Origin: Planctomycetota bacterium
GTDB taxonomy: Bacteria; Planctomycetota; MHYJ01; JACQXL01
Assembly: GCA_016235865.1 (NCBI GenBank)
Contig: JACRIK010000014.1
Coordinates: 1 to 64,000, forward strand
Direction of reading: 5' to 3'
Length of the DNA stretch: 64,000 nucleotides
The position numbers were made by a program, and so were the translations under genes. Under the pieces are notes generated by a model, which saw nothing but the letters and a program-made list of their open reading frames with translations, had not been told where the DNA came from and did no database searches. Within the stretch, counting starts at the first letter, position 1, and the number at the start of each line of letters is the position of its first letter. Below, piece by piece: positions 1-64,000 of the stretch.

Positions 1-531
1 GATAAAATCCCGACTGCCAAGGTAGAACTGATTGAGGTTATTAACGGGATGCTCCAGCGTAACCTGGACATCAATAAATACACCGTGGTCATAGTCGATG
101 AAGCTCATCTGATTGAAGACCGGCTCATCTTTGAGGAACTCCGGCTGTTATTGAACTTTCAGTTAAATGACAAATTCCTGCTGACCCTGGTGCTGATCGG
201 CCAGTCGGAATTGCGAGAGAAGGTTAATCTGGTCCATCCGTTAAGGCAGCGTATTTCCATCAGATACCATCTGGAACCGCTCAACGAGGAGCATACCCGG
301 GAATATATCCTGCACCGCCTGAAGACGGCGGCGAAAGAGGGCGGCGATTTGGCCCATCTCTTTTCCAAGGATGCCTGTAAATTAATTTACCAGTACTCCA
401 AGGGGTTTCCCCGGGAGATAAATCATATCTGCGACCTGTCTTTGTTGGAAGGGTACCTCAGGCAGGAAAAATCCATCCCGGTGGCAATTATCGAATCCGC
501 CGCCAAGGATTTGGAAATCTCGTATGCCTAA
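1..531 (+). CDS. ExeA/GspA-like AAA ATPase, 5' truncated by window edge
   Basis: The frame is open from base 1, so the N-terminus lies outside the window; 176 codons remain. The Walker B strand VVIVDEAHL is visible near the start, followed by a sensor-like strand (LVLIGQ), an RQR(I) arginine segment and a C-terminal helical lid, as in ExeA/GspA-type AAA ATPases. The Walker A motif would be upstream. The stop is 9 nt before the Wzz/tyrosine-kinase gene, so the two are probably co-transcribed. Similar ATPases sit beside tyrosine autokinases in exosortase/PEP-CTERM exopolysaccharide loci, which is the likely context, although no exosortase is visible here. Family call fairly sure; role inferred. 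Confidence 0.8.
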   Translation, partial: DKIPTAKVELIEVINGMLQRNLDINKYTVVIVDEAHLIEDRLIFEELRLLLNFQLNDKFLLTLVLIGQSELREKVNLVHPLRQRISIRYHLEPLNEEHTREYILHRLKTAAKEGGDLAHLFSKDACKLIYQYSKGFPREINHICDLSLLEGYLRQEKSIPVAIIESAAKDLEISYA

Positions 532-540
532 CCTATAAAT

Positions 541-2610
541 ATGGCACAATATGAACTCAGTTTAAGGGATTACTGGCGGGTCGTCCGCAAGCGGCGTTGG
601 ATAATTATCATCATTATCGTCCTGGTCTCGGTTATTACCTTCATTTATTCTACATTCCAGTCTCATGTCTATCAGGCCACAGCCACGGTCCACTATAAGG
701 AACAGCGGCTTCTGGCCACGATGTTGAGCGAATTAATATATCAGCCGATAGGGGATATCATGCTGTCGCAGGCGAAGCTGATTGAGGGGTATAATGTGGC
801 AGAACTAGCCGCCAAATCACTGGGTTGGGTCAAGGCCGATATGCCGAAGAAAGAGGAAATCAGGATCATTTCCTCTATCCAGGCCGCGGTTGATGCCAAG
901 GTGGTGCCCAATACCGATTCGATTGATATCATTGTCCAGCACAGCGACCCCCAAAAAGCCGCGGAGATTGCCAATGCCATGGCTTATGCCTATAAGGACT
1001 ATAACCTCATTGAGAAGAGTAGCCAGGCTACCAACCTGCGCGAGACCGTGGAAAAACAGCTGTCTCAGGTTCGCATTGAACTTGGGAATGCAGAGGCCGC
1101 CTTGCAGAAATTTAAGGAGGAGAATAAGGAGGTGACCGGCACGGCTCTCCCGGCCTATAGCAGGTACGACTCTTTGAAGAAAGAGGAAGAAACGCTATTG
1201 AGAAAATATACCATAAAGCACCCCGATGTTATCAGAATAAGGCAGGAACTTGAGGTGCTGGAAAAGGAATTAGCCAGATATCCGGAAAAGGAAATAGTTC
1301 TTTCCCGATTAATCAGGGATAACACCATTAACAGCGGTCTTTATGCCGACTATAAACAGCAACTTGAAAGGGCCAAGATAGCTGAGGGTGAAAAGACTCC
1401 TGATGTTCGCTTTGATAATCCGGCCTGGCCGCCGAGCAGTCCGATCAGGCCGGACAAGGTGACCAATCAGCTTATCGGGTTGATACTCGGGATAATCATA
1501 AGCTTAAGTCTTGCCTTTATCATTGAGCATCTCGATACCTCCATCGGCACCATAGAGGAAATCGAACAGCTGGTTCAATTGCCGGTCCTGGGCGTGATTC
1601 CCTATCTCTCCCCGGAAAAATCCGGACCGGAGAAACAGCATTCCAAGCATCATAAGAAAGATTTCTGGTTATCCGCAACCGATTTCCTACTGGATACTTT
1701 CTATACGCCCCTTTTTAAGGAAAACAGCAAGTCGCCGTCCGGGGAGGGCATGTCCAAACAGGATTTCTATATCAAGTCGGAGAAGTCCATATCCGAGACC
1801 GAGCGGGTCCGGACGCAGCTGATCTGGAATTACAGCCCGACCTCGCCGTTATTCGAATCCTATCGCACCCTGCGCACCAATCTGGTCCGTTCCGCAAATA
1901 AGCCGGGCGCTGAGAATGCCGCTCAACCAATCCTGCCGGATGAGTCTAATAAAGTTATTGCCATCACCTCAACCGGCCCCCAGGAGGGAAAAACCATTAC
2001 GGCCAGCAATCTGGCCATTACTATGGCCTTGCAGGGCGGTATGGTCCTGCTGGTGGATATGGATATGCGCAAGCCCCTGGTCCATAAGATATTCGGCCTG
2101 GAGCGGGAAAACGGATTGAGCGACATCTTAATCGGCATCAAGAAACTGGATGCCTGCGTCCATAACATCACCGATATGCTGGTGGGAGGTATAAAGTTTG
2201 ATGTCATTGTCAATACTCCGGGCATAGATAATCTTCATGTGATCACGGCCGGCACTGCGGTGCCTAACCCCTCGGAACTGCTGACCCGGGGTATGTCGGA
2301 ATTGTTTAGCCAGCTGCGGAAACGGTACCAATACATCATCTGTGACTGCCCGCCGGTTTTAGCGGTCGCCGATGTTCTGGTATTGGGGCCGAAGACCGAC
2401 CTGACCGCTCTAGTATACCGGGCCGGCAAGACCGCCAAGGGCGCGTTGCTCCGGGCCAAGGAGCAGATAACCTCCTCGCATATTAACCTCAAAGGGCTGA
2501 TTCTTAACTACGTTACGCCGGAAATTGAGGTTTCGCCTACCTATTACTATAATTACTACCGGTATTATCCTTCCGATAAAGAGCCAAAAGAGCCGGCCGC
2601 CAAAGTATAA
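541..2610 (+). CDS. Wzz-domain polysaccharide chain-length regulator / BY-kinase
   Basis: A 689-aa inner-membrane protein of the polysaccharide co-polymerase and bacterial tyrosine autokinase type. An N-terminal Wzz domain carries a first membrane segment at about residues 19-39. A long periplasmic coiled region follows, then a Pro-rich turn (PAWPPSSPIRP) and a second membrane segment at about 307-327. The cytoplasmic kinase domain has Walker A GPQEGKT (479-485), Walker A' VDMDMRKP (from 505) and Walker B ICDCPP (around 601-605). The C-terminus has a tyrosine cluster YYYNYYRYY (668-676), the usual autophosphorylation tail. GPQEGKT is a variant of the commoner GPGEGKS. It would control length and export of an exopolysaccharide with the ATPase just upstream. 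Confidence 0.93.
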   Translation: MAQYELSLRDYWRVVRKRRWIIIIIIVLVSVITFIYSTFQSHVYQATATVHYKEQRLLATMLSELIYQPIGDIMLSQAKLIEGYNVAELAAKSLGWVKADMPKKEEIRIISSIQAAVDAKVVPNTDSIDIIVQHSDPQKAAEIANAMAYAYKDYNLIEKSSQATNLRETVEKQLSQVRIELGNAEAALQKFKEENKEVTGTALPAYSRYDSLKKEEETLLRKYTIKHPDVIRIRQELEVLEKELARYPEKEIVLSRLIRDNTINSGLYADYKQQLERAKIAEGEKTPDVRFDNPAWPPSSPIRPDKVTNQLIGLILGIIISLSLAFIIEHLDTSIGTIEEIEQLVQLPVLGVIPYLSPEKSGPEKQHSKHHKKDFWLSATDFLLDTFYTPLFKENSKSPSGEGMSKQDFYIKSEKSISETERVRTQLIWNYSPTSPLFESYRTLRTNLVRSANKPGAENAAQPILPDESNKVIAITSTGPQEGKTITASNLAITMALQGGMVLLVDMDMRKPLVHKIFGLERENGLSDILIGIKKLDACVHNITDMLVGGIKFDVIVNTPGIDNLHVITAGTAVPNPSELLTRGMSELFSQLRKRYQYIICDCPPVLAVADVLVLGPKTDLTALVYRAGKTAKGALLRAKEQITSSHINLKGLILNYVTPEIEVSPTYYYNYYRYYPSDKEPKEPAAKV

Positions 2611-2623
2611 TCTTCGGATTTTG

Positions 2624-2652
2624 TTGACAACCATATCAAAATAAGGTAGCCA
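2624..2652 (+). promoter_or_regulatory. Possible weak sigma70 promoter for the NifU-like gene
   Basis: A consensus -35 TTGACA is followed after 17 nt by TAGCCA, a poor -10. It sits in the only gap between the kinase gene and the NifU-like gene. The -35 is convincing and the -10 is not. Confidence 0.3.
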
Positions 2653-2695
2653 TATCTGAAATAAACCTCTGAACCGATAGAAGGAGAATAGGAAA

Positions 2696-2929
2696 ATGCC
2701 AACTCTACAGGAAAAGGTTGAAGCCGCGTTAGGCAAGGTCAGGCCGATGCTGGCGGCCGACGGCGGCGGCATCGAACTGGTCAGCGTGGATGACAAGGCC
2801 GGAGATGTCAAGGTCAAACTGACCGGCGCCTGCGGCTGCTGCCCGATGTCACAGATGACCCTAAAGATGGGGGTGGAAAAGGCGTTAAAAAAGGAGATCC
2901 CGGAAATCAAAACCGTTACCGCGGTCTAA
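2696..2929 (+). CDS. NifU C-terminal domain (Nfu-type) Fe-S scaffold protein
   Basis: A 77-aa stand-alone NifU C-terminal domain. It shows the helix VEAALGKVRPMLAADGGGIELV and the family signature CGCCPMS, which contains the CxxC that binds a transferable [4Fe-4S] cluster between two subunits. It is likely to carry Fe-S clusters to client proteins in the cytoplasm. A good ribosome binding site (AAGGAG, about 2681-2686) precedes the ATG. It may be co-transcribed with the SCP2-like gene 68 nt downstream. No IscU/IscS genes are in the window. Confidence 0.9.
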   Translation: MPTLQEKVEAALGKVRPMLAADGGGIELVSVDDKAGDVKVKLTGACGCCPMSQMTLKMGVEKALKKEIPEIKTVTAV

Positions 2930-2997
2930 AACCTGTGAAACTTTGGACCGTGGCTGGTTACCGGCCGCTGTCCACTTTATTAGAATAGGAGTTGTCT

Positions 2998-3336
2998 ATG
3001 GCGACTGTAAAGGAGATGGTTAACCAGATGCCCGGGATGTTCAACTCAGCCAGGGCTAAGGGCTATAACCGGCAAATCCAACTCAATCTTACCGGCGCTG
3101 ATGCCGGACTTTGGTGGCTGGAGATTAAAGACCAGAAATGCGTGGTCCATGACGGTAAGCTCGATAATGCCCGCCTGATTCTGGAAATGGACTCCAACGA
3201 TTTCCTGGATTATTTCACCGGCAAGGTTCATCCGATGGATTTGGTCCGTTCCAAGAAGATGAAGTTCACCGGCCCGATGACCGAAGGCATCGCCTTTAAC
3301 GCCATCTGGAATATACCGGTGGTGCCGCAGCCGTAA
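2998..3336 (+). CDS. SCP2 sterol-transfer-domain family protein
   Basis: A 112-aa single-domain protein of the SCP2 sterol-carrier fold. The pattern of a strand rich in lipid-facing residues, then WWLEIKDQKCVVHDG, then an acidic DSNDFLDYFTGKVHPMDLV helix is typical of bacterial SCP2 domains. These bind hydrophobic ligands, but the substrate cannot be read from the sequence. The ATG at 2998 is preferred over an in-frame TTG six bases upstream, because the AGGAG (2987-2991) is well spaced for the ATG and directly abuts the TTG. A two-hairpin repeat separates it from purH. Confidence 0.75.
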   Translation: MATVKEMVNQMPGMFNSARAKGYNRQIQLNLTGADAGLWWLEIKDQKCVVHDGKLDNARLILEMDSNDFLDYFTGKVHPMDLVRSKKMKFTGPMTEGIAFNAIWNIPVVPQP

Positions 3337-3349
3337 TTCTAAAGGTAAG

Positions 3350-3458
3350 TCCCGACGTTCGCTCGCAGTGAGCGAAGCGAATCTGTCGGGATCTAACTCG
3401 CTGTCCCTCACGGGATCGATCTGCGGTCGTAACGACCGTAGGTCTAACAGCGAGTAAG
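3350..3458 (+). repeat. Two-hairpin palindromic element, copy 1 (purH leader)
   Basis: Hairpin 1 is TCCCGAC (3350-3356) pairing with GTCGGGA (3385-3391), and it encloses a second TTCGCTC/GAGCGAA palindrome. The linker TAAC follows. Hairpin 2 pairs ACTCGCTGT (3396-3404) with ACAGCGAGT (3447-3455), 9 of 9 bases, and its loop holds a further GGTCGT/ACGACC stem. The element ends in AAGAGAGG, which is the purH ribosome binding site. Related copies are at 28773, 29582 (minus), 44231 (minus), 50418 (minus) and 52707. Confidence 0.75.
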
Positions 3459-3469
3459 AGAGGATTTTC

Positions 3470-5173
3470 ATGCTCAAAATCAAACGCGCGGTTATCAGCG
3501 TCAGCGACAAGACTCATATCGTGGAGTTTGCCAAACACCTGAAGAAATACAAGGTGGAAATCATCTCCACCGGCGGCACGGCCAAGACCCTGCAGGAAAG
3601 CCGGATCGGCGTCACGCCCATCTCAAAAATCACCGGCAACAAGAACGATGAATACTTTGACGGCCGGATGAAAACCATCAGTTTCAATTACGAAAGCGCG
3701 TTGCTTTACAAGCGCAATAATTCCCAGCACGCCAAGCAGGCCCGGGAACTGAAAATCCCCCAGATTGACATGGTGGTCTGCAATCTCTACCCGTTTGAAA
3801 AGGTGGTGGCCAAGGAAGGCATCACCAACGAGGAAGCCATCGAGAATATCGATATCGGCGGGCCGTGCATGGTCCGGGCCGCGGCCAAGAACTACGAATG
3901 GGTAGTGGTGGTCACCGACCCGTCCCAGTATAAAGAGGTCCTGGCTGAAATGGACAAGCATAACGGTTCAGTCTCGCTGGAGGTGCGCAAGAAACTGATG
4001 ATAGAGGCGTTTGACCGGACGGCCGATTACGACAGCGCCATCCATACCTATTTCAGCAGCCATCTGGGCGAAAATATGGTCAAGCGGATAAAATTCCATG
4101 ACGGCAAACAGCTTGGTCGCTATGCCGAGAACTGGCACCAGAAGGGCTGGCTCTATAAATCGTCAGCCAAGGCCTGCAGTATCCCCTGGGCCCGCAAGGT
4201 GCACGGTGAGGCGCTGGGTTATAACAATTATCTCGATGCCGAAGGCGCCTTGCAATCGGTCCTGGAAATGAAGGATTACATCGCGGTTTCAATCATCAAA
4301 CACGCCAATCCCTGCGGCTATGCCACGGGCAAGACGCTGGATGAGGCGTTTGAAAAGGCCTGGGCCGGCGACCCGGTCAGCTCCTTCGGCAGTGTCATTG
4401 CGCTTTCCCGGCCGCTGGATATTTCCGTGGCCCAGATACTGGGCGAGCGGTTTGTGGAAGTGGTGGTGGCGCCGTCGGTCAGCAAGGAGGCCCTGGGCTA
4501 TATCAAATCACTGGGCAAGAAAAAGGAAAACCTGCGTATCCTGGAAGTCGGGCCGCTGGAGAATGTCAACACCTCAATGCTGCGCTTTATTACTGGTGGC
4601 GTCATGGAACAGGAACCGGATAACAAGTTCTACCTGACCAAGGCCATTGACGAACTCTTCAAGCGGGCCTTTAAGGTAAAGTGCGAGAACAGCGGCAAGG
4701 AACTGACTGTTGGAATGGTGACTAAGGCAAAACTGAATCCCAAGCGCGCCAAGCTCTATGAATTCGCACTGCGTTATGTCAAGCACGTCAAATCCAATGC
4801 CATAGGTATCGTCCGCGAGTATGAAGACGGTTTATTCCAGGTCATCGGTATGGGTTGCGGCCAGCCCAACCGCAAGGATTCCGTGGCCCTGGCCGCCCAG
4901 AAGGCATACGACCACCTGAAATTAGAATACGAAAGGACCAAGCCCAAAGGCACGATGGCAAATTGGGTTGCTAATGAACTGGCCAGCGACCGGGTGGTCC
5001 TGGTCTCGGATGCCTTCTTCCCGTTCCGGGACGGACTGGACAATGCCGCCAAGGTTGGTATCAAATACCTGATTCAGCCCGGCGGCTCCAACCGCGATGA
5101 AGAGGTCATCAAAGCCGCTGACGAACACAAGATAGGGATGCTGTTTACCGGCGTTAGAAAGTTTTACCATTAA
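3470..5173 (+). CDS. purH: Bifunctional AICAR transformylase / IMP cyclohydrolase
   Basis: A 567-aa enzyme for the last two steps of IMP synthesis: formylation of AICAR with 10-formyl-THF, then cyclisation to IMP. The N-terminal MGS-like domain (about 1-150) shows AVISVSDKTHIVEFAKHL and ISTGGTAKTL. The transformylase domain shows KHANPCGYATG (about 275), a DPVSSFGSV segment, SDAFFPFRDG (about 513) and the closing QPGGSNRDEEVIKAADEH. Two signatures diverge. The usual LHPKIHGG after DGRxKT is replaced by ISFNYESALLYKR, and SAFGG reads SSFGS. The start has AGAGAGG 7 nt upstream, directly after a two-hairpin element. A diverged second copy of the gene's last 17 codons follows downstream (5219-5270). 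purN lies elsewhere in the window. Confidence 0.95.
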   Translation: MLKIKRAVISVSDKTHIVEFAKHLKKYKVEIISTGGTAKTLQESRIGVTPISKITGNKNDEYFDGRMKTISFNYESALLYKRNNSQHAKQARELKIPQIDMVVCNLYPFEKVVAKEGITNEEAIENIDIGGPCMVRAAAKNYEWVVVVTDPSQYKEVLAEMDKHNGSVSLEVRKKLMIEAFDRTADYDSAIHTYFSSHLGENMVKRIKFHDGKQLGRYAENWHQKGWLYKSSAKACSIPWARKVHGEALGYNNYLDAEGALQSVLEMKDYIAVSIIKHANPCGYATGKTLDEAFEKAWAGDPVSSFGSVIALSRPLDISVAQILGERFVEVVVAPSVSKEALGYIKSLGKKKENLRILEVGPLENVNTSMLRFITGGVMEQEPDNKFYLTKAIDELFKRAFKVKCENSGKELTVGMVTKAKLNPKRAKLYEFALRYVKHVKSNAIGIVREYEDGLFQVIGMGCGQPNRKDSVALAAQKAYDHLKLEYERTKPKGTMANWVANELASDRVVLVSDAFFPFRDGLDNAAKVGIKYLIQPGGSNRDEEVIKAADEHKIGMLFTGVRKFYH

Positions 5174-5218
5174 AGCCGGTTTGGTAGCTAATTGTCAAGT
5201 GACCGGGAGCGCAGCGAG

Positions 5219-5270
5219 CGAACACAAGATAGGGATGCTGTTTACCGGTGTACGGAAATTTTACCACTAA
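5219..5270 (+). pseudogene. Displaced duplicate of the purH 3' end
   Basis: In frame this reads EHKIGMLFTGVRKFYH and a stop, identical in protein to the true purH end at 5123-5173. The first 30 bases match exactly (5122-5151 and 5219-5248). After that every difference is synonymous: GGC/GGT, GTT/GTA, AGA/CGG, AAG/AAA, CAT/CAC. About 45 bp, including a GGGAGCGCAGCGAGCG palindrome, separate the copies. This is the pattern left when an element integrates at a gene's 3' end and rebuilds it. An assembly join of strain variants is the main alternative. Confidence 0.7.
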
Positions 5271-5307
5271 TAAAGGATTTGCCACTAAGACCCGAAGGCA
5301 CGAAGGG

Positions 5308-5386
5308 AACAACCCCCGTACCCCCCTTAATAAGGGGGACTAATGGGAAAATTCCCCCTTAACAAAGGGGGACTCAGGGGGTTGTT
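5308..5386 (+). repeat. Intergenic palindrome, AACAACCCCC family, copy 1
   Basis: Ends are AACAACCCCC and GGGGGTTGTT, with an internal CCCCCTTAATAAGGGGG hairpin and a second CCCCCTTAACAAAGGGGG hairpin. Further copies are at 25488-25575 and 52601-52672. It is preceded by a GCCACTAAGACCCGAAGG motif, whose reverse complement recurs at about 6847-6872. Confidence 0.8.
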
Positions 5387-5413
5387 AGTGTCTTGGTGGC
5401 AAGGAAGTTTTCT

Positions 5414-6334
5414 ATGAAGCTTAAAACTGTTCCTATTTCCCAGCGTAAAACCCTGGTTGATGTCAGGCACTTTGCCAGGTTAACCCCGCCGTCAAAGGCA
5501 TTTAATGCCTTTGTCAACTCATTTCCGGATATACTCGGCGGAAGCGACTTTAAGGCGCTGGTTGACTCTATCGTTAGGGCAGTCAAGGCGAAAAAGACGG
5601 TGGGCGTTGGTTTGGGCGCGCACGTAATTAAATGCGGGCTGTCTCCGGTGATTATTGACCTGATGAAGCGCAAGGTCATCAAGGCCATTGCCATGAACGG
5701 AGCTACCGCCATACACGACTACGAAATCTCGCTGGTTGGCAGAACCTCAGAGGATGTGGCCGCGAGCATCAAGACCGGTCAGTTCGGAATGGTGGACGAG
5801 ACCGCCCAGGCGTTTGTCCGGGCATCTAAGGATGCGGTGCTGAATGATAAAGGACTCGGTGAGTCATTAGGCCATCTCATCCTCAAAGACCGCAATAAAT
5901 ACGCCTCGTACAGCATCCTGGCTCAGGCCGCCAAACTGGGTATTCCGGTCACGGTTCATGTTGCCCTGGGCACGGACACGATTCACATGCATCCGGCCAT
6001 CTCAGGCGCTGAGTTAGGCGAATCATCTCTGAATGATTTCCGTATCTTTACCCAGGTCATCTGCGGGCTGAACAGGGGTGTCTGGCTTAATATCGGCTCA
6101 GCCGTGATTCTGCCTGAGGTGTTCCTCAAGGCCGTATCCCTGGCCCGGAACCAGGGCTATAAACTGGACTCCTTCACCACCGCCAATCTGGATATGATAC
6201 AGCACTACCGTCCGCGGCAGAACGTCACCGGCCGGCCTCTTAGCAAGACATCTGTGGGCATCAATCTCACCGGCCAGCACGAGATACTCCTGCCGCTGTT
6301 ACGTATGGCGGTGTTGGGTAGGGTAGGCAAATAA
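5414..6334 (+). CDS. Conserved protein of unknown function, Rossmann-like
   Basis: A 306-aa soluble protein with no signal peptide. Gly-rich nucleotide-binding-like turns are visible (VGVGLGAHVIKCGLSPVI), followed by MNGATAIHDYEISLVGRTSEDV, FGMVDETAQAF, and the closing LTGQHEILLPLL. The alternation of helices and strands and the GAxxHDYE segment resemble an uncharacterised family distantly like deoxyhypusine-synthase or NAD-binding folds; I cannot name it. The ATG at 5414 has AAGGAAG 8 nt upstream and is preferred over an in-frame TTG at 5393, which falls inside repeat-derived sequence. Confidence 0.7.
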   Translation: MKLKTVPISQRKTLVDVRHFARLTPPSKAFNAFVNSFPDILGGSDFKALVDSIVRAVKAKKTVGVGLGAHVIKCGLSPVIIDLMKRKVIKAIAMNGATAIHDYEISLVGRTSEDVAASIKTGQFGMVDETAQAFVRASKDAVLNDKGLGESLGHLILKDRNKYASYSILAQAAKLGIPVTVHVALGTDTIHMHPAISGAELGESSLNDFRIFTQVICGLNRGVWLNIGSAVILPEVFLKAVSLARNQGYKLDSFTTANLDMIQHYRPRQNVTGRPLSKTSVGINLTGQHEILLPLLRMAVLGRVGK

Positions 6335-6367
6335 TTAATACTAGGAAGTAGACGTTAAGACGTTAAA

Positions 6368-6838
6368 ATGAGATTTACAGCATTAGTGCTGATGTTCAAC
6401 CTATGTGTGTTGATAGCAAGTTGTGCACGACAAGAAAAGGTAGCCACGATCGATGAAGCGTATAAGGACGGATTTGAGAGTGTCGTTCTGGATTACAAGA
6501 ATAGTACCCAACTAACGGTACTAAACTTACGCCTTAAAGAAGCAGAAGATTATATTAGCAATTCGCCAACCGCAACATTTATCGTTCCCGTTGAAAAAGT
6601 TAAATTTGTGAAGGAAGAGTTGACGAGATATAACAGGGGTGGTTCAAGGAATTACCCTGTTGTTCTGGTAAACGTCAAAAATACCAATAACGATAGCCAG
6701 ATTGTTAATTTGTCATTTCATTACAGTAAATGCACTTTTGATTATTGTTACGAGGCAACAAAGGATAAGGTGATTCCTCTCTGGTCAAGTTTTAGGGATT
6801 TTGCTCGAAATTCAAAGACGGTTTACAAGAAGAGGTAG
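6368..6838 (+). CDS. Putative lipoprotein of unknown function
   Basis: A 156-aa protein starting with a signal peptide, MRFTALVLMFNLCVLIASC. The lipobox LIASC places a lipidated Cys at 19. The mature part is hydrophilic with several beta strands and no family I recognise. Base composition is more AT-rich than the flanking housekeeping genes, suggesting an accessory gene. No clear ribosome binding site precedes the ATG; a GACGTTAA direct repeat lies just upstream. It lies between two copies of a GCCACTAAG-type intergenic repeat. Confidence 0.6.
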   Translation: MRFTALVLMFNLCVLIASCARQEKVATIDEAYKDGFESVVLDYKNSTQLTVLNLRLKEAEDYISNSPTATFIVPVEKVKFVKEELTRYNRGGSRNYPVVLVNVKNTNNDSQIVNLSFHYSKCTFDYCYEATKDKVIPLWSSFRDFARNSKTVYKKR

Positions 6839-6878
6839 ATTTATTCTTAGTGTCTTCGTGCCTTAGTGGCTAATAATT

Positions 6879-7256
6879 ATGAAACAAATCAACTGGTCCG
6901 ATGAATTCCCCGGCGCGATAACGGTTTGTGATGCCAAGGGGATTATCCTCTATATGAACCAAAAGGCCGGGGAGGTGTTTAAGAAATACGGCGGGCTGAA
7001 ACTCATCGGCCAGAGCGTGTTAGACTGCCATCCCGGACCGGCGCGAACCAAATTGCGTAAGATGCTGAAAAGCCATAAGCCCAATACCTATACTATCGAG
7101 AAAAAGGGGAGAAATGAGCGCCATAAGGGCGCCATGGCGCTTCGGCGCCAGAAGATTATCTTTCAGACACCCTGGTATCTCAAAGGTAGGTATAAGGGAT
7201 TCGTGGAACTCTCGCTTGAAATCCCGTTTAAGATGCCTCATTTCGTAAGGAAATAA
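6879..7256 (+). CDS. Small PAS-domain protein with an in-frame palindrome insert
   Basis: A 125-aa protein that is essentially one PAS domain. FPGAITVCDAKGIILYMNQKA, GQSVLDCHPGPA, IFQTPWY and the closing EISLEIPF-type segment match the short PAS proteins seen alone or at the end of DUF438-type proteins. It could sense redox state or a ligand; no output domain is attached. Residues about 78-90 (RNERHKGAMALRRQ) correspond to a GC-rich double palindrome and look like an insertion between the strand IEKKG and the strand KIIFQTPWY. The domain would still fold if this is a surface loop. Confidence 0.72.
   Translation: MKQINWSDEFPGAITVCDAKGIILYMNQKAGEVFKKYGGLKLIGQSVLDCHPGPARTKLRKMLKSHKPNTYTIEKKGRNERHKGAMALRRQKIIFQTPWYLKGRYKGFVELSLEIPFKMPHFVRK
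7112..7148 (+). repeat. Double palindrome inside the PAS gene
   Basis: Two adjacent short hairpins are present: GCGCC-ATAAG-GGCGC, then GGCGC-TTCG-GCGCC. They sit in frame within the PAS coding sequence, at a point where family members have a short turn. Confidence 0.5.
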
Positions 7257-7302
7257 TAAGTTCCAGGTGTAATCCGGTGATATAATACTAATTAACCACC
7301 GC

Positions 7303-7882
7303 ACCTCTATTTTTATTGAGGCCTTTATCCCTGTTCTTTACCCGTAGTGTAGGTAATCTATACCATGGGGGGAGGTGTTCTATACAGAGGGGGGAGGGTA
7401 TGGCACCAGATACGGAGAGGTATGGCACCCGATACTGGTAGGTATGGCACCCGATGTGGAGGGGTATGGCACCCGATGTGGATGGGTATGGCACCCGAGG
7501 TGGACGGGTATGGCACCCGAGGTGGACGGGTATGGCACCCAGTATGGACGGGTATGGCACCCGATATGGACGGGTATAGCACCCGCTATGGACGGGTATG
7601 GCACCCGCTATGGACGGTTATGGCACCCGCTATGGACGGTTATGGCACCCAGTATGGACGGTTATGGCACCCAGTATGGACGGGTATGGCACCCGATGTG
7701 GATGGGTATGGCACCCGATGTGGATGGGTATGGCACCCCATATGGATAGGTATGGTACCCGATATGGATGGGTATGGTACCCCATATGGATGGGTATGGC
7801 ACCCTCTATGGGTATACACCCCCTATCACCATATTTTTGTGATAATACGATGGTAGATAAGTGGTTAGGTAAAAATAGAGGT
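7303..7882. repeat. 22-bp minisatellite enclosed by a 13-bp inverted repeat
   Basis: About 19 tandem copies of a 22-bp unit (GGGTATGGCACCCGATGTGGAC and variants) run from 7396 to 7811. Each unit holds a small inverted repeat, GGGT-ATGGC-ACCC, and some units read GGTA-TGG-TACC. Because 22 is not a multiple of 3, all frames stay open; the resulting reading frames are artefacts. The array lies within a perfect 13-bp inverted repeat, ACCTCTATTTTTA (7303-7315) and its complement (7870-7882). This accounts for most of the gene-free stretch 7257-7965. I see no convincing gene in it. Confidence 0.9.
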
Positions 7883-7965
7883 ATTTTTGACCGTCTTTTA
7901 TTAGGATAGCAGGCTAGATAGTTAATAGGCAGTATCTGCTATGGGGTATATGGCAAGTAAAACAG

Positions 7966-9096
7966 TTATTTTTGGATGCGTAACTGGTTGGGGTTTTTAT
8001 GCTCGGATTGGACGGCGATATTTACCAGGATTCCGATGGCGAACATAAAGACGAGTAACCCCGAGCCGCCGTAACTGATAAATGGCAGTGAGATGCCTTT
8101 GGTGGGCATTAGGGCGGTGACCACGGCGATATTTATCACGGCCTGGATGACTATCATCAGGGTGATGCCAATGGCCAAGAGCGAGCCGAACCGGTCTTCG
8201 GTATGTTCTGATATCTTCCGGCCGTGCCACATCAGGAAGAAGAATAACAGGACTACGAGCAAGGTGCCGATGAGCCCCAATTCTTCACCGATGATGGACA
8301 GGATAAAGTCCGTGTGTTGCTGGGGTAGGTAGAAGAGTTTCTGGTAGGACAGACCCAGTCCGTGGCCGAATACACCGCCGGAACCTAAGGCAATCTGGGC
8401 CTGGTTTATCTGGTAGCCCTTGCCGGCGCTGTCGGCCATGGGATTAAAGAAGACGCTCAGCCGGGTTTGGATATGCGGATAAAATGACGCCACCAAGGCA
8501 AACACCACCGCGCCGACAACCAACCCGATAGGTAGTATATAGCTCACTCTGATTCCGCCGATTATCAGGAGTATGCCGGCAATCAGGGCGATAAAGACCG
8601 AGGTGCCGATGTCCGGCTCTATGATAGTCAGGAGGATAGTGAATCCGATGACCAGGGACAGCGGGATGAATCCTTTTTTGAATGACTTGACTTGGTCCGG
8701 GTAGCGGTTGACGAATGCCGCGATGAAGATAATCAGGACAATCTTGGCTATTTCGGATGGCTGGAATCCGATTGGGCCGATACGCAGCCAGCGTCGGGCC
8801 CCTCCGGCCACGTGCCCGATGCCCGGAATCAGCACCAGGATTAAGAGCAGCCAGGATATGGCCAGCAGGAACGGGCTGACCTTGGCCCAAAATTGGTAGG
8901 GGATGCGGCTGGCGATTATCATGGCGATAATCGAGAAGAGAATCAGAATACCTTGCTTCTTGAGGAAGTAGTTGCCGTCCTGGATAGATTTGGCTGACTC
9001 AGCCCTGATGGAACTGCTGCTGTAAACCATGATAATCCCGAAGCCGAGCAGGGCCAGGGTAATGAGCAGGATTTTGTGCGAGTTTCGTAGATGCAT
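7966..9096 (-). CDS. ftsW: FtsW/RodA/SpoVE-family lipid II polymerase
   Basis: A 376-aa polytopic membrane protein of the SEDS family, which polymerises lipid II into septal peptidoglycan. Family marks are GYQINQAQIALGSGG, the LPQQHTDFI loop followed by GEELGLIG, and the C-terminal LPFISYGGSGLLV. About ten membrane segments are visible. The ATG at 9096 (MHLRNSHK) is chosen. An upstream in-frame extension to 9180 is repeat-derived and overlaps the S23 gene. It is the last gene of a minus-strand murF-mraY-S23-ftsW group, a partial dcw cluster. FtsW rather than RodA is inferred from this context. Confidence 0.92.
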   Translation of the reverse strand: MHLRNSHKILLITLALLGFGIIMVYSSSSIRAESAKSIQDGNYFLKKQGILILFSIIAMIIASRIPYQFWAKVSPFLLAISWLLLILVLIPGIGHVAGGARRWLRIGPIGFQPSEIAKIVLIIFIAAFVNRYPDQVKSFKKGFIPLSLVIGFTILLTIIEPDIGTSVFIALIAGILLIIGGIRVSYILPIGLVVGAVVFALVASFYPHIQTRLSVFFNPMADSAGKGYQINQAQIALGSGGVFGHGLGLSYQKLFYLPQQHTDFILSIIGEELGLIGTLLVVLLFFFLMWHGRKISEHTEDRFGSLLAIGITLMIVIQAVINIAVVTALMPTKGISLPFISYGGSGLLVFMFAIGILVNIAVQSEHKNPNQLRIQK

Positions 9097-9107
9097 AGTG
9101 TTTAGCT

Positions 9108-9130
9108 TAGAGCATAGAGCGTATAGGTTA
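9108..9130 (-). repeat. AGAGCATAGAGCG repeat, left flank of the S23 gene
   Basis: The sequence TTAGCTTAGAGCATAGAGCG reappears in reverse complement at 9524-9555, on the other side of the four-helix-bundle gene, so the pair forms an imperfect inverted repeat around it. Similar GTAGAGCGTAGGG strings occur at about 31870 and 53588. Confidence 0.6.
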
Positions 9131-9160
9131 TAGTAATATAATTCCAGGGCGCATAGGTTA

Positions 9161-9511
9161 CTATGAAAGACTTCTTCCAAAGCCGGTCATCATTTTACAC
9201 AATTCTTCAACTGCGCCGGTGAGCTCTTCTTTTACCGGATTAGTTATATATTTTCTTCTGTTAAATACGACAAGCATGCTGACTACTTCATAGGCAGAGC
9301 GTTTCGCATAGGTTAAAAAGAGCCTGGTTTCCTTGGTAGTGTCGCACCCGGTTCCTTCGGCTATATTATTGGTGATTGAAAGGCCTGCGCCCCGGAGTTG
9401 CTCGGCGAATCTGAATAGGTTCTTTTCAGTTAAATTGTCTGCGATATCAATAAGTTTATCCAAAACATCAATTGATTTCTGCCAGACCTTTAATGTTTCA
9501 AACCTGAACAT
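9161..9511 (-). CDS. Four-helix-bundle protein (S23 / 23S rRNA intervening-sequence type)
   Basis: A 116-aa all-helical protein. FRFETLKVWQKSIDVLDKL, QLRGAGLSITNNIAEGTG and RSAYEVVSMLVV are hallmarks of the S23 family, first found inside 23S rRNA intervening sequences and also as dispersed stand-alone genes. The protein likely forms a pentameric four-helix bundle; its function is unknown. AGGAAAAC lies upstream of the ATG. It splits the mraY-ftsW gene pair and is bordered by inverted AGAGCATAGAGCG repeats, so it looks like a later arrival in a conserved cell-wall cluster. Confidence 0.88.
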   Translation of the reverse strand: MFRFETLKVWQKSIDVLDKLIDIADNLTEKNLFRFAEQLRGAGLSITNNIAEGTGCDTTKETRLFLTYAKRSAYEVVSMLVVFNRRKYITNPVKEELTGAVEELCKMMTGFGRSLS

Positions 9512-9523
9512 ATTTGTTTTCCT

Positions 9524-9555
9524 ATACTCTACGCTCTAAGCTCTATGCTCTAAGC
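9524..9555 (+). repeat. AGAGCATAGAGCG repeat, right flank of the S23 gene
   Basis: The string CTACGCTCTAAGCTCTATGC continues as TCTAAGCTTTTA. It is the reverse complement of the 9108-9130 repeat with an extra unit. It lies between the S23 start and the mraY stop. Confidence 0.6.
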
Positions 9556-9557
9556 TT

Positions 9558-10640
9558 TTAGAGTTCAATCTTCAATGTTGCCAGGGTTAAAATGGCCAGT
9601 ATGGCCGCGACAATCCAGAACCGCAGGGTAATCTTGGGTTCCGGCGTTCCGTTAAACTGGAAATGATGATGGATGGGCGCAATCTTGAAGACCCGCTTGC
9701 CCCAGAACCGGAATGAGATAATCTGGATGATGACCGAGAGGGTGTCAATGACAAATATTGCGCCGACCAGGAAGAGCGTCAGTTCTTGCTTGCCGGTGAC
9801 GGCTACGAATCCCAGGGCGCCGCCCAAGGCAATGGAGCCGACATTGCCCATAAATATCTCGGCCGGGAAACTATTAAACCACAGGAAGCCCAGGCAGGCG
9901 CCGACAAAGGCGGCCATGAAGATGGTCAGTTCGCCGCTGCCCGGGATATAGGGAATCTCCAGATAGCCGGTGTAGTCCACGCGCCCGACGATATAAATAA
10001 TAATCAGATAGGCCAGTCCGGCCATAATCAGGCATCCGGTGGCCAGTCCGTCCAGTCCGTCCGTCAGGTTGACGGCATTTGACGAAGCCATGATGACCAG
10101 GGCCACCAGGAAGGGATACCATCGGCCTAATTCGATGCTGATCTTTATGATGGGGATATAGAGGGTGATGGCAGAGGGCTGGTATTCTTTGAAGTAGTGC
10201 CAGAGCCCGAAACCCACGGCCAGGCCGATTAATCCCTGGCCCAGTAATTTGGAGAGCTTACTGATGCCGCCGTCTTTTTTGGCCCGGAGTTTGACCAGGT
10301 CGTCAATGAATCCCAGGGTCAATAATCCGAAGGTGAGCAGGATGGCGTAGACCACAAAGATATTATCCAGCCGGGCCAGCAGGGTAGTGGTGATTAAGAT
10401 AGAGCCGATGATGGCAAATCCGCCCATGGTCGGGACCGATGCCTTGTGTTGGTGCAGTTCGACGAGCCGTTCTGAGTCCTTTTTCTCGGTGCGTTCCAAC
10501 ACGCTCTTTTTCTTGAGGAGCTTAATCAGCAGTGGAGTAAATATAAAGACCATGATAAAGGAGACGACCGCAGCCAGCGCGGTCCGGAAGGTGATGTAAC
10601 GGAATTGGGATACGAAGGACGAGATTAGGTCGTATAACAT
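9558..10640 (-). CDS. mraY: Phospho-MurNAc-pentapeptide translocase
   Basis: A 360-aa membrane enzyme that moves phospho-MurNAc-pentapeptide from UDP to undecaprenyl phosphate, making lipid I. Family marks are SVPTMGGFAIIG, the aspartate pair in LGFIDDLVKL, NAVNLTDGLDGLATG, FMGNVGSIALGG and APIHHHFQFNG near the C-terminus. Length is typical. It lies between murF upstream and the S23 gene downstream, with a palindrome in the 61-nt gap to murF. The ATG at 10640 starts the usual short N-terminal helix. Confidence 0.96.
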   Translation of the reverse strand: MLYDLISSFVSQFRYITFRTALAAVVSFIMVFIFTPLLIKLLKKKSVLERTEKKDSERLVELHQHKASVPTMGGFAIIGSILITTTLLARLDNIFVVYAILLTFGLLTLGFIDDLVKLRAKKDGGISKLSKLLGQGLIGLAVGFGLWHYFKEYQPSAITLYIPIIKISIELGRWYPFLVALVIMASSNAVNLTDGLDGLATGCLIMAGLAYLIIIYIVGRVDYTGYLEIPYIPGSGELTIFMAAFVGACLGFLWFNSFPAEIFMGNVGSIALGGALGFVAVTGKQELTLFLVGAIFVIDTLSVIIQIISFRFWGKRVFKIAPIHHHFQFNGTPEPKITLRFWIVAAILAILTLATLKIEL

Positions 10641-10651
10641 AAAATAAAACT

Positions 10652-10703
10652 TTACCCCTCACCTATTCTCTCCCCCAAGGGAAGAGGATAGGGTGAGGGG
10701 GTT
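10652..10703. repeat. Palindrome between murF and mraY
   Basis: TTACCCCTCACC at the left pairs with GGGTGAGGGGGTTA at the right, around a CTCCCCCAAGGGAAGAG centre. It is of the TTACCCCTCACC intergenic type, and a related block occurs at 32536-32625. On the minus strand it would form a strong stem in the murF-mraY message. Confidence 0.65.
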
Positions 10704-12114
10704 ATATAATCTTCTCCAAAGCATTAGCCCTGGAGCCCTTTAGTAAAACCGTATCGCCCGGTTTAAGTATCTTATTGAGCGTGGGTCGGGACTTATCCAC
10801 GGTCGCATAATAAAACACCGTTTTATTTCTCGGCTTAAGCCGCAATAGTTTATTCACCGTGTATCTGGCTTCCGGCCCGATGGCCACCACCATATCAATA
10901 CTGCTTCGGGCGATATCATCCGCCGCTGCTTCATGGAACCGGCGGGAATACCGGTCTAATTCCCGCATCTCGCCGAACACCAGGATTTTCCGGCCTTTGG
11001 TCTTCATCCCGGATAAATCATTAATCACCAGCCCGACTGATACTGGGTTGGCGTTGTAGGCGTCGTTTATAAAAGTTATCCCATTTTTGATGCGCTTATC
11101 CATGCGCATGGCCGGGAGTTGGAAATCTTTTAATGCCTGGCATATCTCCTTTGGTTTTAGGCCCAGATGTTGAACTGCCGCGAAAGCCGCCAGTGCATTC
11201 TTGACATTCCACGAACCAAGAACCGGTATAAAGCAATCATAATGCCCGCCGTTTCTAATTGATACGGCAAATCTTAGGCCGGTTGGGGATACTTTTATCC
11301 TGTCCGCCCGGATATCAGATGAACCGTTAATACTAAATGTTACTGATTTATATTCGGCATATTTTGCCAATCTCTTAAGCCCTTTATTAGTAGAGTCAAA
11401 CACTGCCTGAGCGTGGTTTTTCAGGGATTTAAACAAAGAGGATTCCTCTTTGAAAACACCGTCCGGGGTCTTTAAACCGTCCAGATGGGTGGCGGAGATA
11501 TTGGTAATGACCGCGATATCGGGCTTGAGTATCTCGGCCAGGTAGTCAATCTCGCCGGGTTTGTTGGTGCCAACCTCAGCCACCAGGTATTGTGATTTTT
11601 CATCGACTGAAAGTATGGTTAGGGGCAGGCCGATAAAGTTGTTGAAACTCCTGGGCGATTTGGTTACCGCGTATTTCTTGGATAGGATATGGGCAATCAT
11701 ATCCTTGGTGGTAGTCTTGCCGTTGCTGCCGCCGACGGCGATGACCGGGATAGTCAGTTGCTTGCGGTAGTAGACGGCAATATCGCCTAGCGCCAGAAGA
11801 GTATCCTTGACTTTTATGATAGGGGGTCGGGTGGATTTAATACCTTTGGGAATACGAGAAGCTATAATGGCTGATGCGCCCTGGCTGACAGCCTTTTTGA
11901 TGAAGTTATGGCCGTCAAAGTGTTCGCCTTTGAGCGCAATAAACAGGTCGCCTTTCCGAATGTCGCGGGTGTCCGTGGAAATCCGGCGGATAACGAGTTC
12001 GCACAGGTCCCCGCTGGGCACGTCAAAGGGCGCGGTAAAGATGCGGTTCTTTTTCGAGGCGATAATCCGGCCTTTAGTGGCCTTGATTATCTCGTACAGG
12101 TGTAATGGCATCAT
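10702..12114 (-). CDS. murF: UDP-MurNAc-tripeptide--D-Ala-D-Ala ligase
   Basis: A 470-aa cytoplasmic Mur ligase that adds D-Ala-D-Ala to UDP-MurNAc-tripeptide. The N-terminal domain shows ISTDTRDIRKGDLFIALKGEHFDGHNF. The central ATPase has GGSNGKTTTKDM as P-loop and NNFIGLPLTIL, and later VITNISATHLDGL. The C-terminal domain contains NDAYNANPVSV and GEMRELDRYS. Two adjacent ATG codons (12112 and 12109) could start it. First gene of the murF-mraY-S23-ftsW set, whose promoter is not obvious in the 140-nt gap to the divergent activase gene. Confidence 0.96.
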   Translation of the reverse strand: MMPLHLYEIIKATKGRIIASKKNRIFTAPFDVPSGDLCELVIRRISTDTRDIRKGDLFIALKGEHFDGHNFIKKAVSQGASAIIASRIPKGIKSTRPPIIKVKDTLLALGDIAVYYRKQLTIPVIAVGGSNGKTTTKDMIAHILSKKYAVTKSPRSFNNFIGLPLTILSVDEKSQYLVAEVGTNKPGEIDYLAEILKPDIAVITNISATHLDGLKTPDGVFKEESSLFKSLKNHAQAVFDSTNKGLKRLAKYAEYKSVTFSINGSSDIRADRIKVSPTGLRFAVSIRNGGHYDCFIPVLGSWNVKNALAAFAAVQHLGLKPKEICQALKDFQLPAMRMDKRIKNGITFINDAYNANPVSVGLVINDLSGMKTKGRKILVFGEMRELDRYSRRFHEAAADDIARSSIDMVVAIGPEARYTVNKLLRLKPRNKTVFYYATVDKSRPTLNKILKPGDTVLLKGSRANALEKII

Positions 12115-12170
12115 TAGATATATTATCGGCAGATTTTAGGCATCCCATTATCTGAATTATCTGTGTTTAC

Positions 12171-12198
12171 CCCCACACCAATTTATTGGTGTGCGGGG
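12171..12198. repeat. CCCCACACCAAT palindrome, copy 1
   Basis: CCCCACACCAAT pairs with ATTGGTGTGCGGGG around a short TT centre. Relatives are at 56047-56085 (inside the WD40 gene) and 56468-56494. It lies between the divergent murF and activase genes. Confidence 0.75.
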
Positions 12199-12220
12199 TT
12201 TATCTGTGGTTGCAACTTTC

Positions 12221-12249
12221 TTGAATAGTAAAACTGATTTTGCTATGAT
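12221..12249 (+). promoter_or_regulatory. Sigma70 promoter giving a likely leaderless transcript
   Basis: TTGAAT, a 17-nt spacer, then TATGAT. The -10 ends 6 nt before the ATG at 12256, so transcription would begin at or within a base of the start codon. No Shine-Dalgarno sequence is present. Confidence 0.7.
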
Positions 12250-12255
12250 ATTGTT

Positions 12256-13011
12256 ATGTCACAATATTTTGCCGGAATAGACGTGGGCGCCTCGGCTGTC
12301 AAGGTGGTTATTATCAATGACAAGAAAGAGGTGGTGGCCAAGGCATTACGTAAGACCGGCGTGGATATTGTCAATTCAGCCCAGGCAGCTCTGGACGAAG
12401 CCCGTACCTCGCTTAATATTGCGCGAATGTTCTCGACCGGATTCGGCCGGAGCAACCTGCCCTTTGTTCAGGGGGCCATCACCGAGATTTCCGCCCATTC
12501 CAAGGGTGTCTACTATTATTTCCCCAGGGCGTTGACCATTATTGACATCGGCGCCCAGGATAATAAGGTGATTCATCTGGATAACAACGGCCATATGGTT
12601 AATTTCAAAATGAACCGCAAGTGCGCGGCCGGCACCGGCGCCTTTCTGGAGGAGATTGCCTATAAGATGGATATTCCGATGTCCGAACTTAATGGACTGG
12701 CCAAACGCTCTGATAATCCGGTCGAGCTGGGCAGTTATTGCACGGTCTTTACCGCCACCGAGATTCTGACGCGCATCCGCGAGGGCAAGCAGAAAGAGGA
12801 TATTATCCGGGGCGTCTATAGTTCGGTGGTAAAGCGGATTGTCGAGATGGATCCGTTGCAGGGTGAGGTGGCCATTACCGGCGGCGTGATTGCTCATAAT
12901 GACGTGATAGTGGACTTGTTGAAGAAGTACGCACAGAAGGATGTGCTGATACCGCCCAGCGCCCAGTTTACCGGCGCGCTCGGCGCGGCGCTAATGGCAC
13001 TGGGATTCTAA
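12256..13011 (+). CDS. Acyl-CoA dehydratase activase-type ATPase (BadF/BcrA family)
   Basis: A 251-aa ASKHA-fold ATPase of the 2-hydroxyacyl-CoA dehydratase activator family. YFAGIDVGASAVKVVII is the first phosphate loop. RKCAAGTGAFLEEIA (Cys about 123) and GSYCTVF (Cys about 162) supply the cysteines that hold a [4Fe-4S] cluster between two subunits. EVAITGGVIAHN is the adenosine motif. Known members use ATP to inject a low-potential electron into a partner dehydratase or reductase. No such partner is beside it; the next gene is a PEPCK-like kinase. A leaderless promoter precedes it. Oxygen-sensitive chemistry fits an anaerobe. Confidence 0.88.
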   Translation: MSQYFAGIDVGASAVKVVIINDKKEVVAKALRKTGVDIVNSAQAALDEARTSLNIARMFSTGFGRSNLPFVQGAITEISAHSKGVYYYFPRALTIIDIGAQDNKVIHLDNNGHMVNFKMNRKCAAGTGAFLEEIAYKMDIPMSELNGLAKRSDNPVELGSYCTVFTATEILTRIREGKQKEDIIRGVYSSVVKRIVEMDPLQGEVAITGGVIAHNDVIVDLLKKYAQKDVLIPPSAQFTGALGAALMALGF

Positions 13012-13037
13012 AATGTTAACGATTTAGAATATTAGGA

Positions 13038-14843
13038 ATGGTATCTATTACCAAATTAACGCTGAGACGGGATGGAAAACAGGTAATCATTCATACAAAT
13101 GGCTATATCTGCCGGTCCAAGGAGGAGCTTTTGAAAAGCGCCGCCTTTAAACGGGTGGTCGGCTGGTATGTTGATTATCTCAGCAAGCACGACTTGTTGC
13201 TTCTTAAGTCATTAAACGGTAATATAGCCAGGAAATCAACGGTTGTCGATTTGGTTAAACTTTTAGTCGGGTTGGAGAATGCACCGTTAAGCGAATTGGC
13301 GCGGGTTTCCCCCGGTCTGAAGATTTACCTGAAGAAACGCGAATTGCTCCACGAGTTTGCGGAGGGTCTTTACAACTTCTGGCGCAGTTACGGCCGTTTC
13401 CTGGTCTGCCATTTTGATCCTGAAGCCAGGTCGGGATATGAGGAAAAACCTTACCGCACCTTTAACCAGACCGTGGAGCAGCTTACCCATATTGTCAGGA
13501 GCGCTTATCGCGACATCTGCGAAAATATCACCGGCGACCACCCACGGGTTTACCGCCAGGTCTCAGCCGGCTGCGAAGTCGGATTGATAGTAACACCCAA
13601 ATCCTGGCCCGCACCCAAGGGTTTATACAGTAAACTTAAAAATACATCTTTCATCCGCCAGGTCTGGATACACCCGCCGCTGATTATTGACCCGCCGATG
13701 AACAAACGGACCGGCCAATTCCAGCGGATTTATGAGAATCCCCTGAAGTACATCTCGCCGGATGAAGGCAAATGGTTTTGCTATCCGGCCCGGGTCGGGC
13801 ATCTGGTCATATTTATATATTTCCATCAATCGGTTATCGGATTGGGATGCGCCTTGTCCAATTTATTTGAGTTGGCCGGCGATGAACAGATAGCCGAGGG
13901 CCCTGATGCCGTATATTTCTATGGCGCATCGCCTGAGAGTTTGGCCCGGTTCGGGAAAATGCCGACCGTTTTCTATGACGACGAGCCGAACCGGATTTTG
14001 CTTGCCGCGGTGCCGGCCGGCGACGAATTCGGCTATTTCGGATATCTCAAGAAGATGGTTCTGACGCTCCACAATATCATTATGCTCAAACAGGGCCGGA
14101 TGCCTTATCATGGTGCGATGTTCCGGATTATACTAAAAGACGATACCCGGGCCAATATCCTGATGATGGGCGATACGGCCACCGGCAAATCAGAATTACT
14201 TGAGGCTTTCCGGACCCTGGGCCGCGATTATATCCAGGAATTAAGAATAATCGCCGACGATATGGGGTCGCTGGAGATTAAGCCCAATCGCACCATTGCC
14301 GGTTACGGAACGGAAATCGGCGCCTTTGTCCGTTTGGACGACCTGCAACCGGGCTTTGCCTTTGGACAGATGGACCGGTCAATCTTTATGAGCCCGCAGA
14401 AAATCAATGCCCGGGTGGTTTTGCCAGTTACTACTATGGAAGAAGTTTTGCGTGGTTATGAATTAACTATGCTGTTTTATGCGAACAACTACGAATCCGT
14501 TGACGACAATCATCCGGTGATTGAGCGATTCTCAAATGCCGAAGAGGCGCTGAAGGTTTTCCGGGAAGGCGCGGCTTTGTCCAAGGGCACCACCACGGCC
14601 ACCGGATTGGTACATACCTATTTTGCTAATATTTTCGGCCCGCCGCAATACCGGACGTTGCATGAGAAGATTGCCCGTAGGACATTCAAGGCCGCCTTTG
14701 ATTCAGGCGTTTTCGTGGGCCAGATACGGACCCGGCTGGGGATTGCCGGCTGCGAAACCAAAGGCCCCCGGGCCGCAGCCCAGGCGTTATTTGAGTTAAT
14801 CAGAGAAAGAACATTATTAGAGACGTCTGTATATGCTAAATAG
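13038..14843 (+). CDS. PEPCK/HPr-kinase-like P-loop protein, unknown substrate
   Basis: A 601-aa cytoplasmic protein. The C-terminal half carries MPYHGAMFRI, the P-loop GDTATGKSE (about 378-386), IADDMGSL and a TTTATGLVHTYFANIFGPP segment. This layout is of the phosphoenolpyruvate carboxykinase / HPr kinase superfamily. The N-terminal 300 residues have no motif I recognise. Members are often annotated as PEPCK-like, but the classical PEPCK substrate motifs are not clearly present, so a different phosphoryl-transfer role is possible. It starts 26 nt after the activase and probably shares its transcript. The ribosome binding site (AGGA) is weak. Confidence 0.7.
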   Translation: MVSITKLTLRRDGKQVIIHTNGYICRSKEELLKSAAFKRVVGWYVDYLSKHDLLLLKSLNGNIARKSTVVDLVKLLVGLENAPLSELARVSPGLKIYLKKRELLHEFAEGLYNFWRSYGRFLVCHFDPEARSGYEEKPYRTFNQTVEQLTHIVRSAYRDICENITGDHPRVYRQVSAGCEVGLIVTPKSWPAPKGLYSKLKNTSFIRQVWIHPPLIIDPPMNKRTGQFQRIYENPLKYISPDEGKWFCYPARVGHLVIFIYFHQSVIGLGCALSNLFELAGDEQIAEGPDAVYFYGASPESLARFGKMPTVFYDDEPNRILLAAVPAGDEFGYFGYLKKMVLTLHNIIMLKQGRMPYHGAMFRIILKDDTRANILMMGDTATGKSELLEAFRTLGRDYIQELRIIADDMGSLEIKPNRTIAGYGTEIGAFVRLDDLQPGFAFGQMDRSIFMSPQKINARVVLPVTTMEEVLRGYELTMLFYANNYESVDDNHPVIERFSNAEEALKVFREGAALSKGTTTATGLVHTYFANIFGPPQYRTLHEKIARRTFKAAFDSGVFVGQIRTRLGIAGCETKGPRAAAQALFELIRERTLLETSVYAK

Positions 14844-14844
14844 A

Positions 14845-14865
14845 CAACGAGGTTTATCCTCGTTG
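14845..14865 (+). terminator. Hairpin after the PEPCK-like gene
   Basis: CAACGAGG and CCTCGTTG form an 8-bp stem with a TTTAT loop, starting 2 nt after the stop codon. No U-run follows, so it may be an RNA-stabilising or partial terminator hairpin. Confidence 0.5.
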
Positions 14866-14884
14866 ATATGCTTGGGAAATAACC

Positions 14885-15088
14885 ATGAATAAAGAATGCC
14901 CGAACACTAAACTCAATCTGGCGCACTGCAATTGTACCTATACGCCTTGTGACCGGAAGGGCAATTGTTGCGAGTGCTTGTATTATCACCGGCTGAATAA
15001 CGAACTACCGGCCTGCTTTTTCCCCAATGATGTGGAAAAGACCTATGATCGTTCAATAGAGAGATTCATACAATTAGTGAAGAGGTAA
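14885..15088 (+). CDS. Small Cys-rich protein (DUF6485-like)
   Basis: A 67-aa protein with nine cysteines, most in the pattern C-x9-CNC-x5-C-x5-CC-x2-C, then ELPACFFP and YDRSIERF. It resembles the small DUF6485 family, probably a metal or Fe-S binding protein; function unknown. The start has GGGAAA about 8 nt upstream. It follows the PEPCK-like gene by 41 nt and may belong to the same transcript, which would fit a cluster around an Fe-S activase. Confidence 0.7.
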
Positions 15089-15101
15089 TTACAGGGATAA
15101 A

Positions 15102-15623
15102 ATGAAAGTTGTTATTACATATATTTTTCTCATTCTTATATTGGGGCTTACATCTGTGGAATGCTCAAATAGAGAGACAGTTATAAAGCAAGTACTGAAC
15201 AAGAAATCCACTTTAACATCTCTCTCACCGGGAAAAGCTGTTGAAGAGACGATTAAAATGATATATCAGGATATTAAGGCACTGAATGGTGTTTTCCCTC
15301 AGCTTGCAGAGATTGAATTAGCTAATGTCGGTTTAAATAGCTTTCGCTATGAATATGGATTTATAGATGACGGCAAAATGAAAGGGCCTTCGTTTGAGAA
15401 GAATGGTTGTGGGGTTTATGTTGAGATTGAATATCCGATCTATCCTGATAATCTAACTCAATTAAAATCATATGATTATCCGGATATTAATCTCAGGTTT
15501 TGGCGTTTAGTCAGGGCAGACCCAAACAGTGACTATACAAAAGAATTTAATTCAACCGTGAATGAAATTATTAGTAATAGGATGAATACTTTAATCCAAC
15601 ACCTTAAGGATGGTAAGAAATAA
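15102..15623 (+). CDS. Putative lipoprotein of unknown function
   Basis: A 173-aa protein with the signal peptide MKVVITYIFLILILGLTSVEC and a lipobox-like SVEC, giving a lipidated Cys at about 21. The mature region is hydrophilic, with no recognised domain. It is AT-rich compared with its neighbours, like the lipoprotein at 6368, and so is probably an accessory gene. AGGGAT precedes the ATG. It starts 13 nt after the Cys-rich gene. Confidence 0.6.
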   Translation: MKVVITYIFLILILGLTSVECSNRETVIKQVLNKKSTLTSLSPGKAVEETIKMIYQDIKALNGVFPQLAEIELANVGLNSFRYEYGFIDDGKMKGPSFEKNGCGVYVEIEYPIYPDNLTQLKSYDYPDINLRFWRLVRADPNSDYTKEFNSTVNEIISNRMNTLIQHLKDGKK

Positions 15624-15662
15624 ATCTGTGTAATCTGTGGCAGAATGGAAAGAAGATTAGTT

Positions 15663-17759
15663 ATGTTAGATTCATTATTTTCCCCAAAATCCATAGCGGT
15701 CATCGGCGCGTCAAACCGGCCCCTGACCATCGGTTACCGGATTATCCAGAACCTGAAAGACATCGGATTCAAGGGCCCGATTTATCCAATCAATCCCAAG
15801 GATCCGGAGATAAACGGCCTAAAGGCCTATCCGTCCATTACGGCTGTGCCGGGCGGGGTTGACCTGGCTCATATCGTGGTCAAGAATACCATGGTGCCAC
15901 AGGTGGTTGAGGAATGCGGAAAGAAAGGCGTTAAGGCGGTGATTATCAATACGGCCGGATTCAAAGAAATCGGCGGCGCGGGCATAGAACTGGAGAAGCA
16001 AATAAAGGAAATAGGCAAGAAATATGGCGTGCGCATCTTCGGCCCGAACTGCCAGGGCGTGATGAATACCGAAGTAACCAACCCGGTTTATGCCAATTTT
16101 ACCTTTACCCGGATTAATCCGGGTTTTATCTCCATCCTGGCCCAGAGTGGCGGGGTGGGCGAGGTGATTAACCAGCGCCTGGCACAACTGGACGTTGGTA
16201 TTCGGATGTACGCCTCGAACGGCAATGCGGCGGATATTTCCATCCCGGAAATTATGGAATATTGGGGCAGTGATGATAAGACCCGGGTGATTATCTTGCA
16301 CATTGAAAGCCTGGCCAATCCGCAGGAGTTTATCCGGGTGGCCAGCCAGATAACTCCGCACAAGCCGATTCTTGGGATGAAGACCGGCCGGACCGCCATG
16401 GGCGCCCGGGCCGTGGCTTCACACACCGGCAGCTTGATGAAGGCGGACACAGCTATCGAAGCTGTATTTAAGAAGTGCGGTATTATTAGTTTTACCAATC
16501 AGGAAGATATCTGCCAGGCGGCCATTGCCTTTGCCTCACAGCCGGTGCCGCTTGGGCCGAGAGTAGGAATCATTACCAATACCGGCGGGCCGGCCATTAT
16601 TGCCACTGATGAATGCATTGAAGGAGGGCTGACTATTGCCGATATCTCTGAAGACACCAAGAAACATCTCAAGGCCAATCTGTTTCCTGAGGCCAGTGTC
16701 AATAACCCGGTTGATGTCCTGGCCACGGCCGGGCCCAAGGAGTTTGCGGTGGCCATTGAGTCGCTGCTCAAGGACTCGAATATTGATTCTATTCTGATTA
16801 ACTTTGTCACGCCGTTCTTTGTCGACTGTGCCGGCGTGGCCCGGGAGATGAAACGCATCGCGGCTACGGCCCAAAAACCGATTGTCATTAATAACATGAC
16901 CGATAAAAAACAGTGGGCCGAAACACTGGAAATCATCAAATCCAGCGGCATTCCGGCTTATGACCTGCCGGAAACCGCAGCCAAGGCGTTGGTGGCACTG
17001 ACTAAATACGGCGAATACCGGAAGAGGTTATCAGGAAGCAATGATATTAAGGTGTCAGAACCAAAGGATGTTAAAGCCCAGGCCACCCGGGATATTATTT
17101 CTAACGCCCGAAAATCAGGCCGGGAATTCCTGTCGCTGGGTGAGGCGCTGGGCGTGCTGTATAATTATAATATCCCGACCGCTAAATTCGTCATTGTGGA
17201 TAAGCCCGAGGATATTCAGGTCTCGGCCGGATATGTCGGATTCCCGCTGGTGCTTAAGATTGATTCGCCGGAAATCATCCATAAGACCGAGCAACAGGCC
17301 GTGATACTTAATATTACGAACAAGGAACAGTTGGCTAATGAGATTGTTAATATTCGAAAGAGATTCGGCGGTAAAGTGGCTAAATACCTTATCCAGGAAT
17401 ACCTGACCGGCGGCCGGGAGGTGATTATCGGCGCTAATTACATGGAAAATCTGGGCCATTTGATAATGTTCGGCCTGGGCGGGATATTCGTCGAGGTGAT
17501 GAAGGATGTGGCTTTTGCCATCAATCCCTTAACCTATCTTGAGGTGCAGGAAATGATTCGTTCGGTTAAGGGTTATAAGATGCTTGAGGGCGTCCGCGGG
17601 CAGCCGGGCATTGATATGGACCGGCTCATTGAGATTATGATGAGGGTGTCGCGGCTGCTTAAGGATTGCCCGGAAATAAAGGAGTTGGACCTCAATCCGG
17701 TGGTGCTGTATCCTGAGCGCGACCGGTGTAAGGCCGTCGATGTCAGAATAAGGATATAA
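15663..17759 (+). CDS. ADP-forming acyl-CoA (acetate-CoA) ligase, alpha-beta fusion
   Basis: A 698-aa fusion of the two subunits of ADP-forming acetyl-CoA synthetase, which interconverts acyl-CoA, ADP and phosphate with acid, CoA and ATP. The alpha part has a CoA-binding domain (SIAVIGASNRP, YPINPKD, GPNCQGVMN) and a ligase domain with the phosphohistidine loop SHTGSLMKAD. The C-terminal ATP-grasp beta part starts near residue 475 (LSLGEALGVLYNYNIPTAKF) and ends with ELDLNPVVLYP. It lets a fermentative cell make ATP from acyl-CoA. The ATG at 15663 has GGAAAGAAG upstream and is preferred over the ATG at 15645, which has none. Confidence 0.92.
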   Translation: MLDSLFSPKSIAVIGASNRPLTIGYRIIQNLKDIGFKGPIYPINPKDPEINGLKAYPSITAVPGGVDLAHIVVKNTMVPQVVEECGKKGVKAVIINTAGFKEIGGAGIELEKQIKEIGKKYGVRIFGPNCQGVMNTEVTNPVYANFTFTRINPGFISILAQSGGVGEVINQRLAQLDVGIRMYASNGNAADISIPEIMEYWGSDDKTRVIILHIESLANPQEFIRVASQITPHKPILGMKTGRTAMGARAVASHTGSLMKADTAIEAVFKKCGIISFTNQEDICQAAIAFASQPVPLGPRVGIITNTGGPAIIATDECIEGGLTIADISEDTKKHLKANLFPEASVNNPVDVLATAGPKEFAVAIESLLKDSNIDSILINFVTPFFVDCAGVAREMKRIAATAQKPIVINNMTDKKQWAETLEIIKSSGIPAYDLPETAAKALVALTKYGEYRKRLSGSNDIKVSEPKDVKAQATRDIISNARKSGREFLSLGEALGVLYNYNIPTAKFVIVDKPEDIQVSAGYVGFPLVLKIDSPEIIHKTEQQAVILNITNKEQLANEIVNIRKRFGGKVAKYLIQEYLTGGREVIIGANYMENLGHLIMFGLGGIFVEVMKDVAFAINPLTYLEVQEMIRSVKGYKMLEGVRGQPGIDMDRLIEIMMRVSRLLKDCPEIKELDLNPVVLYPERDRCKAVDVRIRI

Positions 17760-17768
17760 TCGAAACCG

Positions 17769-18128
17769 CTAGGGATGCGCGGGCGTGTGTTGTTCGATTA
17801 TTTTCAGGGCATTAGGTATTGTATCGGTAAACGAGAGCATCTTGGACATGCCGAGCATCTCGAATATTTCCCTGACTTTTGCTTTGGGATTAACCAAAAC
17901 AATGATACCTTTATTTTCTGCGGCCACGCAGTGGACGGCGATAAAAATACCGGCCCCGACGCTGCTCATATAATCGACTTTGGATAAGTCCACGATGAGT
18001 TTGTAATTATTCTTTTCCATCAGCTGGTCGAAGGATTCTTCGAATTTTTGGCAGGAGAACGCATCAATAAAACCCTCCAGTGAAACTATTGTAATGTCGT
18101 TCTGGGCTTGGGTGTTTAGTTTTAGCAT
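17769..18128 (-). CDS. STAS-domain anti-sigma-factor antagonist-like protein
   Basis: A 119-aa single STAS domain. VSLEGFIDAFSCQKFEESF and KLIVDLSKVDYMSSVGAGIF carry the conserved strand and the serine pair (MSSVG) that is phosphorylated in SpoIIAA-type antagonists. It may release a sigma factor or another partner when dephosphorylated, but no anti-sigma kinase is near. Its start lies 2 nt after the stop of the HTH-PAS gene, and its AAGGAGGG ribosome binding site lies inside that gene's end, so the two are translationally coupled. Confidence 0.88.
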   Translation of the reverse strand: MLKLNTQAQNDITIVSLEGFIDAFSCQKFEESFDQLMEKNNYKLIVDLSKVDYMSSVGAGIFIAVHCVAAENKGIIVLVNPKAKVREIFEMLGMSKMLSFTDTIPNALKIIEQHTPAHP

Positions 18129-18130
18129 AA

Positions 18131-18835
18131 TTACTTCCCTCCTTTTTGTCCGCTGATATCGCGGAATATACCCTGAATGACTTTTCGGTTGTTAATTTTC
18201 ATCACCCGGGAACTGATCAGGACCGGCACAATAGTGCCGTCTTTTCTTGCCACCTGTTGCCGGTCTGTCTCGACTATCCGGCCCATTTTTACATGGTTTT
18301 TGAAGTGTTTTTCGTAATAGTCTTTCTTTTGGAGCGGGTGGAGTTGCGACTGGTGCATTCCGATGATTTCTTTTCTTGAGCGTCCCAGCAGGACTTCGGC
18401 TTCTTTGTTGCAGTCAATTATTACCCCGGTTTTGGCGTCGCCAACAAAGATGGCGTCATTGGCTTTCTCGAATAAGTCGTGGTGGTGTTTATTGTGTGCG
18501 CTGGTTGATTGGAACATCTCGTATATATCATTAAATAAGAATTTTACTAATTCATTAGAGTCTCCGGCCTTAATCAGGCGATGGACTTTTTGAGCGGGCG
18601 CGCCATTGGAAACCCGGCAGATGATGTGTGTGCTTAGGCCCAATACTTTAGCCAGTTCAACTAGTTTAGGCAGGCGGGGAACCGGGTATTTGCCGGTTTT
18701 AAATTCGTGGAAGTTCTTCTCATCCATTTTCCATCTGCGGGCAATCTGCCGGTCTGAAACCTCCGTGCCTAATACTAGGCGGATGAATCTGTAAAGATTG
18801 ATGGAGTCCTTGAATACTTTTCGTTTCTTTTCCAT
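18131..18835 (-). CDS. HTH-PAS sensor-regulator
   Basis: A 234-aa soluble protein. An N-terminal helix-turn-helix-like segment (about 14-70: VSDRQIARRWKMDEKNFHEFKTGKYPVPRLPKLVELAKVLGL) resembles Xre-type DNA binding. A PAS domain follows at about 115-230 (LFEKANDAIFVGDAKTGVIIDCNKEAEVLLGRSRKEIIG, then VLISSRVMKINNRKVIQGIFRDIS). It probably senses a small ligand or redox state. The gene has a clear sigma70 promoter with an inverted repeat across it, suggesting autoregulation, and is coupled to the downstream STAS gene. Confidence 0.8.
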   Translation of the reverse strand: MEKKRKVFKDSINLYRFIRLVLGTEVSDRQIARRWKMDEKNFHEFKTGKYPVPRLPKLVELAKVLGLSTHIICRVSNGAPAQKVHRLIKAGDSNELVKFLFNDIYEMFQSTSAHNKHHHDLFEKANDAIFVGDAKTGVIIDCNKEAEVLLGRSRKEIIGMHQSQLHPLQKKDYYEKHFKNHVKMGRIVETDRQQVARKDGTIVPVLISSRVMKINNRKVIQGIFRDISGQKGGK

Positions 18836-18909
18836 ACTTAGGTTGTCCTTTTTTGCTTATTGTCTGCCCCCGGCAGTGGCAATCACTTAAAATACCGGTG
18901 AATTTTGGC

Positions 18910-18938
18910 AATATACCAATGTTATGGCATTATGTCAA
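18910..18938 (-). promoter_or_regulatory. Strong sigma70 promoter of the HTH-PAS/STAS operon
   Basis: On the minus strand: TTGACA (18933-18938), a 17-nt spacer, TATATT (18910-18915). The predicted leader is about 65-70 nt and contains a CTGCC-CCC-GGCAG hairpin. An ATACCAAT / ATTGGTAT inverted repeat (18913-18920 and 18964-18971) overlaps the -10 and lies upstream of the -35, as an operator would. Confidence 0.8.
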
Positions 18939-19012
18939 GAAAATATGAATAATTTAGTGAAAATATTGGTATGGATGTGGTGGTGGGATTTACCAGTGAG
19001 CATCTCCGCCGG

Positions 19013-20194
19013 CTATCCGTTTAGTTGCCTGTGTTTCTGGAGAATGCTGTCAGCCAACCGGTCTAAGGCCTTAAAATCAGTTTCCTTGGGAAATCCCCTG
19101 ATGATAACCGGCTCGATGACTTCGACTTTGAGATTAGTCAGCATTCCGGTAATCTGTTCGGCCATCTTGCCGCCCCAGCCGTAAGAGCCGATAAGTGAAG
19201 CGAATTTCGCCTTGGGTCTCAGGGCATTGGTCAGGTAGGTGGCATAAAGCGCGGCCGGATGCGGTCCGACCAGCACGGTCGGTGAGCCGATAACGATAGT
19301 CGCCGCATCAACCAGGGCCATAGCCAACTCGCCGATGTCGGTTTTGGTCAGGTTGAACGGCTTTACCGATATATTCCGCTTAATAAGCGCCTCGGTAAAG
19401 TAATCAACCATTTTTTTAGTCGAGCCGTGCATGGAAACATAAGGGATGAGCACTTCGTTCTTGACATCATCAGATATCCAGTCCTTATAGGCGTCCATGA
19501 TAAATGACGGCTTGGGGTAGGCCGGCCCGTGGCTTGGGGCGATTATTTCTATCGGCAGATCCTTTATTTTTTCTATGTGCTTTTTGATGCTGGTTCTGAA
19601 GGGCATCATTATCTCCGCATAGTATCGCTTAGCCGACCGGTAGACCAGTGGTTCATCAGTCACATACAGGTCGCTGGTGGCCAGATGCGAGCCGAATAAG
19701 TCGCACGGGAACAATATCTTATCTTCCTTGAGATAGGTCAGCATGGTTTCCGGCCAGTGCACCCAGGGCGCCAGGATAAAATCCAATGTCTTGTCGCCCA
19801 GTGAAATGGTTTCCCGGTCTTTGACTTCAATAAAGCGGTTATCAGGAATGAGCAGTAAATCCTTGAGCATCTCCTTGCATTTCTGGTTGGTTACCACTTT
19901 GGCCTGCGGGTAGAGCTCCAGAATCTTGGGGATGGTGCCGGAGTGGTCCTGTTCGGCGTGATGGCAGATTACATAATCAATCTTGCCGACTTCCAATTCC
20001 TTTAGGTTGCTTATAAGTTCCGATTCCTTGGCCGGGTCAACCGAATCCAGCAGGGCGGTTTTATCAGTGCCTTTTATCAGGTAGGCATTGTAGCTGGTTC
20101 CCTCCGGCAGGGGAATCAATTCGTCGAATAGGCGGCGGTCCCAATCAATCGCTCCGACTGAAAAGATATTGGTTTTTATTTCTCTGGCGGGCAT
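19013..20194 (-). CDS. fprA: A-type flavoprotein FprA (NO/O2 reductase)
   Basis: A 393-aa cytoplasmic flavodiiron protein. The metallo-beta-lactamase-like half carries the diiron ligands HHAEQDHSGT and later CDLFGSH and APSHGP. The C-terminal flavodoxin half begins at VLIPYVSMHGSTKKM and has IGSPTV and GSYGWGG for FMN. Known homologues reduce NO or O2, protecting anaerobes. The ATG at 20194 with AAGGAATAATA upstream is chosen; a longer open frame overlaps the preceding gene. It follows the rubredoxin-flavin reductase gene by 19 nt, matching the Moorella Hrb-FprA pair. Confidence 0.93.
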   Translation of the reverse strand: MPAREIKTNIFSVGAIDWDRRLFDELIPLPEGTSYNAYLIKGTDKTALLDSVDPAKESELISNLKELEVGKIDYVICHHAEQDHSGTIPKILELYPQAKVVTNQKCKEMLKDLLLIPDNRFIEVKDRETISLGDKTLDFILAPWVHWPETMLTYLKEDKILFPCDLFGSHLATSDLYVTDEPLVYRSAKRYYAEIMMPFRTSIKKHIEKIKDLPIEIIAPSHGPAYPKPSFIMDAYKDWISDDVKNEVLIPYVSMHGSTKKMVDYFTEALIKRNISVKPFNLTKTDIGELAMALVDAATIVIGSPTVLVGPHPAALYATYLTNALRPKAKFASLIGSYGWGGKMAEQITGMLTNLKVEVIEPVIIRGFPKETDFKALDRLADSILQKHRQLNG

Positions 20195-20213
20195 AGTTAT
20201 TATTCCTTTCCGG

Positions 20214-20903
20214 TTATATTTTCTCGAATACGGACTTATCAGCCCCGCAGGTCGGGCAGACCCAGTCATCCGGTATATCCTTAAATTGAGTGCCGGGTTT
20301 TATGCCGCTGTCCGGGTCGCCTTTGGCCGGGTCATAGATATAGCCGCAGACCGTGCATTTATATTTCTCGGATATAACAGCCGTCTTCTGGGCAACGTCT
20401 TCTTTAATATAGGTCGGGGCTGACTTGGGCGCCTTGCCGCCTTTGATTTCGTGATAATAGGCGTAGGTCATGGGTTCCTTGTCGTTCAATATTTCGGCAT
20501 CAACCACCTTGCCGACAAATATCGTATGGGTTCCGACATCCATTGAATTAATCACCTCGGCTTCCAAATAGCCAATGGAATAATCCAGGACTATCGGCGC
20601 GCCGGTTACGCCAATCTTGTATTTGACATCTTTGAATTTGTCGATGGTGCGGCCGCTTTTGAACCCGAATGTGCCGATGAACTGCATCGGTGCCTCTTGC
20701 GACAGGATAGCCGCGGTAAATATCTGGCTGGCTGTGATGTATTCATGGGTTAGGTTGGTCTTGCAGATGCTCACCGCAATGGTGGCTGGTTCCGAGGTGA
20801 TCTGGAATACGGTGTTGGCAATCTGGCCGTTGAACCTGCCGTCTTTCCTGGAACTAACCACGTACATCCCGTAACTGATTTTCCAGAGAGTCTTATTATT
20901 CAT
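20214..20903 (-). CDS. hrb: High-molecular-weight rubredoxin (flavin reductase-rubredoxin fusion)
   Basis: A 229-aa fusion. Residues 1-165 form a flavin-reductase-like FMN domain ([22 protein letters not shown]...). Residues about 178-229 form a rubredoxin with two CxxC iron knuckles, CTVCGY and CPTCGA. In Moorella thermoacetica this protein passes electrons from NADH to FprA; the immediate neighbour fprA supports the same role here. The stop codon of the upstream rmuC overlaps this start by 4 nt (ATGA), so the three genes form one operon. Confidence 0.92.
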
Positions 20904-21946
20904 GGTATTAATCTTTGCTGGCTATCCTCGGCTTCCTCCGGTTCCTCGGTCAGGCTGATGATTTCTTCAGGCGCCGGAAGCGTCTGGACGTTTCTTAATT
21001 TCTTGTCAATAGTGCGTGATTTCCGGGCCGCGTCGTCAATGATATTGCCCGCCTCCTGGACTTTTTTCTGGGCGCGGTCAAGGATTTCCCCGAACTTGGC
21101 GAACTCGGTCTTGATGGTGCCCAGGATGGCCCAGACCTCGCTGGAGCGTTTCTCGATGGCCAGGGTCCGGAATCCCATCTGCAGGCTGTTCAGGAGCGCG
21201 CCCAGCGTGGTCGGTCCGACAACCAGGACATGATACTCCCTCTGCAGGGTTTCCGACAAACCCGGCCGGCGCAATACCTCGGCATACAATCCCTCAATCG
21301 GCAGGAACAGGATGCCGAAATCAACCGTATGAGGCGGGTCCAGATATTTATTCCGGATATCCTTGGCCTCGGCCTTTATCCGGATCTCCAGGAGTTTCCC
21401 GATTTCCTCGACTAACGGCATGTTGGCCTTTTCCTGGGCGTCCACTAATTTCTGGTAATCCTCCATGGGAAATTTGGCATCTATAGGCAGCCAGACGACA
21501 TCCTTGCTGTCCCGGCCCGGCATCTTTATGGCGAACTCCACCCGGTCGTTGCTGCCTTTCTTGGTGGCGACATTCTTGGCATATTGTTCGGGGGTTAGGA
21601 TTTGTTCCAGCAGGGCGCCCAATTGTATCTCACCCAGCGTGCCTCTGGTCTTGACATTGGTCAGCACCTTTTTCAGGTCGCCCACGCCTGATGCCAGTGA
21701 TTGCATCTCGCCCAATCCGCGCTGGACCGATTCCAGTTGGGTATTGAGCAGATTCATGAACCGGTCCAGCCCGCTCTGCAGGGACTCGGATATCTCCTTC
21801 CGGTTCTGGCATATCTCTTCTTTTACGACCCGTTCGGTCCGTTCCTGGGTCGCGGTGTTAGAGGAATGCCTGGTCAGCAGGATGACTACCAGGATAACCA
21901 GGGCGATGTTAAACGCCACCAGCAGGAATAACAGGATTTCACTCAT
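20900..21946 (-). CDS. rmuC: RmuC-family protein
   Basis: A 348-aa protein. One N-terminal membrane helix ([21 protein letters not shown]) is followed by a coiled coil and the RmuC nuclease-like core: [51 protein letters not shown] and [15 protein letters not shown]. RmuC limits DNA inversions and acts with genome-maintenance systems; its exact activity is unsettled. First gene of the rmuC-hrb-fprA set, overlapping hrb by 4 nt. The link between DNA maintenance and NO/O2 defence is only positional. Confidence 0.93.
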
Positions 21947-21984
21947 TGGCTTGATTATAAATAATCAGTCGGACAAAGCAATAT

Positions 21985-23499
21985 TTAATTATTCTTAATA
22001 TTCTCTGACTGGCCCGGGTTGCTGGGTGGCTCGTCATTTTTGTCGGCGAGTGCGTTGTAATCTGCCTTGGGCATAAAGAATTTTGGTAGGCCTATAAATC
22101 CCTCCTTGGCCTCTGTTATCAGATGCATAACCAGCTGGACCATGGGTTTTTCCTTGGGGTCGTTTATTTTGGCAAACCATATCAGGCATCCGAACCTGCC
22201 GACAGAAACCAGCCAGAGAACGATAGGGATAGCATGCAGAGATAAGAATGTCCGATTGGCAACCAAATCTACAACCCAGCCGCTAATAAGCATTGGGATG
22301 GTAAAAGTCAGTCCTACTAAGGCGGAATAAATACCCAGGTAAATCTCACGGCCGTGCTTGGGGATAAAGGCCAGCTGGAGATTGAGAATGGCAATAGTGA
22401 ATCCGCTCCACATCAGTCCGCTGGAGATGGCGTCGAGATAAATCAGGGCGGTAAAATTGGGGCTGGACACCACGTAGAACAGGGGGTGGAATGCCGTGAC
22501 ATAGAGCGTGAACAGGATAACGGTCTTGTTACCGAAGCGGTCGATAATCTTACCCCAGACCATAAGAGACAGTATGGTGAACAGCGGCGCCAAGAATAAA
22601 TCGCAGGTATTCACCGCGGTCAGCGACATCTGAAGGTGTTTAAGTCGGAAAAGACCCCAGAATGGAGCCGAGAACCCATTGACAATATGCCAGATAGTCA
22701 TCACCAGAAATAAGACCTTCAAGTCCTTGTTCTTGAGGATATACTTGATTGCAGCGACAATGGTTACTTTATCGCCTGAGATATCCTTGTCATCTTTCGG
22801 CACCGGTTTGACGTAGGGCGGCTCTGGCTGTTTTATCAGGAATATCATGGATGGCAGGGCGCCGGCAAAAACAGCTAAAATAAATATTAAACCAATCATG
22901 ATAAATAAAAATGTTTGGTCAGGGGCCATAAATGCCGGAGTTACGAACGAAAACGCTCCAATTAATGGAATGCTGTAGTTATTCTTAACAAAGGTGTAGA
23001 GCCATCCTGCGAGAACTCCAGTGGGGTTAACTATTGTACAGAGTAGGTTGCGTCGGCTGAAATATCGGCCGCGCAGCGCAGAGGGGATGGCGTCGGCCAT
23101 CCAGGATATCCATGAGTTTCCGGCTATGGCCATGGATAGGTTTATGATGGCGTAAACTATAAAGAATAATGATAGAACTTTTGTTTTAGGGAATAGGAAT
23201 GGAATAATAGCAATCAGTAGCCAGGCGAAACGAGAGATGTTGGCGGTAATAATGGTAAGTGGCTTTCTCAGGTGCATGTGTGATTGTAGCCAGTGTGCTG
23301 AAATCGGTTGAATCAGTAAGGCGAAATTCGGTATGGCCGACACTAACGAGAATTGAAAATATGATGTGTCGTATGCGAGTAAGTAGTAAGTGAGAAAATT
23401 ACCGCCGGCCAAGACCGCGTGGAACTGGGCAAAGACGCCGTCCCAGATGGATAGGTTTAACGATGAACGCCTCTGTTGAGGCGAGAAATCTTCAGCCAT
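21985..23499 (-). CDS. Major facilitator superfamily transporter
   Basis: A 504-aa membrane protein with about 12 hydrophobic segments and a basic central loop (PEPPYVKPVPKDDKD). The segment DAIPSALRGRYFSRR is the MFS loop 2-3 type signature, and WGKIIDRFGNKTVI is its counterpart in the second half. The hydrophilic C-terminal tail is about 50 residues. The substrate cannot be read. It lies alone between rmuC and the AmaP-like gene, both on the same strand. Confidence 0.85.
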   Translation of the reverse strand: MAEDFSPQQRRSSLNLSIWDGVFAQFHAVLAGGNFLTYYLLAYDTSYFQFSLVSAIPNFALLIQPISAHWLQSHMHLRKPLTIITANISRFAWLLIAIIPFLFPKTKVLSLFFIVYAIINLSMAIAGNSWISWMADAIPSALRGRYFSRRNLLCTIVNPTGVLAGWLYTFVKNNYSIPLIGAFSFVTPAFMAPDQTFLFIMIGLIFILAVFAGALPSMIFLIKQPEPPYVKPVPKDDKDISGDKVTIVAAIKYILKNKDLKVLFLVMTIWHIVNGFSAPFWGLFRLKHLQMSLTAVNTCDLFLAPLFTILSLMVWGKIIDRFGNKTVILFTLYVTAFHPLFYVVSSPNFTALIYLDAISSGLMWSGFTIAILNLQLAFIPKHGREIYLGIYSALVGLTFTIPMLISGWVVDLVANRTFLSLHAIPIVLWLVSVGRFGCLIWFAKINDPKEKPMVQLVMHLITEAKEGFIGLPKFFMPKADYNALADKNDEPPSNPGQSENIKNN

Positions 23500-23521
23500 A
23501 GTGTTCAGAACCTAGCCTTAC

Positions 23522-24151
23522 CTAATCAATCGGGTATTCAGGTCCGTGGAACATCTCGCTTTCCATGAGTTCCTTGTCTTTTTTCCGGCTGTCCGGCTTG
23601 CGATGTTCCCGCTCCACGATGTTGGACAGAATAATGGTGAATACCGGAGGTTCTTTGACCTCAATAATCTCGTTGAACCTGATGGTGATGGCGGTTCTGA
23701 TTTTGTCAGTCACCTCGGTGACATTGGTGCCTTCCCAGACCGAGAAGGTGGTGTAAATCTGGATGGGCTTGTTCTCCGGCTTGCGGACCTTATAGACCCG
23801 GATATGGGCGTCGTTGATTTCCGGCAGTTTCCGGACCGCCCGGCGCAGGGAGTTTTCTATGGCCGAGATGGCGATGGAGAACGAGCCGGCTTGGGAACTG
23901 ACCTTGACGCTCGAGGCGTAATTCCGGGTGACCCAGCGGCCGATAAGATAAAGCAGATTAAATAGAATAAGATAGAATGCGCCGATGGCCAGCAGCCAGC
24001 GATAGGTATCTCCGCTGTCATTCAGGTCGCTGGCCCATTTACCGATCATTCCCAAATCTATGACATTGCCGACCCATAAAAGCGAGAGCACAGTAAAAAA
24101 CACTGCCACCATCCAGTTAACGGTTTTCATTATTGCAGAGATTGTCTTCAT
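23522..24151 (-). CDS. AmaP-like (Asp23-anchor) membrane protein
   Basis: A 209-aa protein with two N-terminal membrane helices (MVAVFFTVLSLLWVGNVIDL; LLAIGAFYLILFNLLYLIG) and a cytoplasmic alpha/beta domain of the Asp23/AmaP type (SFSIAISAIENSLRRAVRKLPEINDAHIRVY...FTIILSNIVER). In Gram-positives AmaP anchors Asp23 in envelope stress; here the role is unknown. The ATG at 24151 with GGAG upstream is chosen over an earlier in-frame codon. Confidence 0.72.
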   Translation of the reverse strand: MKTISAIMKTVNWMVAVFFTVLSLLWVGNVIDLGMIGKWASDLNDSGDTYRWLLAIGAFYLILFNLLYLIGRWVTRNYASSVKVSSQAGSFSIAISAIENSLRRAVRKLPEINDAHIRVYKVRKPENKPIQIYTTFSVWEGTNVTEVTDKIRTAITIRFNEIIEVKEPPVFTIILSNIVEREHRKPDSRKKDKELMESEMFHGPEYPID

Positions 24152-24261
24152 AAATATGACTCCAGAAGCCACTGATTGCACCGATTGAGATTAATTATCA
24201 GTGCTTATCATGGTGAACCTATAATACAATATATGTTTATAAATGTCAAATAATATAAATA

Positions 24262-25401
24262 TTAACGTCCCGATGCCTTCGGATGCGGGGCGCTCCGCTC
24301 GTGAGCATCGGAGCGCAGCCGCATATCCGTCAATTCCTTGGGCAGCATTCTGGTTAAGACCTCGCAGCCCTGGGCCGTCACCAGCACCATATCCTCAATC
24401 CGGACGCCGATTTTGCCGGGCAGATAAATCCCCGGCTCGACCGTAAAGACCATCCCGGGCTTGAGCGTTTCCTTATTCTTGCCGCCTATCCGGGGCTGTT
24501 CATGGACCAGCCGGCCCACGCCGTGTCCCAGACTATGCCCGAAGTATTTACCATAGCCCTTTTGCTTGATATAACCCCGCGCCGCGTCGTCCAGGTCCTT
24601 GATAATTGCGCCGGGCCGGCATTTGGCAATGGCCCGTTTCTGGGCCTCCAGGACTATCGCGTATATCTTCTTGGCCAGAGGTGAAATCCTGCCCCGGAAC
24701 AATACCCGGGTGGTATCAGAGTTGTAGCCGTTGACCCGGGCGCCCCAGTCAATCAATATGGCGCAGTCCTTGGTCACCTGCTTATCCGAGACCGGCGCAT
24801 GCGGCAAGGCAGCCCGCTCGTCAACAGCAATGATGGTGCCGAAAGCGCTGCCTTCAGCCCCGTATTTGCGCATGGTGTAATCCATCTCATTGGACATCTG
24901 CTTTTCCGAAACCCCGGGCTTGATGAATCGTTTAAGCTTATTAAAGGCGTCAACCGCGCACTTGATGGATTTTCTGATATTGGCGATTTCCTCCGGCGTC
25001 TTAATAGCGCCCAAAGATTCTATGGCGCCCTGGGTCGGCACTAACTTGATAGGCTTCTTCAGCCGCTTTTTCAGTTCATTATAAGAGGTTAGATTTATGA
25101 AGACCGACTCGAAGGCCAGGCGTTTGCCGAACTTACGGGAATTCATCATCTTGGCGACTTCGGCGAACAGCCCGTCTTTATGACGGACAATCTTGATATC
25201 CTTGTCCGTGATTTCTTCCTGCGCCTGGACAATGTATCTGAAATCGGTAATCAGGTAGGACTTTTTGGGCGTGACCAGCAGAAAACTATCCCCGCCGGTA
25301 AAGCCGGACAGATACTGGACGTTATTGGCATTAAGCACCAGGAAGGCATCGCATTTCAGTTCCGGTAGTTTCTGGCAGAATTTGGCTAAATACTTGTTCA
25401 T
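24262..25401 (-). CDS. Xaa-Pro aminopeptidase / M24 peptidase with repeat-derived tail
   Basis: A 379-aa M24B peptidase that removes residues before proline. After an N-terminal creatinase-like domain, the metal ligands appear in order: IDWGARVNGYNSDTTR, GHSLGHGVGRLVHEQPRI, MVFTVEPGIYLPG and GVRIEDMVLVT. The normal end would be near ELTDMRL. The last 17 or so residues (RSDAHERSAPHPKASGR) are encoded by a palindromic repeat, so the native stop has been replaced. The ATG at 25401 is chosen; a longer frame to 25470 runs into another palindrome. A repeat thus borders each end of the gene. Confidence 0.9.
   Translation of the reverse strand: MNKYLAKFCQKLPELKCDAFLVLNANNVQYLSGFTGGDSFLLVTPKKSYLITDFRYIVQAQEEITDKDIKIVRHKDGLFAEVAKMMNSRKFGKRLAFESVFINLTSYNELKKRLKKPIKLVPTQGAIESLGAIKTPEEIANIRKSIKCAVDAFNKLKRFIKPGVSEKQMSNEMDYTMRKYGAEGSAFGTIIAVDERAALPHAPVSDKQVTKDCAILIDWGARVNGYNSDTTRVLFRGRISPLAKKIYAIVLEAQKRAIAKCRPGAIIKDLDDAARGYIKQKGYGKYFGHSLGHGVGRLVHEQPRIGGKNKETLKPGMVFTVEPGIYLPGKIGVRIEDMVLVTAQGCEVLTRMLPKELTDMRLRSDAHERSAPHPKASGR
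24267..24318 (-). repeat. Family B palindrome forming the peptidase 3' end
   Basis: On the minus strand: GCGCTCCG-loop-CGGAGCGC, then CCGCATCCGAAGGCATCGG. The same layout, GCGC plus variable hairpin plus GCGC followed by the CCGCATCCGAAGGCATCGG block, is inside the WD40 gene at 55564-55611, with a different hairpin sequence. Confidence 0.75.
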
Positions 25402-25441
25402 AATCCATTCTTTCTTTACAACGGGCCCTGTGCGCAGCACT

Positions 25442-25477
25442 GGTCGGGAGTACGCCGAAGGCGAACGCACCGGGTAC
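25442..25477 (+). repeat. Family C palindrome, copy 1
   Basis: Conserved flanks GGTCGGGAG and CGCACCGGGTAC enclose a variable hairpin, CGCC-GAA-GGCG. It lies upstream of the peptidase start. Other copies are at 25689 and 53831. Confidence 0.6.
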
Positions 25478-25487
25478 TTAAACGAGT

Positions 25488-25575
25488 AACAACCCCCTCG
25501 TCCCCTTTAATAAGGGGGAATTAGTGTACCCCGAATTAGTCCCCCTTAACAAAGGGGGAATTAAAGGGGGTTGTT
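25488..25575 (+). repeat. Intergenic palindrome, AACAACCCCC family, copy 2
   Basis: Starts AACAACCCCCT and ends AGGGGGTTGTT, with internal TTTAATAAGGGGGAATTAG and CCCCCTTAACAAAGGGGG stems. It lies between the divergent peptidase and miaB regions. Confidence 0.8.
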
Positions 25576-25583
25576 AATTTCCC

Positions 25584-25611
25584 TTGACTGACCACATCTT
25601 TTTAGTATAAG
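25584..25611 (+). promoter_or_regulatory. Promoter before the displaced miaB start
   Basis: TTGACT, a 16-nt spacer, TATAAG; the -10 ends 9 nt before the ATG at 25621. It probably still drives miaB, reading through the displaced 5' fragment and a family C hairpin before the functional start at 25754. Confidence 0.6.
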
Positions 25612-25620
25612 ATTGAAATT

Positions 25621-25672
25621 ATGTCAACGAATCAGAAGAATGTTTTAATCCAAACCTTTGGTTGCCAGATGC
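25621..25672 (+). pseudogene. Displaced duplicate of the miaB 5' end
   Basis: Reads MSTNQKNVLIQTFGCQM in frame, then runs into a family C palindrome. The functional gene at 25754 begins MSKNLLMQTFGCQM. Over KN(V/L)L(I/M)QTFGCQM most base changes are synonymous (TTT/TTC, GGT/GGC, TGC/TGT), so it comes from a functional miaB and is not random similarity. It retains its own promoter. Confidence 0.75.
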
Positions 25673-25688
25673 CCCTCGCGATAGCGAT

Positions 25689-25729
25689 GGTCGGGAGCAC
25701 CCCGAAAGCTTTCGGGGAGCGCACCGGGA
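25689..25729 (+). repeat. Family C palindrome, copy 2 (miaB leader)
   Basis: GGTCGGGAGCA, the perfect 18-bp palindrome CCCCGAAAGCTTTCGGGG, then AGCGCACCGGGA. It lies between the displaced and the functional miaB start. Confidence 0.65.
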
Positions 25730-25753
25730 GGCATCAAACGGATAGGTAAAACT

Positions 25754-27025
25754 ATGTCTAAAAACCTGCTTATGCAAACCTTCGGCTGTCAGATGAATAA
25801 ACTTGATTCCGAACTAATCTCCGGCTCATTCATCGACGCCGGATACAAACTGGTTGATTCCGAATCACGAGCCGATGTCATCCTGGTCAATACCTGCAGT
25901 GTCCGCGAACACGCCGAGGAGCGGGTCTATTCCCGGATGATGAATCTCAAGCCGTTAAAGGCCAAGAAACCCGGCCTGGTCATCGGCATCATCGGCTGTA
26001 TGGCCCAGAAGGACAAAGAGGGCATCTTCAAGCGACTGCCGCATGTCTCTCTGGTCTGCGGCCCGCATCGGTATAAGAGTATTGTTAAACAGGTGGATAA
26101 GCTACGCACCAAAGACACTGACAAAGTGGTCTGCGCTGATAAAGAGGGTCTGGTCAAAGGCGAGTCATACGAACACTCCACCTTTCTGGCGGATAAAGAC
26201 CGCGCCTATGTTCAGGTAATGAGGGGCTGTGACAATTTTTGCAGTTATTGCATCGTGCCTTATGTCAGAGGCAAGGAAATCAGCCGCCCGCCTGAAGATA
26301 TTATTGACGAGGTCGGCTCGCTGTTAGATAGGGGAGTCAAGGAGATTACTCTGCTCGGCCAGAATGTCACGGCGTACGGCAAATCGCTGTCCCTTGATGT
26401 CATTGCGAGGAGCGAGACCCCTCGCTTGTCATTGCGAGCCCCAACGGGGCGAAGCAATCTCATTTACTCGGAACAGGCTCCGCAATCTCATGGATTGCCA
26501 CGGTCTGACGCCTCTGGCGTCATCCCTCGCAATGACAATGTTAATAAGTATAATCTCTCCTGTCTTCTTAAAGAGTTAGTCATTCGTCATTCGTCATTAG
26601 ACATCTCCTTCATCACTAGCCACCCCTCAGATGTAACCGACGAACTCCTAACCACCATGGCATCGCTGCCGCAGGTGAAAAGGGAACTCCACATGCCGGC
26701 GCAATCAGGGTCAGACCGAATCTTAAAGATGATGCGGCGCAGATATACCCGGGCTGAATATTTGGACATAGTGCGGAAGGCAAAGGAACTCATGCCCGAT
26801 ATCAGGATTGTCTCGGACTTTATTGTCGGATTCCCGACCGAGACCGATGCGGATTTCCAGGACACGGTTTCGCTGGTCAAGGAAGCCAGATTTTATAAGG
26901 TATTTATATTCAAGTATTCGCCCCGTTCCGGCACTAAGGCATCCAAAATGGCCGACGATGTGGCGATGGAGATAAAGAAGTATCGAAATAATCGCTTGTT
27001 AGAGGAGTTTAAGAAAACAAAATAG
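25754..27025 (+). CDS. miaB: tRNA-2-methylthio-N6-dimethylallyladenosine synthase, with insert and no TRAM domain
   Basis: A 423-aa methylthiotransferase that adds the 2-methylthio group at A37 of tRNAs. The N-terminal cluster cysteines are C12 (TFGCQMNKLDSE), C48 (NTCSV) and C82 (GCMAQ). The radical-SAM cysteines are C159, C163 and C166 (CDNFCSYC). HMPAQSGSDRIL and DFIVGFPTETD follow. Two oddities stand out. Residues 216-261 are encoded by a 138-bp palindromic repeat, in frame directly after LLGQNVTAYGK. The protein also stops at LLEEFKKTK, before the usual C-terminal TRAM (tRNA-binding) domain of 60-70 residues. MiaB is preferred over a MtaB-type enzyme from the N-terminal motif. Activity may be impaired. 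Confidence 0.9.
   Translation: MSKNLLMQTFGCQMNKLDSELISGSFIDAGYKLVDSESRADVILVNTCSVREHAEERVYSRMMNLKPLKAKKPGLVIGIIGCMAQKDKEGIFKRLPHVSLVCGPHRYKSIVKQVDKLRTKDTDKVVCADKEGLVKGESYEHSTFLADKDRAYVQVMRGCDNFCSYCIVPYVRGKEISRPPEDIIDEVGSLLDRGVKEITLLGQNVTAYGKSLSLDVIARSETPRLSLRAPTGRSNLIYSEQAPQSHGLPRSDASGVIPRNDNVNKYNLSCLLKELVIRHSSLDISFITSHPSDVTDELLTTMASLPQVKRELHMPAQSGSDRILKMMRRRYTRAEYLDIVRKAKELMPDIRIVSDFIVGFPTETDADFQDTVSLVKEARFYKVFIFKYSPRSGTKASKMADDVAMEIKKYRNNRLLEEFKKTK
26399..26536 (+). repeat. 138-bp palindromic repeat inserted in frame in miaB
   Basis: Perfect 12-bp terminal inverted repeats GTCATTGCGAGG and CCTCGCAATGAC. Internal GTCATTGCGAG and GAAGCAATCTCA motifs are typical of the widespread GTCATTGCGAGG-type intergenic repeats. 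Its length is 46 codons with no stop, so the reading frame survives. Confidence 0.9.
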
Positions 27026-27041
27026 GGCGGGGGATTTTGAT

Positions 27042-27563
27042 ATGAAAAAAATAGAAGTATTAAAAAGAAAAGCCAAAAAAGGCGATGTTGATGCTATTTG
27101 CGACCTGGGATATTTTTATCAGAACGGAATTGGAGTTAGGAAAAACTTCAGAAAAGCATTTGAGTATTATAAACAGGGCCCAAAATTGCATTCGGCTTAT
27201 TTGGTTGCTTGCCTTGCTGAGGCTTATGGATGTGGAGAAGGTGTTAGAAAGAATCTAAAGCTTGCATTTAAATACCACGACTTAGCCGCAATAAATGGCG
27301 ATTCAGATGCTATGACTAGTTTAGGCGTTTGTTATCGTTATGGGAAAGGGGTCAAGAAGAATGAAAAAGAAGCTGTTAAGTGGTATAAAAAAGCAGCCAA
27401 GCAGGGACAAATAAATGCTCTTTATAATATAGGCCTTTGTTATATGAACGGAGAAGGCGTTAGAAAAGATCTAAAGAAAGCGTATGAATACTTTAAATCT
27501 GCGGCAAAGAAAGGACATAAAGAGTCTAAATATAATCTCGCCAAAATCAGAAAGTTTTTGTAA
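27042..27563 (+). CDS. Sel1-repeat protein
   Basis: A 173-aa protein of about four Sel1-like repeats (36-residue helix pairs), for example LGVCYRYGKGVKKNEKEAVKWYKKAAKQG and IGLCYMNGEGVRKDLKKAYEYFKSAAKKG. It is probably a protein-interaction scaffold. No signal peptide is visible. The coding sequence is AT-rich and Lys-rich, unlike miaB, and starts 16 nt after the truncated miaB stop, so it may belong to an insertion that removed the miaB 3' end. The ribosome binding site is GGGGGA. Confidence 0.85.
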   Translation: MKKIEVLKRKAKKGDVDAICDLGYFYQNGIGVRKNFRKAFEYYKQGPKLHSAYLVACLAEAYGCGEGVRKNLKLAFKYHDLAAINGDSDAMTSLGVCYRYGKGVKKNEKEAVKWYKKAAKQGQINALYNIGLCYMNGEGVRKDLKKAYEYFKSAAKKGHKESKYNLAKIRKFL

Positions 27564-27592
27564 TCACGGGCCGAGGATGGGAGAATAAATTA

Positions 27593-28270
27593 ATGATTTT
27601 TAATATACCTTCTAAGGATGACGTTAAGGATTTATTAAGCCAAATATTAAATCAGCAAAAATTAACCTATAGTGACTTGGTGAACTTGATTACAAAGACA
27701 AGGCTGTTGATTGAAGGGGAGAATTTACGAAATGAATATCAAACGTTAAATTTTTACTGCGATTGGTGTTTACACACGGTTATTTCTAGATCTGCTAAAG
27801 GTTATAAAATACTAGAGCAAATAGCTGATATTTTTCTGGATGATGCCAGGGTTGATAAGAAAACTCATACAAACACGCGTATGTGTGAAGTTGTGTCCCT
27901 TAAGGAATTGAGACAAGAATTTATATCTCTTTATACACAATATGGGATTCCTGTTTTTTTATTTACAGATAAGCAACGGTGGAAGGGGTTTTGTGGAATG
28001 TTGTTAAAAGAATTGATGCATAAACCAATCGAATTTCAGCCAATGTCAAAAATGAGTAAAGAAGCAAAGAAAATTTATGATTCTATAATGAACAAAACCA
28101 AGGGCACTAATTTAGCTCCGTGTAAATTTGTTATATCAGGTGATATAAACCATGGTGTGTTTTGGAATGTAACTTTAATTTCTAAACCTAATGTCCTAGT
28201 ATCCGGTCCTCTTCTTTTTACTGAAACGGACAAAGATTTTTCAAGCGGCGATCAGGGTACACACGCCTAA
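27593..28270 (+). CDS. Unknown AT-rich accessory protein
   Basis: A 225-aa soluble protein with no signal peptide or membrane segment. The N-terminal 110 residues are helical (DVKDLLSQILNQQKLTYSDLVNLI; YCDWCLHTVISRSAKGYKILEQI); the rest is mixed, with LVSGPLLFTETD near the end. I recognise no family. AT-rich codon use matches the Sel1 gene 29 nt upstream and differs from the housekeeping genes, so the two probably arrived together. It is followed by 600 nt of repeats. Confidence 0.55.
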   Translation: MIFNIPSKDDVKDLLSQILNQQKLTYSDLVNLITKTRLLIEGENLRNEYQTLNFYCDWCLHTVISRSAKGYKILEQIADIFLDDARVDKKTHTNTRMCEVVSLKELRQEFISLYTQYGIPVFLFTDKQRWKGFCGMLLKELMHKPIEFQPMSKMSKEAKKIYDSIMNKTKGTNLAPCKFVISGDINHGVFWNVTLISKPNVLVSGPLLFTETDKDFSSGDQGTHA

Positions 28271-28434
28271 CTTATCAGTGCCCATCAACTCCGTGGACAG
28301 CGTGTTTGATTAATACTTTACCCGCTTGTAAATCACCAGTATTTTCCAGAACGGGCTTGACAAACCACAGGTAAAGGGTATAATATTATTGGGTAGGGTG
28401 GTAGGACGTAGATTTAGCGTCTTTTCATCCCTTC

Positions 28435-28583
28435 TTATAACGGCTTCGTTACGAGTTATAACGGCAACGTTACGAGTTATAACGGCAACGTTACGAGTTG
28501 TAACGGCAACGTTACGAGTCATAACGGCAACGTTACGGGTCATAACGGCAACGTTACGAGTCATAACGACACCGTTACGGGTC
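28435..28583. repeat. 21-bp tandem array of identical-stem hairpins
   Basis: Seven units of 21 bp, consensus GTTATAACGGCAACGTTACGA. Each unit contains TAACG-loop-CGTTA; the stem is the same in all, and the loop is GCTT once, GCAA five times and ACAC once. Because 21 is a multiple of three, open frames of heptapeptide repeats appear on both strands; none looks like a real gene. With the hairpins at 28773-28862 it occupies most of the gene-free stretch 28271-28870. Confidence 0.85.
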
Positions 28584-28772
28584 AAAGTCAGGTGATTTTG
28601 TGCTTAAATCAGCGCATTTCACCGTTTAATCAGGTGGTTTTAAGGGTGATTTAGGAGTTTTCCCGCCGGAGGCATATACGCCTCTGACGGAGATGGTTGT
28701 TTACATGGTCCGCCTACGCCCTTATGGGCTTTGGCGAGATGAATTAAAAGGGGATTTAGTTGGTTCTGATTG

Positions 28773-28862
28773 CCCCCGCCGTGGCGGGGGTCTAAGAGTC
28801 CCGCCTGAGGCGGGTCTAAGAGGCTGTAATGCTCCTGCGTCGCTAACAGCCTCTAAGAAAGG
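28773..28862 (+). repeat. Two-hairpin element, copy 2 (orphan-gene leader), with an extra hairpin
   Basis: First CCCCCGCC-GT-GGCGGGGG with TCTAAGAG. Then CCCGCC-TGA-GGCGGG (28800-28814) and linker TCTAAG. Then the 9-bp stem AGAGGCTGT (28819-28827) with ACAGCCTCT (28846-28854), and AAGAAAGG as ribosome binding site. It ends 8 nt before the ATG at 28871. Confidence 0.8.
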
Positions 28863-28870
28863 TTGTTGTT

Positions 28871-29584
28871 ATGGCCGGTAAGAGAGGCAGTGACTGGATT
28901 CCGAACAAGGATAGTGAGTTTTTTACCAAGCAGCGCATCTATGTGGACCGGGTGGATACGAATAAGGTTGCCTGGGGCATCCCGGATGCTGATATTCAGG
29001 TGCTGAAAGACCTGCGCGCGGAGTATGAGCCGCGTTACAAGCAGGTGTGTATTAAGCAGAACCGGACCAGCGCCCAGGTTTCGGCGCACCGGGCCTGCCG
29101 CAAGCGATACGAAAAGGCCTGGCGGGCATTTCACAAGGAATGGGTTCTGAATAACCGCCGTATCCCCAAATCAGACCTATTAACACTGGTCGGCCGGGAA
29201 CCCGATATCAAGCCCACGCCCAAGCCGAAGATTAACGATATTCCCTGGGTCGGCTTGACGCCCATGGGCGGCGGCTGGATAAAGGTCACTTGCCGAAGGT
29301 TGACAGATGAGGACAGTCCGAGCATGCATAATGACGCAGATGTGATAGAATGTCGGTATACGTTTCTGCCGGTCCATATCAAGCCGGTGGAAGGCAAGAA
29401 GTTTTTCTTCCCGACTCCGGAGGAATGCCAGTATGTGCAGAACTCAACCCGGGCGCGGTTTATCATCAAGTGCGCGTCCGAGGGTGTGGGCATGAAGTTC
29501 TACGGCTACTTCCGCTGGGTTAATCAGAGAAATCCGGCCAACAACGGCTCCTGGACCAATGGACTGCAAGTGGTGATAGCTTAG
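28871..29584 (+). CDS. Orphan conserved protein of unknown function
   Basis: A 237-aa protein. The N-terminal third is helical (WIPNKDSEFF, then YEKAWRAFHKEWVLNNRRI). A Pro-rich linker IKPTPKPKINDIPWV and a predicted beta-rich second half follow. This plan (WIPxxDxEF start, helical bundle, PTPxP linker, beta domain) recalls a widespread uncharacterised family in anaerobic and host-associated bacteria; I cannot assign a function. It is enclosed by inverted copies of the two-hairpin element, one in its leader and one beginning at its stop codon. Confidence 0.65.
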   Translation: MAGKRGSDWIPNKDSEFFTKQRIYVDRVDTNKVAWGIPDADIQVLKDLRAEYEPRYKQVCIKQNRTSAQVSAHRACRKRYEKAWRAFHKEWVLNNRRIPKSDLLTLVGREPDIKPTPKPKINDIPWVGLTPMGGGWIKVTCRRLTDEDSPSMHNDADVIECRYTFLPVHIKPVEGKKFFFPTPEECQYVQNSTRARFIIKCASEGVGMKFYGYFRWVNQRNPANNGSWTNGLQVVIA

Positions 29585-29643
29585 GGGCAGTTAGCGAAGA
29601 ATGAGCGTTACTGCCACTTAGCCTCGCCTCAGGCGGGCTTAGA
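29582..29643 (-). repeat. Two-hairpin element, copy 3, inverted at the orphan gene's end
   Basis: Read on the minus strand: CCCGCC-TGA-GGCGAG, linker GCTAAG, then GGCAGTAA and TAACTGCC as the second stem, then CCTAAG. The stem differs from copy 2 by a compensatory T/A to A/T change (GGCTGT/ACAGCC against GGCAGT/ACTGCC). It overlaps the stop codon of the orphan gene. Confidence 0.75.
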
Positions 29644-29774
29644 AAAATACCTTGCCACACGTTCGCTTTGCTCAGTGTAAACTCCGACACAGAGGGCACA
29701 GAGAAGGATAAACCACGAGATTGCACAGATTAGCACAAGAATAATCTGGTGAAAATCTGGTGTTAATCTAGTGG

Positions 29775-30656
29775 TTACTTTTTCTGCTTGGCTTGTTCGT
29801 CCGGCGTGAATCCGAAATCACTCAGAAAATCTATATTAAAACCGCCACTCGAATTTGCGCCATCATGGATAATAATCCAGTCATTGCCGGATTTACGGAA
29901 TTTTATGTGGTAACTGCTGCCGTATCTCCTGGCGTGGAATAACCACAAAGTATAGCTGGCTAATTCATGGTTTGCTGAGAAGTCTATCCAGGCGTTGGCC
30001 TTGACTCCTTTTTGCCGGTCGAAAGAATGCATAATGATATTTATGCGGTCTAATGCCAGTTTTTCTATATTTTTCACTTCCGGAAGGCCGATAGCGTTGA
30101 CATATTCGTTCATATCTATTTTTCCCGGAATAACAAAAGGTTTAACCTGATTGCTGTTTTTAGTCCGTGTTATGGGAGTGGCTGACGCATCACTTTCTGA
30201 GAATTCATCTTTCTTTTCACCCGGCGGCTGGACATGAGTCGTGACCGTCACGACATTTTTTGGCCAATATTCGTATTCATCGGTTGTTACGAAAAACAGG
30301 GCAATGCCGAATGGTATGCAGACCAGGAAATAGATGAGGGCGGTTTTTCTTATGAATTGGAATGTGGTATGTGTCTGGCCGGAGCGTTTAATGACAAAAC
30401 CTATGATAAATGCGATGGTTATTTGGATGCCGAGAATTATCAAAAATGGGGCAAGACCGTAGAATTCCACGCCGGCTCGGCATTGCAAATAGCTGAACGG
30501 GGCGGATGAACCCAGAAATAAAGCGGAAATGCAAAAGGACAGTATGGCCTCAGAAATCCTTGTGAGGTCAATCAGGGCTAACGGCAAAACTAAGACAATG
30601 GCAACAATCAAAAATATAAACGGCATGAGCAGGCTGGTGATGATAACCCTTTTCAT
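29775..30656 (-). CDS. Membrane protein with soluble C-terminal domain, unknown
   Basis: A 293-aa protein with four hydrophobic segments in the first 130 residues (IITSLLMPFIFLIVAIVLVL; ILSFCISALFLGSS; FLIILGIQITIAFIIGFVI; LIYFLVCIPFGIALFFV). A Pro/Ser-rich linker and a 120-residue soluble domain ending FRKSGNDWIIIHDGANSSGGF follow. That last part resembles a small NTF2-like or DUF4878-type fold, but this is uncertain. AGAAAG precedes the ATG. It stands alone on the minus strand between repeats and ribD. Confidence 0.6.
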   Translation of the reverse strand: MKRVIITSLLMPFIFLIVAIVLVLPLALIDLTRISEAILSFCISALFLGSSAPFSYLQCRAGVEFYGLAPFLIILGIQITIAFIIGFVIKRSGQTHTTFQFIRKTALIYFLVCIPFGIALFFVTTDEYEYWPKNVVTVTTHVQPPGEKKDEFSESDASATPITRTKNSNQVKPFVIPGKIDMNEYVNAIGLPEVKNIEKLALDRINIIMHSFDRQKGVKANAWIDFSANHELASYTLWLFHARRYGSSYHIKFRKSGNDWIIIHDGANSSGGFNIDFLSDFGFTPDEQAKQKK

Positions 30657-30789
30657 GGGTTCTTTCTACCAAATTCTGATAGGGATGTCAATACTTGTTA
30701 TAATCTGTGAACTCTACTGAGACCGCGCTAGCGAAATCTGTGGCTACTTTTTTCTTGAGTTATTTGCCTGTTGATGCTAATTAAGGGAT

Positions 30790-31872
30790 ATGACTCACGA
30801 GAGATACATGCGCCTGGCTTTGGAACTTGCTATCAAAGGCGAGTGGTATGTGGCGCCGAATCCGCAGGTCGGGGCAGTTGTGGTTAAGAATAACCGCATT
30901 ATCGGGCGGGGCTATCACCAGTATTTCGGCGGGCCGCATGCGGAAATCAATGCCATTAATTCAATTAACAATCCGGAGCATCTCAATGGCGCAACGCTTT
31001 ATCTGACCCTGGAACCGTGTTCGCATTTCGGCAAGACTCCGCCCTGCGCTGAGGCCATAGTCTCAAGCGGGATTAAGAAGGTAGTAATTGCCACCAGAGA
31101 CCCGAATCCGTTGGTCCGGGGCAGAGGGATTGCATTGCTCAAAAAGCATGGTGTTACTATAATAGAAGGTGTGTTGGCCAAGGTGGCGCAAGCCATTAAT
31201 AGGCCATTCTTCAAAACGCAGGAAAAAGGCCTGCCTTATGTGATTGCCAAGTGGGCCATGTCCCAGGATGGAAAGATGGCCTTGCCCAAGGGTCAGGGGC
31301 GTTGGATTACCTCCAAAAAGTCGCGCGACTACGCCAAGTCCATCCGGGCACAGTGCCAGGCAGTGATGGTCGGCATCAATACGGTCTTGAAGGATAAGCC
31401 GCGGCTGCTGGCCCGGGTTGGATATCTGATGAATCCGGCAAGGATTATTCTGGACAGCCACGCGCGGTTGCCTTTGGATTCCAAAATCATCAAGACCATT
31501 GACCAAGGCGATGTTTATCTTATGGTCTCACCGGCTGCGCCTAAAATTAAGAGAGCAAAACTGGAGAAGAAAGGCGTTAAGGTGTTGACCGTGCCGGCGC
31601 GCAAAGGACGACTGGACTTTATGGCGGCGATGAGGACGTTGGCCAGGAACGGGATTAACAAGTTAATGATAGAAGGCGGTCCGAGCGTCTTAAAGAGCGC
31701 CTTTGATAATAAGGTGGTGGACGAGGTCTATTGCTTTATCTCCCCAAGGATAATCGGGGGCAGTAAGACCATTAGCGCAAGGGGATTCTTTAAGATTGAC
31801 GGCGCGATACGACTAAACAATTCCGGCGTGAAATATATCAGGCCGGATTTGCTGATACATGGGTATGTATAG
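30790..31872 (+). CDS. ribD: Riboflavin-specific deaminase/reductase
   Basis: A 360-aa bifunctional enzyme: zinc deaminase for the pyrimidine intermediate, then NADPH reduction of the ribose. Zinc ligands are H50 (GGPHAEINAI) and C77/C86 in EPCSHFGKTPPC. The reductase part begins near residue 150 (YVIAKWAMSQDGKMAL) and has GGPSVLKSAF. Length is typical. An AAGGG lies just upstream of the ATG. ribH lies separately at 43756, and purN follows 36 nt downstream. Confidence 0.96.
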   Translation: MTHERYMRLALELAIKGEWYVAPNPQVGAVVVKNNRIIGRGYHQYFGGPHAEINAINSINNPEHLNGATLYLTLEPCSHFGKTPPCAEAIVSSGIKKVVIATRDPNPLVRGRGIALLKKHGVTIIEGVLAKVAQAINRPFFKTQEKGLPYVIAKWAMSQDGKMALPKGQGRWITSKKSRDYAKSIRAQCQAVMVGINTVLKDKPRLLARVGYLMNPARIILDSHARLPLDSKIIKTIDQGDVYLMVSPAAPKIKRAKLEKKGVKVLTVPARKGRLDFMAAMRTLARNGINKLMIEGGPSVLKSAFDNKVVDEVYCFISPRIIGGSKTISARGFFKIDGAIRLNNSGVKYIRPDLLIHGYV

Positions 31873-31908
31873 CGTAGAGCGTAGGGCATAGAGCATAGAG
31901 GTATAATT

Positions 31909-32508
31909 ATGAAAAAGTTAAACCTGGCGGTTCTGATATCCGGTTCAGGCCGGACCTTGCAGAACTTCATTGATTTGATAGGGCAGGGCAAACTGCCGGC
32001 TAACATTCAAGTCGTGATTTCCAGTAAGCCGGATGTGCAGGGCCTGGAGCGCGCCAAGAAGCATAACATCCCGGCATTTGTGGTTGACCGCAAGAAATAC
32101 AAGACCAAAGAGGAATTCAGCCAAGCTATCAATGACATCTTAAAGAAGTATCCAATTGACCTGATTACCCTGGCCGGGTTTCTTCATTTATATGTTATCC
32201 CGCCGGAGTATCATCGCAAGGTGCTGAATATCCATCCGGCGTTGTTGCCGGATTTTGGCGGCGATGGTTTTTACGGGGACAAGGTCCATCAGGCAGTTCT
32301 TAATGCCGGGCGTAAGGAGTCGGGTTGCACGGTGCATTTCGCGGATAATACCTATGACACCGGTCCGATAATCGTGCAGAAGAGGGTGCCGGTATTGGCC
32401 AATGACACGGTTCATACCCTGGCTGACCGGGTGTTTGAGGCGGAGAAACAGGCGTACCCTGAAGCCATCCGGATATTTGCCGAAGGTAAGTTGGTAGCGA
32501 AGCAATAA
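31909..32508 (+). CDS. purN: Phosphoribosylglycinamide formyltransferase
   Basis: A 199-aa folate-dependent GAR transformylase of purine synthesis. LAVLISGSGRTLQNFIDLI binds the phosphate. LAGFLHLY and HPALLPDFGGDGFYGDKVH carry the catalytic Asn/His/Asp region: the histidine is in HPALLP, and the usual NIHPALLP is present. CTVHFADNTYDTGPIIVQ carries the catalytic Asp. A GCGTAGAGCGTAGGGCATAG repeat lies between it and ribD. purH is elsewhere, so the pathway genes are dispersed. Confidence 0.95.
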   Translation: MKKLNLAVLISGSGRTLQNFIDLIGQGKLPANIQVVISSKPDVQGLERAKKHNIPAFVVDRKKYKTKEEFSQAINDILKKYPIDLITLAGFLHLYVIPPEYHRKVLNIHPALLPDFGGDGFYGDKVHQAVLNAGRKESGCTVHFADNTYDTGPIIVQKRVPVLANDTVHTLADRVFEAEKQAYPEAIRIFAEGKLVAKQ

Positions 32509-32535
32509 AATGCCTTTTGTAGTCTCTTACTGAAT

Positions 32536-32625
32536 CTATTCCCCTCCCTGGATGGGAGGGGTTAGGGGAGGGTGATTACTTTCCCCCTCACCCTGCCCTC
32601 TCCCGCAAGGGGAGAGGGAGTATTT
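32536..32625. repeat. Pair of intergenic palindromes
   Basis: CCCCTCCC-TGGAT-GGGAGGGG, followed by CCCCCTCACCCTGCCCTCTC-CCGC with GGGGAGAGGG. These are common intergenic repeat types and relate to the 10652-10703 block. They lie upstream of the membrane HELGH protein. Confidence 0.65.
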
Positions 32626-32661
32626 CTTTCAAGCTTGCTTTATTCGAGCTGTTTAATCTTT

Positions 32662-33216
32662 ATGCTAAAGGAACTCTACGAAGAAGCCATTGAGTGGTGC
32701 AGAGGCCGGGTTTGGTATCTGCGCCTGGCGGTGTTAATCTTCTTTGGCTATGTCTTTATAAATCATTTATCCAGTTCTTCGTATCAGAGTATTTTCAAGC
32801 CGCTCAATCTGGGTATTCACGAACTCGGACATTATGTCTTTGCTTTTGGGAGATTTATGGAAATGGCCGGGGGCACGCTGGCCCAGTGCCTGGCGCCGGT
32901 CGTTTCGATGGCGATGTTTTTCCGACTTCAGCGGGACTTCTTCGCGGTGGCATTCTGTTTCGGCTGGCTGTCAACCAATTTTTACGATGTGGCGGTTTAC
33001 GCGGCCGATGCCCGGCTGATGCAACTGCCTTTGGTCAGTCCGGGTGGGGGTGATGTATTCCACGACTGGAATTGGCTCTTGGGCCGGATGGGTCTGCTGG
33101 AGTGGGATAGCGCCATAGCATTTCTGTTCAATGCCGGTGGGGTTATTTCAATGTTGGTCTGTTTGGTCGGCGGCGGTTGGCTGGTCTGGAATATGGTGAA
33201 AAAAAGCGGTGAATAA
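32662..33216 (+). CDS. Membrane protein with HELGH motif
   Basis: A 184-aa protein with about four membrane segments. LNLGIHELGHYVFAFGRFM carries HExxH-type histidines in a membrane-adjacent helix, as in M50-type intramembrane proteases, but the second M50 motif (NxxPxxxLDG) is not obvious. It may be a reduced or non-peptidase relative. The ATG at 32662 (MLKELYEEAIEWCRG) is chosen; a longer frame to 32572 would translate a palindromic repeat. Confidence 0.65.
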   Translation: MLKELYEEAIEWCRGRVWYLRLAVLIFFGYVFINHLSSSSYQSIFKPLNLGIHELGHYVFAFGRFMEMAGGTLAQCLAPVVSMAMFFRLQRDFFAVAFCFGWLSTNFYDVAVYAADARLMQLPLVSPGGGDVFHDWNWLLGRMGLLEWDSAIAFLFNAGGVISMLVCLVGGGWLVWNMVKKSGE

Positions 33217-33229
33217 TCTCTTTTTTTGG

Positions 33230-33258
33230 TTGACCCTGTTAGCATATTTAAATAAAAT
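33230..33258 (+). promoter_or_regulatory. Sigma70 promoter of the nucleotidyltransferase gene, near-leaderless
   Basis: TTGACC, 17 nt, TAAAAT; the -10 ends 8 nt before the ATG at 33267. There is no Shine-Dalgarno sequence. Confidence 0.65.
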
Positions 33259-33266
33259 TAAGCATT

Positions 33267-34043
33267 ATGAAAGCATTAATTCTCGGCGCCGGGTATGGGT
33301 TGCGTTTGTACCCCTTAACCGCCAATACACCCAAGCCGCTGCTGGATATTGCCGGCAAGCCGGTAATTGAATGGACCCTGGATTTACTCCTGCCGCGCAA
33401 GGAGATTGACAGGATATTTATCGTCAGCAACCACCTCTTCTATGGTAATTACGAAAAGTGGCTGGCCGATAGGATGGAGCAGCGGTCCGGGCTGTTTCGG
33501 ACCTACGGCAAAAAGATTGTGCTGTGCGATGATATGTCGGAGAGTGTCAATGATAAATTAGGCGCCATCGGCGATATTAAATTTGTCATCAAGAAGAACA
33601 AAATCAACGACGACCTGCTGATTGTGGCCGGCGATAATTTGTTTGAGATTGACTTCACTGATTTTATAAAGTATTTCAAGAAGCAGGGCACGGCCATTTC
33701 ACTTAAGGATTTCAAGGGTAGCCATAAAGAGATTATCAGCCAGTATGGCGTGGTGACCCTGGATAAGGACAAGCGGATAATTGATTTCGAGGAAAAGCCG
33801 GCCCAGCCGCAGAGCACCCTGGTGGCCATGTGCCTGTATATCTTTGCCAAAGGCGACCTGATGCTGATTGACAAGTATCTGAACAAGGGTTTTAATCCAG
33901 ATGCGCCCGGCTACTACCTGCAGTGGCTGTATAAACAGAAGGATATCTACGGCTATACCCTGAAGGGCAACTGGTTTGACATCGGGGATATTGATTCTTA
34001 CCAAAAGGCGTCTGATTATTACCGGCAGAAATACGCTGAATGA
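33267..34043 (+). CDS. Sugar-1-phosphate nucleotidyltransferase
   Basis: A 258-aa enzyme of the glucose-1-phosphate thymidylyl/uridylyltransferase family. MKALILGAGYGLRLYPLT is the nucleotide-binding signature (GxGxRLxPLT), followed by PKPLLDIAGKPVIEW. IVAGDNLF holds the metal-binding Asp, VDFEEKP-type IIDFEEKPAQP follows, and WFDIGDIDSYQKA is near the C-terminus. It makes a nucleotide sugar for surface polysaccharide; the sugar and base cannot be decided. It has its own leaderless-type promoter. Confidence 0.9.
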   Translation: MKALILGAGYGLRLYPLTANTPKPLLDIAGKPVIEWTLDLLLPRKEIDRIFIVSNHLFYGNYEKWLADRMEQRSGLFRTYGKKIVLCDDMSESVNDKLGAIGDIKFVIKKNKINDDLLIVAGDNLFEIDFTDFIKYFKKQGTAISLKDFKGSHKEIISQYGVVTLDKDKRIIDFEEKPAQPQSTLVAMCLYIFAKGDLMLIDKYLNKGFNPDAPGYYLQWLYKQKDIYGYTLKGNWFDIGDIDSYQKASDYYRQKYAE

Positions 34044-34091
34044 CGCGGCCGGAACCGGCTTTAAATTAGCGGATAAAAAATTATTAAATAC

Positions 34092-34120
34092 TTGAAGTAA
34101 TATACGTATTTTGATATAAA
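34092..34120 (+). promoter_or_regulatory. Sigma70 promoter of the pil operon, near-leaderless
   Basis: TTGAAG, 17 nt, TATAAA; the -10 ends 9 nt before the pilM ATG at 34130, and no ribosome binding site is visible. Confidence 0.7.
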
Positions 34121-34129
34121 CAATAATCT

Positions 34130-35185
34130 ATGGCAGTAAAGTTAAAAGGCAAACCGCTGATTGGTTTAGACATCGGTTCGCGGGCTATTAAAGCCGTGGA
34201 ATTGTCATACTCGCCCAAGACCGAGGGGTATGCCATGAGCGGGTATGTATACCGCGAAATAGCCCCCGGCGAGGACCTAAAGGAGGTTCTGAAACAAATC
34301 TGGGCCGAACACCAGTTCCACACCAACAAAGTCGCGACATCGATATCAGGCCGGTCGGTTATTGTCCGTTACATTACCATGCCGGATATGACCGACGAGG
34401 AATTGAAGAACGCCATTAAATACGAGGCCAGCAAATATATTCCGTTTGAAGTGGATGAGGTGATGATAGATTGCCTGAAACTTCCGCATATCAGGAAAGA
34501 GGATGCGGGCGGCAAACCGTCAAAGGATATTACCGTGCTGTTAGTCGCGGCCAAGCGGGATAAGCTGGATGAGCATATCACGTTGCTTGAGGAAAGCGGT
34601 CTTTGGCCGATAGCGGTTGACGTGGATTGTTTTGCCCTGGGTAATTCATTCGAACTGAAGCAGTTGATTAATCCGTCGCCGGATATCGGCAACAAGGTCA
34701 CGGCTCTGATTGATATCGGCGCGGTCAAGACTAATGTTAATATCATGATCGGCTTGCAGGTGTTTTTTACCAGGGAAATCTATATCGCCGGCAACGATTT
34801 TACCGAAGCCATCAGCAAAAAGATGGGCATGCCGGAAAACGAGGCGGAACAACTCAAGCGTAACCCGGCGCTCAAAGCCGATGAGATTAAGGACTATGTC
34901 AGTTCGCTGCTGGATGACCTGACCCACGAGATACAGCTTTCATTTGATTATTTTGAGCACCAGTTTGACAAGCCGATAGAAAATATTTATCTTTCCGGCG
35001 GCGCGTCTCAATTGCAGGGTCTGGAGGAGTCGTTTGATTCGGCGTTTAACCGGAAATTGATTCGCTGGGACCCGTGCGAGTCATTTGAGGTGATTTCAGA
35101 CAAGATTGACCCGGTTGAATTAAAGAAAAAGGCCACCCAGCTGGTTATTGCCGCCGGACTGGCATCAAGGGTAAAAAAGGATTAG
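34130..35185 (+). CDS. pilM: Type IV pilus assembly protein PilM
   Basis: A 351-aa actin-like ATPase that sits at the inner face of the membrane and binds the N-terminus of PilN. LIGLDIGSRAIKAVEL is the first phosphate loop, TALIDIGAVKTNVNI the second, and IYLSGGASQLQGL the adenosine motif. YITMPDMTDEELKNAIKYEASKYIPF is a PilM hallmark. First gene of pilM-pilN-pilO-PilP-like-secretin, each separated by 3-37 nt. Confidence 0.95.
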   Translation: MAVKLKGKPLIGLDIGSRAIKAVELSYSPKTEGYAMSGYVYREIAPGEDLKEVLKQIWAEHQFHTNKVATSISGRSVIVRYITMPDMTDEELKNAIKYEASKYIPFEVDEVMIDCLKLPHIRKEDAGGKPSKDITVLLVAAKRDKLDEHITLLEESGLWPIAVDVDCFALGNSFELKQLINPSPDIGNKVTALIDIGAVKTNVNIMIGLQVFFTREIYIAGNDFTEAISKKMGMPENEAEQLKRNPALKADEIKDYVSSLLDDLTHEIQLSFDYFEHQFDKPIENIYLSGGASQLQGLEESFDSAFNRKLIRWDPCESFEVISDKIDPVELKKKATQLVIAAGLASRVKKD

Positions 35186-35188
35186 ATT

Positions 35189-35812
35189 ATGATTCGGATA
35201 AATCTGCTTCCGGAAGAAAGAAGGCGTAAGGAAAAGACCCCATTGCCGCGCTTTCTGGCAATGAATGCGGCTGTGATTATCTGCTTGCTTCTGGGTATTT
35301 GGGATGCTTATACGTATGTGGACATCAATCGCAAGACCGAGATGTTAAGGACCGATAAGGACGCGTTGTCAAAACTGCAAATCCAGACCGCCGACTATAA
35401 TACCATGCTGGCTGAAGAGCAGAAATTGAGCGAATGGAATAAAGCGGCTCTACAGATAAAAGAGACCCGGGAATTCTATTGGTGGGAGAAGATTGATGAA
35501 ATCTGGGATATTATTTATGGCGCCCGGGATGTATGGATTACCTCCCTCCTGGCGAACGAGAGCGCGCCGGCCGGTTATCGCGGTAAGGCGTCGGTTTCGG
35601 CATCCATCAGCATGAATTGCCTGGCCACGGGATTTTCTTCAGAACGGATGACGAATTTCCGGCTAAAGCTAAAGAGCCATCAGAGTTTGATGGAAACTTT
35701 TAATCTCAAGATTAACGAACCTCCCCAATTTTCGGTGGTCGCCCAACCGCAAGCTAAGGAGGAATTCGCGGTCAAATTTGACATTGATATGAGCCGGGAG
35801 CGGAAGAAATAA
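35189..35812 (+). CDS. pilN: Type IV pilus assembly protein PilN
   Basis: A 207-aa inner-membrane protein. The start MIRINLLPEERRR is the PilN motif that docks into PilM. One membrane helix follows (AMNAAVIICLLLGIWDAYTYV), then a coiled coil and a ferredoxin-like periplasmic domain. It starts 3 nt after pilM and ends 3 nt before pilO. It forms the alignment subcomplex with PilO between the cytoplasmic machinery and the secretin. Confidence 0.9.
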   Translation: MIRINLLPEERRRKEKTPLPRFLAMNAAVIICLLLGIWDAYTYVDINRKTEMLRTDKDALSKLQIQTADYNTMLAEEQKLSEWNKAALQIKETREFYWWEKIDEIWDIIYGARDVWITSLLANESAPAGYRGKASVSASISMNCLATGFSSERMTNFRLKLKSHQSLMETFNLKINEPPQFSVVAQPQAKEEFAVKFDIDMSRERKK

Positions 35813-35815
35813 CAG

Positions 35816-36400
35816 ATGAAATTGACTGAAAAACAACTGCTGATTCTGACCATTGTGATACCGGCCGTGGTAGCCATTGGTTTGGCCGGTGTCGGGTTCT
35901 TTGTGTTCAGTAAGGATATCGCCAAGTTAAACAAAGACATCGCTGAAGTTAATTTGAGGATAAAAGACGAGAAGGACAGATTAACTAAAATGGTGGAATT
36001 GGAAGAAAAACTGAAAAAGCTAAGGTTAGAGCGGGATGCGCTCCAGGCGCTTTTGCCGACCAAGGAAGAGGCGTCTTATGAGAATTTTATCGACACGCTG
36101 ACCAGATTCAGCCGTGAAGCGGGTGTTAAGCTTTCCAGCGCCACCGCCGACGAAGGACGGAGTGGCCCGCCAACAACCGGTTCAACCTCCTTTGACAAAA
36201 TGGCATATTCGTTAAAAATTCAGGGTAATTTTTTCCAGATTATTAACTTTGTCTATCTGCTGGAAACCTACCAGCGGTTCATTAAGGTGGATAACTTTTC
36301 GGTCAGGCCGGTTGGCGCCGTAACAGCGGATAAGCCGACTCAATACAACCTGGATGTAAAAATAACATCCTATGTCTACAAGGAACCGGGAAAGAAATAA
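35816..36400 (+). CDS. pilO: Type IV pilus assembly protein PilO
   Basis: A 194-aa inner-membrane protein. A single N-terminal helix (LLILTIVIPAVVAIGLAGVGFFVF) is followed by a coiled coil (about 35-75) and a ferredoxin-like domain with AYSLKIQGNFFQIINFVYLLETYQRFI, the typical PilO core. It pairs with PilN in the periplasm. The adjacent genes and spacing support one operon. Confidence 0.92.
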   Translation: MKLTEKQLLILTIVIPAVVAIGLAGVGFFVFSKDIAKLNKDIAEVNLRIKDEKDRLTKMVELEEKLKKLRLERDALQALLPTKEEASYENFIDTLTRFSREAGVKLSSATADEGRSGPPTTGSTSFDKMAYSLKIQGNFFQIINFVYLLETYQRFIKVDNFSVRPVGAVTADKPTQYNLDVKITSYVYKEPGKK

Positions 36401-36437
36401 AATACGGTATTTGCACCGGGTGATGCGAGTTTAAATT

Positions 36438-38114
36438 ATGAAGCGTTTTATTTGTCTATCAGTTATAATTACTTTGGGTTGTTTATTGTCTGAGGCGCTA
36501 ATATGGGGGCAGGCCACCGCGCCTGCGGCCGCAGATAAAAAACAACCGGAGGCCGGCCAGCCAAGCCGTTTTGTCAAAGATGAAAGTTGGTATACTATCG
36601 TTCTGAACGGGGAAAAAGTCGGTTCCCGGCATACGACGCTTGATGAGATACCTGTGCAGGTCCAAGGCAGCACAGCAACACAAAAGGCATATGTATTTCT
36701 GCAGGAGGTATTTCTTGGTAACCCGGCGGCATTGCCTTATGTGAAATTGAGCGAAGAAATGCAGTTTAACGCCTCCGATATGACTTTGCTGAAATCAACC
36801 CTCAGGCTGTCATTGGCAGATAAAAGGGAGATTGTTCTTAAGGGGAATAGGGAAGGGGACAAGCTAATGTTTGTCACTACAATAATCACTCCGGTGCCTT
36901 CAGGTGAGCCTGTTTCCCAACCTCCGGCCAACCAGGAGTTTGCAGATGGTGAGAATTTGTATTCAGAGCAGGCTTTGGGTTTTCTCTTGATTAATAATAA
37001 TTGGACGGTTAATCAGAGCTATCCCTTGAAGCTTATAAACAGCTATAATCCCGGCAATTTGTTCGCCGATGCCCATCTGATGATAAGGGAAAAAACAACC
37101 CAAAGGATAATGGGAGTTCCGACCGAGGGATATATGTGTTCTTTGGTGGTAATGGATCCTTCTTCCAGCGTGAAGGATATGGAGTATTTTATCGGGTTGA
37201 ATGGCATGGTTTTGAAGCAAGCCACGGGCAATCTTACAGCAATCAAAATATCTCAGGAGGAGTACGCGAGCGGCATGGCCGCTAAACGTGTTTTTGAGCC
37301 CAAGGGGCGGATTGACCCCTTTGTGCCGCGCCTGACTGCGATAGGTCCTGGACGCACTTCAGGTAGTGACACGCCAGTCACCCCGCCAAAGACGCCGATA
37401 GGCGACGTATGGCTGACCGAGGCAAGAGAACAACTCCAGTTGATGAAGGATATTTACGAAAAGACACCTGCTGAGGAAAGAGATGCGTTGTTAGTGGCGC
37501 CATACCAGAGAATCCTCGATCTGTATGGGAAGGTAAACAGCACCAATGATATTAAGGCGAAGAATGAGATGGAGGATATTCGGACCGAAGCGGAACGTCT
37601 CTTTGGCGGGGCAGAAAAGATATACGCTGAAGCAGTCTATATAAGAAACGAGGCCAAGAATGATTTTGAAGGCGGCATGACTATGGGGCTTTATAAGGAC
37701 ATCCCCAAGAAGTTAGTCAGGATTTCAGAGTTGGTTGATAGGAAAGAAATAAGAAAGACTGAATATCAGTCCAAGGTTAAAGCGCTGGTCGATGAGGTGG
37801 CGGAGCTGGCCCGGCGGGCAAAAATAATAGAGGAGTTCTTTGCCACCCGGCCGGTTATCAGCGGCATTATTTATTATATGAAGGCGGAAGAGGTAAAATT
37901 ACAGCCGTTGGTTATTAATTTCCTCGGCTCCGAGATTTCCCTGCCGATATCGTATTTTAAGCAGATACCGGCTTCATCAATTATGATAGGTACTAAGGTC
38001 TATAAGGAAGGGGACAAGGTGTCCGATGATTTGGCCGTTAAAACGATCCGGCCAAATGTAATAATATTCGACTATAAAAACGAGGAAATTTCGTTAGAAT
38101 ATAAGGGAAGATAA
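36438..38114 (+). CDS. Secreted pilus-operon protein with PilP/GspC-like C-terminal domain
   Basis: A 558-aa protein with a cleavable signal peptide (MKRFICLSVIITLGCLLSEALIWGQA). The first 250 residues are beta-rich and unlike any family I know. A helical coiled-coil part (about 310-480) follows. The last 60 residues (SIMIGTKVYKEGDKVSDDLAVK, then RPNVIIFDYKNEEISLEY) resemble the homology region of PilP/GspC proteins, which touch the secretin. In place of a small PilP lipoprotein this operon thus carries a large protein in the same position. The role of the N-terminal part is unknown. Confidence 0.7.
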   Translation: MKRFICLSVIITLGCLLSEALIWGQATAPAAADKKQPEAGQPSRFVKDESWYTIVLNGEKVGSRHTTLDEIPVQVQGSTATQKAYVFLQEVFLGNPAALPYVKLSEEMQFNASDMTLLKSTLRLSLADKREIVLKGNREGDKLMFVTTIITPVPSGEPVSQPPANQEFADGENLYSEQALGFLLINNNWTVNQSYPLKLINSYNPGNLFADAHLMIREKTTQRIMGVPTEGYMCSLVVMDPSSSVKDMEYFIGLNGMVLKQATGNLTAIKISQEEYASGMAAKRVFEPKGRIDPFVPRLTAIGPGRTSGSDTPVTPPKTPIGDVWLTEAREQLQLMKDIYEKTPAEERDALLVAPYQRILDLYGKVNSTNDIKAKNEMEDIRTEAERLFGGAEKIYAEAVYIRNEAKNDFEGGMTMGLYKDIPKKLVRISELVDRKEIRKTEYQSKVKALVDEVAELARRAKIIEEFFATRPVISGIIYYMKAEEVKLQPLVINFLGSEISLPISYFKQIPASSIMIGTKVYKEGDKVSDDLAVKTIRPNVIIFDYKNEEISLEYKGR

Positions 38115-38128
38115 AAGGAGTGTAATTT

Positions 38129-39904
38129 ATGAGGAAAGATACCTATCGATTAATGGCAGTTTGCGTATGCGTGCTGATGATTGGGGCGCTGGTATTATCG
38201 GCCCAGGAAAACCCGGTTCCGGCAGCCGGTTCGCCGGCATCAGCTCAGCCGGTGACAGATAAAGATAAATCTATTGCTCCGACTATTACGGTTGAGTGGG
38301 TGGAAAAACCATTGAGAACGGCATTGGAAGCCATTGGAGAAGCCGCCAATGTCAATATAATAATTGACACTCAGATATCAAACGAAGATAAAGTTACGGT
38401 GACATTCAGAAACCTTGATTGGCGCCTGGCCCTGGAAGCAACTACCCAATTGGCAAAGTGTATCCTGGAAGAGACCAGCCCTTCAGTTTTCATGGTAACC
38501 AAGCCGCCGACAATTAATATGGACCTTAAAAATGCCCCGCTGGACGAGGTTATTCGTCAGATTGCCAAAATGGCCGATGTTAATATTATTATGACAGACG
38601 ACATTAAAGGGTCTATTACGATGATGCTTTCAGATGTGCCCTGGCTGGAAGCGTTGCAGAATATCATTAAGACTACGGGTTTCAGTTTAGTGCAGGAGAG
38701 ACACAAAGTTATTAGGATTGTCCGAACCGAGACGCTGAAGGAACAGTTGGAAACCAGGGTCTTTCAGTTAAAATACCTCAGGCCGCCCGGTTCTTACAAG
38801 GCAACGATAACGACTCCTTATGCGGTGGGCGGCGTTAAGGCCACAAGTGATAATATTAAGGAATTTACGGTATTAAACATCCTTAAGAATATGTTAACCC
38901 GTAAAGGGAGTTCCCTTATTGGTAATCTGGAATACGATATAAAAAGCAATTGTCTCATTGTTCAGGATACCAAGACTGTCCTTGATTCAATGGGGAAGAT
39001 GATTGAACAGTTAGATGTGGCTCCCGAACAGGTTCTTATTGAATTAAAATTCGTCTCTACCACCAATGAAGATCTGCTTAATTTTGGCATGAAGTATAAT
39101 TTCGGCGGCTCCAAAGACCCCAAGTCGGAAATAATGAAGACGGCGCCGAGTCCGTCAAGCGTTACGACTTCCTTGCCTTTTGGATTCGGGCGCAAGCAGG
39201 ACAGTACATTTAATCAGTTCTTCTTGAATACTTATGATGTCTCGGCGGTCTTGAGATTATTCAAGACAGATACCAAGAGTAAGTTTATTCAGGAGCCCAA
39301 CTTGATTATGCTGGACGGTGATGAAGCCACCGTATTTGTCGGTGAATTAATTCGTTATGCAGTGACAAAGGTTTCTTACTCAGCCGCCGGATTGCCGCTC
39401 TACGAATTAACCGAAGCACCCCCGATAAATGTTGGATTCCAATTGTGGGTTATGCCGAATGTTATCAAGGGGACAAATCAACTCCTGGTTACTCTTATTC
39501 CCCGCCTGGAAGATCTTTCAGGTAAGGATGATGGTTTTGAGACATTTGAAGTAGCTGGGCAGTCACTTAAACTTCCCAGGATAAGGCAGTCAACCGTGGT
39601 GACGAAAATACTTATTGAAAGCGGTCAGACTGCAATCATAGGCGGCTTAGTGGATGAACGGCTGACCAAGACAATGGAGCGGGTGCCCGGGCTGGGCGAT
39701 ATTCCCATAATCGGGGAACCATTTCGATATCGAGGTAAGTCGCTTAATGAACGCAAACTCTTAGTATTCGTTACTCCGCGTGTCATAAAAACGGCTGAGG
39801 TAACCACGAAGATATTAAGTGATAAGATTAACGGTGTGGAAAGTCCACTCGTGATGCCTTTTGACTCGGAAAAAGAAAAGGGCAAGGATAAGAAAACCAA
39901 ATAA
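38129..39904 (+). CDS. pilQ: Secretin (PilQ-like outer-membrane channel)
   Basis: A 591-aa outer-membrane secretin. A signal peptide (VCVCVLMIGALVLSA) precedes two STN/N0-like domains (from about 55 and 130: VNIIIDTQISNEDKVTVTF; VNIIMTDDIKGSITMML). A secretin N domain with a leading PPGSYKATI part follows. The barrel domain has SGQTAIIGGLVDERLTK, VPGLGDIPIIG and LLVFVTPRVI. No AMIN domain is visible. AAAGGAG precedes the ATG. PilQ is inferred from the pilM-N-O context; a type II secretion secretin is the alternative. Confidence 0.92.
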   Translation: MRKDTYRLMAVCVCVLMIGALVLSAQENPVPAAGSPASAQPVTDKDKSIAPTITVEWVEKPLRTALEAIGEAANVNIIIDTQISNEDKVTVTFRNLDWRLALEATTQLAKCILEETSPSVFMVTKPPTINMDLKNAPLDEVIRQIAKMADVNIIMTDDIKGSITMMLSDVPWLEALQNIIKTTGFSLVQERHKVIRIVRTETLKEQLETRVFQLKYLRPPGSYKATITTPYAVGGVKATSDNIKEFTVLNILKNMLTRKGSSLIGNLEYDIKSNCLIVQDTKTVLDSMGKMIEQLDVAPEQVLIELKFVSTTNEDLLNFGMKYNFGGSKDPKSEIMKTAPSPSSVTTSLPFGFGRKQDSTFNQFFLNTYDVSAVLRLFKTDTKSKFIQEPNLIMLDGDEATVFVGELIRYAVTKVSYSAAGLPLYELTEAPPINVGFQLWVMPNVIKGTNQLLVTLIPRLEDLSGKDDGFETFEVAGQSLKLPRIRQSTVVTKILIESGQTAIIGGLVDERLTKTMERVPGLGDIPIIGEPFRYRGKSLNERKLLVFVTPRVIKTAEVTTKILSDKINGVESPLVMPFDSEKEKGKDKKTK

Positions 39905-39913
39905 CGCGCCGAG

Positions 39914-40561
39914 ATGCCCACAAAATTTCAGTTCCTGGTGCGTTTTACCAAAAAGGGCAGGGCCAAATACCTGTCGCATCGGGAACTGCTTAATCTTATC
40001 GAACAGGCCGTTCGTCGGGCAGATATTCCAGTTGTTTTCTCCGAAGGCTTTAACCCCAGGCCGCGCATCTCTTTTCTGACGGCATTGCCTTTAGGTATTT
40101 CATCTGATGATGAAGTTCTGCATTTCCAGCTGTCGGAATGGGTAAATCAGAACGAAATAATCCAGAAGTTTAATCGTGAGCTGGTTGAAGGCATAACGGC
40201 TACGAGCATTGAGCCGCTTAGGCAGGATATAACCGGTTCTTTTAATGTCGAATATAAAATTATGCCGCTTACTGAAGATGCTTCAGCACAGATTTTGAAA
40301 TTATCGGCTGACAAGATAAAAAACTGGATGCTCCAGCCAGTCCAGGTAATTAAGCGCGACTATGACAATAAAGAGTCTAAGAATATTAACCTGAAATCGT
40401 TTGTCCAAAAAATGGAATTAAAAGACCAGGCGCTGTTTTTAACTATAAAAGTATCCAACGACGGTACCGCGCGGCCTGAAGAAGTCCTTTGGTCGTTGGG
40501 TATTAAAAGCGGTATAAAAGATGGTTCTTATTCAATCCATAAACAAAAAACGTTCAGTTAA
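39914..40561 (+). CDS. DUF2344 / TIGR03936 radical-SAM-associated protein
   Basis: A 215-aa soluble protein. FLVRFTKKGRAKYLSHRELLNLIEQAVRRADIPV and SEGFNPRPRISFLTALPLGI are the hallmark segments of the DUF2344 domain, commonly fused to or next to a B12-binding radical-SAM protein. No radical-SAM partner is adjacent here. Function unknown; an RNA-linked role is sometimes suggested. It starts 9 nt after the secretin stop. Confidence 0.88.
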   Translation: MPTKFQFLVRFTKKGRAKYLSHRELLNLIEQAVRRADIPVVFSEGFNPRPRISFLTALPLGISSDDEVLHFQLSEWVNQNEIIQKFNRELVEGITATSIEPLRQDITGSFNVEYKIMPLTEDASAQILKLSADKIKNWMLQPVQVIKRDYDNKESKNINLKSFVQKMELKDQALFLTIKVSNDGTARPEEVLWSLGIKSGIKDGSYSIHKQKTFS

Positions 40562-40577
40562 CGCGTAATAATTGTCT

Positions 40578-41321
40578 ATGCTAATTACCGGACATCAGCC
40601 GAATTACTTGCCGTATATTGGATTTTTCCATAAGGTTTTATTGGCAGATGTTTTTGTTATCGTAGATTTAGTCCAATATGTTAAGCGCGGGCCTTTTGGC
40701 TGGATTAATCGTAATCGCATCCGCACTGATCAGGGCTGGATTTGGTTGACAGTTCCGGTTAAAACCAAAGGGAAGTATCATCAATCGATTATGGAAACAG
40801 GAATAGATAACTCAACTTCTTGGGCACGTAAACATTTAAAAAGCATCGAACGAAATTACCATAGCGCCCCATATTTTCAAAGATACTTCAAGGCTATACA
40901 GCAAATTTACCTGAAGCAGTGGCTGTTATTGGCTGAGCTAAACGAGGCCATCATTCGCTATCTGATAGATGCTCTGGGTATAAAGGTCAAGATTGTCCGG
41001 GCTTCTCAATTAGGACTCGATTATAAGTTACCTGATGCCGATACTAGAAATGATGGTTCGGCTACGGATCTGATTATCCAGATATGTCAGAAACTTGGTT
41101 CTGATTCCTATTTGCACGGTAAGCACGGGCAGGATTATCTTGACGAATCGATGCTGAAGGAATCAAAGATTGTTTCCTGCTTTCAGGAGTTCCATCACCC
41201 GGTTTATAAACAGCAGTATCAGTCGTTTATGCCGGAAATGTCCGTTATCGATTTATTATTTAACCACGGCGATGAGAGCATGAAAATCATCAGCCAGAGC
41301 GGTAAATATATATGCAAGTGA
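40578..41321 (+). CDS. WbqC-like family protein
   Basis: A 247-aa protein. HQPNYLPYIGFFHKVLLADVFVIVD at the start, then NRNRIRTDQGWIWLTVPVK and YLHGKHGQDYLDES, match the WbqC family, found in O-antigen and other surface polysaccharide loci; the reaction is not established. The ATG at 40578 is preferred over the TTG at 40572. The 3' end overlaps the next gene, a polyprenyl-phosphate sugar transferase, by 10 nt, supporting a shared role in glycan synthesis. Confidence 0.88.
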   Translation: MLITGHQPNYLPYIGFFHKVLLADVFVIVDLVQYVKRGPFGWINRNRIRTDQGWIWLTVPVKTKGKYHQSIMETGIDNSTSWARKHLKSIERNYHSAPYFQRYFKAIQQIYLKQWLLLAELNEAIIRYLIDALGIKVKIVRASQLGLDYKLPDADTRNDGSATDLIIQICQKLGSDSYLHGKHGQDYLDESMLKESKIVSCFQEFHHPVYKQQYQSFMPEMSVIDLLFNHGDESMKIISQSGKYICK

Positions 41322-42400
41322 GCTGGCTTTACTTTTATTTGGTTGTTTTTGCCATAGCGGCATTGATCACCTATCTGGCTACTTTTCTGACACGAGCTAT
41401 TTCCGGACCGTTGAAAATAGTGGATAACCCCGGTCCGCTTAAAATTCATACTCAGCCCACTCCACGACTCGGCGGCCTCGGTATTTATATTGGCTTTATA
41501 CTGACGATTATTTTGATTTTCTATAATATTATCGGGGGGTCCCTGGTTAACCTTACGGAAATAACAAAACAACAATTCATAAGTGTGATTCTCGGTGGGG
41601 GCGTCGTTATGCTGATAGGATTTTATGACGATGTCCGGTCCGCGTCTTCCGGCGGCTTATCAGCGATAATAAAATTAATTATTCTTTTTGGCGCTACATT
41701 CATTTTGGCGCATGCCGGGATAATTCTGAATTTCCCGTTTCCCCAGTGGATTAATTTCGTGTTAACTCTATTCTGGATAGTCGGAGTCATCAGCGCCTTT
41801 AATGCCATGGATAATATGGATGGATTGGCGACCGGATTAGCCCTGATTGCTGCAGGGATATATGTGGTTATTGCCCGCCAGACCCATCAGTGGGTTTGGG
41901 GATTGCTGGCCTCGGCTTTAATGGGTGCCACAGCCGGTTTTCTGCCGCATAACTTCAGAGTTAAAAAGCCGGCGGCAGTCTTTATGGGTGATTCCGGAGC
42001 ATTTTTCATCGGCTTTACACTGGCCGCACTGAGCATTATGGGCGGATGGTCCACCAGCCCTTTTAAGGCATCGATTATCCCGATTATCATACTGGGTGTG
42101 CCCATACTTGATTTTATCTATATCGTTATCCAGAGGTATTTGAAGGGGCTCACGCCGACAATCTCTCAAGTAATTACCTATACCGGTAATGACCATCTCT
42201 CGCATCGGATTAATCATTTCCTGGGTAAAAAGCCGACGGTGTTGTTTATCTACCTGATTTCTTTTACCTTGGGGCTTGGGGCTGTGGCGCTCCGGAATTC
42301 TACTAAGACCGAGGCCATATTTATCACGGTTCAGTACCTGCTTATAGTTTCTATTATCCTGATTCTGATAGGGTTCTTGTCCAGGCACAAGGCGCATTAG
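41312..42400 (+). CDS. Polyprenyl-phosphate GlcNAc-1-P transferase (WecA/TagO-like)
   Basis: A 362-aa membrane enzyme of the MraY/WecA family. TPRLGGLGIYIGF, GFYDDVRS (the Asp pair), NAMDNMDGLATG, FMGDSGAFFIGF and HLSHRINHFLG follow the WecA order, and the MraY-specific HHHF tail is absent. It would start lipid-linked glycan synthesis on undecaprenyl phosphate. It is co-transcribed with the WbqC-like gene and faces ftsY on the other strand, with stops 3 nt apart. Confidence 0.92.
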   Translation: MQVSWLYFYLVVFAIAALITYLATFLTRAISGPLKIVDNPGPLKIHTQPTPRLGGLGIYIGFILTIILIFYNIIGGSLVNLTEITKQQFISVILGGGVVMLIGFYDDVRSASSGGLSAIIKLIILFGATFILAHAGIILNFPFPQWINFVLTLFWIVGVISAFNAMDNMDGLATGLALIAAGIYVVIARQTHQWVWGLLASALMGATAGFLPHNFRVKKPAAVFMGDSGAFFIGFTLAALSIMGGWSTSPFKASIIPIIILGVPILDFIYIVIQRYLKGLTPTISQVITYTGNDHLSHRINHFLGKKPTVLFIYLISFTLGLGAVALRNSTKTEAIFITVQYLLIVSIILILIGFLSRHKAH

Positions 42401-42403
42401 CGT

Positions 42404-43327
42404 CTATTCTTCAAACATGGCCTCGACGAATTTATTAGCATCGAATTCTTCTATATCTTCCAGTTTCTCGCCGATGCCAATGAACTTGACCGGCAGGTTA
42501 AGCTGGTTTTTGATGGCTACGATGATTCCGCCTTTGGCCGTGCCGTCTAATTTAGCCAAAAAAAGCCCGTTGATTGGGACTGCTTCATTAAATAGTTTTG
42601 CTTGGATAATGGCATTCTGACCGGTGGTGGCATCAATCACCAGCAGAGTTTCATGGGGCGCATTAGGTATTTTACTGGCAAGCACATTTTTTATCTTGGA
42701 TAATTCCTTCATAAGATTGGTTTTCGTGTGCAGCCGCCCGGCCGTATCCACGATAAGCACGTCGGACTTCCTGGCCATCGCGGCCTCAGCCGCGTCAAAA
42801 GCCACCGCGCCGGGGTCGCTGTCCGCCTGGTGTTTGATGATATCAATGCCCAACCGTTCGGACCAGATTGTAAGTTGTTCAATCGCCGCCGCCCGAAAGG
42901 TATCGCTGGCTGATAGTAAAACCGATTTCCCGTTTCGTTTTAACAGGCCGGCTAATTTAGCAATCGAGGTGGTCTTGCCGCTTCCGTTAACGCCGACTAC
43001 CAGGATAACCGTTGGACCTGATGGCGCTAATTTAATCTTATTATAGTCGCTCTGGCTAATCAGTGATTTCTTCAATTCCTGCTTGAGATAGTCAATAATT
43101 TGCGCTGAATCCGTCAATTTACCTGCCTTGTAATCAGTCTTCAAGTCCTCAACAATTTTAACGCTTTCCTGGACGCCGATGTCAGCGGTAATCAGGATTT
43201 CCTCAAGGCGGTTAAGGAGTTCCTCGTCTATCCGGGCTCCTCGGAGCAAGTCGCGCACATCGCTGTTCAGGAGTTTTCTGGTTTTGGCTAGTCCTTCCTT
43301 TAGCTTGCTAAATAGGTTCCCAATCAT
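42404..43327 (-). CDS. ftsY: Signal recognition particle receptor FtsY
   Basis: A 307-aa SRP GTPase of the NG type. The helical N domain (about 1-90) leads to the GTPase: VVGVNGSGKTTSIAKLAG (P-loop), SASDTFRAAAIEQL, VLIVDTAGRLHTKTNLM, LAKLDGTAKGG and FIGIGEKLEDIEEFD. It lacks the acidic A domain of the Escherichia coli protein, as in many bacteria. Its start overlaps the nusB stop by 4 nt (ATGA), in a ribH-nusB-ftsY operon. Confidence 0.96.
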   Translation of the reverse strand: MIGNLFSKLKEGLAKTRKLLNSDVRDLLRGARIDEELLNRLEEILITADIGVQESVKIVEDLKTDYKAGKLTDSAQIIDYLKQELKKSLISQSDYNKIKLAPSGPTVILVVGVNGSGKTTSIAKLAGLLKRNGKSVLLSASDTFRAAAIEQLTIWSERLGIDIIKHQADSDPGAVAFDAAEAAMARKSDVLIVDTAGRLHTKTNLMKELSKIKNVLASKIPNAPHETLLVIDATTGQNAIIQAKLFNEAVPINGLFLAKLDGTAKGGIIVAIKNQLNLPVKFIGIGEKLEDIEEFDANKFVEAMFEE

Positions 43328-43752
43328 AATTGTCTCTTATTTTCTGCTGCAATTTTGTCCAAAATGCCGTTGATAAAGTTTGATGAGTTCTGGCCGCCGT
43401 ATTTCTTGGCTAATTCGATAGCTTCATTGATACTGACGGCTTGAGGGATATCCGCCCGGCAGAGCAGTTCATAGGCGGCAATTTGTAGAATTGCCCGGTC
43501 AATCAGGGCGATTCTCTGGAATTCCCAGTTAGCGGATGATTTCTTGATTGCTTCATCTATTGTATCTCGGTTTTGTAGGTATCCCTTGACTAATTCTTTG
43601 GTGTAGTGAGTTGTTGATTCTGCATGGTTAGCCGATGCTTTTATCAATTCCTCTAAAACGGCGTTAAGATCGATGTCGGAGATGTCTTTTTGGAAATTAA
43701 GCCGATAGATAATCTGGAGAGCCAGTTCGCGCGATAGGGTTCTTTGACGCAT
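43324..43752 (-). CDS. nusB: Transcription antitermination factor NusB
   Basis: A 142-aa all-helical RNA-binding protein. RTLSRELALQIIYRLNF at the start and IALIDRAILQIAAYELL, IPQAVSINEAIELAKKYGG and FINGILDKIA match NusB, which with NusE binds boxA RNA in rRNA operons. It lies 3 nt after ribH, a common bacterial neighbour pair, and overlaps ftsY. Confidence 0.95.
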   Translation of the reverse strand: MRQRTLSRELALQIIYRLNFQKDISDIDLNAVLEELIKASANHAESTTHYTKELVKGYLQNRDTIDEAIKKSSANWEFQRIALIDRAILQIAAYELLCRADIPQAVSINEAIELAKKYGGQNSSNFINGILDKIAAENKRQL

Positions 43753-43755
43753 TTC

Positions 43756-44220
43756 CTAAATCTGTTCTAGGATGTTAATCATCTCTACTGCGGCTTCGGC
43801 AGCTTGTGCGCCTTTATTGCCTCGCTTGATGCCGGCACGTTCCATAGCTTGCTCGACGGTTTCAGCTGTGATAATGCCGAATTCTATGGGGATGCCGCTA
43901 TTCAGAGAGACCTGGGCAATGCCTTTAGCTGATTCCGAGGCAATGTAGTCGAAATGAGGCGTATCACCCTTGATGATTGCGCCTAAGCAGATTAGCGCAT
44001 CATATTTCTTAGTCTTGGCCACTTTCTGGGCGACGATGGGTATCTCGAAAGAACCGGGAACCCAAAAGGTATCTATGTCATCCTTCTTAGCGCCGTGACG
44101 GATGAGCCGGTCTTCCGCGCCATCAAGCAGGCGCTGGGTTACCAATTCGTTAAATCGGCTGACAATAAGCGCAAACTTCTTACCCTTGCCATCTAAATTA
44201 CCCTGAAATGTTTTACCCAT
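43756..44220 (-). CDS. ribH: 6,7-dimethyl-8-ribityllumazine synthase
   Basis: A 154-aa enzyme that forms the riboflavin precursor; members assemble as pentamers or 60-mers. KFALIVSRFNELVTQRLLDGAEDRL, WVPGSFEIPIVAQKVA, CLGAIIKGDTPHFDYIASESAKGI (catalytic His) and GIITAETVEQAMERAG are all present. AAAGGAG precedes the ATG. The leader carries a two-hairpin element directly before the ribosome binding site. The FMN-riboswitch consensus is not present. Confidence 0.96.
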   Translation of the reverse strand: MGKTFQGNLDGKGKKFALIVSRFNELVTQRLLDGAEDRLIRHGAKKDDIDTFWVPGSFEIPIVAQKVAKTKKYDALICLGAIIKGDTPHFDYIASESAKGIAQVSLNSGIPIEFGIITAETVEQAMERAGIKRGNKGAQAAEAAVEMINILEQI

Positions 44221-44230
44221 ATTATGCTCC

Positions 44231-44290
44231 TTTTACTGGCGGTTAAGCTTTAGTTGTTACAGCCAGTTATCCCGACAGTTTTTGTCGGGG
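44231..44290 (-). repeat. Two-hairpin element, copy 4 (ribH leader)
   Basis: Minus strand: CCCCGAC-AAAAACT-GTCGGGA, TAAC, then TGGCTGTAAC...TTAACCGCCA as the second stem, CAGTAA, and the AAAGGAG ribosome binding site of ribH. The second stem is less regular than in the other copies. Confidence 0.65.
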
Positions 44291-44359
44291 TTCTTACAGA
44301 TCGTTATATGATGTCATCGGCGTCACGATTAAGCGTATACTAACATTGGATTGTCAAAT

Positions 44360-44400
44360 ATCAAGAAAATCTTGATTTAATTGTAAAGATTCCATATTAT
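44360..44400 (+). promoter_or_regulatory. Leaderless promoter of ispF with a nearby inverted repeat
   Basis: TTGATT (44372-44377), 17 nt, TATTAT (44395-44400); the -10 ends 6 nt before the ATG at 44407. A perfect ATCAAG-AAAAT-CTTGAT inverted repeat (44360-44376) overlaps the -35 and could be an operator for this divergent region. Confidence 0.7.
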
Positions 44401-44406
44401 AACAGT

Positions 44407-44886
44407 ATGTTAGGGCTTGGTTTTGATATTCATCGTTTAGTTCATGGTCGGGAGTTTATCTTAGGCGGGGTTAAGATTAGCTATCCCAAAGGTTTGGAAG
44501 GCCACTCGGATGCGGATGTCCTGCTCCATGCCCTGATAGATGCGCTCTTGGGCGCGGCTAAGTTAAAACAGGCCGGCGATATCGGGGACCTGTTTCCCAA
44601 CACTGATCCGTCCTACAAAGGCATCGCCAGTTCAGTATTACTCAAAAGAACCATAGACTTTATCCGGAAACATAAGCGCAAATTTAAGGTTGGGGAAGTG
44701 GACAGCATTGTCTTTCTTGAGGAGCCGAAATTAGGCAAGAAAAAAATGGCTATCGCAAACAAGATCGCGCGTCTTTTGAAGATACCTGCAAATAGAGTCA
44801 GCGTTAAGGCCAAGACCATGGAACGCCTCGGTCCAATCGGCCATAAAAAGGCTGTCGCGGCTTTGGTATTGGTAATAATCAATTAA
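44407..44886 (+). CDS. ispF: 2-C-methyl-D-erythritol 2,4-cyclodiphosphate synthase
   Basis: A 159-aa trimeric enzyme of the MEP isoprenoid pathway. Metal ligands D7 and H9 are in GFDIHRL; FILGGVKISYPKGLEGHSDADVLLHALIDALLG and DIGDLFPNTDPSYKG follow; the closing TMERLGPIGHKKAVAALV is typical. It starts at a leaderless-type promoter and ends 1 nt before cysS. ispH, a later step of the same pathway, lies at 46322. Confidence 0.96.
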   Translation: MLGLGFDIHRLVHGREFILGGVKISYPKGLEGHSDADVLLHALIDALLGAAKLKQAGDIGDLFPNTDPSYKGIASSVLLKRTIDFIRKHKRKFKVGEVDSIVFLEEPKLGKKKMAIANKIARLLKIPANRVSVKAKTMERLGPIGHKKAVAALVLVIIN

Positions 44887-44887
44887 T

Positions 44888-46327
44888 ATGGCTTTATATC
44901 TTTATAACACTTACAACAAGCGGAAAGAGGAATTCAAGCCCGGGGAGTCGGGAAAGGCCAGGGTTTATTCCTGCGGGCCGACTGTCTATTCCCATCCCCA
45001 TATCGGTAATTTCCGCTCATTCATCGCGGCTGATATTCTCTGCCGGTACTTGCGTTACCAGGGGTATGAGGTTACCCAGATAATGAATATCACCGATGTC
45101 GGGCACCTGACCACCGATGATAACCTGGCTCCGGATGAAGAGGGGGTTGATAAGATTCAGTTAGCCGCCCAGTCCGAAAAGAAGTCACCCAAGGAGATTA
45201 CCGAATTCTATGCCAACAAGTTCTTTGAATTATCCAAATTACTTAATCTCTATCCGGCCAGCCATTATCCAAAGGCAACCCAGCATATCCCTGAGATGAT
45301 AGTCATTACAAAGCGACTGCTGGAAAAAGGATATGCCTATGAGGTTAATGGCAATATTTATTATGATATAAGCAAATTCCCTGATTACGGTAGGCTTTCC
45401 GGCAATACGTTGGAAAATCTCAAGGCCGGAGCCAGGGTGAGTATAAAAAGCGAGAAGCGGAGTCCGATGGACTTTGCGCTCTGGAAGCATGACCCCAAAC
45501 ACCTGATGCAATGGGACAGTCCCTGGGGACGTGGATTTCCTGGCTGGCATCTGGAATGCTCGGCTATGGCCTTGAAATATCTGGGCGAGAAAATAGACAT
45601 CCATACCGGCGGTGAAGATAATATCTTCCCGCACCATGAATGCGAGATAGCCCAGTCCGAGGCATTTACCGGCAGTAAAGTGATAAAATATTGGGTTCAC
45701 GCCAGGCATTTACTGGTGGATAACCAGAAGATGTCCAAGTCATTGGGTAATTTCTATACGGTGGATGATATATTAAAGCAGGGCTATCATCCGATGATCC
45801 TGCGTTATGCCCTGATGAGCAGCCACTATGGCCAGCAGCTCAATTTTAATATGGACTTATTGAAGGCGTCGAAAGGCGCGATAGAACGGCTGATTAATTT
45901 CCAAAGGATGCTGGATGCCCCCATTAGAGAAGGACGTCCCGCTGGGATTATCTCTAACGGGGTGAGTTTACTTATCGGAAATACCAGGAAGCGGTTTGAG
46001 GCGGCGATGGACGATAATCTGAACATCTCCGAAGCGCTGGCCGCCATATTTGACCTAATCACCGCGGTGAATAAACTGGCTGTTTCCGCTGCCGATGCAG
46101 TCGCGATAAAGTCGGCCTTAGAGGATTTTGATAAGGTTCTGGGTATACTCGGTGTGGTACGGGAAAGCGATTCAGATGAAGAGATAGAGAAACTTGTTAT
46201 CGAAAGGACCCTGGCCCGCAAGGAGAGCAATTTCAAGAGGGCAGACGAGATAAGAAAATATCTGGAAGACAAGGGCATTATCCTGGAGGACACGCCTCGG
46301 GGCACCAAATGGCATCGGCATCTATAA
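44888..46327 (+). CDS. cysS: Cysteinyl-tRNA synthetase
   Basis: A 479-aa class I synthetase. Zinc ligands include C29 in YSCGPTVYSHPHIGN, which also carries the HIGH-type motif, and C/H residues in GWHLECSAM and GGEDNIFPHHECEIAQSEA. The KMSKS motif is KMSKSLGNF. The C-terminal anticodon domain ends ILEDTPRGTKWHR. It is downstream of ispF by 1 nt, a common pairing. Its stop overlaps the end of the convergent ispH by 6 nt. Confidence 0.97.
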   Translation: MALYLYNTYNKRKEEFKPGESGKARVYSCGPTVYSHPHIGNFRSFIAADILCRYLRYQGYEVTQIMNITDVGHLTTDDNLAPDEEGVDKIQLAAQSEKKSPKEITEFYANKFFELSKLLNLYPASHYPKATQHIPEMIVITKRLLEKGYAYEVNGNIYYDISKFPDYGRLSGNTLENLKAGARVSIKSEKRSPMDFALWKHDPKHLMQWDSPWGRGFPGWHLECSAMALKYLGEKIDIHTGGEDNIFPHHECEIAQSEAFTGSKVIKYWVHARHLLVDNQKMSKSLGNFYTVDDILKQGYHPMILRYALMSSHYGQQLNFNMDLLKASKGAIERLINFQRMLDAPIREGRPAGIISNGVSLLIGNTRKRFEAAMDDNLNISEALAAIFDLITAVNKLAVSAADAVAIKSALEDFDKVLGILGVVRESDSDEEIEKLVIERTLARKESNFKRADEIRKYLEDKGIILEDTPRGTKWHRHL

Positions 46328-47200
46328 TTTCGATAGTTTATCAACCACTTCCTTAATCAGCCAGTCCGGAGTGGATGTTCCGGTGGAAATCCCGATCGAG
46401 CGGTATTTCTTTAGTCGGATGGTCGGCAATTCCGAGGCGGACGCCACCTGAAAGGCGGGAATTTTCATGGAACGCGCCAGCAGGGTCAGGTTGGTGGTAT
46501 TGGCGCTTTTATGGTCGCCCACCACCACAATGGCATCAACCTCTTTGGCCAGGTCCTTGACCGCGCCCTGGCGCCGGGCCGGCGCCTGGCAGATAGTGTC
46601 CAGCACCACCATCTCAATATCAGGCGGTATTTTTGATTTTATGATGGTTACAATTTGATAATATATCCGCGGTTGGAAAGTGCTCTGGGCCAGGATACAT
46701 ATCTTCTTTTTGAGTTTGCGTTTGCTTTCCTTGACTATTTGCTGGGCTTCGGCTGTTGAACTCACGACAATCACCGGCGGGTGGCGTTTTATGGCCCGGG
46801 CATAGCCGACCAAACTGATGACCTCGGCGTGTTTCTTATCTCCGGCAATGATTATCTGATAGCCCTGATTGGCGTATTCCTGGACTATTTTCTGTGATTT
46901 CTTGACGTGTGGGCAGGTGGCGTCAATAATACCGTAGCCGTTGGCTGAGAGTTTAGCCCGGACCGGCGGCGGCACACCATGGGCGCGGATTAATAATAGC
47001 GTCCGGTGCGGTGATTTTGCCTTGCGTCTTTGGAACGGCTCCACGCCCTTGGCCTTGAGCATCTCCACCACATTCTCGTTATGAATCAAGGGGCCGTAGG
47101 TATAGACCTTTTTGGCCGAGACCGAGCTCTTCAATGCCAAATCCAGGGCTCGTTTGACACCCCAACAAAAACCCACATCCTTAGCTAATTTAATCTTCAT
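46322..47200 (-). CDS. ispH: 4-hydroxy-3-methylbut-2-enyl diphosphate reductase
   Basis: A 292-aa Fe-S enzyme making IPP and DMAPP, the last step of the MEP pathway. The three cluster cysteines are in KDVGFCWGVKRAL, DATCPHVKKSQK and DTICQAPARRQGA. HNENVVEML, the VGDHKSANTTNL loop and GISTGTSTPDWLI match the family. The ATG at 47200 is chosen; an in-frame TTG at 47218 would overlap the AsmA-like gene. The latter's stop is 4 nt upstream, so the two are co-transcribed. Confidence 0.95.
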   Translation of the reverse strand: MKIKLAKDVGFCWGVKRALDLALKSSVSAKKVYTYGPLIHNENVVEMLKAKGVEPFQRRKAKSPHRTLLLIRAHGVPPPVRAKLSANGYGIIDATCPHVKKSQKIVQEYANQGYQIIIAGDKKHAEVISLVGYARAIKRHPPVIVVSSTAEAQQIVKESKRKLKKKICILAQSTFQPRIYYQIVTIIKSKIPPDIEMVVLDTICQAPARRQGAVKDLAKEVDAIVVVGDHKSANTTNLTLLARSMKIPAFQVASASELPTIRLKKYRSIGISTGTSTPDWLIKEVVDKLSKL

Positions 47201-47204
47201 ATGT

Positions 47205-49922
47205 TCATTTACTCTCAAACAAGTAGGGCAATAGTTTTATTTCGGCCTTGGGATTATCAAAGGTTCCGCCGATCTTTACGGTATAAATCGGTTTTATAAA
47301 CAGGTTCTTAATATCATCCAGTATCTTTATCTTGATATCAAGAAATTTTGTGTCAAATTGTAGGTCGAGTGTGCCATCCTTGAGTTTCATCTTGCCGGCG
47401 CCTTTTAAAACTACGTCTTTGCTGGTAAAGGATAATCTTCTTATCTGCATTTCGCCGTTGGCGATACTGAATCTTATTTCGCCTTCATGGAAGACGCTCT
47501 TCTTGGCCAGTCCAAAGAGATTATATACGCTCAGGAAGACCGGCACCTCCCATATTTGGGCGTCCCTAAGGATGGCCCGGCCGTCGGTAACGTTTAGGTT
47601 TTCGATGGATGTGCCTTTGCCATTAAAGGCGAATTCGCCGGATAATTTTCCGGTAATCTCCCGGCTGCCCCAGCGGGTATCACGCGAAAAATCCTTCATG
47701 TCAACGCTGCCGATTTCTATTTTTCCCTGGTATTCAATGGCATCGGTCGGCGTGATGGAATCCGGTAACGACGGCAGGGTGATAATCAGGAATCCGTTAA
47801 CCGCGCCGTTATAGGCATTGCCTTTAATGTCGTAAAAACTGATATGGTTGCTCTCCTGCAGAAAAGCCAGCGACATATTGTTAATGACCTTGTCTTCAAC
47901 TTTTAATTGGGAGAATTTGCCGGAGCCGGCCAGGTGACTGGTTTGGTTCGTTCTGGTTATCGAGTGTGATCCCCGGAAGATTATGGAGCCGGTGATGTTA
48001 CTGAAATCCAGTCCCTTGCTGAACCCACAGTCAAACAACTTGATTTCACCTTGGTAATTAAGGGCTTCCTGATTTTCGTTGGTGACCTTCAGCGATATGT
48101 CTGAATTAGTGGTAAAACTAATCTGCTCCAGCAGGTATTCCAGGTTGGATGGGAATAAGCTGTATAATGCCTTCCCGCCCACCAGGAGATTGGAGATTCT
48201 AATCTCCAACGCAATTTTAGGCGGGGCTTTGGCCGAGGCGGTGGTGATGGATGGATTGGAAATACCGCCGTTTAGTTCGAACCTGCTTTTGTCATAGCCG
48301 GCCGAGAGATTCGTTATGGACAGATAGGGTTGCTGGCTATCTGCGTAATCAGTATAGTATTCGATTTGTCCCCGGATATCGGTAAAGGCCAGCGCGGACG
48401 GGCCGACCTTGGCTGTGACCCCATTGCATTGAACCAGGGTTTTGGCATTAATAGCCGGATGGTCGGCTGATTTATGGAGCGTGACCGTAACATTGACCGG
48501 TCCTTCAGGTTGTGATTTATTCCATAGGCTGTCGATTCCGGTAAGAATCTTATTAGTGGCTTCTTTCAGAACATAATCATTGCTCTCAATATTCTTGGCG
48601 TTGATGTTGACAGCCAGATCCTCGACCTGTCCATTCTGGCTGAGGGTTATTTCGCCGTCTATCCTGAATTCACCATTGTTCCGGGCCGCCAAAAGCGATT
48701 TGAGTTTTACCAGCCGTTCAACGATTTCTACTTCTCCGGTCAGGCCGTCAAGCGGATAGGGGAAAAAAGTGGGTTTGACCTGCACCTTTCGGCAGTATAT
48801 CTTGGTGTGATAACGTGTTTCCTGCTTGGCGCCGACCGGTTTGGAGATTGATACTTCCGCGTCAGCCAGCCCGCCGAGTGATAATTCATCCCAGATATTC
48901 CTGAACTGCGGGTTAAGGGAATTATGGAGTTTGTCATCAAAGGCCATATTCTGGATCTTGAGCGCCAAATCATACCCGCCGGATTGCTCATAACCGTCCA
49001 CAGAACCGTTTGCCGTCACGGTCGTCAAGCCGTTTAGTCCCCTGAGGTTTTTGAGACTGGCGCCTTTTAAGGTGAATTCCACCTGCCCCTCTACCTTGGT
49101 TAAGGGATATGGGAATCCGTTGTAGGTCATATCGTTCTTCTGGCAGTCCATCAGGGCCGTGACCTCCGGGGGTTGTCCGTTGCCGGTCTTTAGCAGGATG
49201 TTCAGGTTTACCTTGCCCTGCGGCTGGTAACGTTGCCAGATAATATTATAATGGCTGCTCAATTTATCGGATAAATATGTGCCGATATCGGTATTCTGGG
49301 CCAGCAGGTTGAGATTGATATTGGTGACGTTCGAATCCAGTTCGCCGCGCACCTTCCAGTTACCCAGTTCGGATGCGTCAAATCCGCCTTCAGCCACATA
49401 ACGTCCCTTGATGATGGGGTAGAGATTGAGGTTGATGTCCTTTAGTTTCAAGGACGCATTATCTTTCAGGATGTGATTGTCGGAGAATACCAGAGACGCA
49501 TTCTTCAGGATGATTATTGGCGAAGGCGCGTTGCCCGAGGCGTCGAACTTAAAGTCGGGAATCCGGTTATTGACCAGGAAAATCTCCGGATTATAAAGCG
49601 CTATTTTGTCGATGATAAACTTCCCGCGCAGTAATTTGGTCTGGTCATAGGTGACCCGGAGCGTCTTTACCCTGATGAAGTCATAATTGCCTGCGCCGTT
49701 GGCGTCGGTGCAGGGGAGCTTGATATCCGAGACCTTTATCCCGCGCCAGAAGTTGAAGGTGATTTCACCGACCGAGAATTTTGTCCCGAATATTTTATAG
49801 AGCTCCGACTCCACCTTGGCCGGCGTGACCAGGGAGGCTGTGATAATCCGGACATTTATCGCCGCCAGAATCAGGAGAAACGCGATAATGAAGAAAAATA
49901 CGCCAATAGTTCGGTATCTCAT
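47205..49922 (-). CDS. AsmA-like envelope protein
   Basis: A 905-aa protein with one N-terminal membrane anchor (IGVFFFIIAFLLILAAINVRII) and a very long beta-rich periplasmic part. The N-terminal SELYKIFGTKFSVGEITFNFWRGIKVSDIKL and the C-terminal LNVTDGRAILRDAQIWEVPVF...RRLSFTSKDVVLKGAGKMKLKDGTLDL are of the AsmA/TamB/Mdm31 type, bridge-like proteins that help lipids reach the outer membrane. This supports a Gram-negative envelope. The GIY-YIG gene upstream overlaps its start by 4 nt. Confidence 0.85.
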   Translation of the reverse strand: MRYRTIGVFFFIIAFLLILAAINVRIITASLVTPAKVESELYKIFGTKFSVGEITFNFWRGIKVSDIKLPCTDANGAGNYDFIRVKTLRVTYDQTKLLRGKFIIDKIALYNPEIFLVNNRIPDFKFDASGNAPSPIIILKNASLVFSDNHILKDNASLKLKDINLNLYPIIKGRYVAEGGFDASELGNWKVRGELDSNVTNINLNLLAQNTDIGTYLSDKLSSHYNIIWQRYQPQGKVNLNILLKTGNGQPPEVTALMDCQKNDMTYNGFPYPLTKVEGQVEFTLKGASLKNLRGLNGLTTVTANGSVDGYEQSGGYDLALKIQNMAFDDKLHNSLNPQFRNIWDELSLGGLADAEVSISKPVGAKQETRYHTKIYCRKVQVKPTFFPYPLDGLTGEVEIVERLVKLKSLLAARNNGEFRIDGEITLSQNGQVEDLAVNINAKNIESNDYVLKEATNKILTGIDSLWNKSQPEGPVNVTVTLHKSADHPAINAKTLVQCNGVTAKVGPSALAFTDIRGQIEYYTDYADSQQPYLSITNLSAGYDKSRFELNGGISNPSITTASAKAPPKIALEIRISNLLVGGKALYSLFPSNLEYLLEQISFTTNSDISLKVTNENQEALNYQGEIKLFDCGFSKGLDFSNITGSIIFRGSHSITRTNQTSHLAGSGKFSQLKVEDKVINNMSLAFLQESNHISFYDIKGNAYNGAVNGFLIITLPSLPDSITPTDAIEYQGKIEIGSVDMKDFSRDTRWGSREITGKLSGEFAFNGKGTSIENLNVTDGRAILRDAQIWEVPVFLSVYNLFGLAKKSVFHEGEIRFSIANGEMQIRRLSFTSKDVVLKGAGKMKLKDGTLDLQFDTKFLDIKIKILDDIKNLFIKPIYTVKIGGTFDNPKAEIKLLPYLFESK

Positions 49923-50200
49923 AGAATGTTCTTATTTAAATAAAGATTTAAATCTAATGCTTCTCTTAACATTTGTTTTACCGTTGATTTGCCAGATGAC
50001 GTCTTAAAATAATCTTCCCTTCTCATGGCATCTTTTTTAGATGAATGAGCTTCGTAGTAAATAAGTTTGAACGGACGACGCGGCTCGGTGCTTTTGCACT
50101 TGCCTAAGGTATGTTCCGCCATTCTCCTTTTTAAGTCAGATGTGAATCCGATATATAACTTCCTGTCTTTAATACTGAGCAAGATATAAACGTAATGCAT
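49919..50200 (-). CDS. GIY-YIG nuclease-domain small protein
   Basis: A 93-aa single GIY-YIG domain (YVYILLSIKDRKLYIGFTSDLKRRMAEH, then FKLIYYEAHSSKKDAMRREDYFK). It is of the short UPF0213/YhbQ-like type common as dispersed single genes in this kind of genome. Nuclease activity is plausible but not shown for most members. It overlaps the AsmA-like start by 4 nt. A relative is at 56157. Confidence 0.88.
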   Translation of the reverse strand: MHYVYILLSIKDRKLYIGFTSDLKRRMAEHTLGKCKSTEPRRPFKLIYYEAHSSKKDAMRREDYFKTSSGKSTVKQMLREALDLNLYLNKNIL

Positions 50201-50317
50201 CAGTTCTGGGGTTGAATTAAGCCGCTTAGTTGTCCGTGAACCACGTGGGGTTCACGGCACTGAACTATCATATATTGTTTGGCATTGCACCGTCATGCGA
50301 GTTCTCACACAGTGCGT

Positions 50318-50345
50318 AGCACTGAACCCAACGCGGTTCAGTGCT
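50318..50345 (-). terminator. Hairpin at the 3' end of tRNA-Gln
   Basis: AGCACTGAACC pairs with GGTTCAGTGCT (11 bp) around a 6-nt loop, touching the tRNA 3' end on the minus strand. There is no clear U-tract, so it may act in 3' processing or as a weak terminator. Confidence 0.45.
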
Positions 50346-50415
50346 ACCCGGCTTGGACTCGAACCAAGACTAAGAGAACCAAAATCTCTTGTGCTACCAA
50401 TTACACCACCGGGTA
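50344..50415 (-). tRNA. tRNA-Gln (anticodon UUG)
   Basis: On the minus strand the acceptor stem TACCCGG / CCGGGTA is a perfect 7 bp. The D arm is GTGT...GCAC. The anticodon arm is AGAGA-TTTTGGT-TCTCT with UUG at positions 34-36, and the T arm is CTTGG-TTCGAGT-CCAAG. The discriminator is G, and CCA is not encoded. A two-hairpin element lies a few bases upstream of its 5' end. Confidence 0.93.
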
Positions 50416-50417
50416 AT

Positions 50418-50476
50418 CTTACTGGCTGTTAGTTCCCCGTGGACGTTACAGCCCGTTACCCCGTCGTATGACGGGG
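50418..50476 (-). repeat. Two-hairpin element, copy 5 (upstream of tRNA-Gln)
   Basis: Minus strand: CCCCGTC-ATAC-GACGGGG, linker TAAC, then GGCTGTAAC...TAACAGCC, then AGTAAG. Hairpin 1 differs from the ribH copy by a compensatory change (CCCGAC/GTCGGG against CCCGTC/GACGGG). Confidence 0.75.
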
Positions 50477-50561
50477 ACTTGCAATTATTAGCAGGTTTAT
50501 ATATCATACATCTTCGGCCGGGTCAACAAATTATTATTATGTTTGCTTCTCTGATAGCCGA

Positions 50562-50567
50562 TATATT
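50562..50567 (+). promoter_or_regulatory. Possible -10 box of the deacetylase gene
   Basis: TATATT ends 6 nt before the ATG at 50574, the same spacing as the leaderless promoters elsewhere in the window, and no Shine-Dalgarno sequence is present. No good -35 is visible at 16-18 nt. Confidence 0.4.
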
Positions 50568-50573
50568 CTTGCT

Positions 50574-51437
50574 ATGCGTAATTTAGTAATCCTCTGCCTT
50601 CTGCTGTTTCTCATCTCCGGTAATTCATTTGCCTACGCCGAGGACAAGAAAGAACCGCCGCCGGTTCCTATCATAACGGATATCGCAAAGGAAAAGGCAA
50701 CTCCGGAGTGGTTTAGTTTCACCGATGTTATCGGCGACTTCGTGGTCCTGACCTTTGACGACGGCCCGTTCCGCTCCGCCTTTAGGCGAGACCTCGCCTC
50801 TGGCGGGCAGGCCAACAACAACGGATGGGTGGACCATACCGGCATCATTCTGGATATCCTTAAAAGAGAAAACCTTAAGGCCGCCTTCTTTATCCTGGGC
50901 TTCCAACTGGATACCGCCAATGTCAAGACCGGCGAGACCTACCAGAAATACTGCCAGTGGCTGGGCCGGATGTTCGCCGAAGGGCACACCGTGGCCATCC
51001 ACGACCGCAAACATATCCAGTTTTACAAGCAGAGCCGGAAGGATATGGACGCCTCATTCGCCTATACCAAAACCCGGGTTCGGGAAATCTGCGGCCAGGA
51101 ACTCTCCTGTTATGTCCGTTCACCGGGCGGGTCAGTCAGCCGTGAAGCATTGCAATACCTGAGGCAGAATGGCTACAAGCACATCTTCTGGCACATCAAT
51201 TCCGAGCCCGAACAGTATCTCACCCCGAAGCAGATATTAAAGGCCATCATTAAGGAACTCAACCGGGGCAAGCGGGGCATTATCATGATGCACGACCGGA
51301 ATGCCTCGGAGTATCTGGAGGAATTGCTGCGCTGGCTCAAGGCCAATAAGATTAAAGTCATCACGCTGGAGGAATGGGAACGCCGCTACGGACTGCCTGA
51401 GACGCCCTTTACACCCCAAAAGGTCAAGTTTGACTGA
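50574..51437 (+). CDS. Secreted polysaccharide deacetylase with palindrome insert
   Basis: A 287-aa NodB-domain protein with a signal peptide (MRNLVILCLLLFLISGNSFAYA). Motif 1 is LTFDDGP (catalytic and metal Asp). Motif 2 is GHTVAIHDRKH (metal histidines), and YVRSPGGSVSREAL is motif 3; GIIMMHDRN near the C-terminus is the last His motif. Between motif 1 and the helix TGIILDILKREN there are 13 extra residues (FRSAFRRDLASGGQ) encoded by a GC-rich palindrome. It removes acetyl groups from glycans outside the cytoplasmic membrane; the substrate is unknown. Confidence 0.87.
   Translation: MRNLVILCLLLFLISGNSFAYAEDKKEPPPVPIITDIAKEKATPEWFSFTDVIGDFVVLTFDDGPFRSAFRRDLASGGQANNNGWVDHTGIILDILKRENLKAAFFILGFQLDTANVKTGETYQKYCQWLGRMFAEGHTVAIHDRKHIQFYKQSRKDMDASFAYTKTRVREICGQELSCYVRSPGGSVSREALQYLRQNGYKHIFWHINSEPEQYLTPKQILKAIIKELNRGKRGIIMMHDRNASEYLEELLRWLKANKIKVITLEEWERRYGLPETPFTPQKVKFD
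50770..50812 (+). repeat. Palindrome inserted in frame in the deacetylase gene
   Basis: CGCCT-TT-AGGCG followed by TCGCC-TCT-GGCGGG. The second part matches the first hairpin of the two-hairpin element at 29582-29643 (CTCGCC-TCA-GGCGGG). Confidence 0.6.
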
Positions 51438-51439
51438 TA

Positions 51440-52560
51440 GCGCGGGAATCTGCCCGGCAGGGATATACCTATCCTACTAACCGGATATTATCTTCTGCCT
51501 GCATCCCTGTTACGGATAATCCAATGGGATACTATTCCTGGCCTGGCCGGGTATTATGCCTAATCCCGGAGCCGATATCCTCTGCTTACGCCTGCTACAT
51601 ATCCTAAATTACCTGGGTATGTATTTGTGCCTGATAGGATATGCCTGCTGAATCATCGGGGCAGTATAGCCGGAGAAATAGTATATGCCTTCTTAAATAA
51701 TAGGGTATGTATGGCGCAAGCGCCTGGTATAGTTCTCTTATCAGTCGGGTATGCGCGACAAAGACAAAGGGTAGGCAGGGTAAATCAATATGGTATGCTG
51801 GATGGGGGTATATACTATGCTTGGTGTATCCACAGCCATATAGTCCCGACCGTACATCCTACCAGACCTTGCCTCACAGGGTATTACGGGTTGCGTCTAT
51901 GGGTGCCAGAGGGTAGGGGGGAGGGTGGTAGGAGGGGGGGTGGGGGGTACTACCCCCTGACGCTTGGGATAATAGGGTATATCGGTGGTGGTATTACCAT
52001 AACCGGATGGGGGTATTAGGGTTAGTGATAACGACTAATACCAGATGACTCAGGGGGTGTCAGGACTTGCCGCTGGGGATACTACCATCTGGGTTAGGGG
52101 ATAATACCTCATCCGGCTACCACTGATACCATGTCTGGCCAGTGATAATAGGTCTTGTGGTTGGCCATAATACCACGTATGGCCAGAGGTATTACCAGTA
52201 ACGGACAGAGGTATATGGCTGTAGAGCCATAGAGCCGGGGGAGTAGGGTTATTTAGCATAGGGTATTGCAACAGAGAATATATGCTATTTCTTTTAGATA
52301 CCACTTGATATTGGACAGAGGTATGGTTATATTACAATGGGGAGAAGATAGGGCTTCTCCAAGGATATGTCCGAGGGATTATATATAGTTATGGGGCGTA
52401 TCAGCAGAGGCATAGGGCAGTGCATTAGAGGAATGGGGCTCGTTCTAACAAGAGCATATGCGTGTGGATTAGGATGCGTATACTCCTGTTACTAAGAGCA
52501 TAGGTGACTGTTGAGTGAGGCATACTCATAATCATTGCCCATAAGCCCCTGGAAGAGTTG
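51440..52560. other. GGTAT-rich non-coding island
   Basis: About 1.1 kb without a credible gene. The words GGTAT and ATACC occur roughly 20 times or more, about ten times the chance expectation of 2-3, often as GGTATTACC, GGGTATGTATGG or GGTACTACCCC. It also holds a G-rich run at about 51910-51950. It shares its GGTAT(GG) word with the minisatellite at 7396-7811 but has no regular period. With the palindrome and element copies at 52601-52765 it fills the stretch 51438-52776. Confidence 0.7.
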
Positions 52561-52600
52561 GTATATCCGGGGTAGAGAACGCGGAGCGTACTCCGTAGGG

Positions 52601-52672
52601 ACAACCCCCTAACCCCCTTTGTTAAGGGGGATTCAAACTCCCCCTTGGTAAAGGGGGACCAAGGGGGTTATT
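52601..52672 (+). repeat. Intergenic palindrome, AACAACCCCC family, copy 3
   Basis: Begins ACAACCCCCTAACCCCC and ends AAGGGGGTTATTAT, with internal TTTGTTAAGGGGGA and CCCCCTTGGTAAAGGGGG stems. Confidence 0.75.
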
Positions 52673-52706
52673 ATGTAACCTTAATGTAACATTATGAGTG
52701 AGGCAG

Positions 52707-52765
52707 TCCCGCCATTCGGCGGGATAAGAGTTTGTAACTCGCTTCGCTCTAACAAACTCTAAAGG
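52707..52765 (+). repeat. Two-hairpin element, copy 6 (second orphan-gene leader)
   Basis: TCCCGCC-ATTC-GGCGGGA, TAAG, then AGAGTTTGT (52727-52735) pairing with ACAAACTCT (52752-52760), 9 of 9, then AAAGGGGG as ribosome binding site. Compared with the 28773 copy the central GC/GC pairs are TT/AA, a double compensatory change. Confidence 0.8.
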
Positions 52766-52776
52766 GGGTGATAACA

Positions 52777-53586
52777 ATGAGTAAAGTAGTAAGTTTTCTG
52801 CGCGTCTCGGCCACCGGCATTGCCTCAGACCCGCCCACCGGGGTATCTGTTCCGGACGGGTCCAAGGAACAATGGCAGGAGGCGATGATTCTCAATGCCA
52901 GCCGGATTAACCAAAAACGCAAGAAGAAGATTCCGGACCAGCCCAGATACGAGACCAATATTGCCGGCTCGTCCATCAAGACCTGGGGCAACTTTATTGA
53001 CCCGAACTTTATCAGCCGGTCCGGACGGACCAAGTCCAATATCGTGGCCACGCATGCCCGGGCTATTTCCCAGGGCTATGCCAAATATAACCAGCATCTG
53101 GACGAGATGTTCGCCACCGAGGACGGCGTGCCCTGCAAGAAGTTCCGGGACAAGGTCACGGCCGCGGCGGACCGCTATGCCCAAAAGGCCCGGATAATGA
53201 TGGGCCTGACCGGCAACAAGGTGACCGGCTACGGATGCAACGTGGTCATTCCGCTCTGGATTGCCAATGACTCGCGCATCGCCGGGATGATTGGTCCGGG
53301 CGACAAGATGAGCGGCGGGCCGGTGGATATCATCAGGCCGGGGCTGCTGGTGCCGTTCAAGGGCGGGATAGTGTCGCTGTTAAATCAGGGCGGTTTCATG
53401 GTGGCCATGTCCAAATTCAGCCCGGAGATTATGCTCTATGAGAACATGCGCAACAATGATTTCCTGTCCGGGTTGCAGGACAGTGTCAAGTATGAGAAAT
53501 TCTCCGTGGGCGGCGCCTCGCACTGCGACTGGGTCTCGGACATCGACCTGGGGCTTTGTTTGGAGGTGCAGATAAGCGAGAAATAG
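52777..53586 (+). CDS. Orphan protein of unknown function
   Basis: A 269-aa soluble protein with no signal peptide. The N-terminal part is hydrophilic and basic (INQKRKKKIPDQPRYETN), the middle is helical (NQHLDEMFATEDGVPCKKFRDKVTAAADRYAQKARIMM), and the C-terminal part is mixed (RPGLLVPFKGGIVSLLNQGGFMVAMSKFSPEIMLYENMRN). I recognise no family. The ATG at 52777 with AAAGGGGGTG upstream is preferred over a GTG at 52768. GC-rich codon use is like the housekeeping genes. It sits between a two-hairpin element and a palindrome-rich region. Confidence 0.65.
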   Translation: MSKVVSFLRVSATGIASDPPTGVSVPDGSKEQWQEAMILNASRINQKRKKKIPDQPRYETNIAGSSIKTWGNFIDPNFISRSGRTKSNIVATHARAISQGYAKYNQHLDEMFATEDGVPCKKFRDKVTAAADRYAQKARIMMGLTGNKVTGYGCNVVIPLWIANDSRIAGMIGPGDKMSGGPVDIIRPGLLVPFKGGIVSLLNQGGFMVAMSKFSPEIMLYENMRNNDFLSGLQDSVKYEKFSVGGASHCDWVSDIDLGLCLEVQISEK

Positions 53587-53617
53587 TTGAGCGTAGGGCG
53601 TATAGCGGAGAGAGTAG

Positions 53618-53651
53618 AATCCCCTCTAAAAAGAGGGGCAGGGGTGTGTTA
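53618..53651 (+). repeat. CCCCTCT palindrome, left arm of a 1.5-kb inverted pair
   Basis: AATCCCCTCT-AAAA-AGAGGGG followed by CAGGGGTGTGTTA. The reverse complement, with small changes, is at 55079-55113. The 53587-53962 stretch otherwise holds only small palindromes, including family C copy 3. Confidence 0.65.
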
Positions 53652-53830
53652 CAGTGAACCCGCTGCGACTGAAGGGAGTCCCGTTAGGGATGCGGCTGAA
53701 TTAATCGGCGTATGCTCCTAACTGGACTCTCGCCATGGCGGGAACGGGTATAATCTTTCGGCAATAATGCACTTATTGACAATCTGATTGATAGAAAGTA
53801 GTATTTCCTGCCCAGCCCTTTGCAAAGCAA

Positions 53831-53873
53831 TAGTCGGTAGCGCTTTAGCCAGCGGCTAAAGCGCACCGGGTAC
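53831..53873 (+). repeat. Family C palindrome, copy 3
   Basis: TAGTCGGTAGC, hairpin GCTTTAGCC-AGC-GGCTAAAGC, then GCACCGGGTAC. The flanks match the copies at 25442 and 25689, while the hairpin sequence is different. Confidence 0.6.
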
Positions 53874-53875
53874 AA

Positions 53876-53892
53876 TATTGTGTCCCCAGATT
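53876..53892 (+). repeat. TATTGTGTCCCCAGATT, left inverted repeat of the lipoprotein gene
   Basis: A 17-bp perfect inverted partner (AATCTGGGGACACAATA) is at 54627-54643, on the other side of the 53963-54565 gene. Confidence 0.75.
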
Positions 53893-53962
53893 CCCAGATT
53901 CTGTAGATTCCCCAGATTCCATATTCCCAATCTTGAAAAGTACTATCACAAGAATTACAATT

Positions 53963-54565
53963 TTACTTTATTTGGAATGATATTTCTGATTTTAATTCGC
54001 CATTCCATATTTTTTGCCCTTGATTGTATCTCTCAAAAGAGTATAATTTCCAATATTCCCAGACATAATCTCCGGGTTTCCACTCCACTAAAGACAATGG
54101 CCCTTCATTATCTTTATAAACAATATTTTTTATATAGGTACACCCCTTCTTTATTATGATAAATCCTCCGATATCCACCTGTACGTCCATTAGAGATCCT
54201 TGCCAAACGAGTTCCCTCTTATTATTAGTTAGTCTATATGCCACCCTCCACTCATCTTTAGCTGACGGGAATTTAGTAATAATAATATCATTCTCATCTA
54301 AATTTACTATTCTAAATTCCAATTTCATCTCGTCGCCTTTTGCATATACTTTTTTATCAGTAATGATTCTCATCGCTAACTTAGACTGAACAAATTCATT
54401 TGGAGGTGGGGGACGCAGGTTTTCTTGTATGTATTGAATTACATCTGTATCACGCTTCTTTTTTAACTCCGCCTCAATGGTATCGTGTGGAACAAATGAA
54501 TTATTAGTACATGAGCCAACAGTCCAAACAATAGTTAAAACAAGTAAAACAATTTTAATATTCAT
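53963..54565 (-). CDS. Putative lipoprotein, BsuPI-like
   Basis: A 200-aa AT-rich gene. The signal peptide MNIKIVLLVLTIVWTVGSC has a lipobox VGSC, giving a lipidated Cys at 19. The mature part contains KVYAKGDEMKLEFRIVNLDENDIIITKF and later EWKPGDYVWEYWKLY, which recall the BsuPI / intracellular proteinase inhibitor beta-sandwich; this is a weak match. It is bordered by a 17-bp inverted repeat and, further out, by a second inverted pair, so it looks like an imported unit. Confidence 0.6.
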   Translation of the reverse strand: MNIKIVLLVLTIVWTVGSCTNNSFVPHDTIEAELKKKRDTDVIQYIQENLRPPPPNEFVQSKLAMRIITDKKVYAKGDEMKLEFRIVNLDENDIIITKFPSAKDEWRVAYRLTNNKRELVWQGSLMDVQVDIGGFIIIKKGCTYIKNIVYKDNEGPLSLVEWKPGDYVWEYWKLYSFERYNQGQKIWNGELKSEISFQIK

Positions 54566-54626
54566 TTAATTATCTCCAGTTTATGGTCTTGTTTTGAGCC
54601 AGCACTAGGTCGTTGTGCAATTTGGT

Positions 54627-54870
54627 AATCTGGGGACACAATACTAGTTTCCCTCCTGTTTAACCTTGAATTCGGTAGTTCAAGTTAGTTGGGGACAGAC
54701 CACATATTTTCTTCCCCTTTATTTATGCGGCCTACCGGACTTTTTCTTTATAAAACACCGTTTTAGCCGACGCTCCAGGCGCTCTATAATCTGGGATAAT
54801 CTGGGATAATCTGTCTGGGACTGTCTGGGGACACAATACTAGTTTCCCTCCTGTTTAGCCTTGAATTCGG
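54627..54870 (+). repeat. GGGGACACAATA repeats (inverted partner and 46-bp direct repeat)
   Basis: A 46-bp block starting CTGGGGACACAATACTAG is present at 54630-54675 and again at 54825-54870 with one mismatch. Between them is TTGGGGACAGACCACAT, a string typical of REP-like sequences linked to Y1 transposases, although no transposase is seen. The gene-free stretch 54566-55122 contains these and GC-rich palindromes, and nothing that looks coding. Confidence 0.7.
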
Positions 54871-55078
54871 GGGTCACCTACTCAATTCGCTCCGCTTAGA
54901 ACGCTCCGCGGTCTCTACGAGTTCGCCCTCACTTTCGGTTTCGGGCCGGGCTTTTTAAACCCCAGAAACCGCCCCAAGAAATTTTCTATTTTCTTTATGA
55001 AACTCTCGTTCCCCGAATTCTGGGGATAGCATACTCGATTGTTTAATTCGGTATACCCAGAACGAACCCAGCATAAGA

Positions 55079-55113
55079 TAACACACCCCTGACCCCTCTT
55101 GATAGAGGGGATT
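55079..55113 (-). repeat. CCCCTCT palindrome, right arm of the inverted pair
   Basis: TAACACACCCCTG then ACCCCTCT-TGAT-AGAGGGGATT, the reverse complement of 53618-53651 with changes in the loop. Confidence 0.65.
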
Positions 55114-55122
55114 ATTAGGAAA

Positions 55123-56160
55123 CTACTTGTCCTTGGCCCAGAATTTTATCAGGGTGTCGCGGGAGCCGGAGGCGAGTAGTTGACCGTCCGGGCTGAAGAC
55201 GATAAAGCAGGCCTTTTCGCTATGGCCCCGGATGGTCTGGATTTCCTGCCAGGTTGCCGTGTCCCAGATTTTTATCATCTTGTCCCAGCCGGATGATGCC
55301 AGATACCTGCCGTCCGGGGTATATGCCAGGCCGCAGAGTTTGTCCGTATGCCCGTAAAGGGTCTTGACTTCCTGACCTGTTGCCACGTCCCAGATTTTGA
55401 CCAGTTTGTCATAGCCGCCGGATGCCAGGTATTTGCCGTCCGGCGAGAAGGTGACAAAGCTGACCTCCTTGGTGTGGCCCAGCAGGGTGTAGGTCGGGCG
55501 GTTTTGGTAGATGTCCCATATCTTTACGGTGCTATCAATGCCGGCCGAGGCGAGCATAGTCCCGGTCGGCGCTCCGATGCCTTCGGATGCGGAGCGCCCC
55601 GACTCCTGTCGGGGCGCAAATGCCACCGAATAGACCTCATTGGTATGGCCCATGAGGACATTAAATTCCTTGCCGGTGGCTACGTCCCAGATGACGATGG
55701 TCTTGTTGTGGGTGGCCGCGGCCAGGAAGGCACCGTCCGGGCTGAAGGCCAGGGACCAGATTTTGTCGTCGTTCCGGTCGCCTAACAGCCTGACTTCCTC
55801 GCCGGTATTAACGTCCCAGAAACGGATGGTCTTGTCCGAACTGCCTGAGACCAGGTATTTGTCGTCGGGTGAGAATATGACAATCGGGATATAGCCCTGA
55901 TGTTCGGTGATGGTCCGGATTTCCTTGCCGGTGGCCACGTCCCAGAGCTTGAGGGAATAGCAGGATGAGGCCAGGTATTTTCCGTTGTGGCTGAAATTGA
56001 TGCAGTTGACACAGCGATTGTGGCCGGTCAGGACCTTGACCTCCTTCCATGCCCCCACACCAATGGAATTGGTGTGGGGGCATGGGGCAGGTGAATTAGT
56101 GGTACAACTGATGGTAAATAGCAGTATGCCACAACACCAATATAGTAATAAATTTTTCAC
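55123..56160 (-). CDS. WD40-repeat lipoprotein with two palindrome inserts
   Basis: A 345-aa beta-propeller. The signal peptide (MKNLLLYWCCGILLFTISC, lipobox TISC) is followed by about seven WD40 repeats of the form GHTxxVxxVxFSPDGxxLASGSxDxTIKIWD. A probable interaction scaffold on the outer side of a membrane. Two repeats are embedded in the coding sequence. PCPHTNSIGVGAW, just after the lipobox, is the CCCCACACCAAT palindrome. RQESGRSASEGIGAPT, within the fourth repeat where PDGTM is expected, is a family B palindrome. The upstream GIY-YIG gene overlaps its start by 4 nt. Confidence 0.9.
   Translation of the reverse strand: MKNLLLYWCCGILLFTISCTTNSPAPCPHTNSIGVGAWKEVKVLTGHNRCVNCINFSHNGKYLASSCYSLKLWDVATGKEIRTITEHQGYIPIVIFSPDDKYLVSGSSDKTIRFWDVNTGEEVRLLGDRNDDKIWSLAFSPDGAFLAAATHNKTIVIWDVATGKEFNVLMGHTNEVYSVAFAPRQESGRSASEGIGAPTGTMLASAGIDSTVKIWDIYQNRPTYTLLGHTKEVSFVTFSPDGKYLASGGYDKLVKIWDVATGQEVKTLYGHTDKLCGLAYTPDGRYLASSGWDKMIKIWDTATWQEIQTIRGHSEKACFIVFSPDGQLLASGSRDTLIKFWAKDK
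55564..55611 (-). repeat. Family B palindrome inside a WD40 repeat
   Basis: Minus strand: GCCCCGAC-AGGA-GTCGGGGC, then CGCTCCGCATCCGAAGGCAT continuing CGGAGC. It interrupts a codon run that would otherwise read PDGTM, adding a net 15 residues, and a CCGAC is present on both sides. Confidence 0.75.
56047..56085 (-). repeat. CCCCACACCAAT palindrome inside the WD40 gene, copy 2
   Basis: A 39-bp perfect palindrome with arms CCATGCCCCCACACCAAT and an odd centre (TCC/GGA). It equals 13 codons and is in frame after the lipobox. Confidence 0.85.
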
Positions 56161-56411
56161 CGTATACTCTCCTTGATACGGTTTTTCAGTTGCGCGAGAG
56201 CTTTTGACCTTAGTTTCAGGTTCTTTTCCCTGATTCGCGCATCCTTTTCCGATTTGTATGCTTCATAATAGATTAATTCAAATAGAATTCTGCTTTTAGT
56301 AGAGAAGACCTGACCTCTATTGTGTTCTGCCAATCTTCTTTTCAAATCACTGGTTGAGCCGAGATATAGATTGTTATCTTTCTTACTCTTCAGGATATAC
56401 ATATAGAACAT
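56157..56411 (-). CDS. GIY-YIG nuclease-domain small protein
   Basis: An 84-aa single GIY-YIG domain (MFYMYILKSKKDNNLYLGSTSDLKRRLAEHNRG, then FELIYYEAYKSEKDARIREKNLK). The ATG at 56411 is chosen; the longer open frame upstream translates the CCCCACACCAAT palindromes at 56420-56494. It overlaps the WD40 start by 4 nt. It is a relative of the 49919 gene, but the two proteins differ at many positions. Confidence 0.85.
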   Translation of the reverse strand: MFYMYILKSKKDNNLYLGSTSDLKRRLAEHNRGQVFSTKSRILFELIYYEAYKSEKDARIREKNLKLRSKALAQLKNRIKESIR

Positions 56412-56421
56412 ATGAAGTTTA

Positions 56422-56494
56422 CCCCCACACCAATCCATCGTCCCAATGTGTTGTGTGAGGGATTTATCCCCACACCAATGGAATTGGTGTGGGG
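56422..56494. repeat. CCCCACACCAAT palindromes, copy 3 and a degenerate half
   Basis: CCCCACACCAAT-GGA-ATTGGTGTGGGG at 56468-56494 is perfect. The segment 56422-56461 begins with the same arm but has a decayed partner. They lie between the HEAT gene stop and the GIY-YIG start. Confidence 0.75.
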
Positions 56495-56496
56495 AT

Positions 56497-58545
56497 TTAC
56501 CACACCGGTATTCCCCCAATATGGTCCATAATTACTGATGAGACGTCCACCAGGTTGCCAGTGACCTTACTAAGCGGATTGAGCTGGTTTTTATCCATCA
56601 GAAATCCGATGGCGCTCATGGTGGTATACATGACAAAGGTATTATCCTTATCTGACGCGGCGTTGATAAATACCTTGGCGGATTCCCGGTCGCCCAGCAG
56701 TCCGAGCGAATGCAGGGCATAGGAGCGCAGGAGTTGGTCCCGGGTCTGGGAGGCCTGTTTCAGCAATGCCGGCATAACAATGTCTTTTTTCTTGCCGAGC
56801 ATGGTCAGGGCAATGGCCAGGTTAGAGTGATACGGATAGGTATTTGACCGGTCCGGCAGTTTTTCCCACATCTTCTGCAGAATCTCAACGCCTTTGGGGT
56901 CTTTAATCATTCCCAAAGCCAGGATTAGATAGGGGGTCAGGAGGGTATCGTTTTGTTGTTTTTCATCGCTGAGGATACTGACGATTATCGGGACGGCTTC
57001 GCTGTCTTTCAGCAGGCCCAGCCCGATGGCGGCCGATGCTTTGAACAGGGGTGAGCGGGCCTTTTTGTTTTCCAGAATCTTTCTCAAGTCCGCCTTGGCC
57101 TTGTCATGGCAGGATAGCCCTAAGGCCAGGGCCATCAGGCCGTCGGCTTCAACGGATTTCTCCTTGCGGAATAATTCAGATATAATTTCATAGGATTTAG
57201 GGCTCTTGACCTGGGCCAGGGCCAGGGCGGCATAACCGCGGACTACCGGATACCGGTCACGCAGGAATGCGGCAACAGAATCTCCGGCTTCCGGAGCCCC
57301 GGTCATTCCCAATGCTATGACCACAGCCGTGCGGACATCGGATTCTTTTTCCGCGGTGGGACTGGATTTCTGGAGCTCAGTGATGGCTTCTTTGGTGGCG
57401 ATTCTGCCCAAGGCGAGCGCGGCATAGGCCCGAACCGCCGGATGTTCCTTCTTTCCGCCTTCGGCCTGGTTGAGCATCTTTCCCAGCAGCGCGATGGCCG
57501 AGGCATCCTTGAGGTTGCCGAGCGCCAGCGCCGCGCAGCATCTGACTTCGTGGTCATCTTCCCGGTCAGCCAGGATGTCTTTGAGTGTCTTGGTTGAGTC
57601 GGAGTTATTGACCGGCAGGTAGCCGATGGTCAGGGCGGCGTAACAGCGCCTCAAAGCTATCTCTTTTTTCTTATCCAGCAGGACCTTGCGGGCCAGTTCG
57701 CCGGCCGAGGCGTCGCCGCTAAAACCCAGGGCTAGGAGCATATTGTTGCGGACGAATAAGCGAGTCTCGGATTCCTCGGACTTCTTGAGCAGTTCCATGG
57801 CTTTCTGGCTGCCGGCTGAGGGATCCATGGCGTCCTTGACCTTGCCGAGCGAGATGGCGGCCCGGAAAGCGACAAAGGTGTTCTTATTTGACATGCCTTC
57901 GACCAGGGCATTAATAAGTTCGTCATAAAGCGGGTGGATGGTTACTGATTTTGACCCCTGGCCATCATCGACAATATTTGCCCATTCCACCGGTTCCCGG
58001 AAAGAGATGAATTTATCGCGGTTGTTGCTCCACCAGACCTCCCAGGGTTCTACCACGCCGACGAATGAGGTGGATTGGAACCGGATACTCTGGAAAAGCG
58101 GTTGGAGACCGATACCCGGGGCCGGGCGGGTGGCGCTGGGTGGGGCGGCAGACGTAGCGCCTCTGGAGCCGGAGCCGGGCGTTGGCAGCGGGCTATCCGG
58201 CGTTGCTGGCTGGCTGGGCGGCGGCGGAGGCGGTGGTGTTGCAGGTGTTGGCGCTGGTGCCGGTGTAGCCGGCGGTTGCGGTGTAGCCGGCGTAGTTGGT
58301 TGAGCAGGCGGCTGGCTTGGTGTCCCAGGTGTTTTATCAGGTGGCGGTGTCTCTTTGGGCGCTTCAGACGGTGGCGATTCACGCGGCGCTTCACCCGGAG
58401 CCGGAGGCGCCTCTCTTGGCGCCGGAGGCGGGGGCGGCACGCCTCTTCTGGGACAACAGCTGTTAAGATAGTTTGTATCCGGGGCCAATATAAATATGCC
58501 GCTTAATAAAAGTAGCGCTCCAATTAAACTTTTGGTCTGTTTCAT
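56497..58545 (-). CDS. Secreted HEAT-repeat protein, paralogue 1
   Basis: A 682-aa exported protein. The signal peptide MKQTKSLIGALLLLSGIFILAP is followed by NSCCPRRG, then a 100-residue Pro-rich stretch. Then comes a WEVWWSNNRDKFISFREPVEWANIV domain and about 14 HEAT repeats of the form YAALALGxIxxKEAxxEL. The protein ends GGIPVW. AAAGGAG precedes the ATG. It is the last of four tandem paralogues. The repeats suggest a protein-binding solenoid outside the cytoplasm. The Pro-rich linker is much longer than in its neighbours. Confidence 0.88.
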   Translation of the reverse strand: MKQTKSLIGALLLLSGIFILAPDTNYLNSCCPRRGVPPPPPAPREAPPAPGEAPRESPPSEAPKETPPPDKTPGTPSQPPAQPTTPATPQPPATPAPAPTPATPPPPPPPSQPATPDSPLPTPGSGSRGATSAAPPSATRPAPGIGLQPLFQSIRFQSTSFVGVVEPWEVWWSNNRDKFISFREPVEWANIVDDGQGSKSVTIHPLYDELINALVEGMSNKNTFVAFRAAISLGKVKDAMDPSAGSQKAMELLKKSEESETRLFVRNNMLLALGFSGDASAGELARKVLLDKKKEIALRRCYAALTIGYLPVNNSDSTKTLKDILADREDDHEVRCCAALALGNLKDASAIALLGKMLNQAEGGKKEHPAVRAYAALALGRIATKEAITELQKSSPTAEKESDVRTAVVIALGMTGAPEAGDSVAAFLRDRYPVVRGYAALALAQVKSPKSYEIISELFRKEKSVEADGLMALALGLSCHDKAKADLRKILENKKARSPLFKASAAIGLGLLKDSEAVPIIVSILSDEKQQNDTLLTPYLILALGMIKDPKGVEILQKMWEKLPDRSNTYPYHSNLAIALTMLGKKKDIVMPALLKQASQTRDQLLRSYALHSLGLLGDRESAKVFINAASDKDNTFVMYTTMSAIGFLMDKNQLNPLSKVTGNLVDVSSVIMDHIGGIPVW

Positions 58546-58570
58546 AACGCTCCTTTCCCGGATAAGGTTA

Positions 58571-60448
58571 TCACCAGACCGGTATTGGCAGGAGATGTTT
58601 CATTATTTCCAATTCATTTGAGATGTCAATATTGTCGGCGGTCACTTTATCAATCGGGTTAACCGGATGCTTGTCCATCAGGAAGCCGATGCCGGTTATT
58701 GCCGCTTTGCGCACTTCCGGGTTGTTATCCTTATAGGCCTCGACAAATGCCTTGGCGGTGGCCTTATTTCCAATCAAGCCCAGGGTATGAAGCGCATAGG
58801 TGCGCAGGGTAGCATCCTTTGAGCCGATGTGCTTCAGCAATTCTTCCGTCATCTTTTCCCGTGAAGTCAATTTCATCAGGGCAATGACCAGATTGGTATA
58901 GGCAGTGATGCTAAGGCTCTTATCGGCTTTTGACCACATCTTTTGCAGTATGTCCAGGGTTTGTTTTTCCAGGTCAGATAATTCTTTTATCCGGGCTGAC
59001 TTTGAGCCGATTCCATCGCCTTCAACCACGATTTCCTCCTTTTTCTGTTCATTTAACATGGCCAGGGTCAGGAGCAGATAAGGTGTAAGAATAGTGTCGT
59101 TCTGCTGTTTTTCATCCTTGAGTATGTTGACTATTGTCGGGAGAGTTTCCGTATCCTTGAGCAAGCCCAGGGCGATAGCGGCTGCGCCGCGCAGTAACGC
59201 CCGTGATTTCTTATTATCGGCTAATATTTTCCTCAAGTCCGTTTTGGCTTTTTCATGGCCGGTTAAACCCATGCCGATCAACATTAATCCGTCTGAATTG
59301 GGCGACTTATTCTTCAGCAGCGCCTCGGAGATGGTCTCGTATGCCTTGTCGTATTTTATCTGGGCCAGCGCGACGCAGGCCATTCCCTTAACCGAAGGCG
59401 CCTTATCCTGGAGTAAGGCCAGAATGGCATCCTTGGCTTCTGGTAATCCGGTCATCCCCATTGCCGTGACTGCCGCAACGCGGACATCTTCGTCTTTCTC
59501 AATGCCCGGAGCTATTTTTTTTAATTCATCTAACGCTTCTTTGGTGCCGATTCTACCCAGGGCCAGGGCCGCATACGCCCTGATCATGCCTTGTTCCTTT
59601 TTGCCGCCGTCTCCGGTAAGGATTTTGCCTAAAACAGGAACTGCGGACGTATCTTTAAGGTTGCCTAAGGAAAGACAGACGGATGATTTTACTTCAGCGT
59701 TTTCCTTTTCGGCGGTTAATAAATCCCGGAGTATCTTGGGCGCGTCAGAGTCGCCGGGCAGGTAACCCAAGGCCAGCGCCGCATAGGAACGTTTTAAAGG
59801 CGGATTTTTAGTCTGCAGGATATTTTTTAGAATCGGTATCACCGAAATGTCGGATGTGAGTCCCCAGCCTATGAGAACATTATTCGCGACGAAGTAACGG
59901 GTTTCGGTCTCATTGGCCTTTTTGAGAGCCTCGATGGCTTTAGGGCTGCTGATTGCGGGATTCTGGGAATCCTGGGCTTTGCCCAGGGCAATAGCCGCCC
60001 GGAATGCCAAGTAGATATCCTTATCTGCTACGCCGTCTACCAGCGCATTGAGAAGTTCGTCGTAAATAGGAGAAATCGAAAATGATTTAGTGCCTCCCTG
60101 GTCCACAATATTTGCCCACTCAATAGTCTCCCGGAATGCGAGATATCTATCACGATTTCGGGTCCACCAGGCCTCCCATGGTTCAGCCACGCCTAACAGT
60201 GATTGGGCGCTCTGAATTAATGGCATCAATCCAGGACCTAATTGGGGGCGGGGAGGCGCTGAAGGCGCCGGCGGCCTGGTCGTTGGAGTGGTTTCGCCTG
60301 ATGGAGGTGCGGGTGTGCTTGGAGCCGGAGTTGAGCCGCCGCTGCCGCCACGCGGGCAGCAACTGTCCAGTAAATTCATATCCGCGGTCAGGAGAAAAAG
60401 CCCAAGTAATAATATAATAGCCCCCGCCAGATATTTTATGGTTTTCAT
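58571..60448 (-). CDS. Secreted HEAT-repeat protein, paralogue 2
   Basis: A 625-aa protein with the same plan as its neighbours. The signal peptide is MKTIKYLAGAIILLLGLFLLTAD, followed by DSCCPRGG, a shorter Thr/Pro linker (about 40 residues), WEAWWTRNRDRYLAFRETIEWANIV, about 13 HEAT repeats, and a tail LLPIPVW. It includes a charged insert near residues 470-490 (EEIVVEGDGIGSKSARIKEL) not present in paralogue 1. AAAAGGAGG lies before the ATG. It is 25 nt upstream of paralogue 1. Confidence 0.88.
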   Translation of the reverse strand: MKTIKYLAGAIILLLGLFLLTADMNLLDSCCPRGGSGGSTPAPSTPAPPSGETTPTTRPPAPSAPPRPQLGPGLMPLIQSAQSLLGVAEPWEAWWTRNRDRYLAFRETIEWANIVDQGGTKSFSISPIYDELLNALVDGVADKDIYLAFRAAIALGKAQDSQNPAISSPKAIEALKKANETETRYFVANNVLIGWGLTSDISVIPILKNILQTKNPPLKRSYAALALGYLPGDSDAPKILRDLLTAEKENAEVKSSVCLSLGNLKDTSAVPVLGKILTGDGGKKEQGMIRAYAALALGRIGTKEALDELKKIAPGIEKDEDVRVAAVTAMGMTGLPEAKDAILALLQDKAPSVKGMACVALAQIKYDKAYETISEALLKNKSPNSDGLMLIGMGLTGHEKAKTDLRKILADNKKSRALLRGAAAIALGLLKDTETLPTIVNILKDEKQQNDTILTPYLLLTLAMLNEQKKEEIVVEGDGIGSKSARIKELSDLEKQTLDILQKMWSKADKSLSITAYTNLVIALMKLTSREKMTEELLKHIGSKDATLRTYALHTLGLIGNKATAKAFVEAYKDNNPEVRKAAITGIGFLMDKHPVNPIDKVTADNIDISNELEIMKHLLPIPVW

Positions 60449-60493
60449 AGCTACCTCCTTTTTAGTCCTGCCTGCCGGTCGGAGTGTAAGGGT

Positions 60494-62389
60494 TTACCAA
60501 ACTGGTATCGGCAGGATGTGATCCAGTATCATCATCTGCATATCAACGCTGTCCGATGTTATCCGGTCAACTGGATTTATCGGATTTTTATCCATCAGGA
60601 ATCCTATGCCGACCATTACGGCCTTACGCATCTCAGGGTTATTATCCTTGGCGGCATCAATAAATGCCTTGGCTGAATCCCTGTTGCCGACCAGGCCGAG
60701 CGTGTGCAGGGCATAAGAGGCCAGGGTCTTGTCATTGCTGTTGATATGTTTTATCAGTTGTTCTACCACTTCGTTTCTTTTGCCCATTCTGGCTAGTGCG
60801 ACAGCCAGATTGGTGTAGGCGGTAATAGTCAGTTTTTTGTCTGCCTTAGCCCACATCTTCTGGAGTATTTCAACCATTTGTTTCTCTGCATTCGGCAGTT
60901 CTTTCTTCTTAACCGCTTCAGTATCAGAACCTTCTTTTTCAAATACTTCGTCTTTCTTCGGCTCGCTAATCATTGCGACCGATAAGATAAGATAAGGTGT
61001 CAGCGTTGTCTCATTTTGCTGTTTATCTTCCTTGAGGATATCGACCATTATCGGAATTGTTTCGGCATCCTTAAGCAAGCCTAGTCCGATAGCGGCCGCG
61101 CCGCGCAGTAACGCACGTGACTTCTTGTTGTCGGCTAATATCTTCCTTAAGTCCGTCTTGGCTTTCTCATTACCGGTCAATCCCAGGGCAATCAGCATCA
61201 AACCGTCGGCATCGGTGGTTTTGTTTTTCTGAAGCGCCTCTGAAATGGTTTCGTATGCTTTTTCGTATTTTATCTGGGCCAGCGCGATACAGGCCATGCC
61301 TTTGACCGATGGGGTTTTGTCCTGCATGAAAGCCAGGATGGCGTCCTTGGCTTCGGGCAATCCGGTTATTCCTAATGCCATCACCACGGCCGCCCGGACA
61401 TCGCTTTCTTTTTCATTGGCCGGGGTGAATTTCTTCAGTTCATCCAACGATTCCTTGGTGGCGATTCGGCCCAGGCCTAAAGCGGCGTGCGCCCGGATGG
61501 TTCCCCGTTCCTTTTTGCTGACACCATCGCCGTTAAGTATTTTACTCAGGACCGGAACCGATTCGGCGTCCTTGAGATTACCTAAGGCGATGCAGGCGGA
61601 TGATTTTACTTCGTGGTCATCCTTATCAGCCGTGATGATGTCGCGGAGTATTTTGGGGATTTCCGGGTCGTTGGCAACATAGCCTAACGCTAATGCGGCA
61701 TAGGATCGTCTCAATGAAGAATTGTCTTTTTTGTTCTGGAGCGCTTCTTTGATTACGCCGGATACGGTATTATCCGCGGTAAGCCCTAGCCCAAATAGGA
61801 TATTATTACTGACGAAATCACGCTTTTCGGATTCGTGCGCCTTTTTAAGGACCTCTACGGCTTTGGGGCTGCTGGCCGCGGGATTCTGGGAATCCTGGGC
61901 TTTGCCCAGGGAAATAGCCGCCCGGAATGCCACATAGTGGTCTTTATTGCCCACTCCGTCGGACAGGACATTTATAAGTTCGGCATGAAGAGGGGAGATG
62001 GAATATGATTTGGTTCCGCCCTGGTCAACGATATTGGCCCATTCAATCGGGGCCCTGAATGCCAGATACTTATCGCGATTCCGGCTCCACCAGATTTCCC
62101 ATGGTTCGACTGCGCCGGTTAGAAACTGGATACTCTGTATCAGCGGCTGCAGCCCCACGCCCAAACTTGGTCTGGGGGTAGGTGCAGGTCCCGGACCTCC
62201 TCTTGGGGTGGGGCCGGGAGTCGGCGGCGGCACTCCGGGCGTTGAGGAGTCAGGCGGGGGCGGCGGAGGCGGAGGCGGTGTATATCCGCCCATCTTCGGT
62301 GGATTTGGGCACCATCCGTCAACATTTTGAATCTGGGTTATCGATAGAATGGCTGCCAGGGCTATTATTCCGATTAGGATTTTTCTCAT
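60494..62389 (-). CDS. Secreted HEAT-repeat protein, paralogue 3
   Basis: A 631-aa protein. The signal peptide is MRKILIGIIALAAILSI, followed by GWCPNPPKMGG, a Pro/Gly linker, WEIWWSRNRDKYLAFRAPIEWANIV, HEAT repeats and a tail ILPIPVW. GAGAGGAG precedes the ATG at 62389; an open frame continuing to 62545 overlaps the promoter and lacks a signal peptide. It has its own sigma70 promoter, so paralogues 3, 2 and 1 plus the GIY-YIG and WD40 genes may form a transcription unit. Confidence 0.88.
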   Translation of the reverse strand: MRKILIGIIALAAILSITQIQNVDGWCPNPPKMGGYTPPPPPPPPPDSSTPGVPPPTPGPTPRGGPGPAPTPRPSLGVGLQPLIQSIQFLTGAVEPWEIWWSRNRDKYLAFRAPIEWANIVDQGGTKSYSISPLHAELINVLSDGVGNKDHYVAFRAAISLGKAQDSQNPAASSPKAVEVLKKAHESEKRDFVSNNILFGLGLTADNTVSGVIKEALQNKKDNSSLRRSYAALALGYVANDPEIPKILRDIITADKDDHEVKSSACIALGNLKDAESVPVLSKILNGDGVSKKERGTIRAHAALGLGRIATKESLDELKKFTPANEKESDVRAAVVMALGITGLPEAKDAILAFMQDKTPSVKGMACIALAQIKYEKAYETISEALQKNKTTDADGLMLIALGLTGNEKAKTDLRKILADNKKSRALLRGAAAIGLGLLKDAETIPIMVDILKEDKQQNETTLTPYLILSVAMISEPKKDEVFEKEGSDTEAVKKKELPNAEKQMVEILQKMWAKADKKLTITAYTNLAVALARMGKRNEVVEQLIKHINSNDKTLASYALHTLGLVGNRDSAKAFIDAAKDNNPEMRKAVMVGIGFLMDKNPINPVDRITSDSVDMQMMILDHILPIPVW

Positions 62390-62417
62390 ATGGATGCTCC
62401 TCTCGACTACAGGTCTT

Positions 62418-62446
62418 GTATATATCCTTAAACCGCTGTTTGTCAA
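62418..62446 (-). promoter_or_regulatory. Sigma70 promoter of HEAT paralogue 3
   Basis: Minus strand: TTGACA (62441-62446), 16-17 nt, TATATA/ATATAC. The predicted leader is about 25 nt and contains GAGAGGAG, so this transcript is leadered, unlike several others here. Confidence 0.7.
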
Positions 62447-62538
62447 TAATATTGCTCTATAATATAGAATGTTTGAGAGGGCTATAATACTGCATCTAAT
62501 GTTAAAATATTTCAAATCTGATGCAGTGCTCCCTGATA

Positions 62539-64000
62539 CTACCACACCGGTATCGGAAGGATATGGTCCATTATGCGCATCTGGATATCGACGCTATCCG
62601 CCGTTACCTTATCAATCGGATTTATTTGATTCCTGTCCAGCAGGAATCCTATAGCGCCTATTACGGCCTTACGCACATCAGGATTATTGTCTTTGGCGGC
62701 ATCAATAAATGCTTTGGCCGAATCCCGGTTGCCGATTAATCCGAGGGTGTGCAGGGCGTAAATCCGCAGCGTGGCGTCCTTGGCAGTTGCATGTTTAAGT
62801 AATTGTTCTATAATCTGATTTCTTGATGTGAATCTCATCATCGTAATCGCCAGGTTGGTATAGGCGACAATGTTGATATTTTTATCAACCCTGGCCCACA
62901 TCTTTTGCAATATCTCCACTTCCAGTTTTTCCAGACCCGATAATTCACTGGTAGTTTTCTTGTTTTCCTGGTCATGAATCATGGCCAGCGATAGAATCAG
63001 GTATGGCGCGAGAATGGTGTCATACTGTTGCTTATCATCCTTAAGGATACTGACTATTATTTCAATCGCATCCTTATCCTTAAGCAGTCCCAGTCCGATA
63101 GCGGCCGCGGCCTTAAGCAATGGCCTTGTTTTACGGCTGTCTGCGGATAATATTTTTCTCAGGTCCGCTTTGGCCTTATCATTGCCGGTCAGGCCCAGGG
63201 CGATCAGCATCAAGCCGTCAGCTTCCGGCGATTTGTTCTTCAGCAATGCCTCGGAAATCATGTCGTATGACTTGGAGTCTTTTATTTGAGCCAGCGAAAT
63301 ACAGGCTAATCCTCGGACGACATTAGCTTTATCTTGCAGGAATTCGATAATAGTATCCCGGGCGTCCGGTGACCCATTCATACCCAAAGCCATAATGACA
63401 GCCGAACGGAGGTCATTTTCCTTTTCAGTATCCTGGGTAAATTTTTTCAGCTCATCCAGCGCTTCTTTAGTGCCGATTCTGCCCAACCCCAGGGCCGCAT
63501 GCGCTCTGATCATCCCCTGTTCTTTCTTGCCGCCGTCGCCATTAAGGATTTTGCCTAAAGTCGTAACTGCCGAGGCATCCTTGAGATTGCCCAGTGAGAT
63601 GCAGCAGGTGGATTTTACTTCTCGGTCTTCCTTTTCGGCCGATAATATCTCTTTGAGCGCAGATGATATCTCGGAGTTATTGGCAACGTAACTCAATGCC
63701 AGCGCCGCAAATGAGCGCCTCAACGGGGCATTATCTTTTTTCTGCAGGACATTTTTTATAATGGCTATCGTGGAAGTATCAGAGGTGAGGCCCAGCCCCA
63801 AAAGGACATTATTCCTGACGAAATCTCTGGTTTCTGATTCGTACGCCTTCTTAAGAACCTCGATGGCTTTTTGGTTGCTGGCCGCGGGATTCTGCGGGTC
63901 CTGCGCTTTGCCCAAGGCAATAGCCGCGCGAAATGCCAAATAAGGGTCTTTATCGTCCACGCCGTCGGCCAATATGCTGATAAGTTCGTCATAAACAGGG
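62539..64000 (-). CDS. Secreted HEAT-repeat protein, paralogue 4, 5' truncated by window edge
   Basis: The reading frame is open to the window end: the codons before the first possible start read PVYDELISIL, matching the paralogues' PIYDELLNAL, so the gene continues beyond 64000. What is visible is HEAT repeats and a charged break at about 300-320 (HDQENKKTTSELSGLEKLE), ending ILPIPVW. It is most like paralogues 2 and 3. Its stop is 93 nt upstream of the paralogue 3 promoter. Confidence 0.88.
   Translation of the reverse strand, partial: PVYDELISILADGVDDKDPYLAFRAAIALGKAQDPQNPAASNQKAIEVLKKAYESETRDFVRNNVLLGLGLTSDTSTIAIIKNVLQKKDNAPLRRSFAALALSYVANNSEISSALKEILSAEKEDREVKSTCCISLGNLKDASAVTTLGKILNGDGGKKEQGMIRAHAALGLGRIGTKEALDELKKFTQDTEKENDLRSAVIMALGMNGSPDARDTIIEFLQDKANVVRGLACISLAQIKDSKSYDMISEALLKNKSPEADGLMLIALGLTGNDKAKADLRKILSADSRKTRPLLKAAAAIGLGLLKDKDAIEIIVSILKDDKQQYDTILAPYLILSLAMIHDQENKKTTSELSGLEKLEVEILQKMWARVDKNINIVAYTNLAITMMRFTSRNQIIEQLLKHATAKDATLRIYALHTLGLIGNRDSAKAFIDAAKDNNPDVRKAVIGAIGFLLDRNQINPIDKVTADSVDIQMRIMDHILPIPVW

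Follow-up and report, generated by a model that had tools for sequence, protein, structure and literature searches.

The insertion of palindromic DNA in frame into protein-coding genes is best known from Rickettsia, whose palindromic elements (RPE) RPE-1, RPE-4 and RPE-6 resemble the repeat described here in being dispersed palindromic sequences that lie in frame in working housekeeping proteins. RPE-6 and RPE-4 have been equated with the CGTC-1 and CGTC-4 REPs (PMC3733652), and intragenic in-frame GTAG/CGTC REPs are on record from many species, including in several tRNA-modifying enzymes (Di Nocera et al. 2013, PMC3733652), which makes the miaB case presented below less unusual than it seems. 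The CGTC REP superfamily, reported from five phyla with the Planctomycetes not among them, is characterized by a CGTC tag (TGTC and CCTC variants allowed), an 8–9 bp stem starting with AT, a 4–5 nt loop and a 3-nt unpaired tail, mostly CCA, without a linked RAYT transposase (PMC3733652). The enterobacterial RU/ERIC sequences are comparable as small palindromic mobile sequences inside genes that are read as peptides, but are unrelated in sequence and consist of longer MITE-like units (PMC2759123).

The locus compared with these systems lies in the window (the whole stretch of 64,000 nt that was analysed), on contig C14 of a 2.67-Mb MAG (96% complete, 2% contaminated), whose nearest named relative according to MiaB is Candidatus Brocadiia isolate DeMMO4_16 (Planctomycetota). 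The features in and around the gene were the following:

25754..27025, + strand: miaB, tRNA (N6-isopentenyl adenosine(37)-C2)-methylthiotransferase without TRAM domain, 423 aa (TIGR01574; UPF0004 and Radical_SAM; Foldseek to 7mjz)
26398..26537, + strand: inserted palindromic repeat, 140 bp, 13-bp perfect arms TGTCATTGCGAGG/CCTCGCAATGACA
26427..26461, + strand: complete single REP-type unit nested in the insert, TGTCATTGCGAGCCCCAACGGGGCGAAGCAATCTC (DNA fold -8.1 kcal/mol, z -2.8)
26578..26598, + strand: second, unrelated simple repeat (GTCATTC)n in miaB, coding for VIRHSSL at a helix end before the next strand
25621..25749, + strand: diverged stub of a miaB start (MSTNQKNVLIQTFGCQM...), entering another GC-rich palindromic repeat

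The 138 bp at 26399–26536 correspond exactly to codons 216–261 of the miaB ORF (VIARSETPRLSLRAPTGRSNLIYSEQAPQSHGLPRSDASGVIPRND), position 26399 being the start of codon 216 counted from the ATG at 25754; the coordinates, sequence and phase of a 46-codon palindromic insert with zero stops, as originally proposed in the sequence-only reading, were thus all confirmed. Its 12-bp perfect inverted ends were also found, albeit the arms reach 13 bp when T at 26398 and A at 26537 are counted. A palindrome formed by chance is ruled out by the exact match of the 12-mer at both ends, by the 44 exact sites of the 10-mer TCATTGCGAG in the MAG, where its reversed control has 2, and by an RNA fold of -65.6 kcal/mol for the insert against -41.9 kcal/mol for its shuffles (z -5.6). 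Of the insert's six reading frames, the open ones are frames 0 and 1 of the sense strand; the encoded peptide has a high content of arginine and serine, and the full 138 bp are present once in the genome. The insert looks like a REP-type dimer carrying one whole extra nested unit (26427..26461), to which about 30 partial matches exist elsewhere in the genome; the perfect arms may indicate a young insertion. An Rfam search of the insert gave no match.

For the repeat family, the genome was read in stretches around the elements, and 30 places, including a few carrying a mismatch, were examined. The units follow the pattern TGTC-ATTGC...GCAAT-CTC and frequently form dimers of 66–112 bp in either orientation. 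The stem opens with ATTGC and is interrupted by an internal loop (5+2 or 5+5 bp, hairpin loop of 3–4 nt), the tail consists of 3 unpaired nt, CTC, and both termini of the insert, like most genomic units, have TGTC. In common with the CGTC superfamily the planctomycete element has an allowed TGTC tag, an AT stem start, a 3-nt unpaired tail, dimers, intragenic members and the absence of a linked transposase, while it differs in having a stem of 5 bp, internal loop and 2–5 bp instead of 8–9 contiguous pairs, a CTC instead of a CCA tail, and both dimer orientations in common use. Membership in the superfamily is not claimed because of the interrupted stem. A RAYT transposase adjoining the elements was considered and dropped, as none was found; the genome encodes two Y1_Tnp (Y1 transposase) genes, and the flanks read around them contained no element core. 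Searching the literature for the sequence of this repeat produced nothing relevant. The family is frequent in the order, with exact matches to GTCATTGCGAG numbering 145 in G003, 60 in G002 and 39 in G007; it was near zero in most of the phylum, with the exception of G033 (18 matches), and was absent from G001, the nearest relative, whose genome is partial.

Alignment with the MiaB of relatives showed an empty site: the nearest relative (73% identical) and 42 others all lack the insert, and their sequences run straight across its position. The distance from LLGQNV to TSHP was 39–44 aa where measurable, 53 aa in the nearest relative and about 92 aa here. No relative had an equally long loop; about 27 extra residues in G021 and G012 (L009, L014) nevertheless indicate that the length of this loop is naturally variable. 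The AlphaFold2 model of the protein (mean pLDDT 86) matched Thermotoga MiaB 7mjz in Foldseek with a TM of 0.81, and its sole low segment was formed by residues 223–262 (pLDDT below 50). The proposed loop position agreed with this model, in which the insert lies between strand 197–201 and helix 268–278 of the radical-SAM barrel. Judging from radical-SAM topology, the loop would be on the side of the barrel carrying the active site, which makes a partial loss of activity plausible. At about the place of the VIRHSSL peptide the miaB of the nearest relative contains a different simple repeat, and a 13-mer of the (GTCATTC)n repeat recurs inside an open frame in L155.

TRAM is the usual tRNA-binding part of MiaB, typical of the family but not required by the equivalog model. 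The protein encoded here scored 396.9 bits with TIGR01574 (the MiaB equivalog) against a cut-off of 355.3, thus passing without TRAM. In an alignment of 44 sequences, the invariant C12, C48, C82, C159, C163 and C166, i.e., the three cysteines of the auxiliary cluster and the three of the radical-SAM cluster, were all kept in the product, as were the remaining invariant residues. The ORF ends where TRAM would begin, and the domain is likewise missing in L002, L003 and L004 from the same family and order, so that its absence is inherited and not a form of damage; a pseudogene arising by TRAM loss was rejected on the same ground. Three methylthiotransferases above the family cut-off are encoded in the genome: this MiaB, and L172 and L173, recognized by eye from their sequences as probable RimO and MtaB, respectively. 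This leaves a single, intact miaB and no second copy; MiaA is also encoded. Outside the insert, the comparison of miaB with its nearest relative L061 gave pN 0.15–0.17 and pS 0.66–0.80, indicating purifying selection, with synonymous sites so near saturation that this divergence is unable to date selection after the insertion. Overall, the gene appears to be functional. The stub at 25621–25749 ends a few bases short of the real miaB ATG and might be either what is left of a miaB that was replaced or an ORF upstream of the gene.

The miaB insert was one of eight cases among the 30 places in which the element lies in frame in a gene of a recognized family. The expectation that such repeats are usually intergenic was correct for about 22 of the 30 places and failed for the rest. 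Beside miaB, the intragenic cases in this genome and the same-family MAG G003 were:

L147: RluD with in-frame element; orthologues show an empty site
L165, 2296–4302: GatE with in-frame element; orthologues show an empty site
L153: UnbV/FG-GAP protein with in-frame element
L152, 5424–5449, and L163, 3986–4012: two trypsin-like protease paralogues with in-frame element
L159: secretin with in-frame element near the N-terminus
L146, 2826–5579: glycosyltransferase-GNAT-methyltransferase fusion with element-coded linker
L219 (G003): diphthine-ammonia ligase-like protein with in-frame element
L213 (G003): GltD-like oxidoreductase with in-frame element
L226 (G003): inositol-1-phosphate synthase with in-frame element
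L230 (G003): TIGR03960 radical-SAM protein with in-frame element

In G003, 29 places were read, and at least four were in frame in recognized families. Several open frames of the repeat are used as peptide (VIARSE, CHCE, SLR, ARND). Ten intergenic places were inspected for genes split by the element, and in none did the two flanks share a Pfam family, though one pair lacked any Pfam match. The frame would be preserved in about 17% of random insertions, an estimate which assumes that every intragenic case was found, and the probability of seven in-frame survivors out of seven independent ones is roughly 4e-6; together with the lack of a broken gene this is an indirect sign that the host proteins remained necessary once the element had inserted. 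In the protease pair, the element sits in an identical stretch of 60 bp, whereas the genes have otherwise diverged to pS 0.66, suggesting gene conversion or a recent event, and long-term retention of the element in this pair was dropped as an explanation. GatE was likewise abandoned as an essential gene proving function, since GatB is also encoded. In L146, a glycosyltransferase is apparently joined to a GNAT and methyltransferase protein by the element-coded linker.

The parallel with the Rickettsia elements drawn in the sequence-only reading is valid for the way of working, the repeat being dispersed, recurrent and placed in frame in a variable loop of an apparently functional conserved protein. 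Insertion in frame in conserved proteins combined with empty sites, a feature of the RPE in Rickettsia, was found here in MiaB, RluD and GatE. The differences concern the phylum, the sequence, the use of several frames by the planctomycete element and a host that is not known as intracellular, and the likeness is claimed in the way of working alone, not as homology. The presence of in-frame repeats in several genes of this genome and of its relative suggests that the tolerance of proteins to palindromic DNA known from Rickettsia also exists in this lineage.

The most probable explanation, with a rough probability of 0.78, is that a copy of a REP-type dimer has inserted in frame and that MiaB tolerates it and keeps its activity. 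The dispersed element would have been copied into miaB in a phase and orientation preserving the frame, at a place where the length of MiaB varies naturally, and translation of the insert would give a loop of 46 residues, probably disordered, lying between a strand of the radical-SAM barrel and the helix that follows, with a presumably near-neutral effect on an enzyme that is made and remains active. Gene-breaking insertions would be purged, leaving survivors in frame, in loops or linkers. A recent knock-out would look identical to such a tolerated young insert, and the perfect arms, the length of a 46-aa segment within the catalytic domain and the 17% chance of keeping the frame by luck are all compatible with miaB being a young pseudogene. 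This is nonetheless considered unlikely, since miaB has no other lesion, the TRAM loss is common to L002, L003 and L004, MiaA is retained, and the in-frame pattern recurs across numerous unrelated genes, none of the ten places tested showing a gene that had been broken.

The strong hairpin (z -5.6) might point to an insert that is excised at the RNA or protein level, or that acts as an RNA hairpin, with the protein lacking it; in that case the frame need not be kept, yet it was kept in every case found, and with neither an Rfam match nor an intein or intron hallmark seen for the insert this is very improbable. An assembly artefact is hardly probable either: the source is a binned metagenome, in which repeats may lead to misjoins, but the 138 bp are short and occur once in the genome, the flanks align to relatives as one gene, and equivalent inserts are present in separate MAGs. 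Retention of the arginine- and serine-rich segment as something useful, for example as a tRNA-contacting replacement of the lost TRAM, would fit a protein without this domain, but L002, L003 and L004 lack both TRAM and insert and the peptide is a generic translation of the repeat, which makes this highly improbable as well.

Tolerance of the inserted element, as the preferred explanation, brings in-frame palindromic insertion to a lineage of uncultured Brocadiia, where it affects multiple genes in two genomes of the same family and is accompanied by empty sites. Whether DNA of this kind gives rise to new protein segments is a long-standing question that becomes testable by comparing the ages of the inserts, their loops and the activities of the proteins, and, for annotators, VIARSE, CHCE or ARND peptides within real proteins are not always gene-calling errors. 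Other, unrelated repeats also seem to add peptides to proteins, for which the sequences are suggestive. It is possible, if somewhat doubtful, that several unrelated palindromic and tandem repeats repeatedly insert into coding sequences throughout the order and add peptides to core enzymes at a high rate, with repeat-coded inserts that differ from genome to genome in orthologues such as GatE; if true, new protein segments would be generated continually across the lineage.

Several further observations concern repeat-coded peptides and the surrounding DNA. Inspected by eye, GatE orthologues contain other inserts of unrelated sequence and apparent repeat origin, PACAGTCLRANTHRQAADR in L197 and NPPSPRLRKGSSSPPSP in L198, and the RluD of G006 has RTPAGRQAG in the loop that holds the element here. 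The G003 radical-SAM protein (L230, 587–2167) seemingly includes several repeat-coded peptides (SLRGPRWPSGDEAIS..., CHPERSEGSHNEMNRDSSVVSLPQND and two GTQAG stretches), while QueC (L167, 3258–3977) contains LPAGRHG from a CCTGCCTGCCGGTAGG palindrome near its zinc-binding cysteines. An archaeal-type GatE (equivalog) is encoded beside GatB in this bacterium (L165, 2296–4302; L183), and GatE is also present in G005, G006 and G007 of the order. Finally, the window itself contains tandem arrays with 22-bp and 21-bp units at 7330–7855 and 28414–28602, and four consecutive diverged copies of a unit of about 2 kb at 56576–64000.
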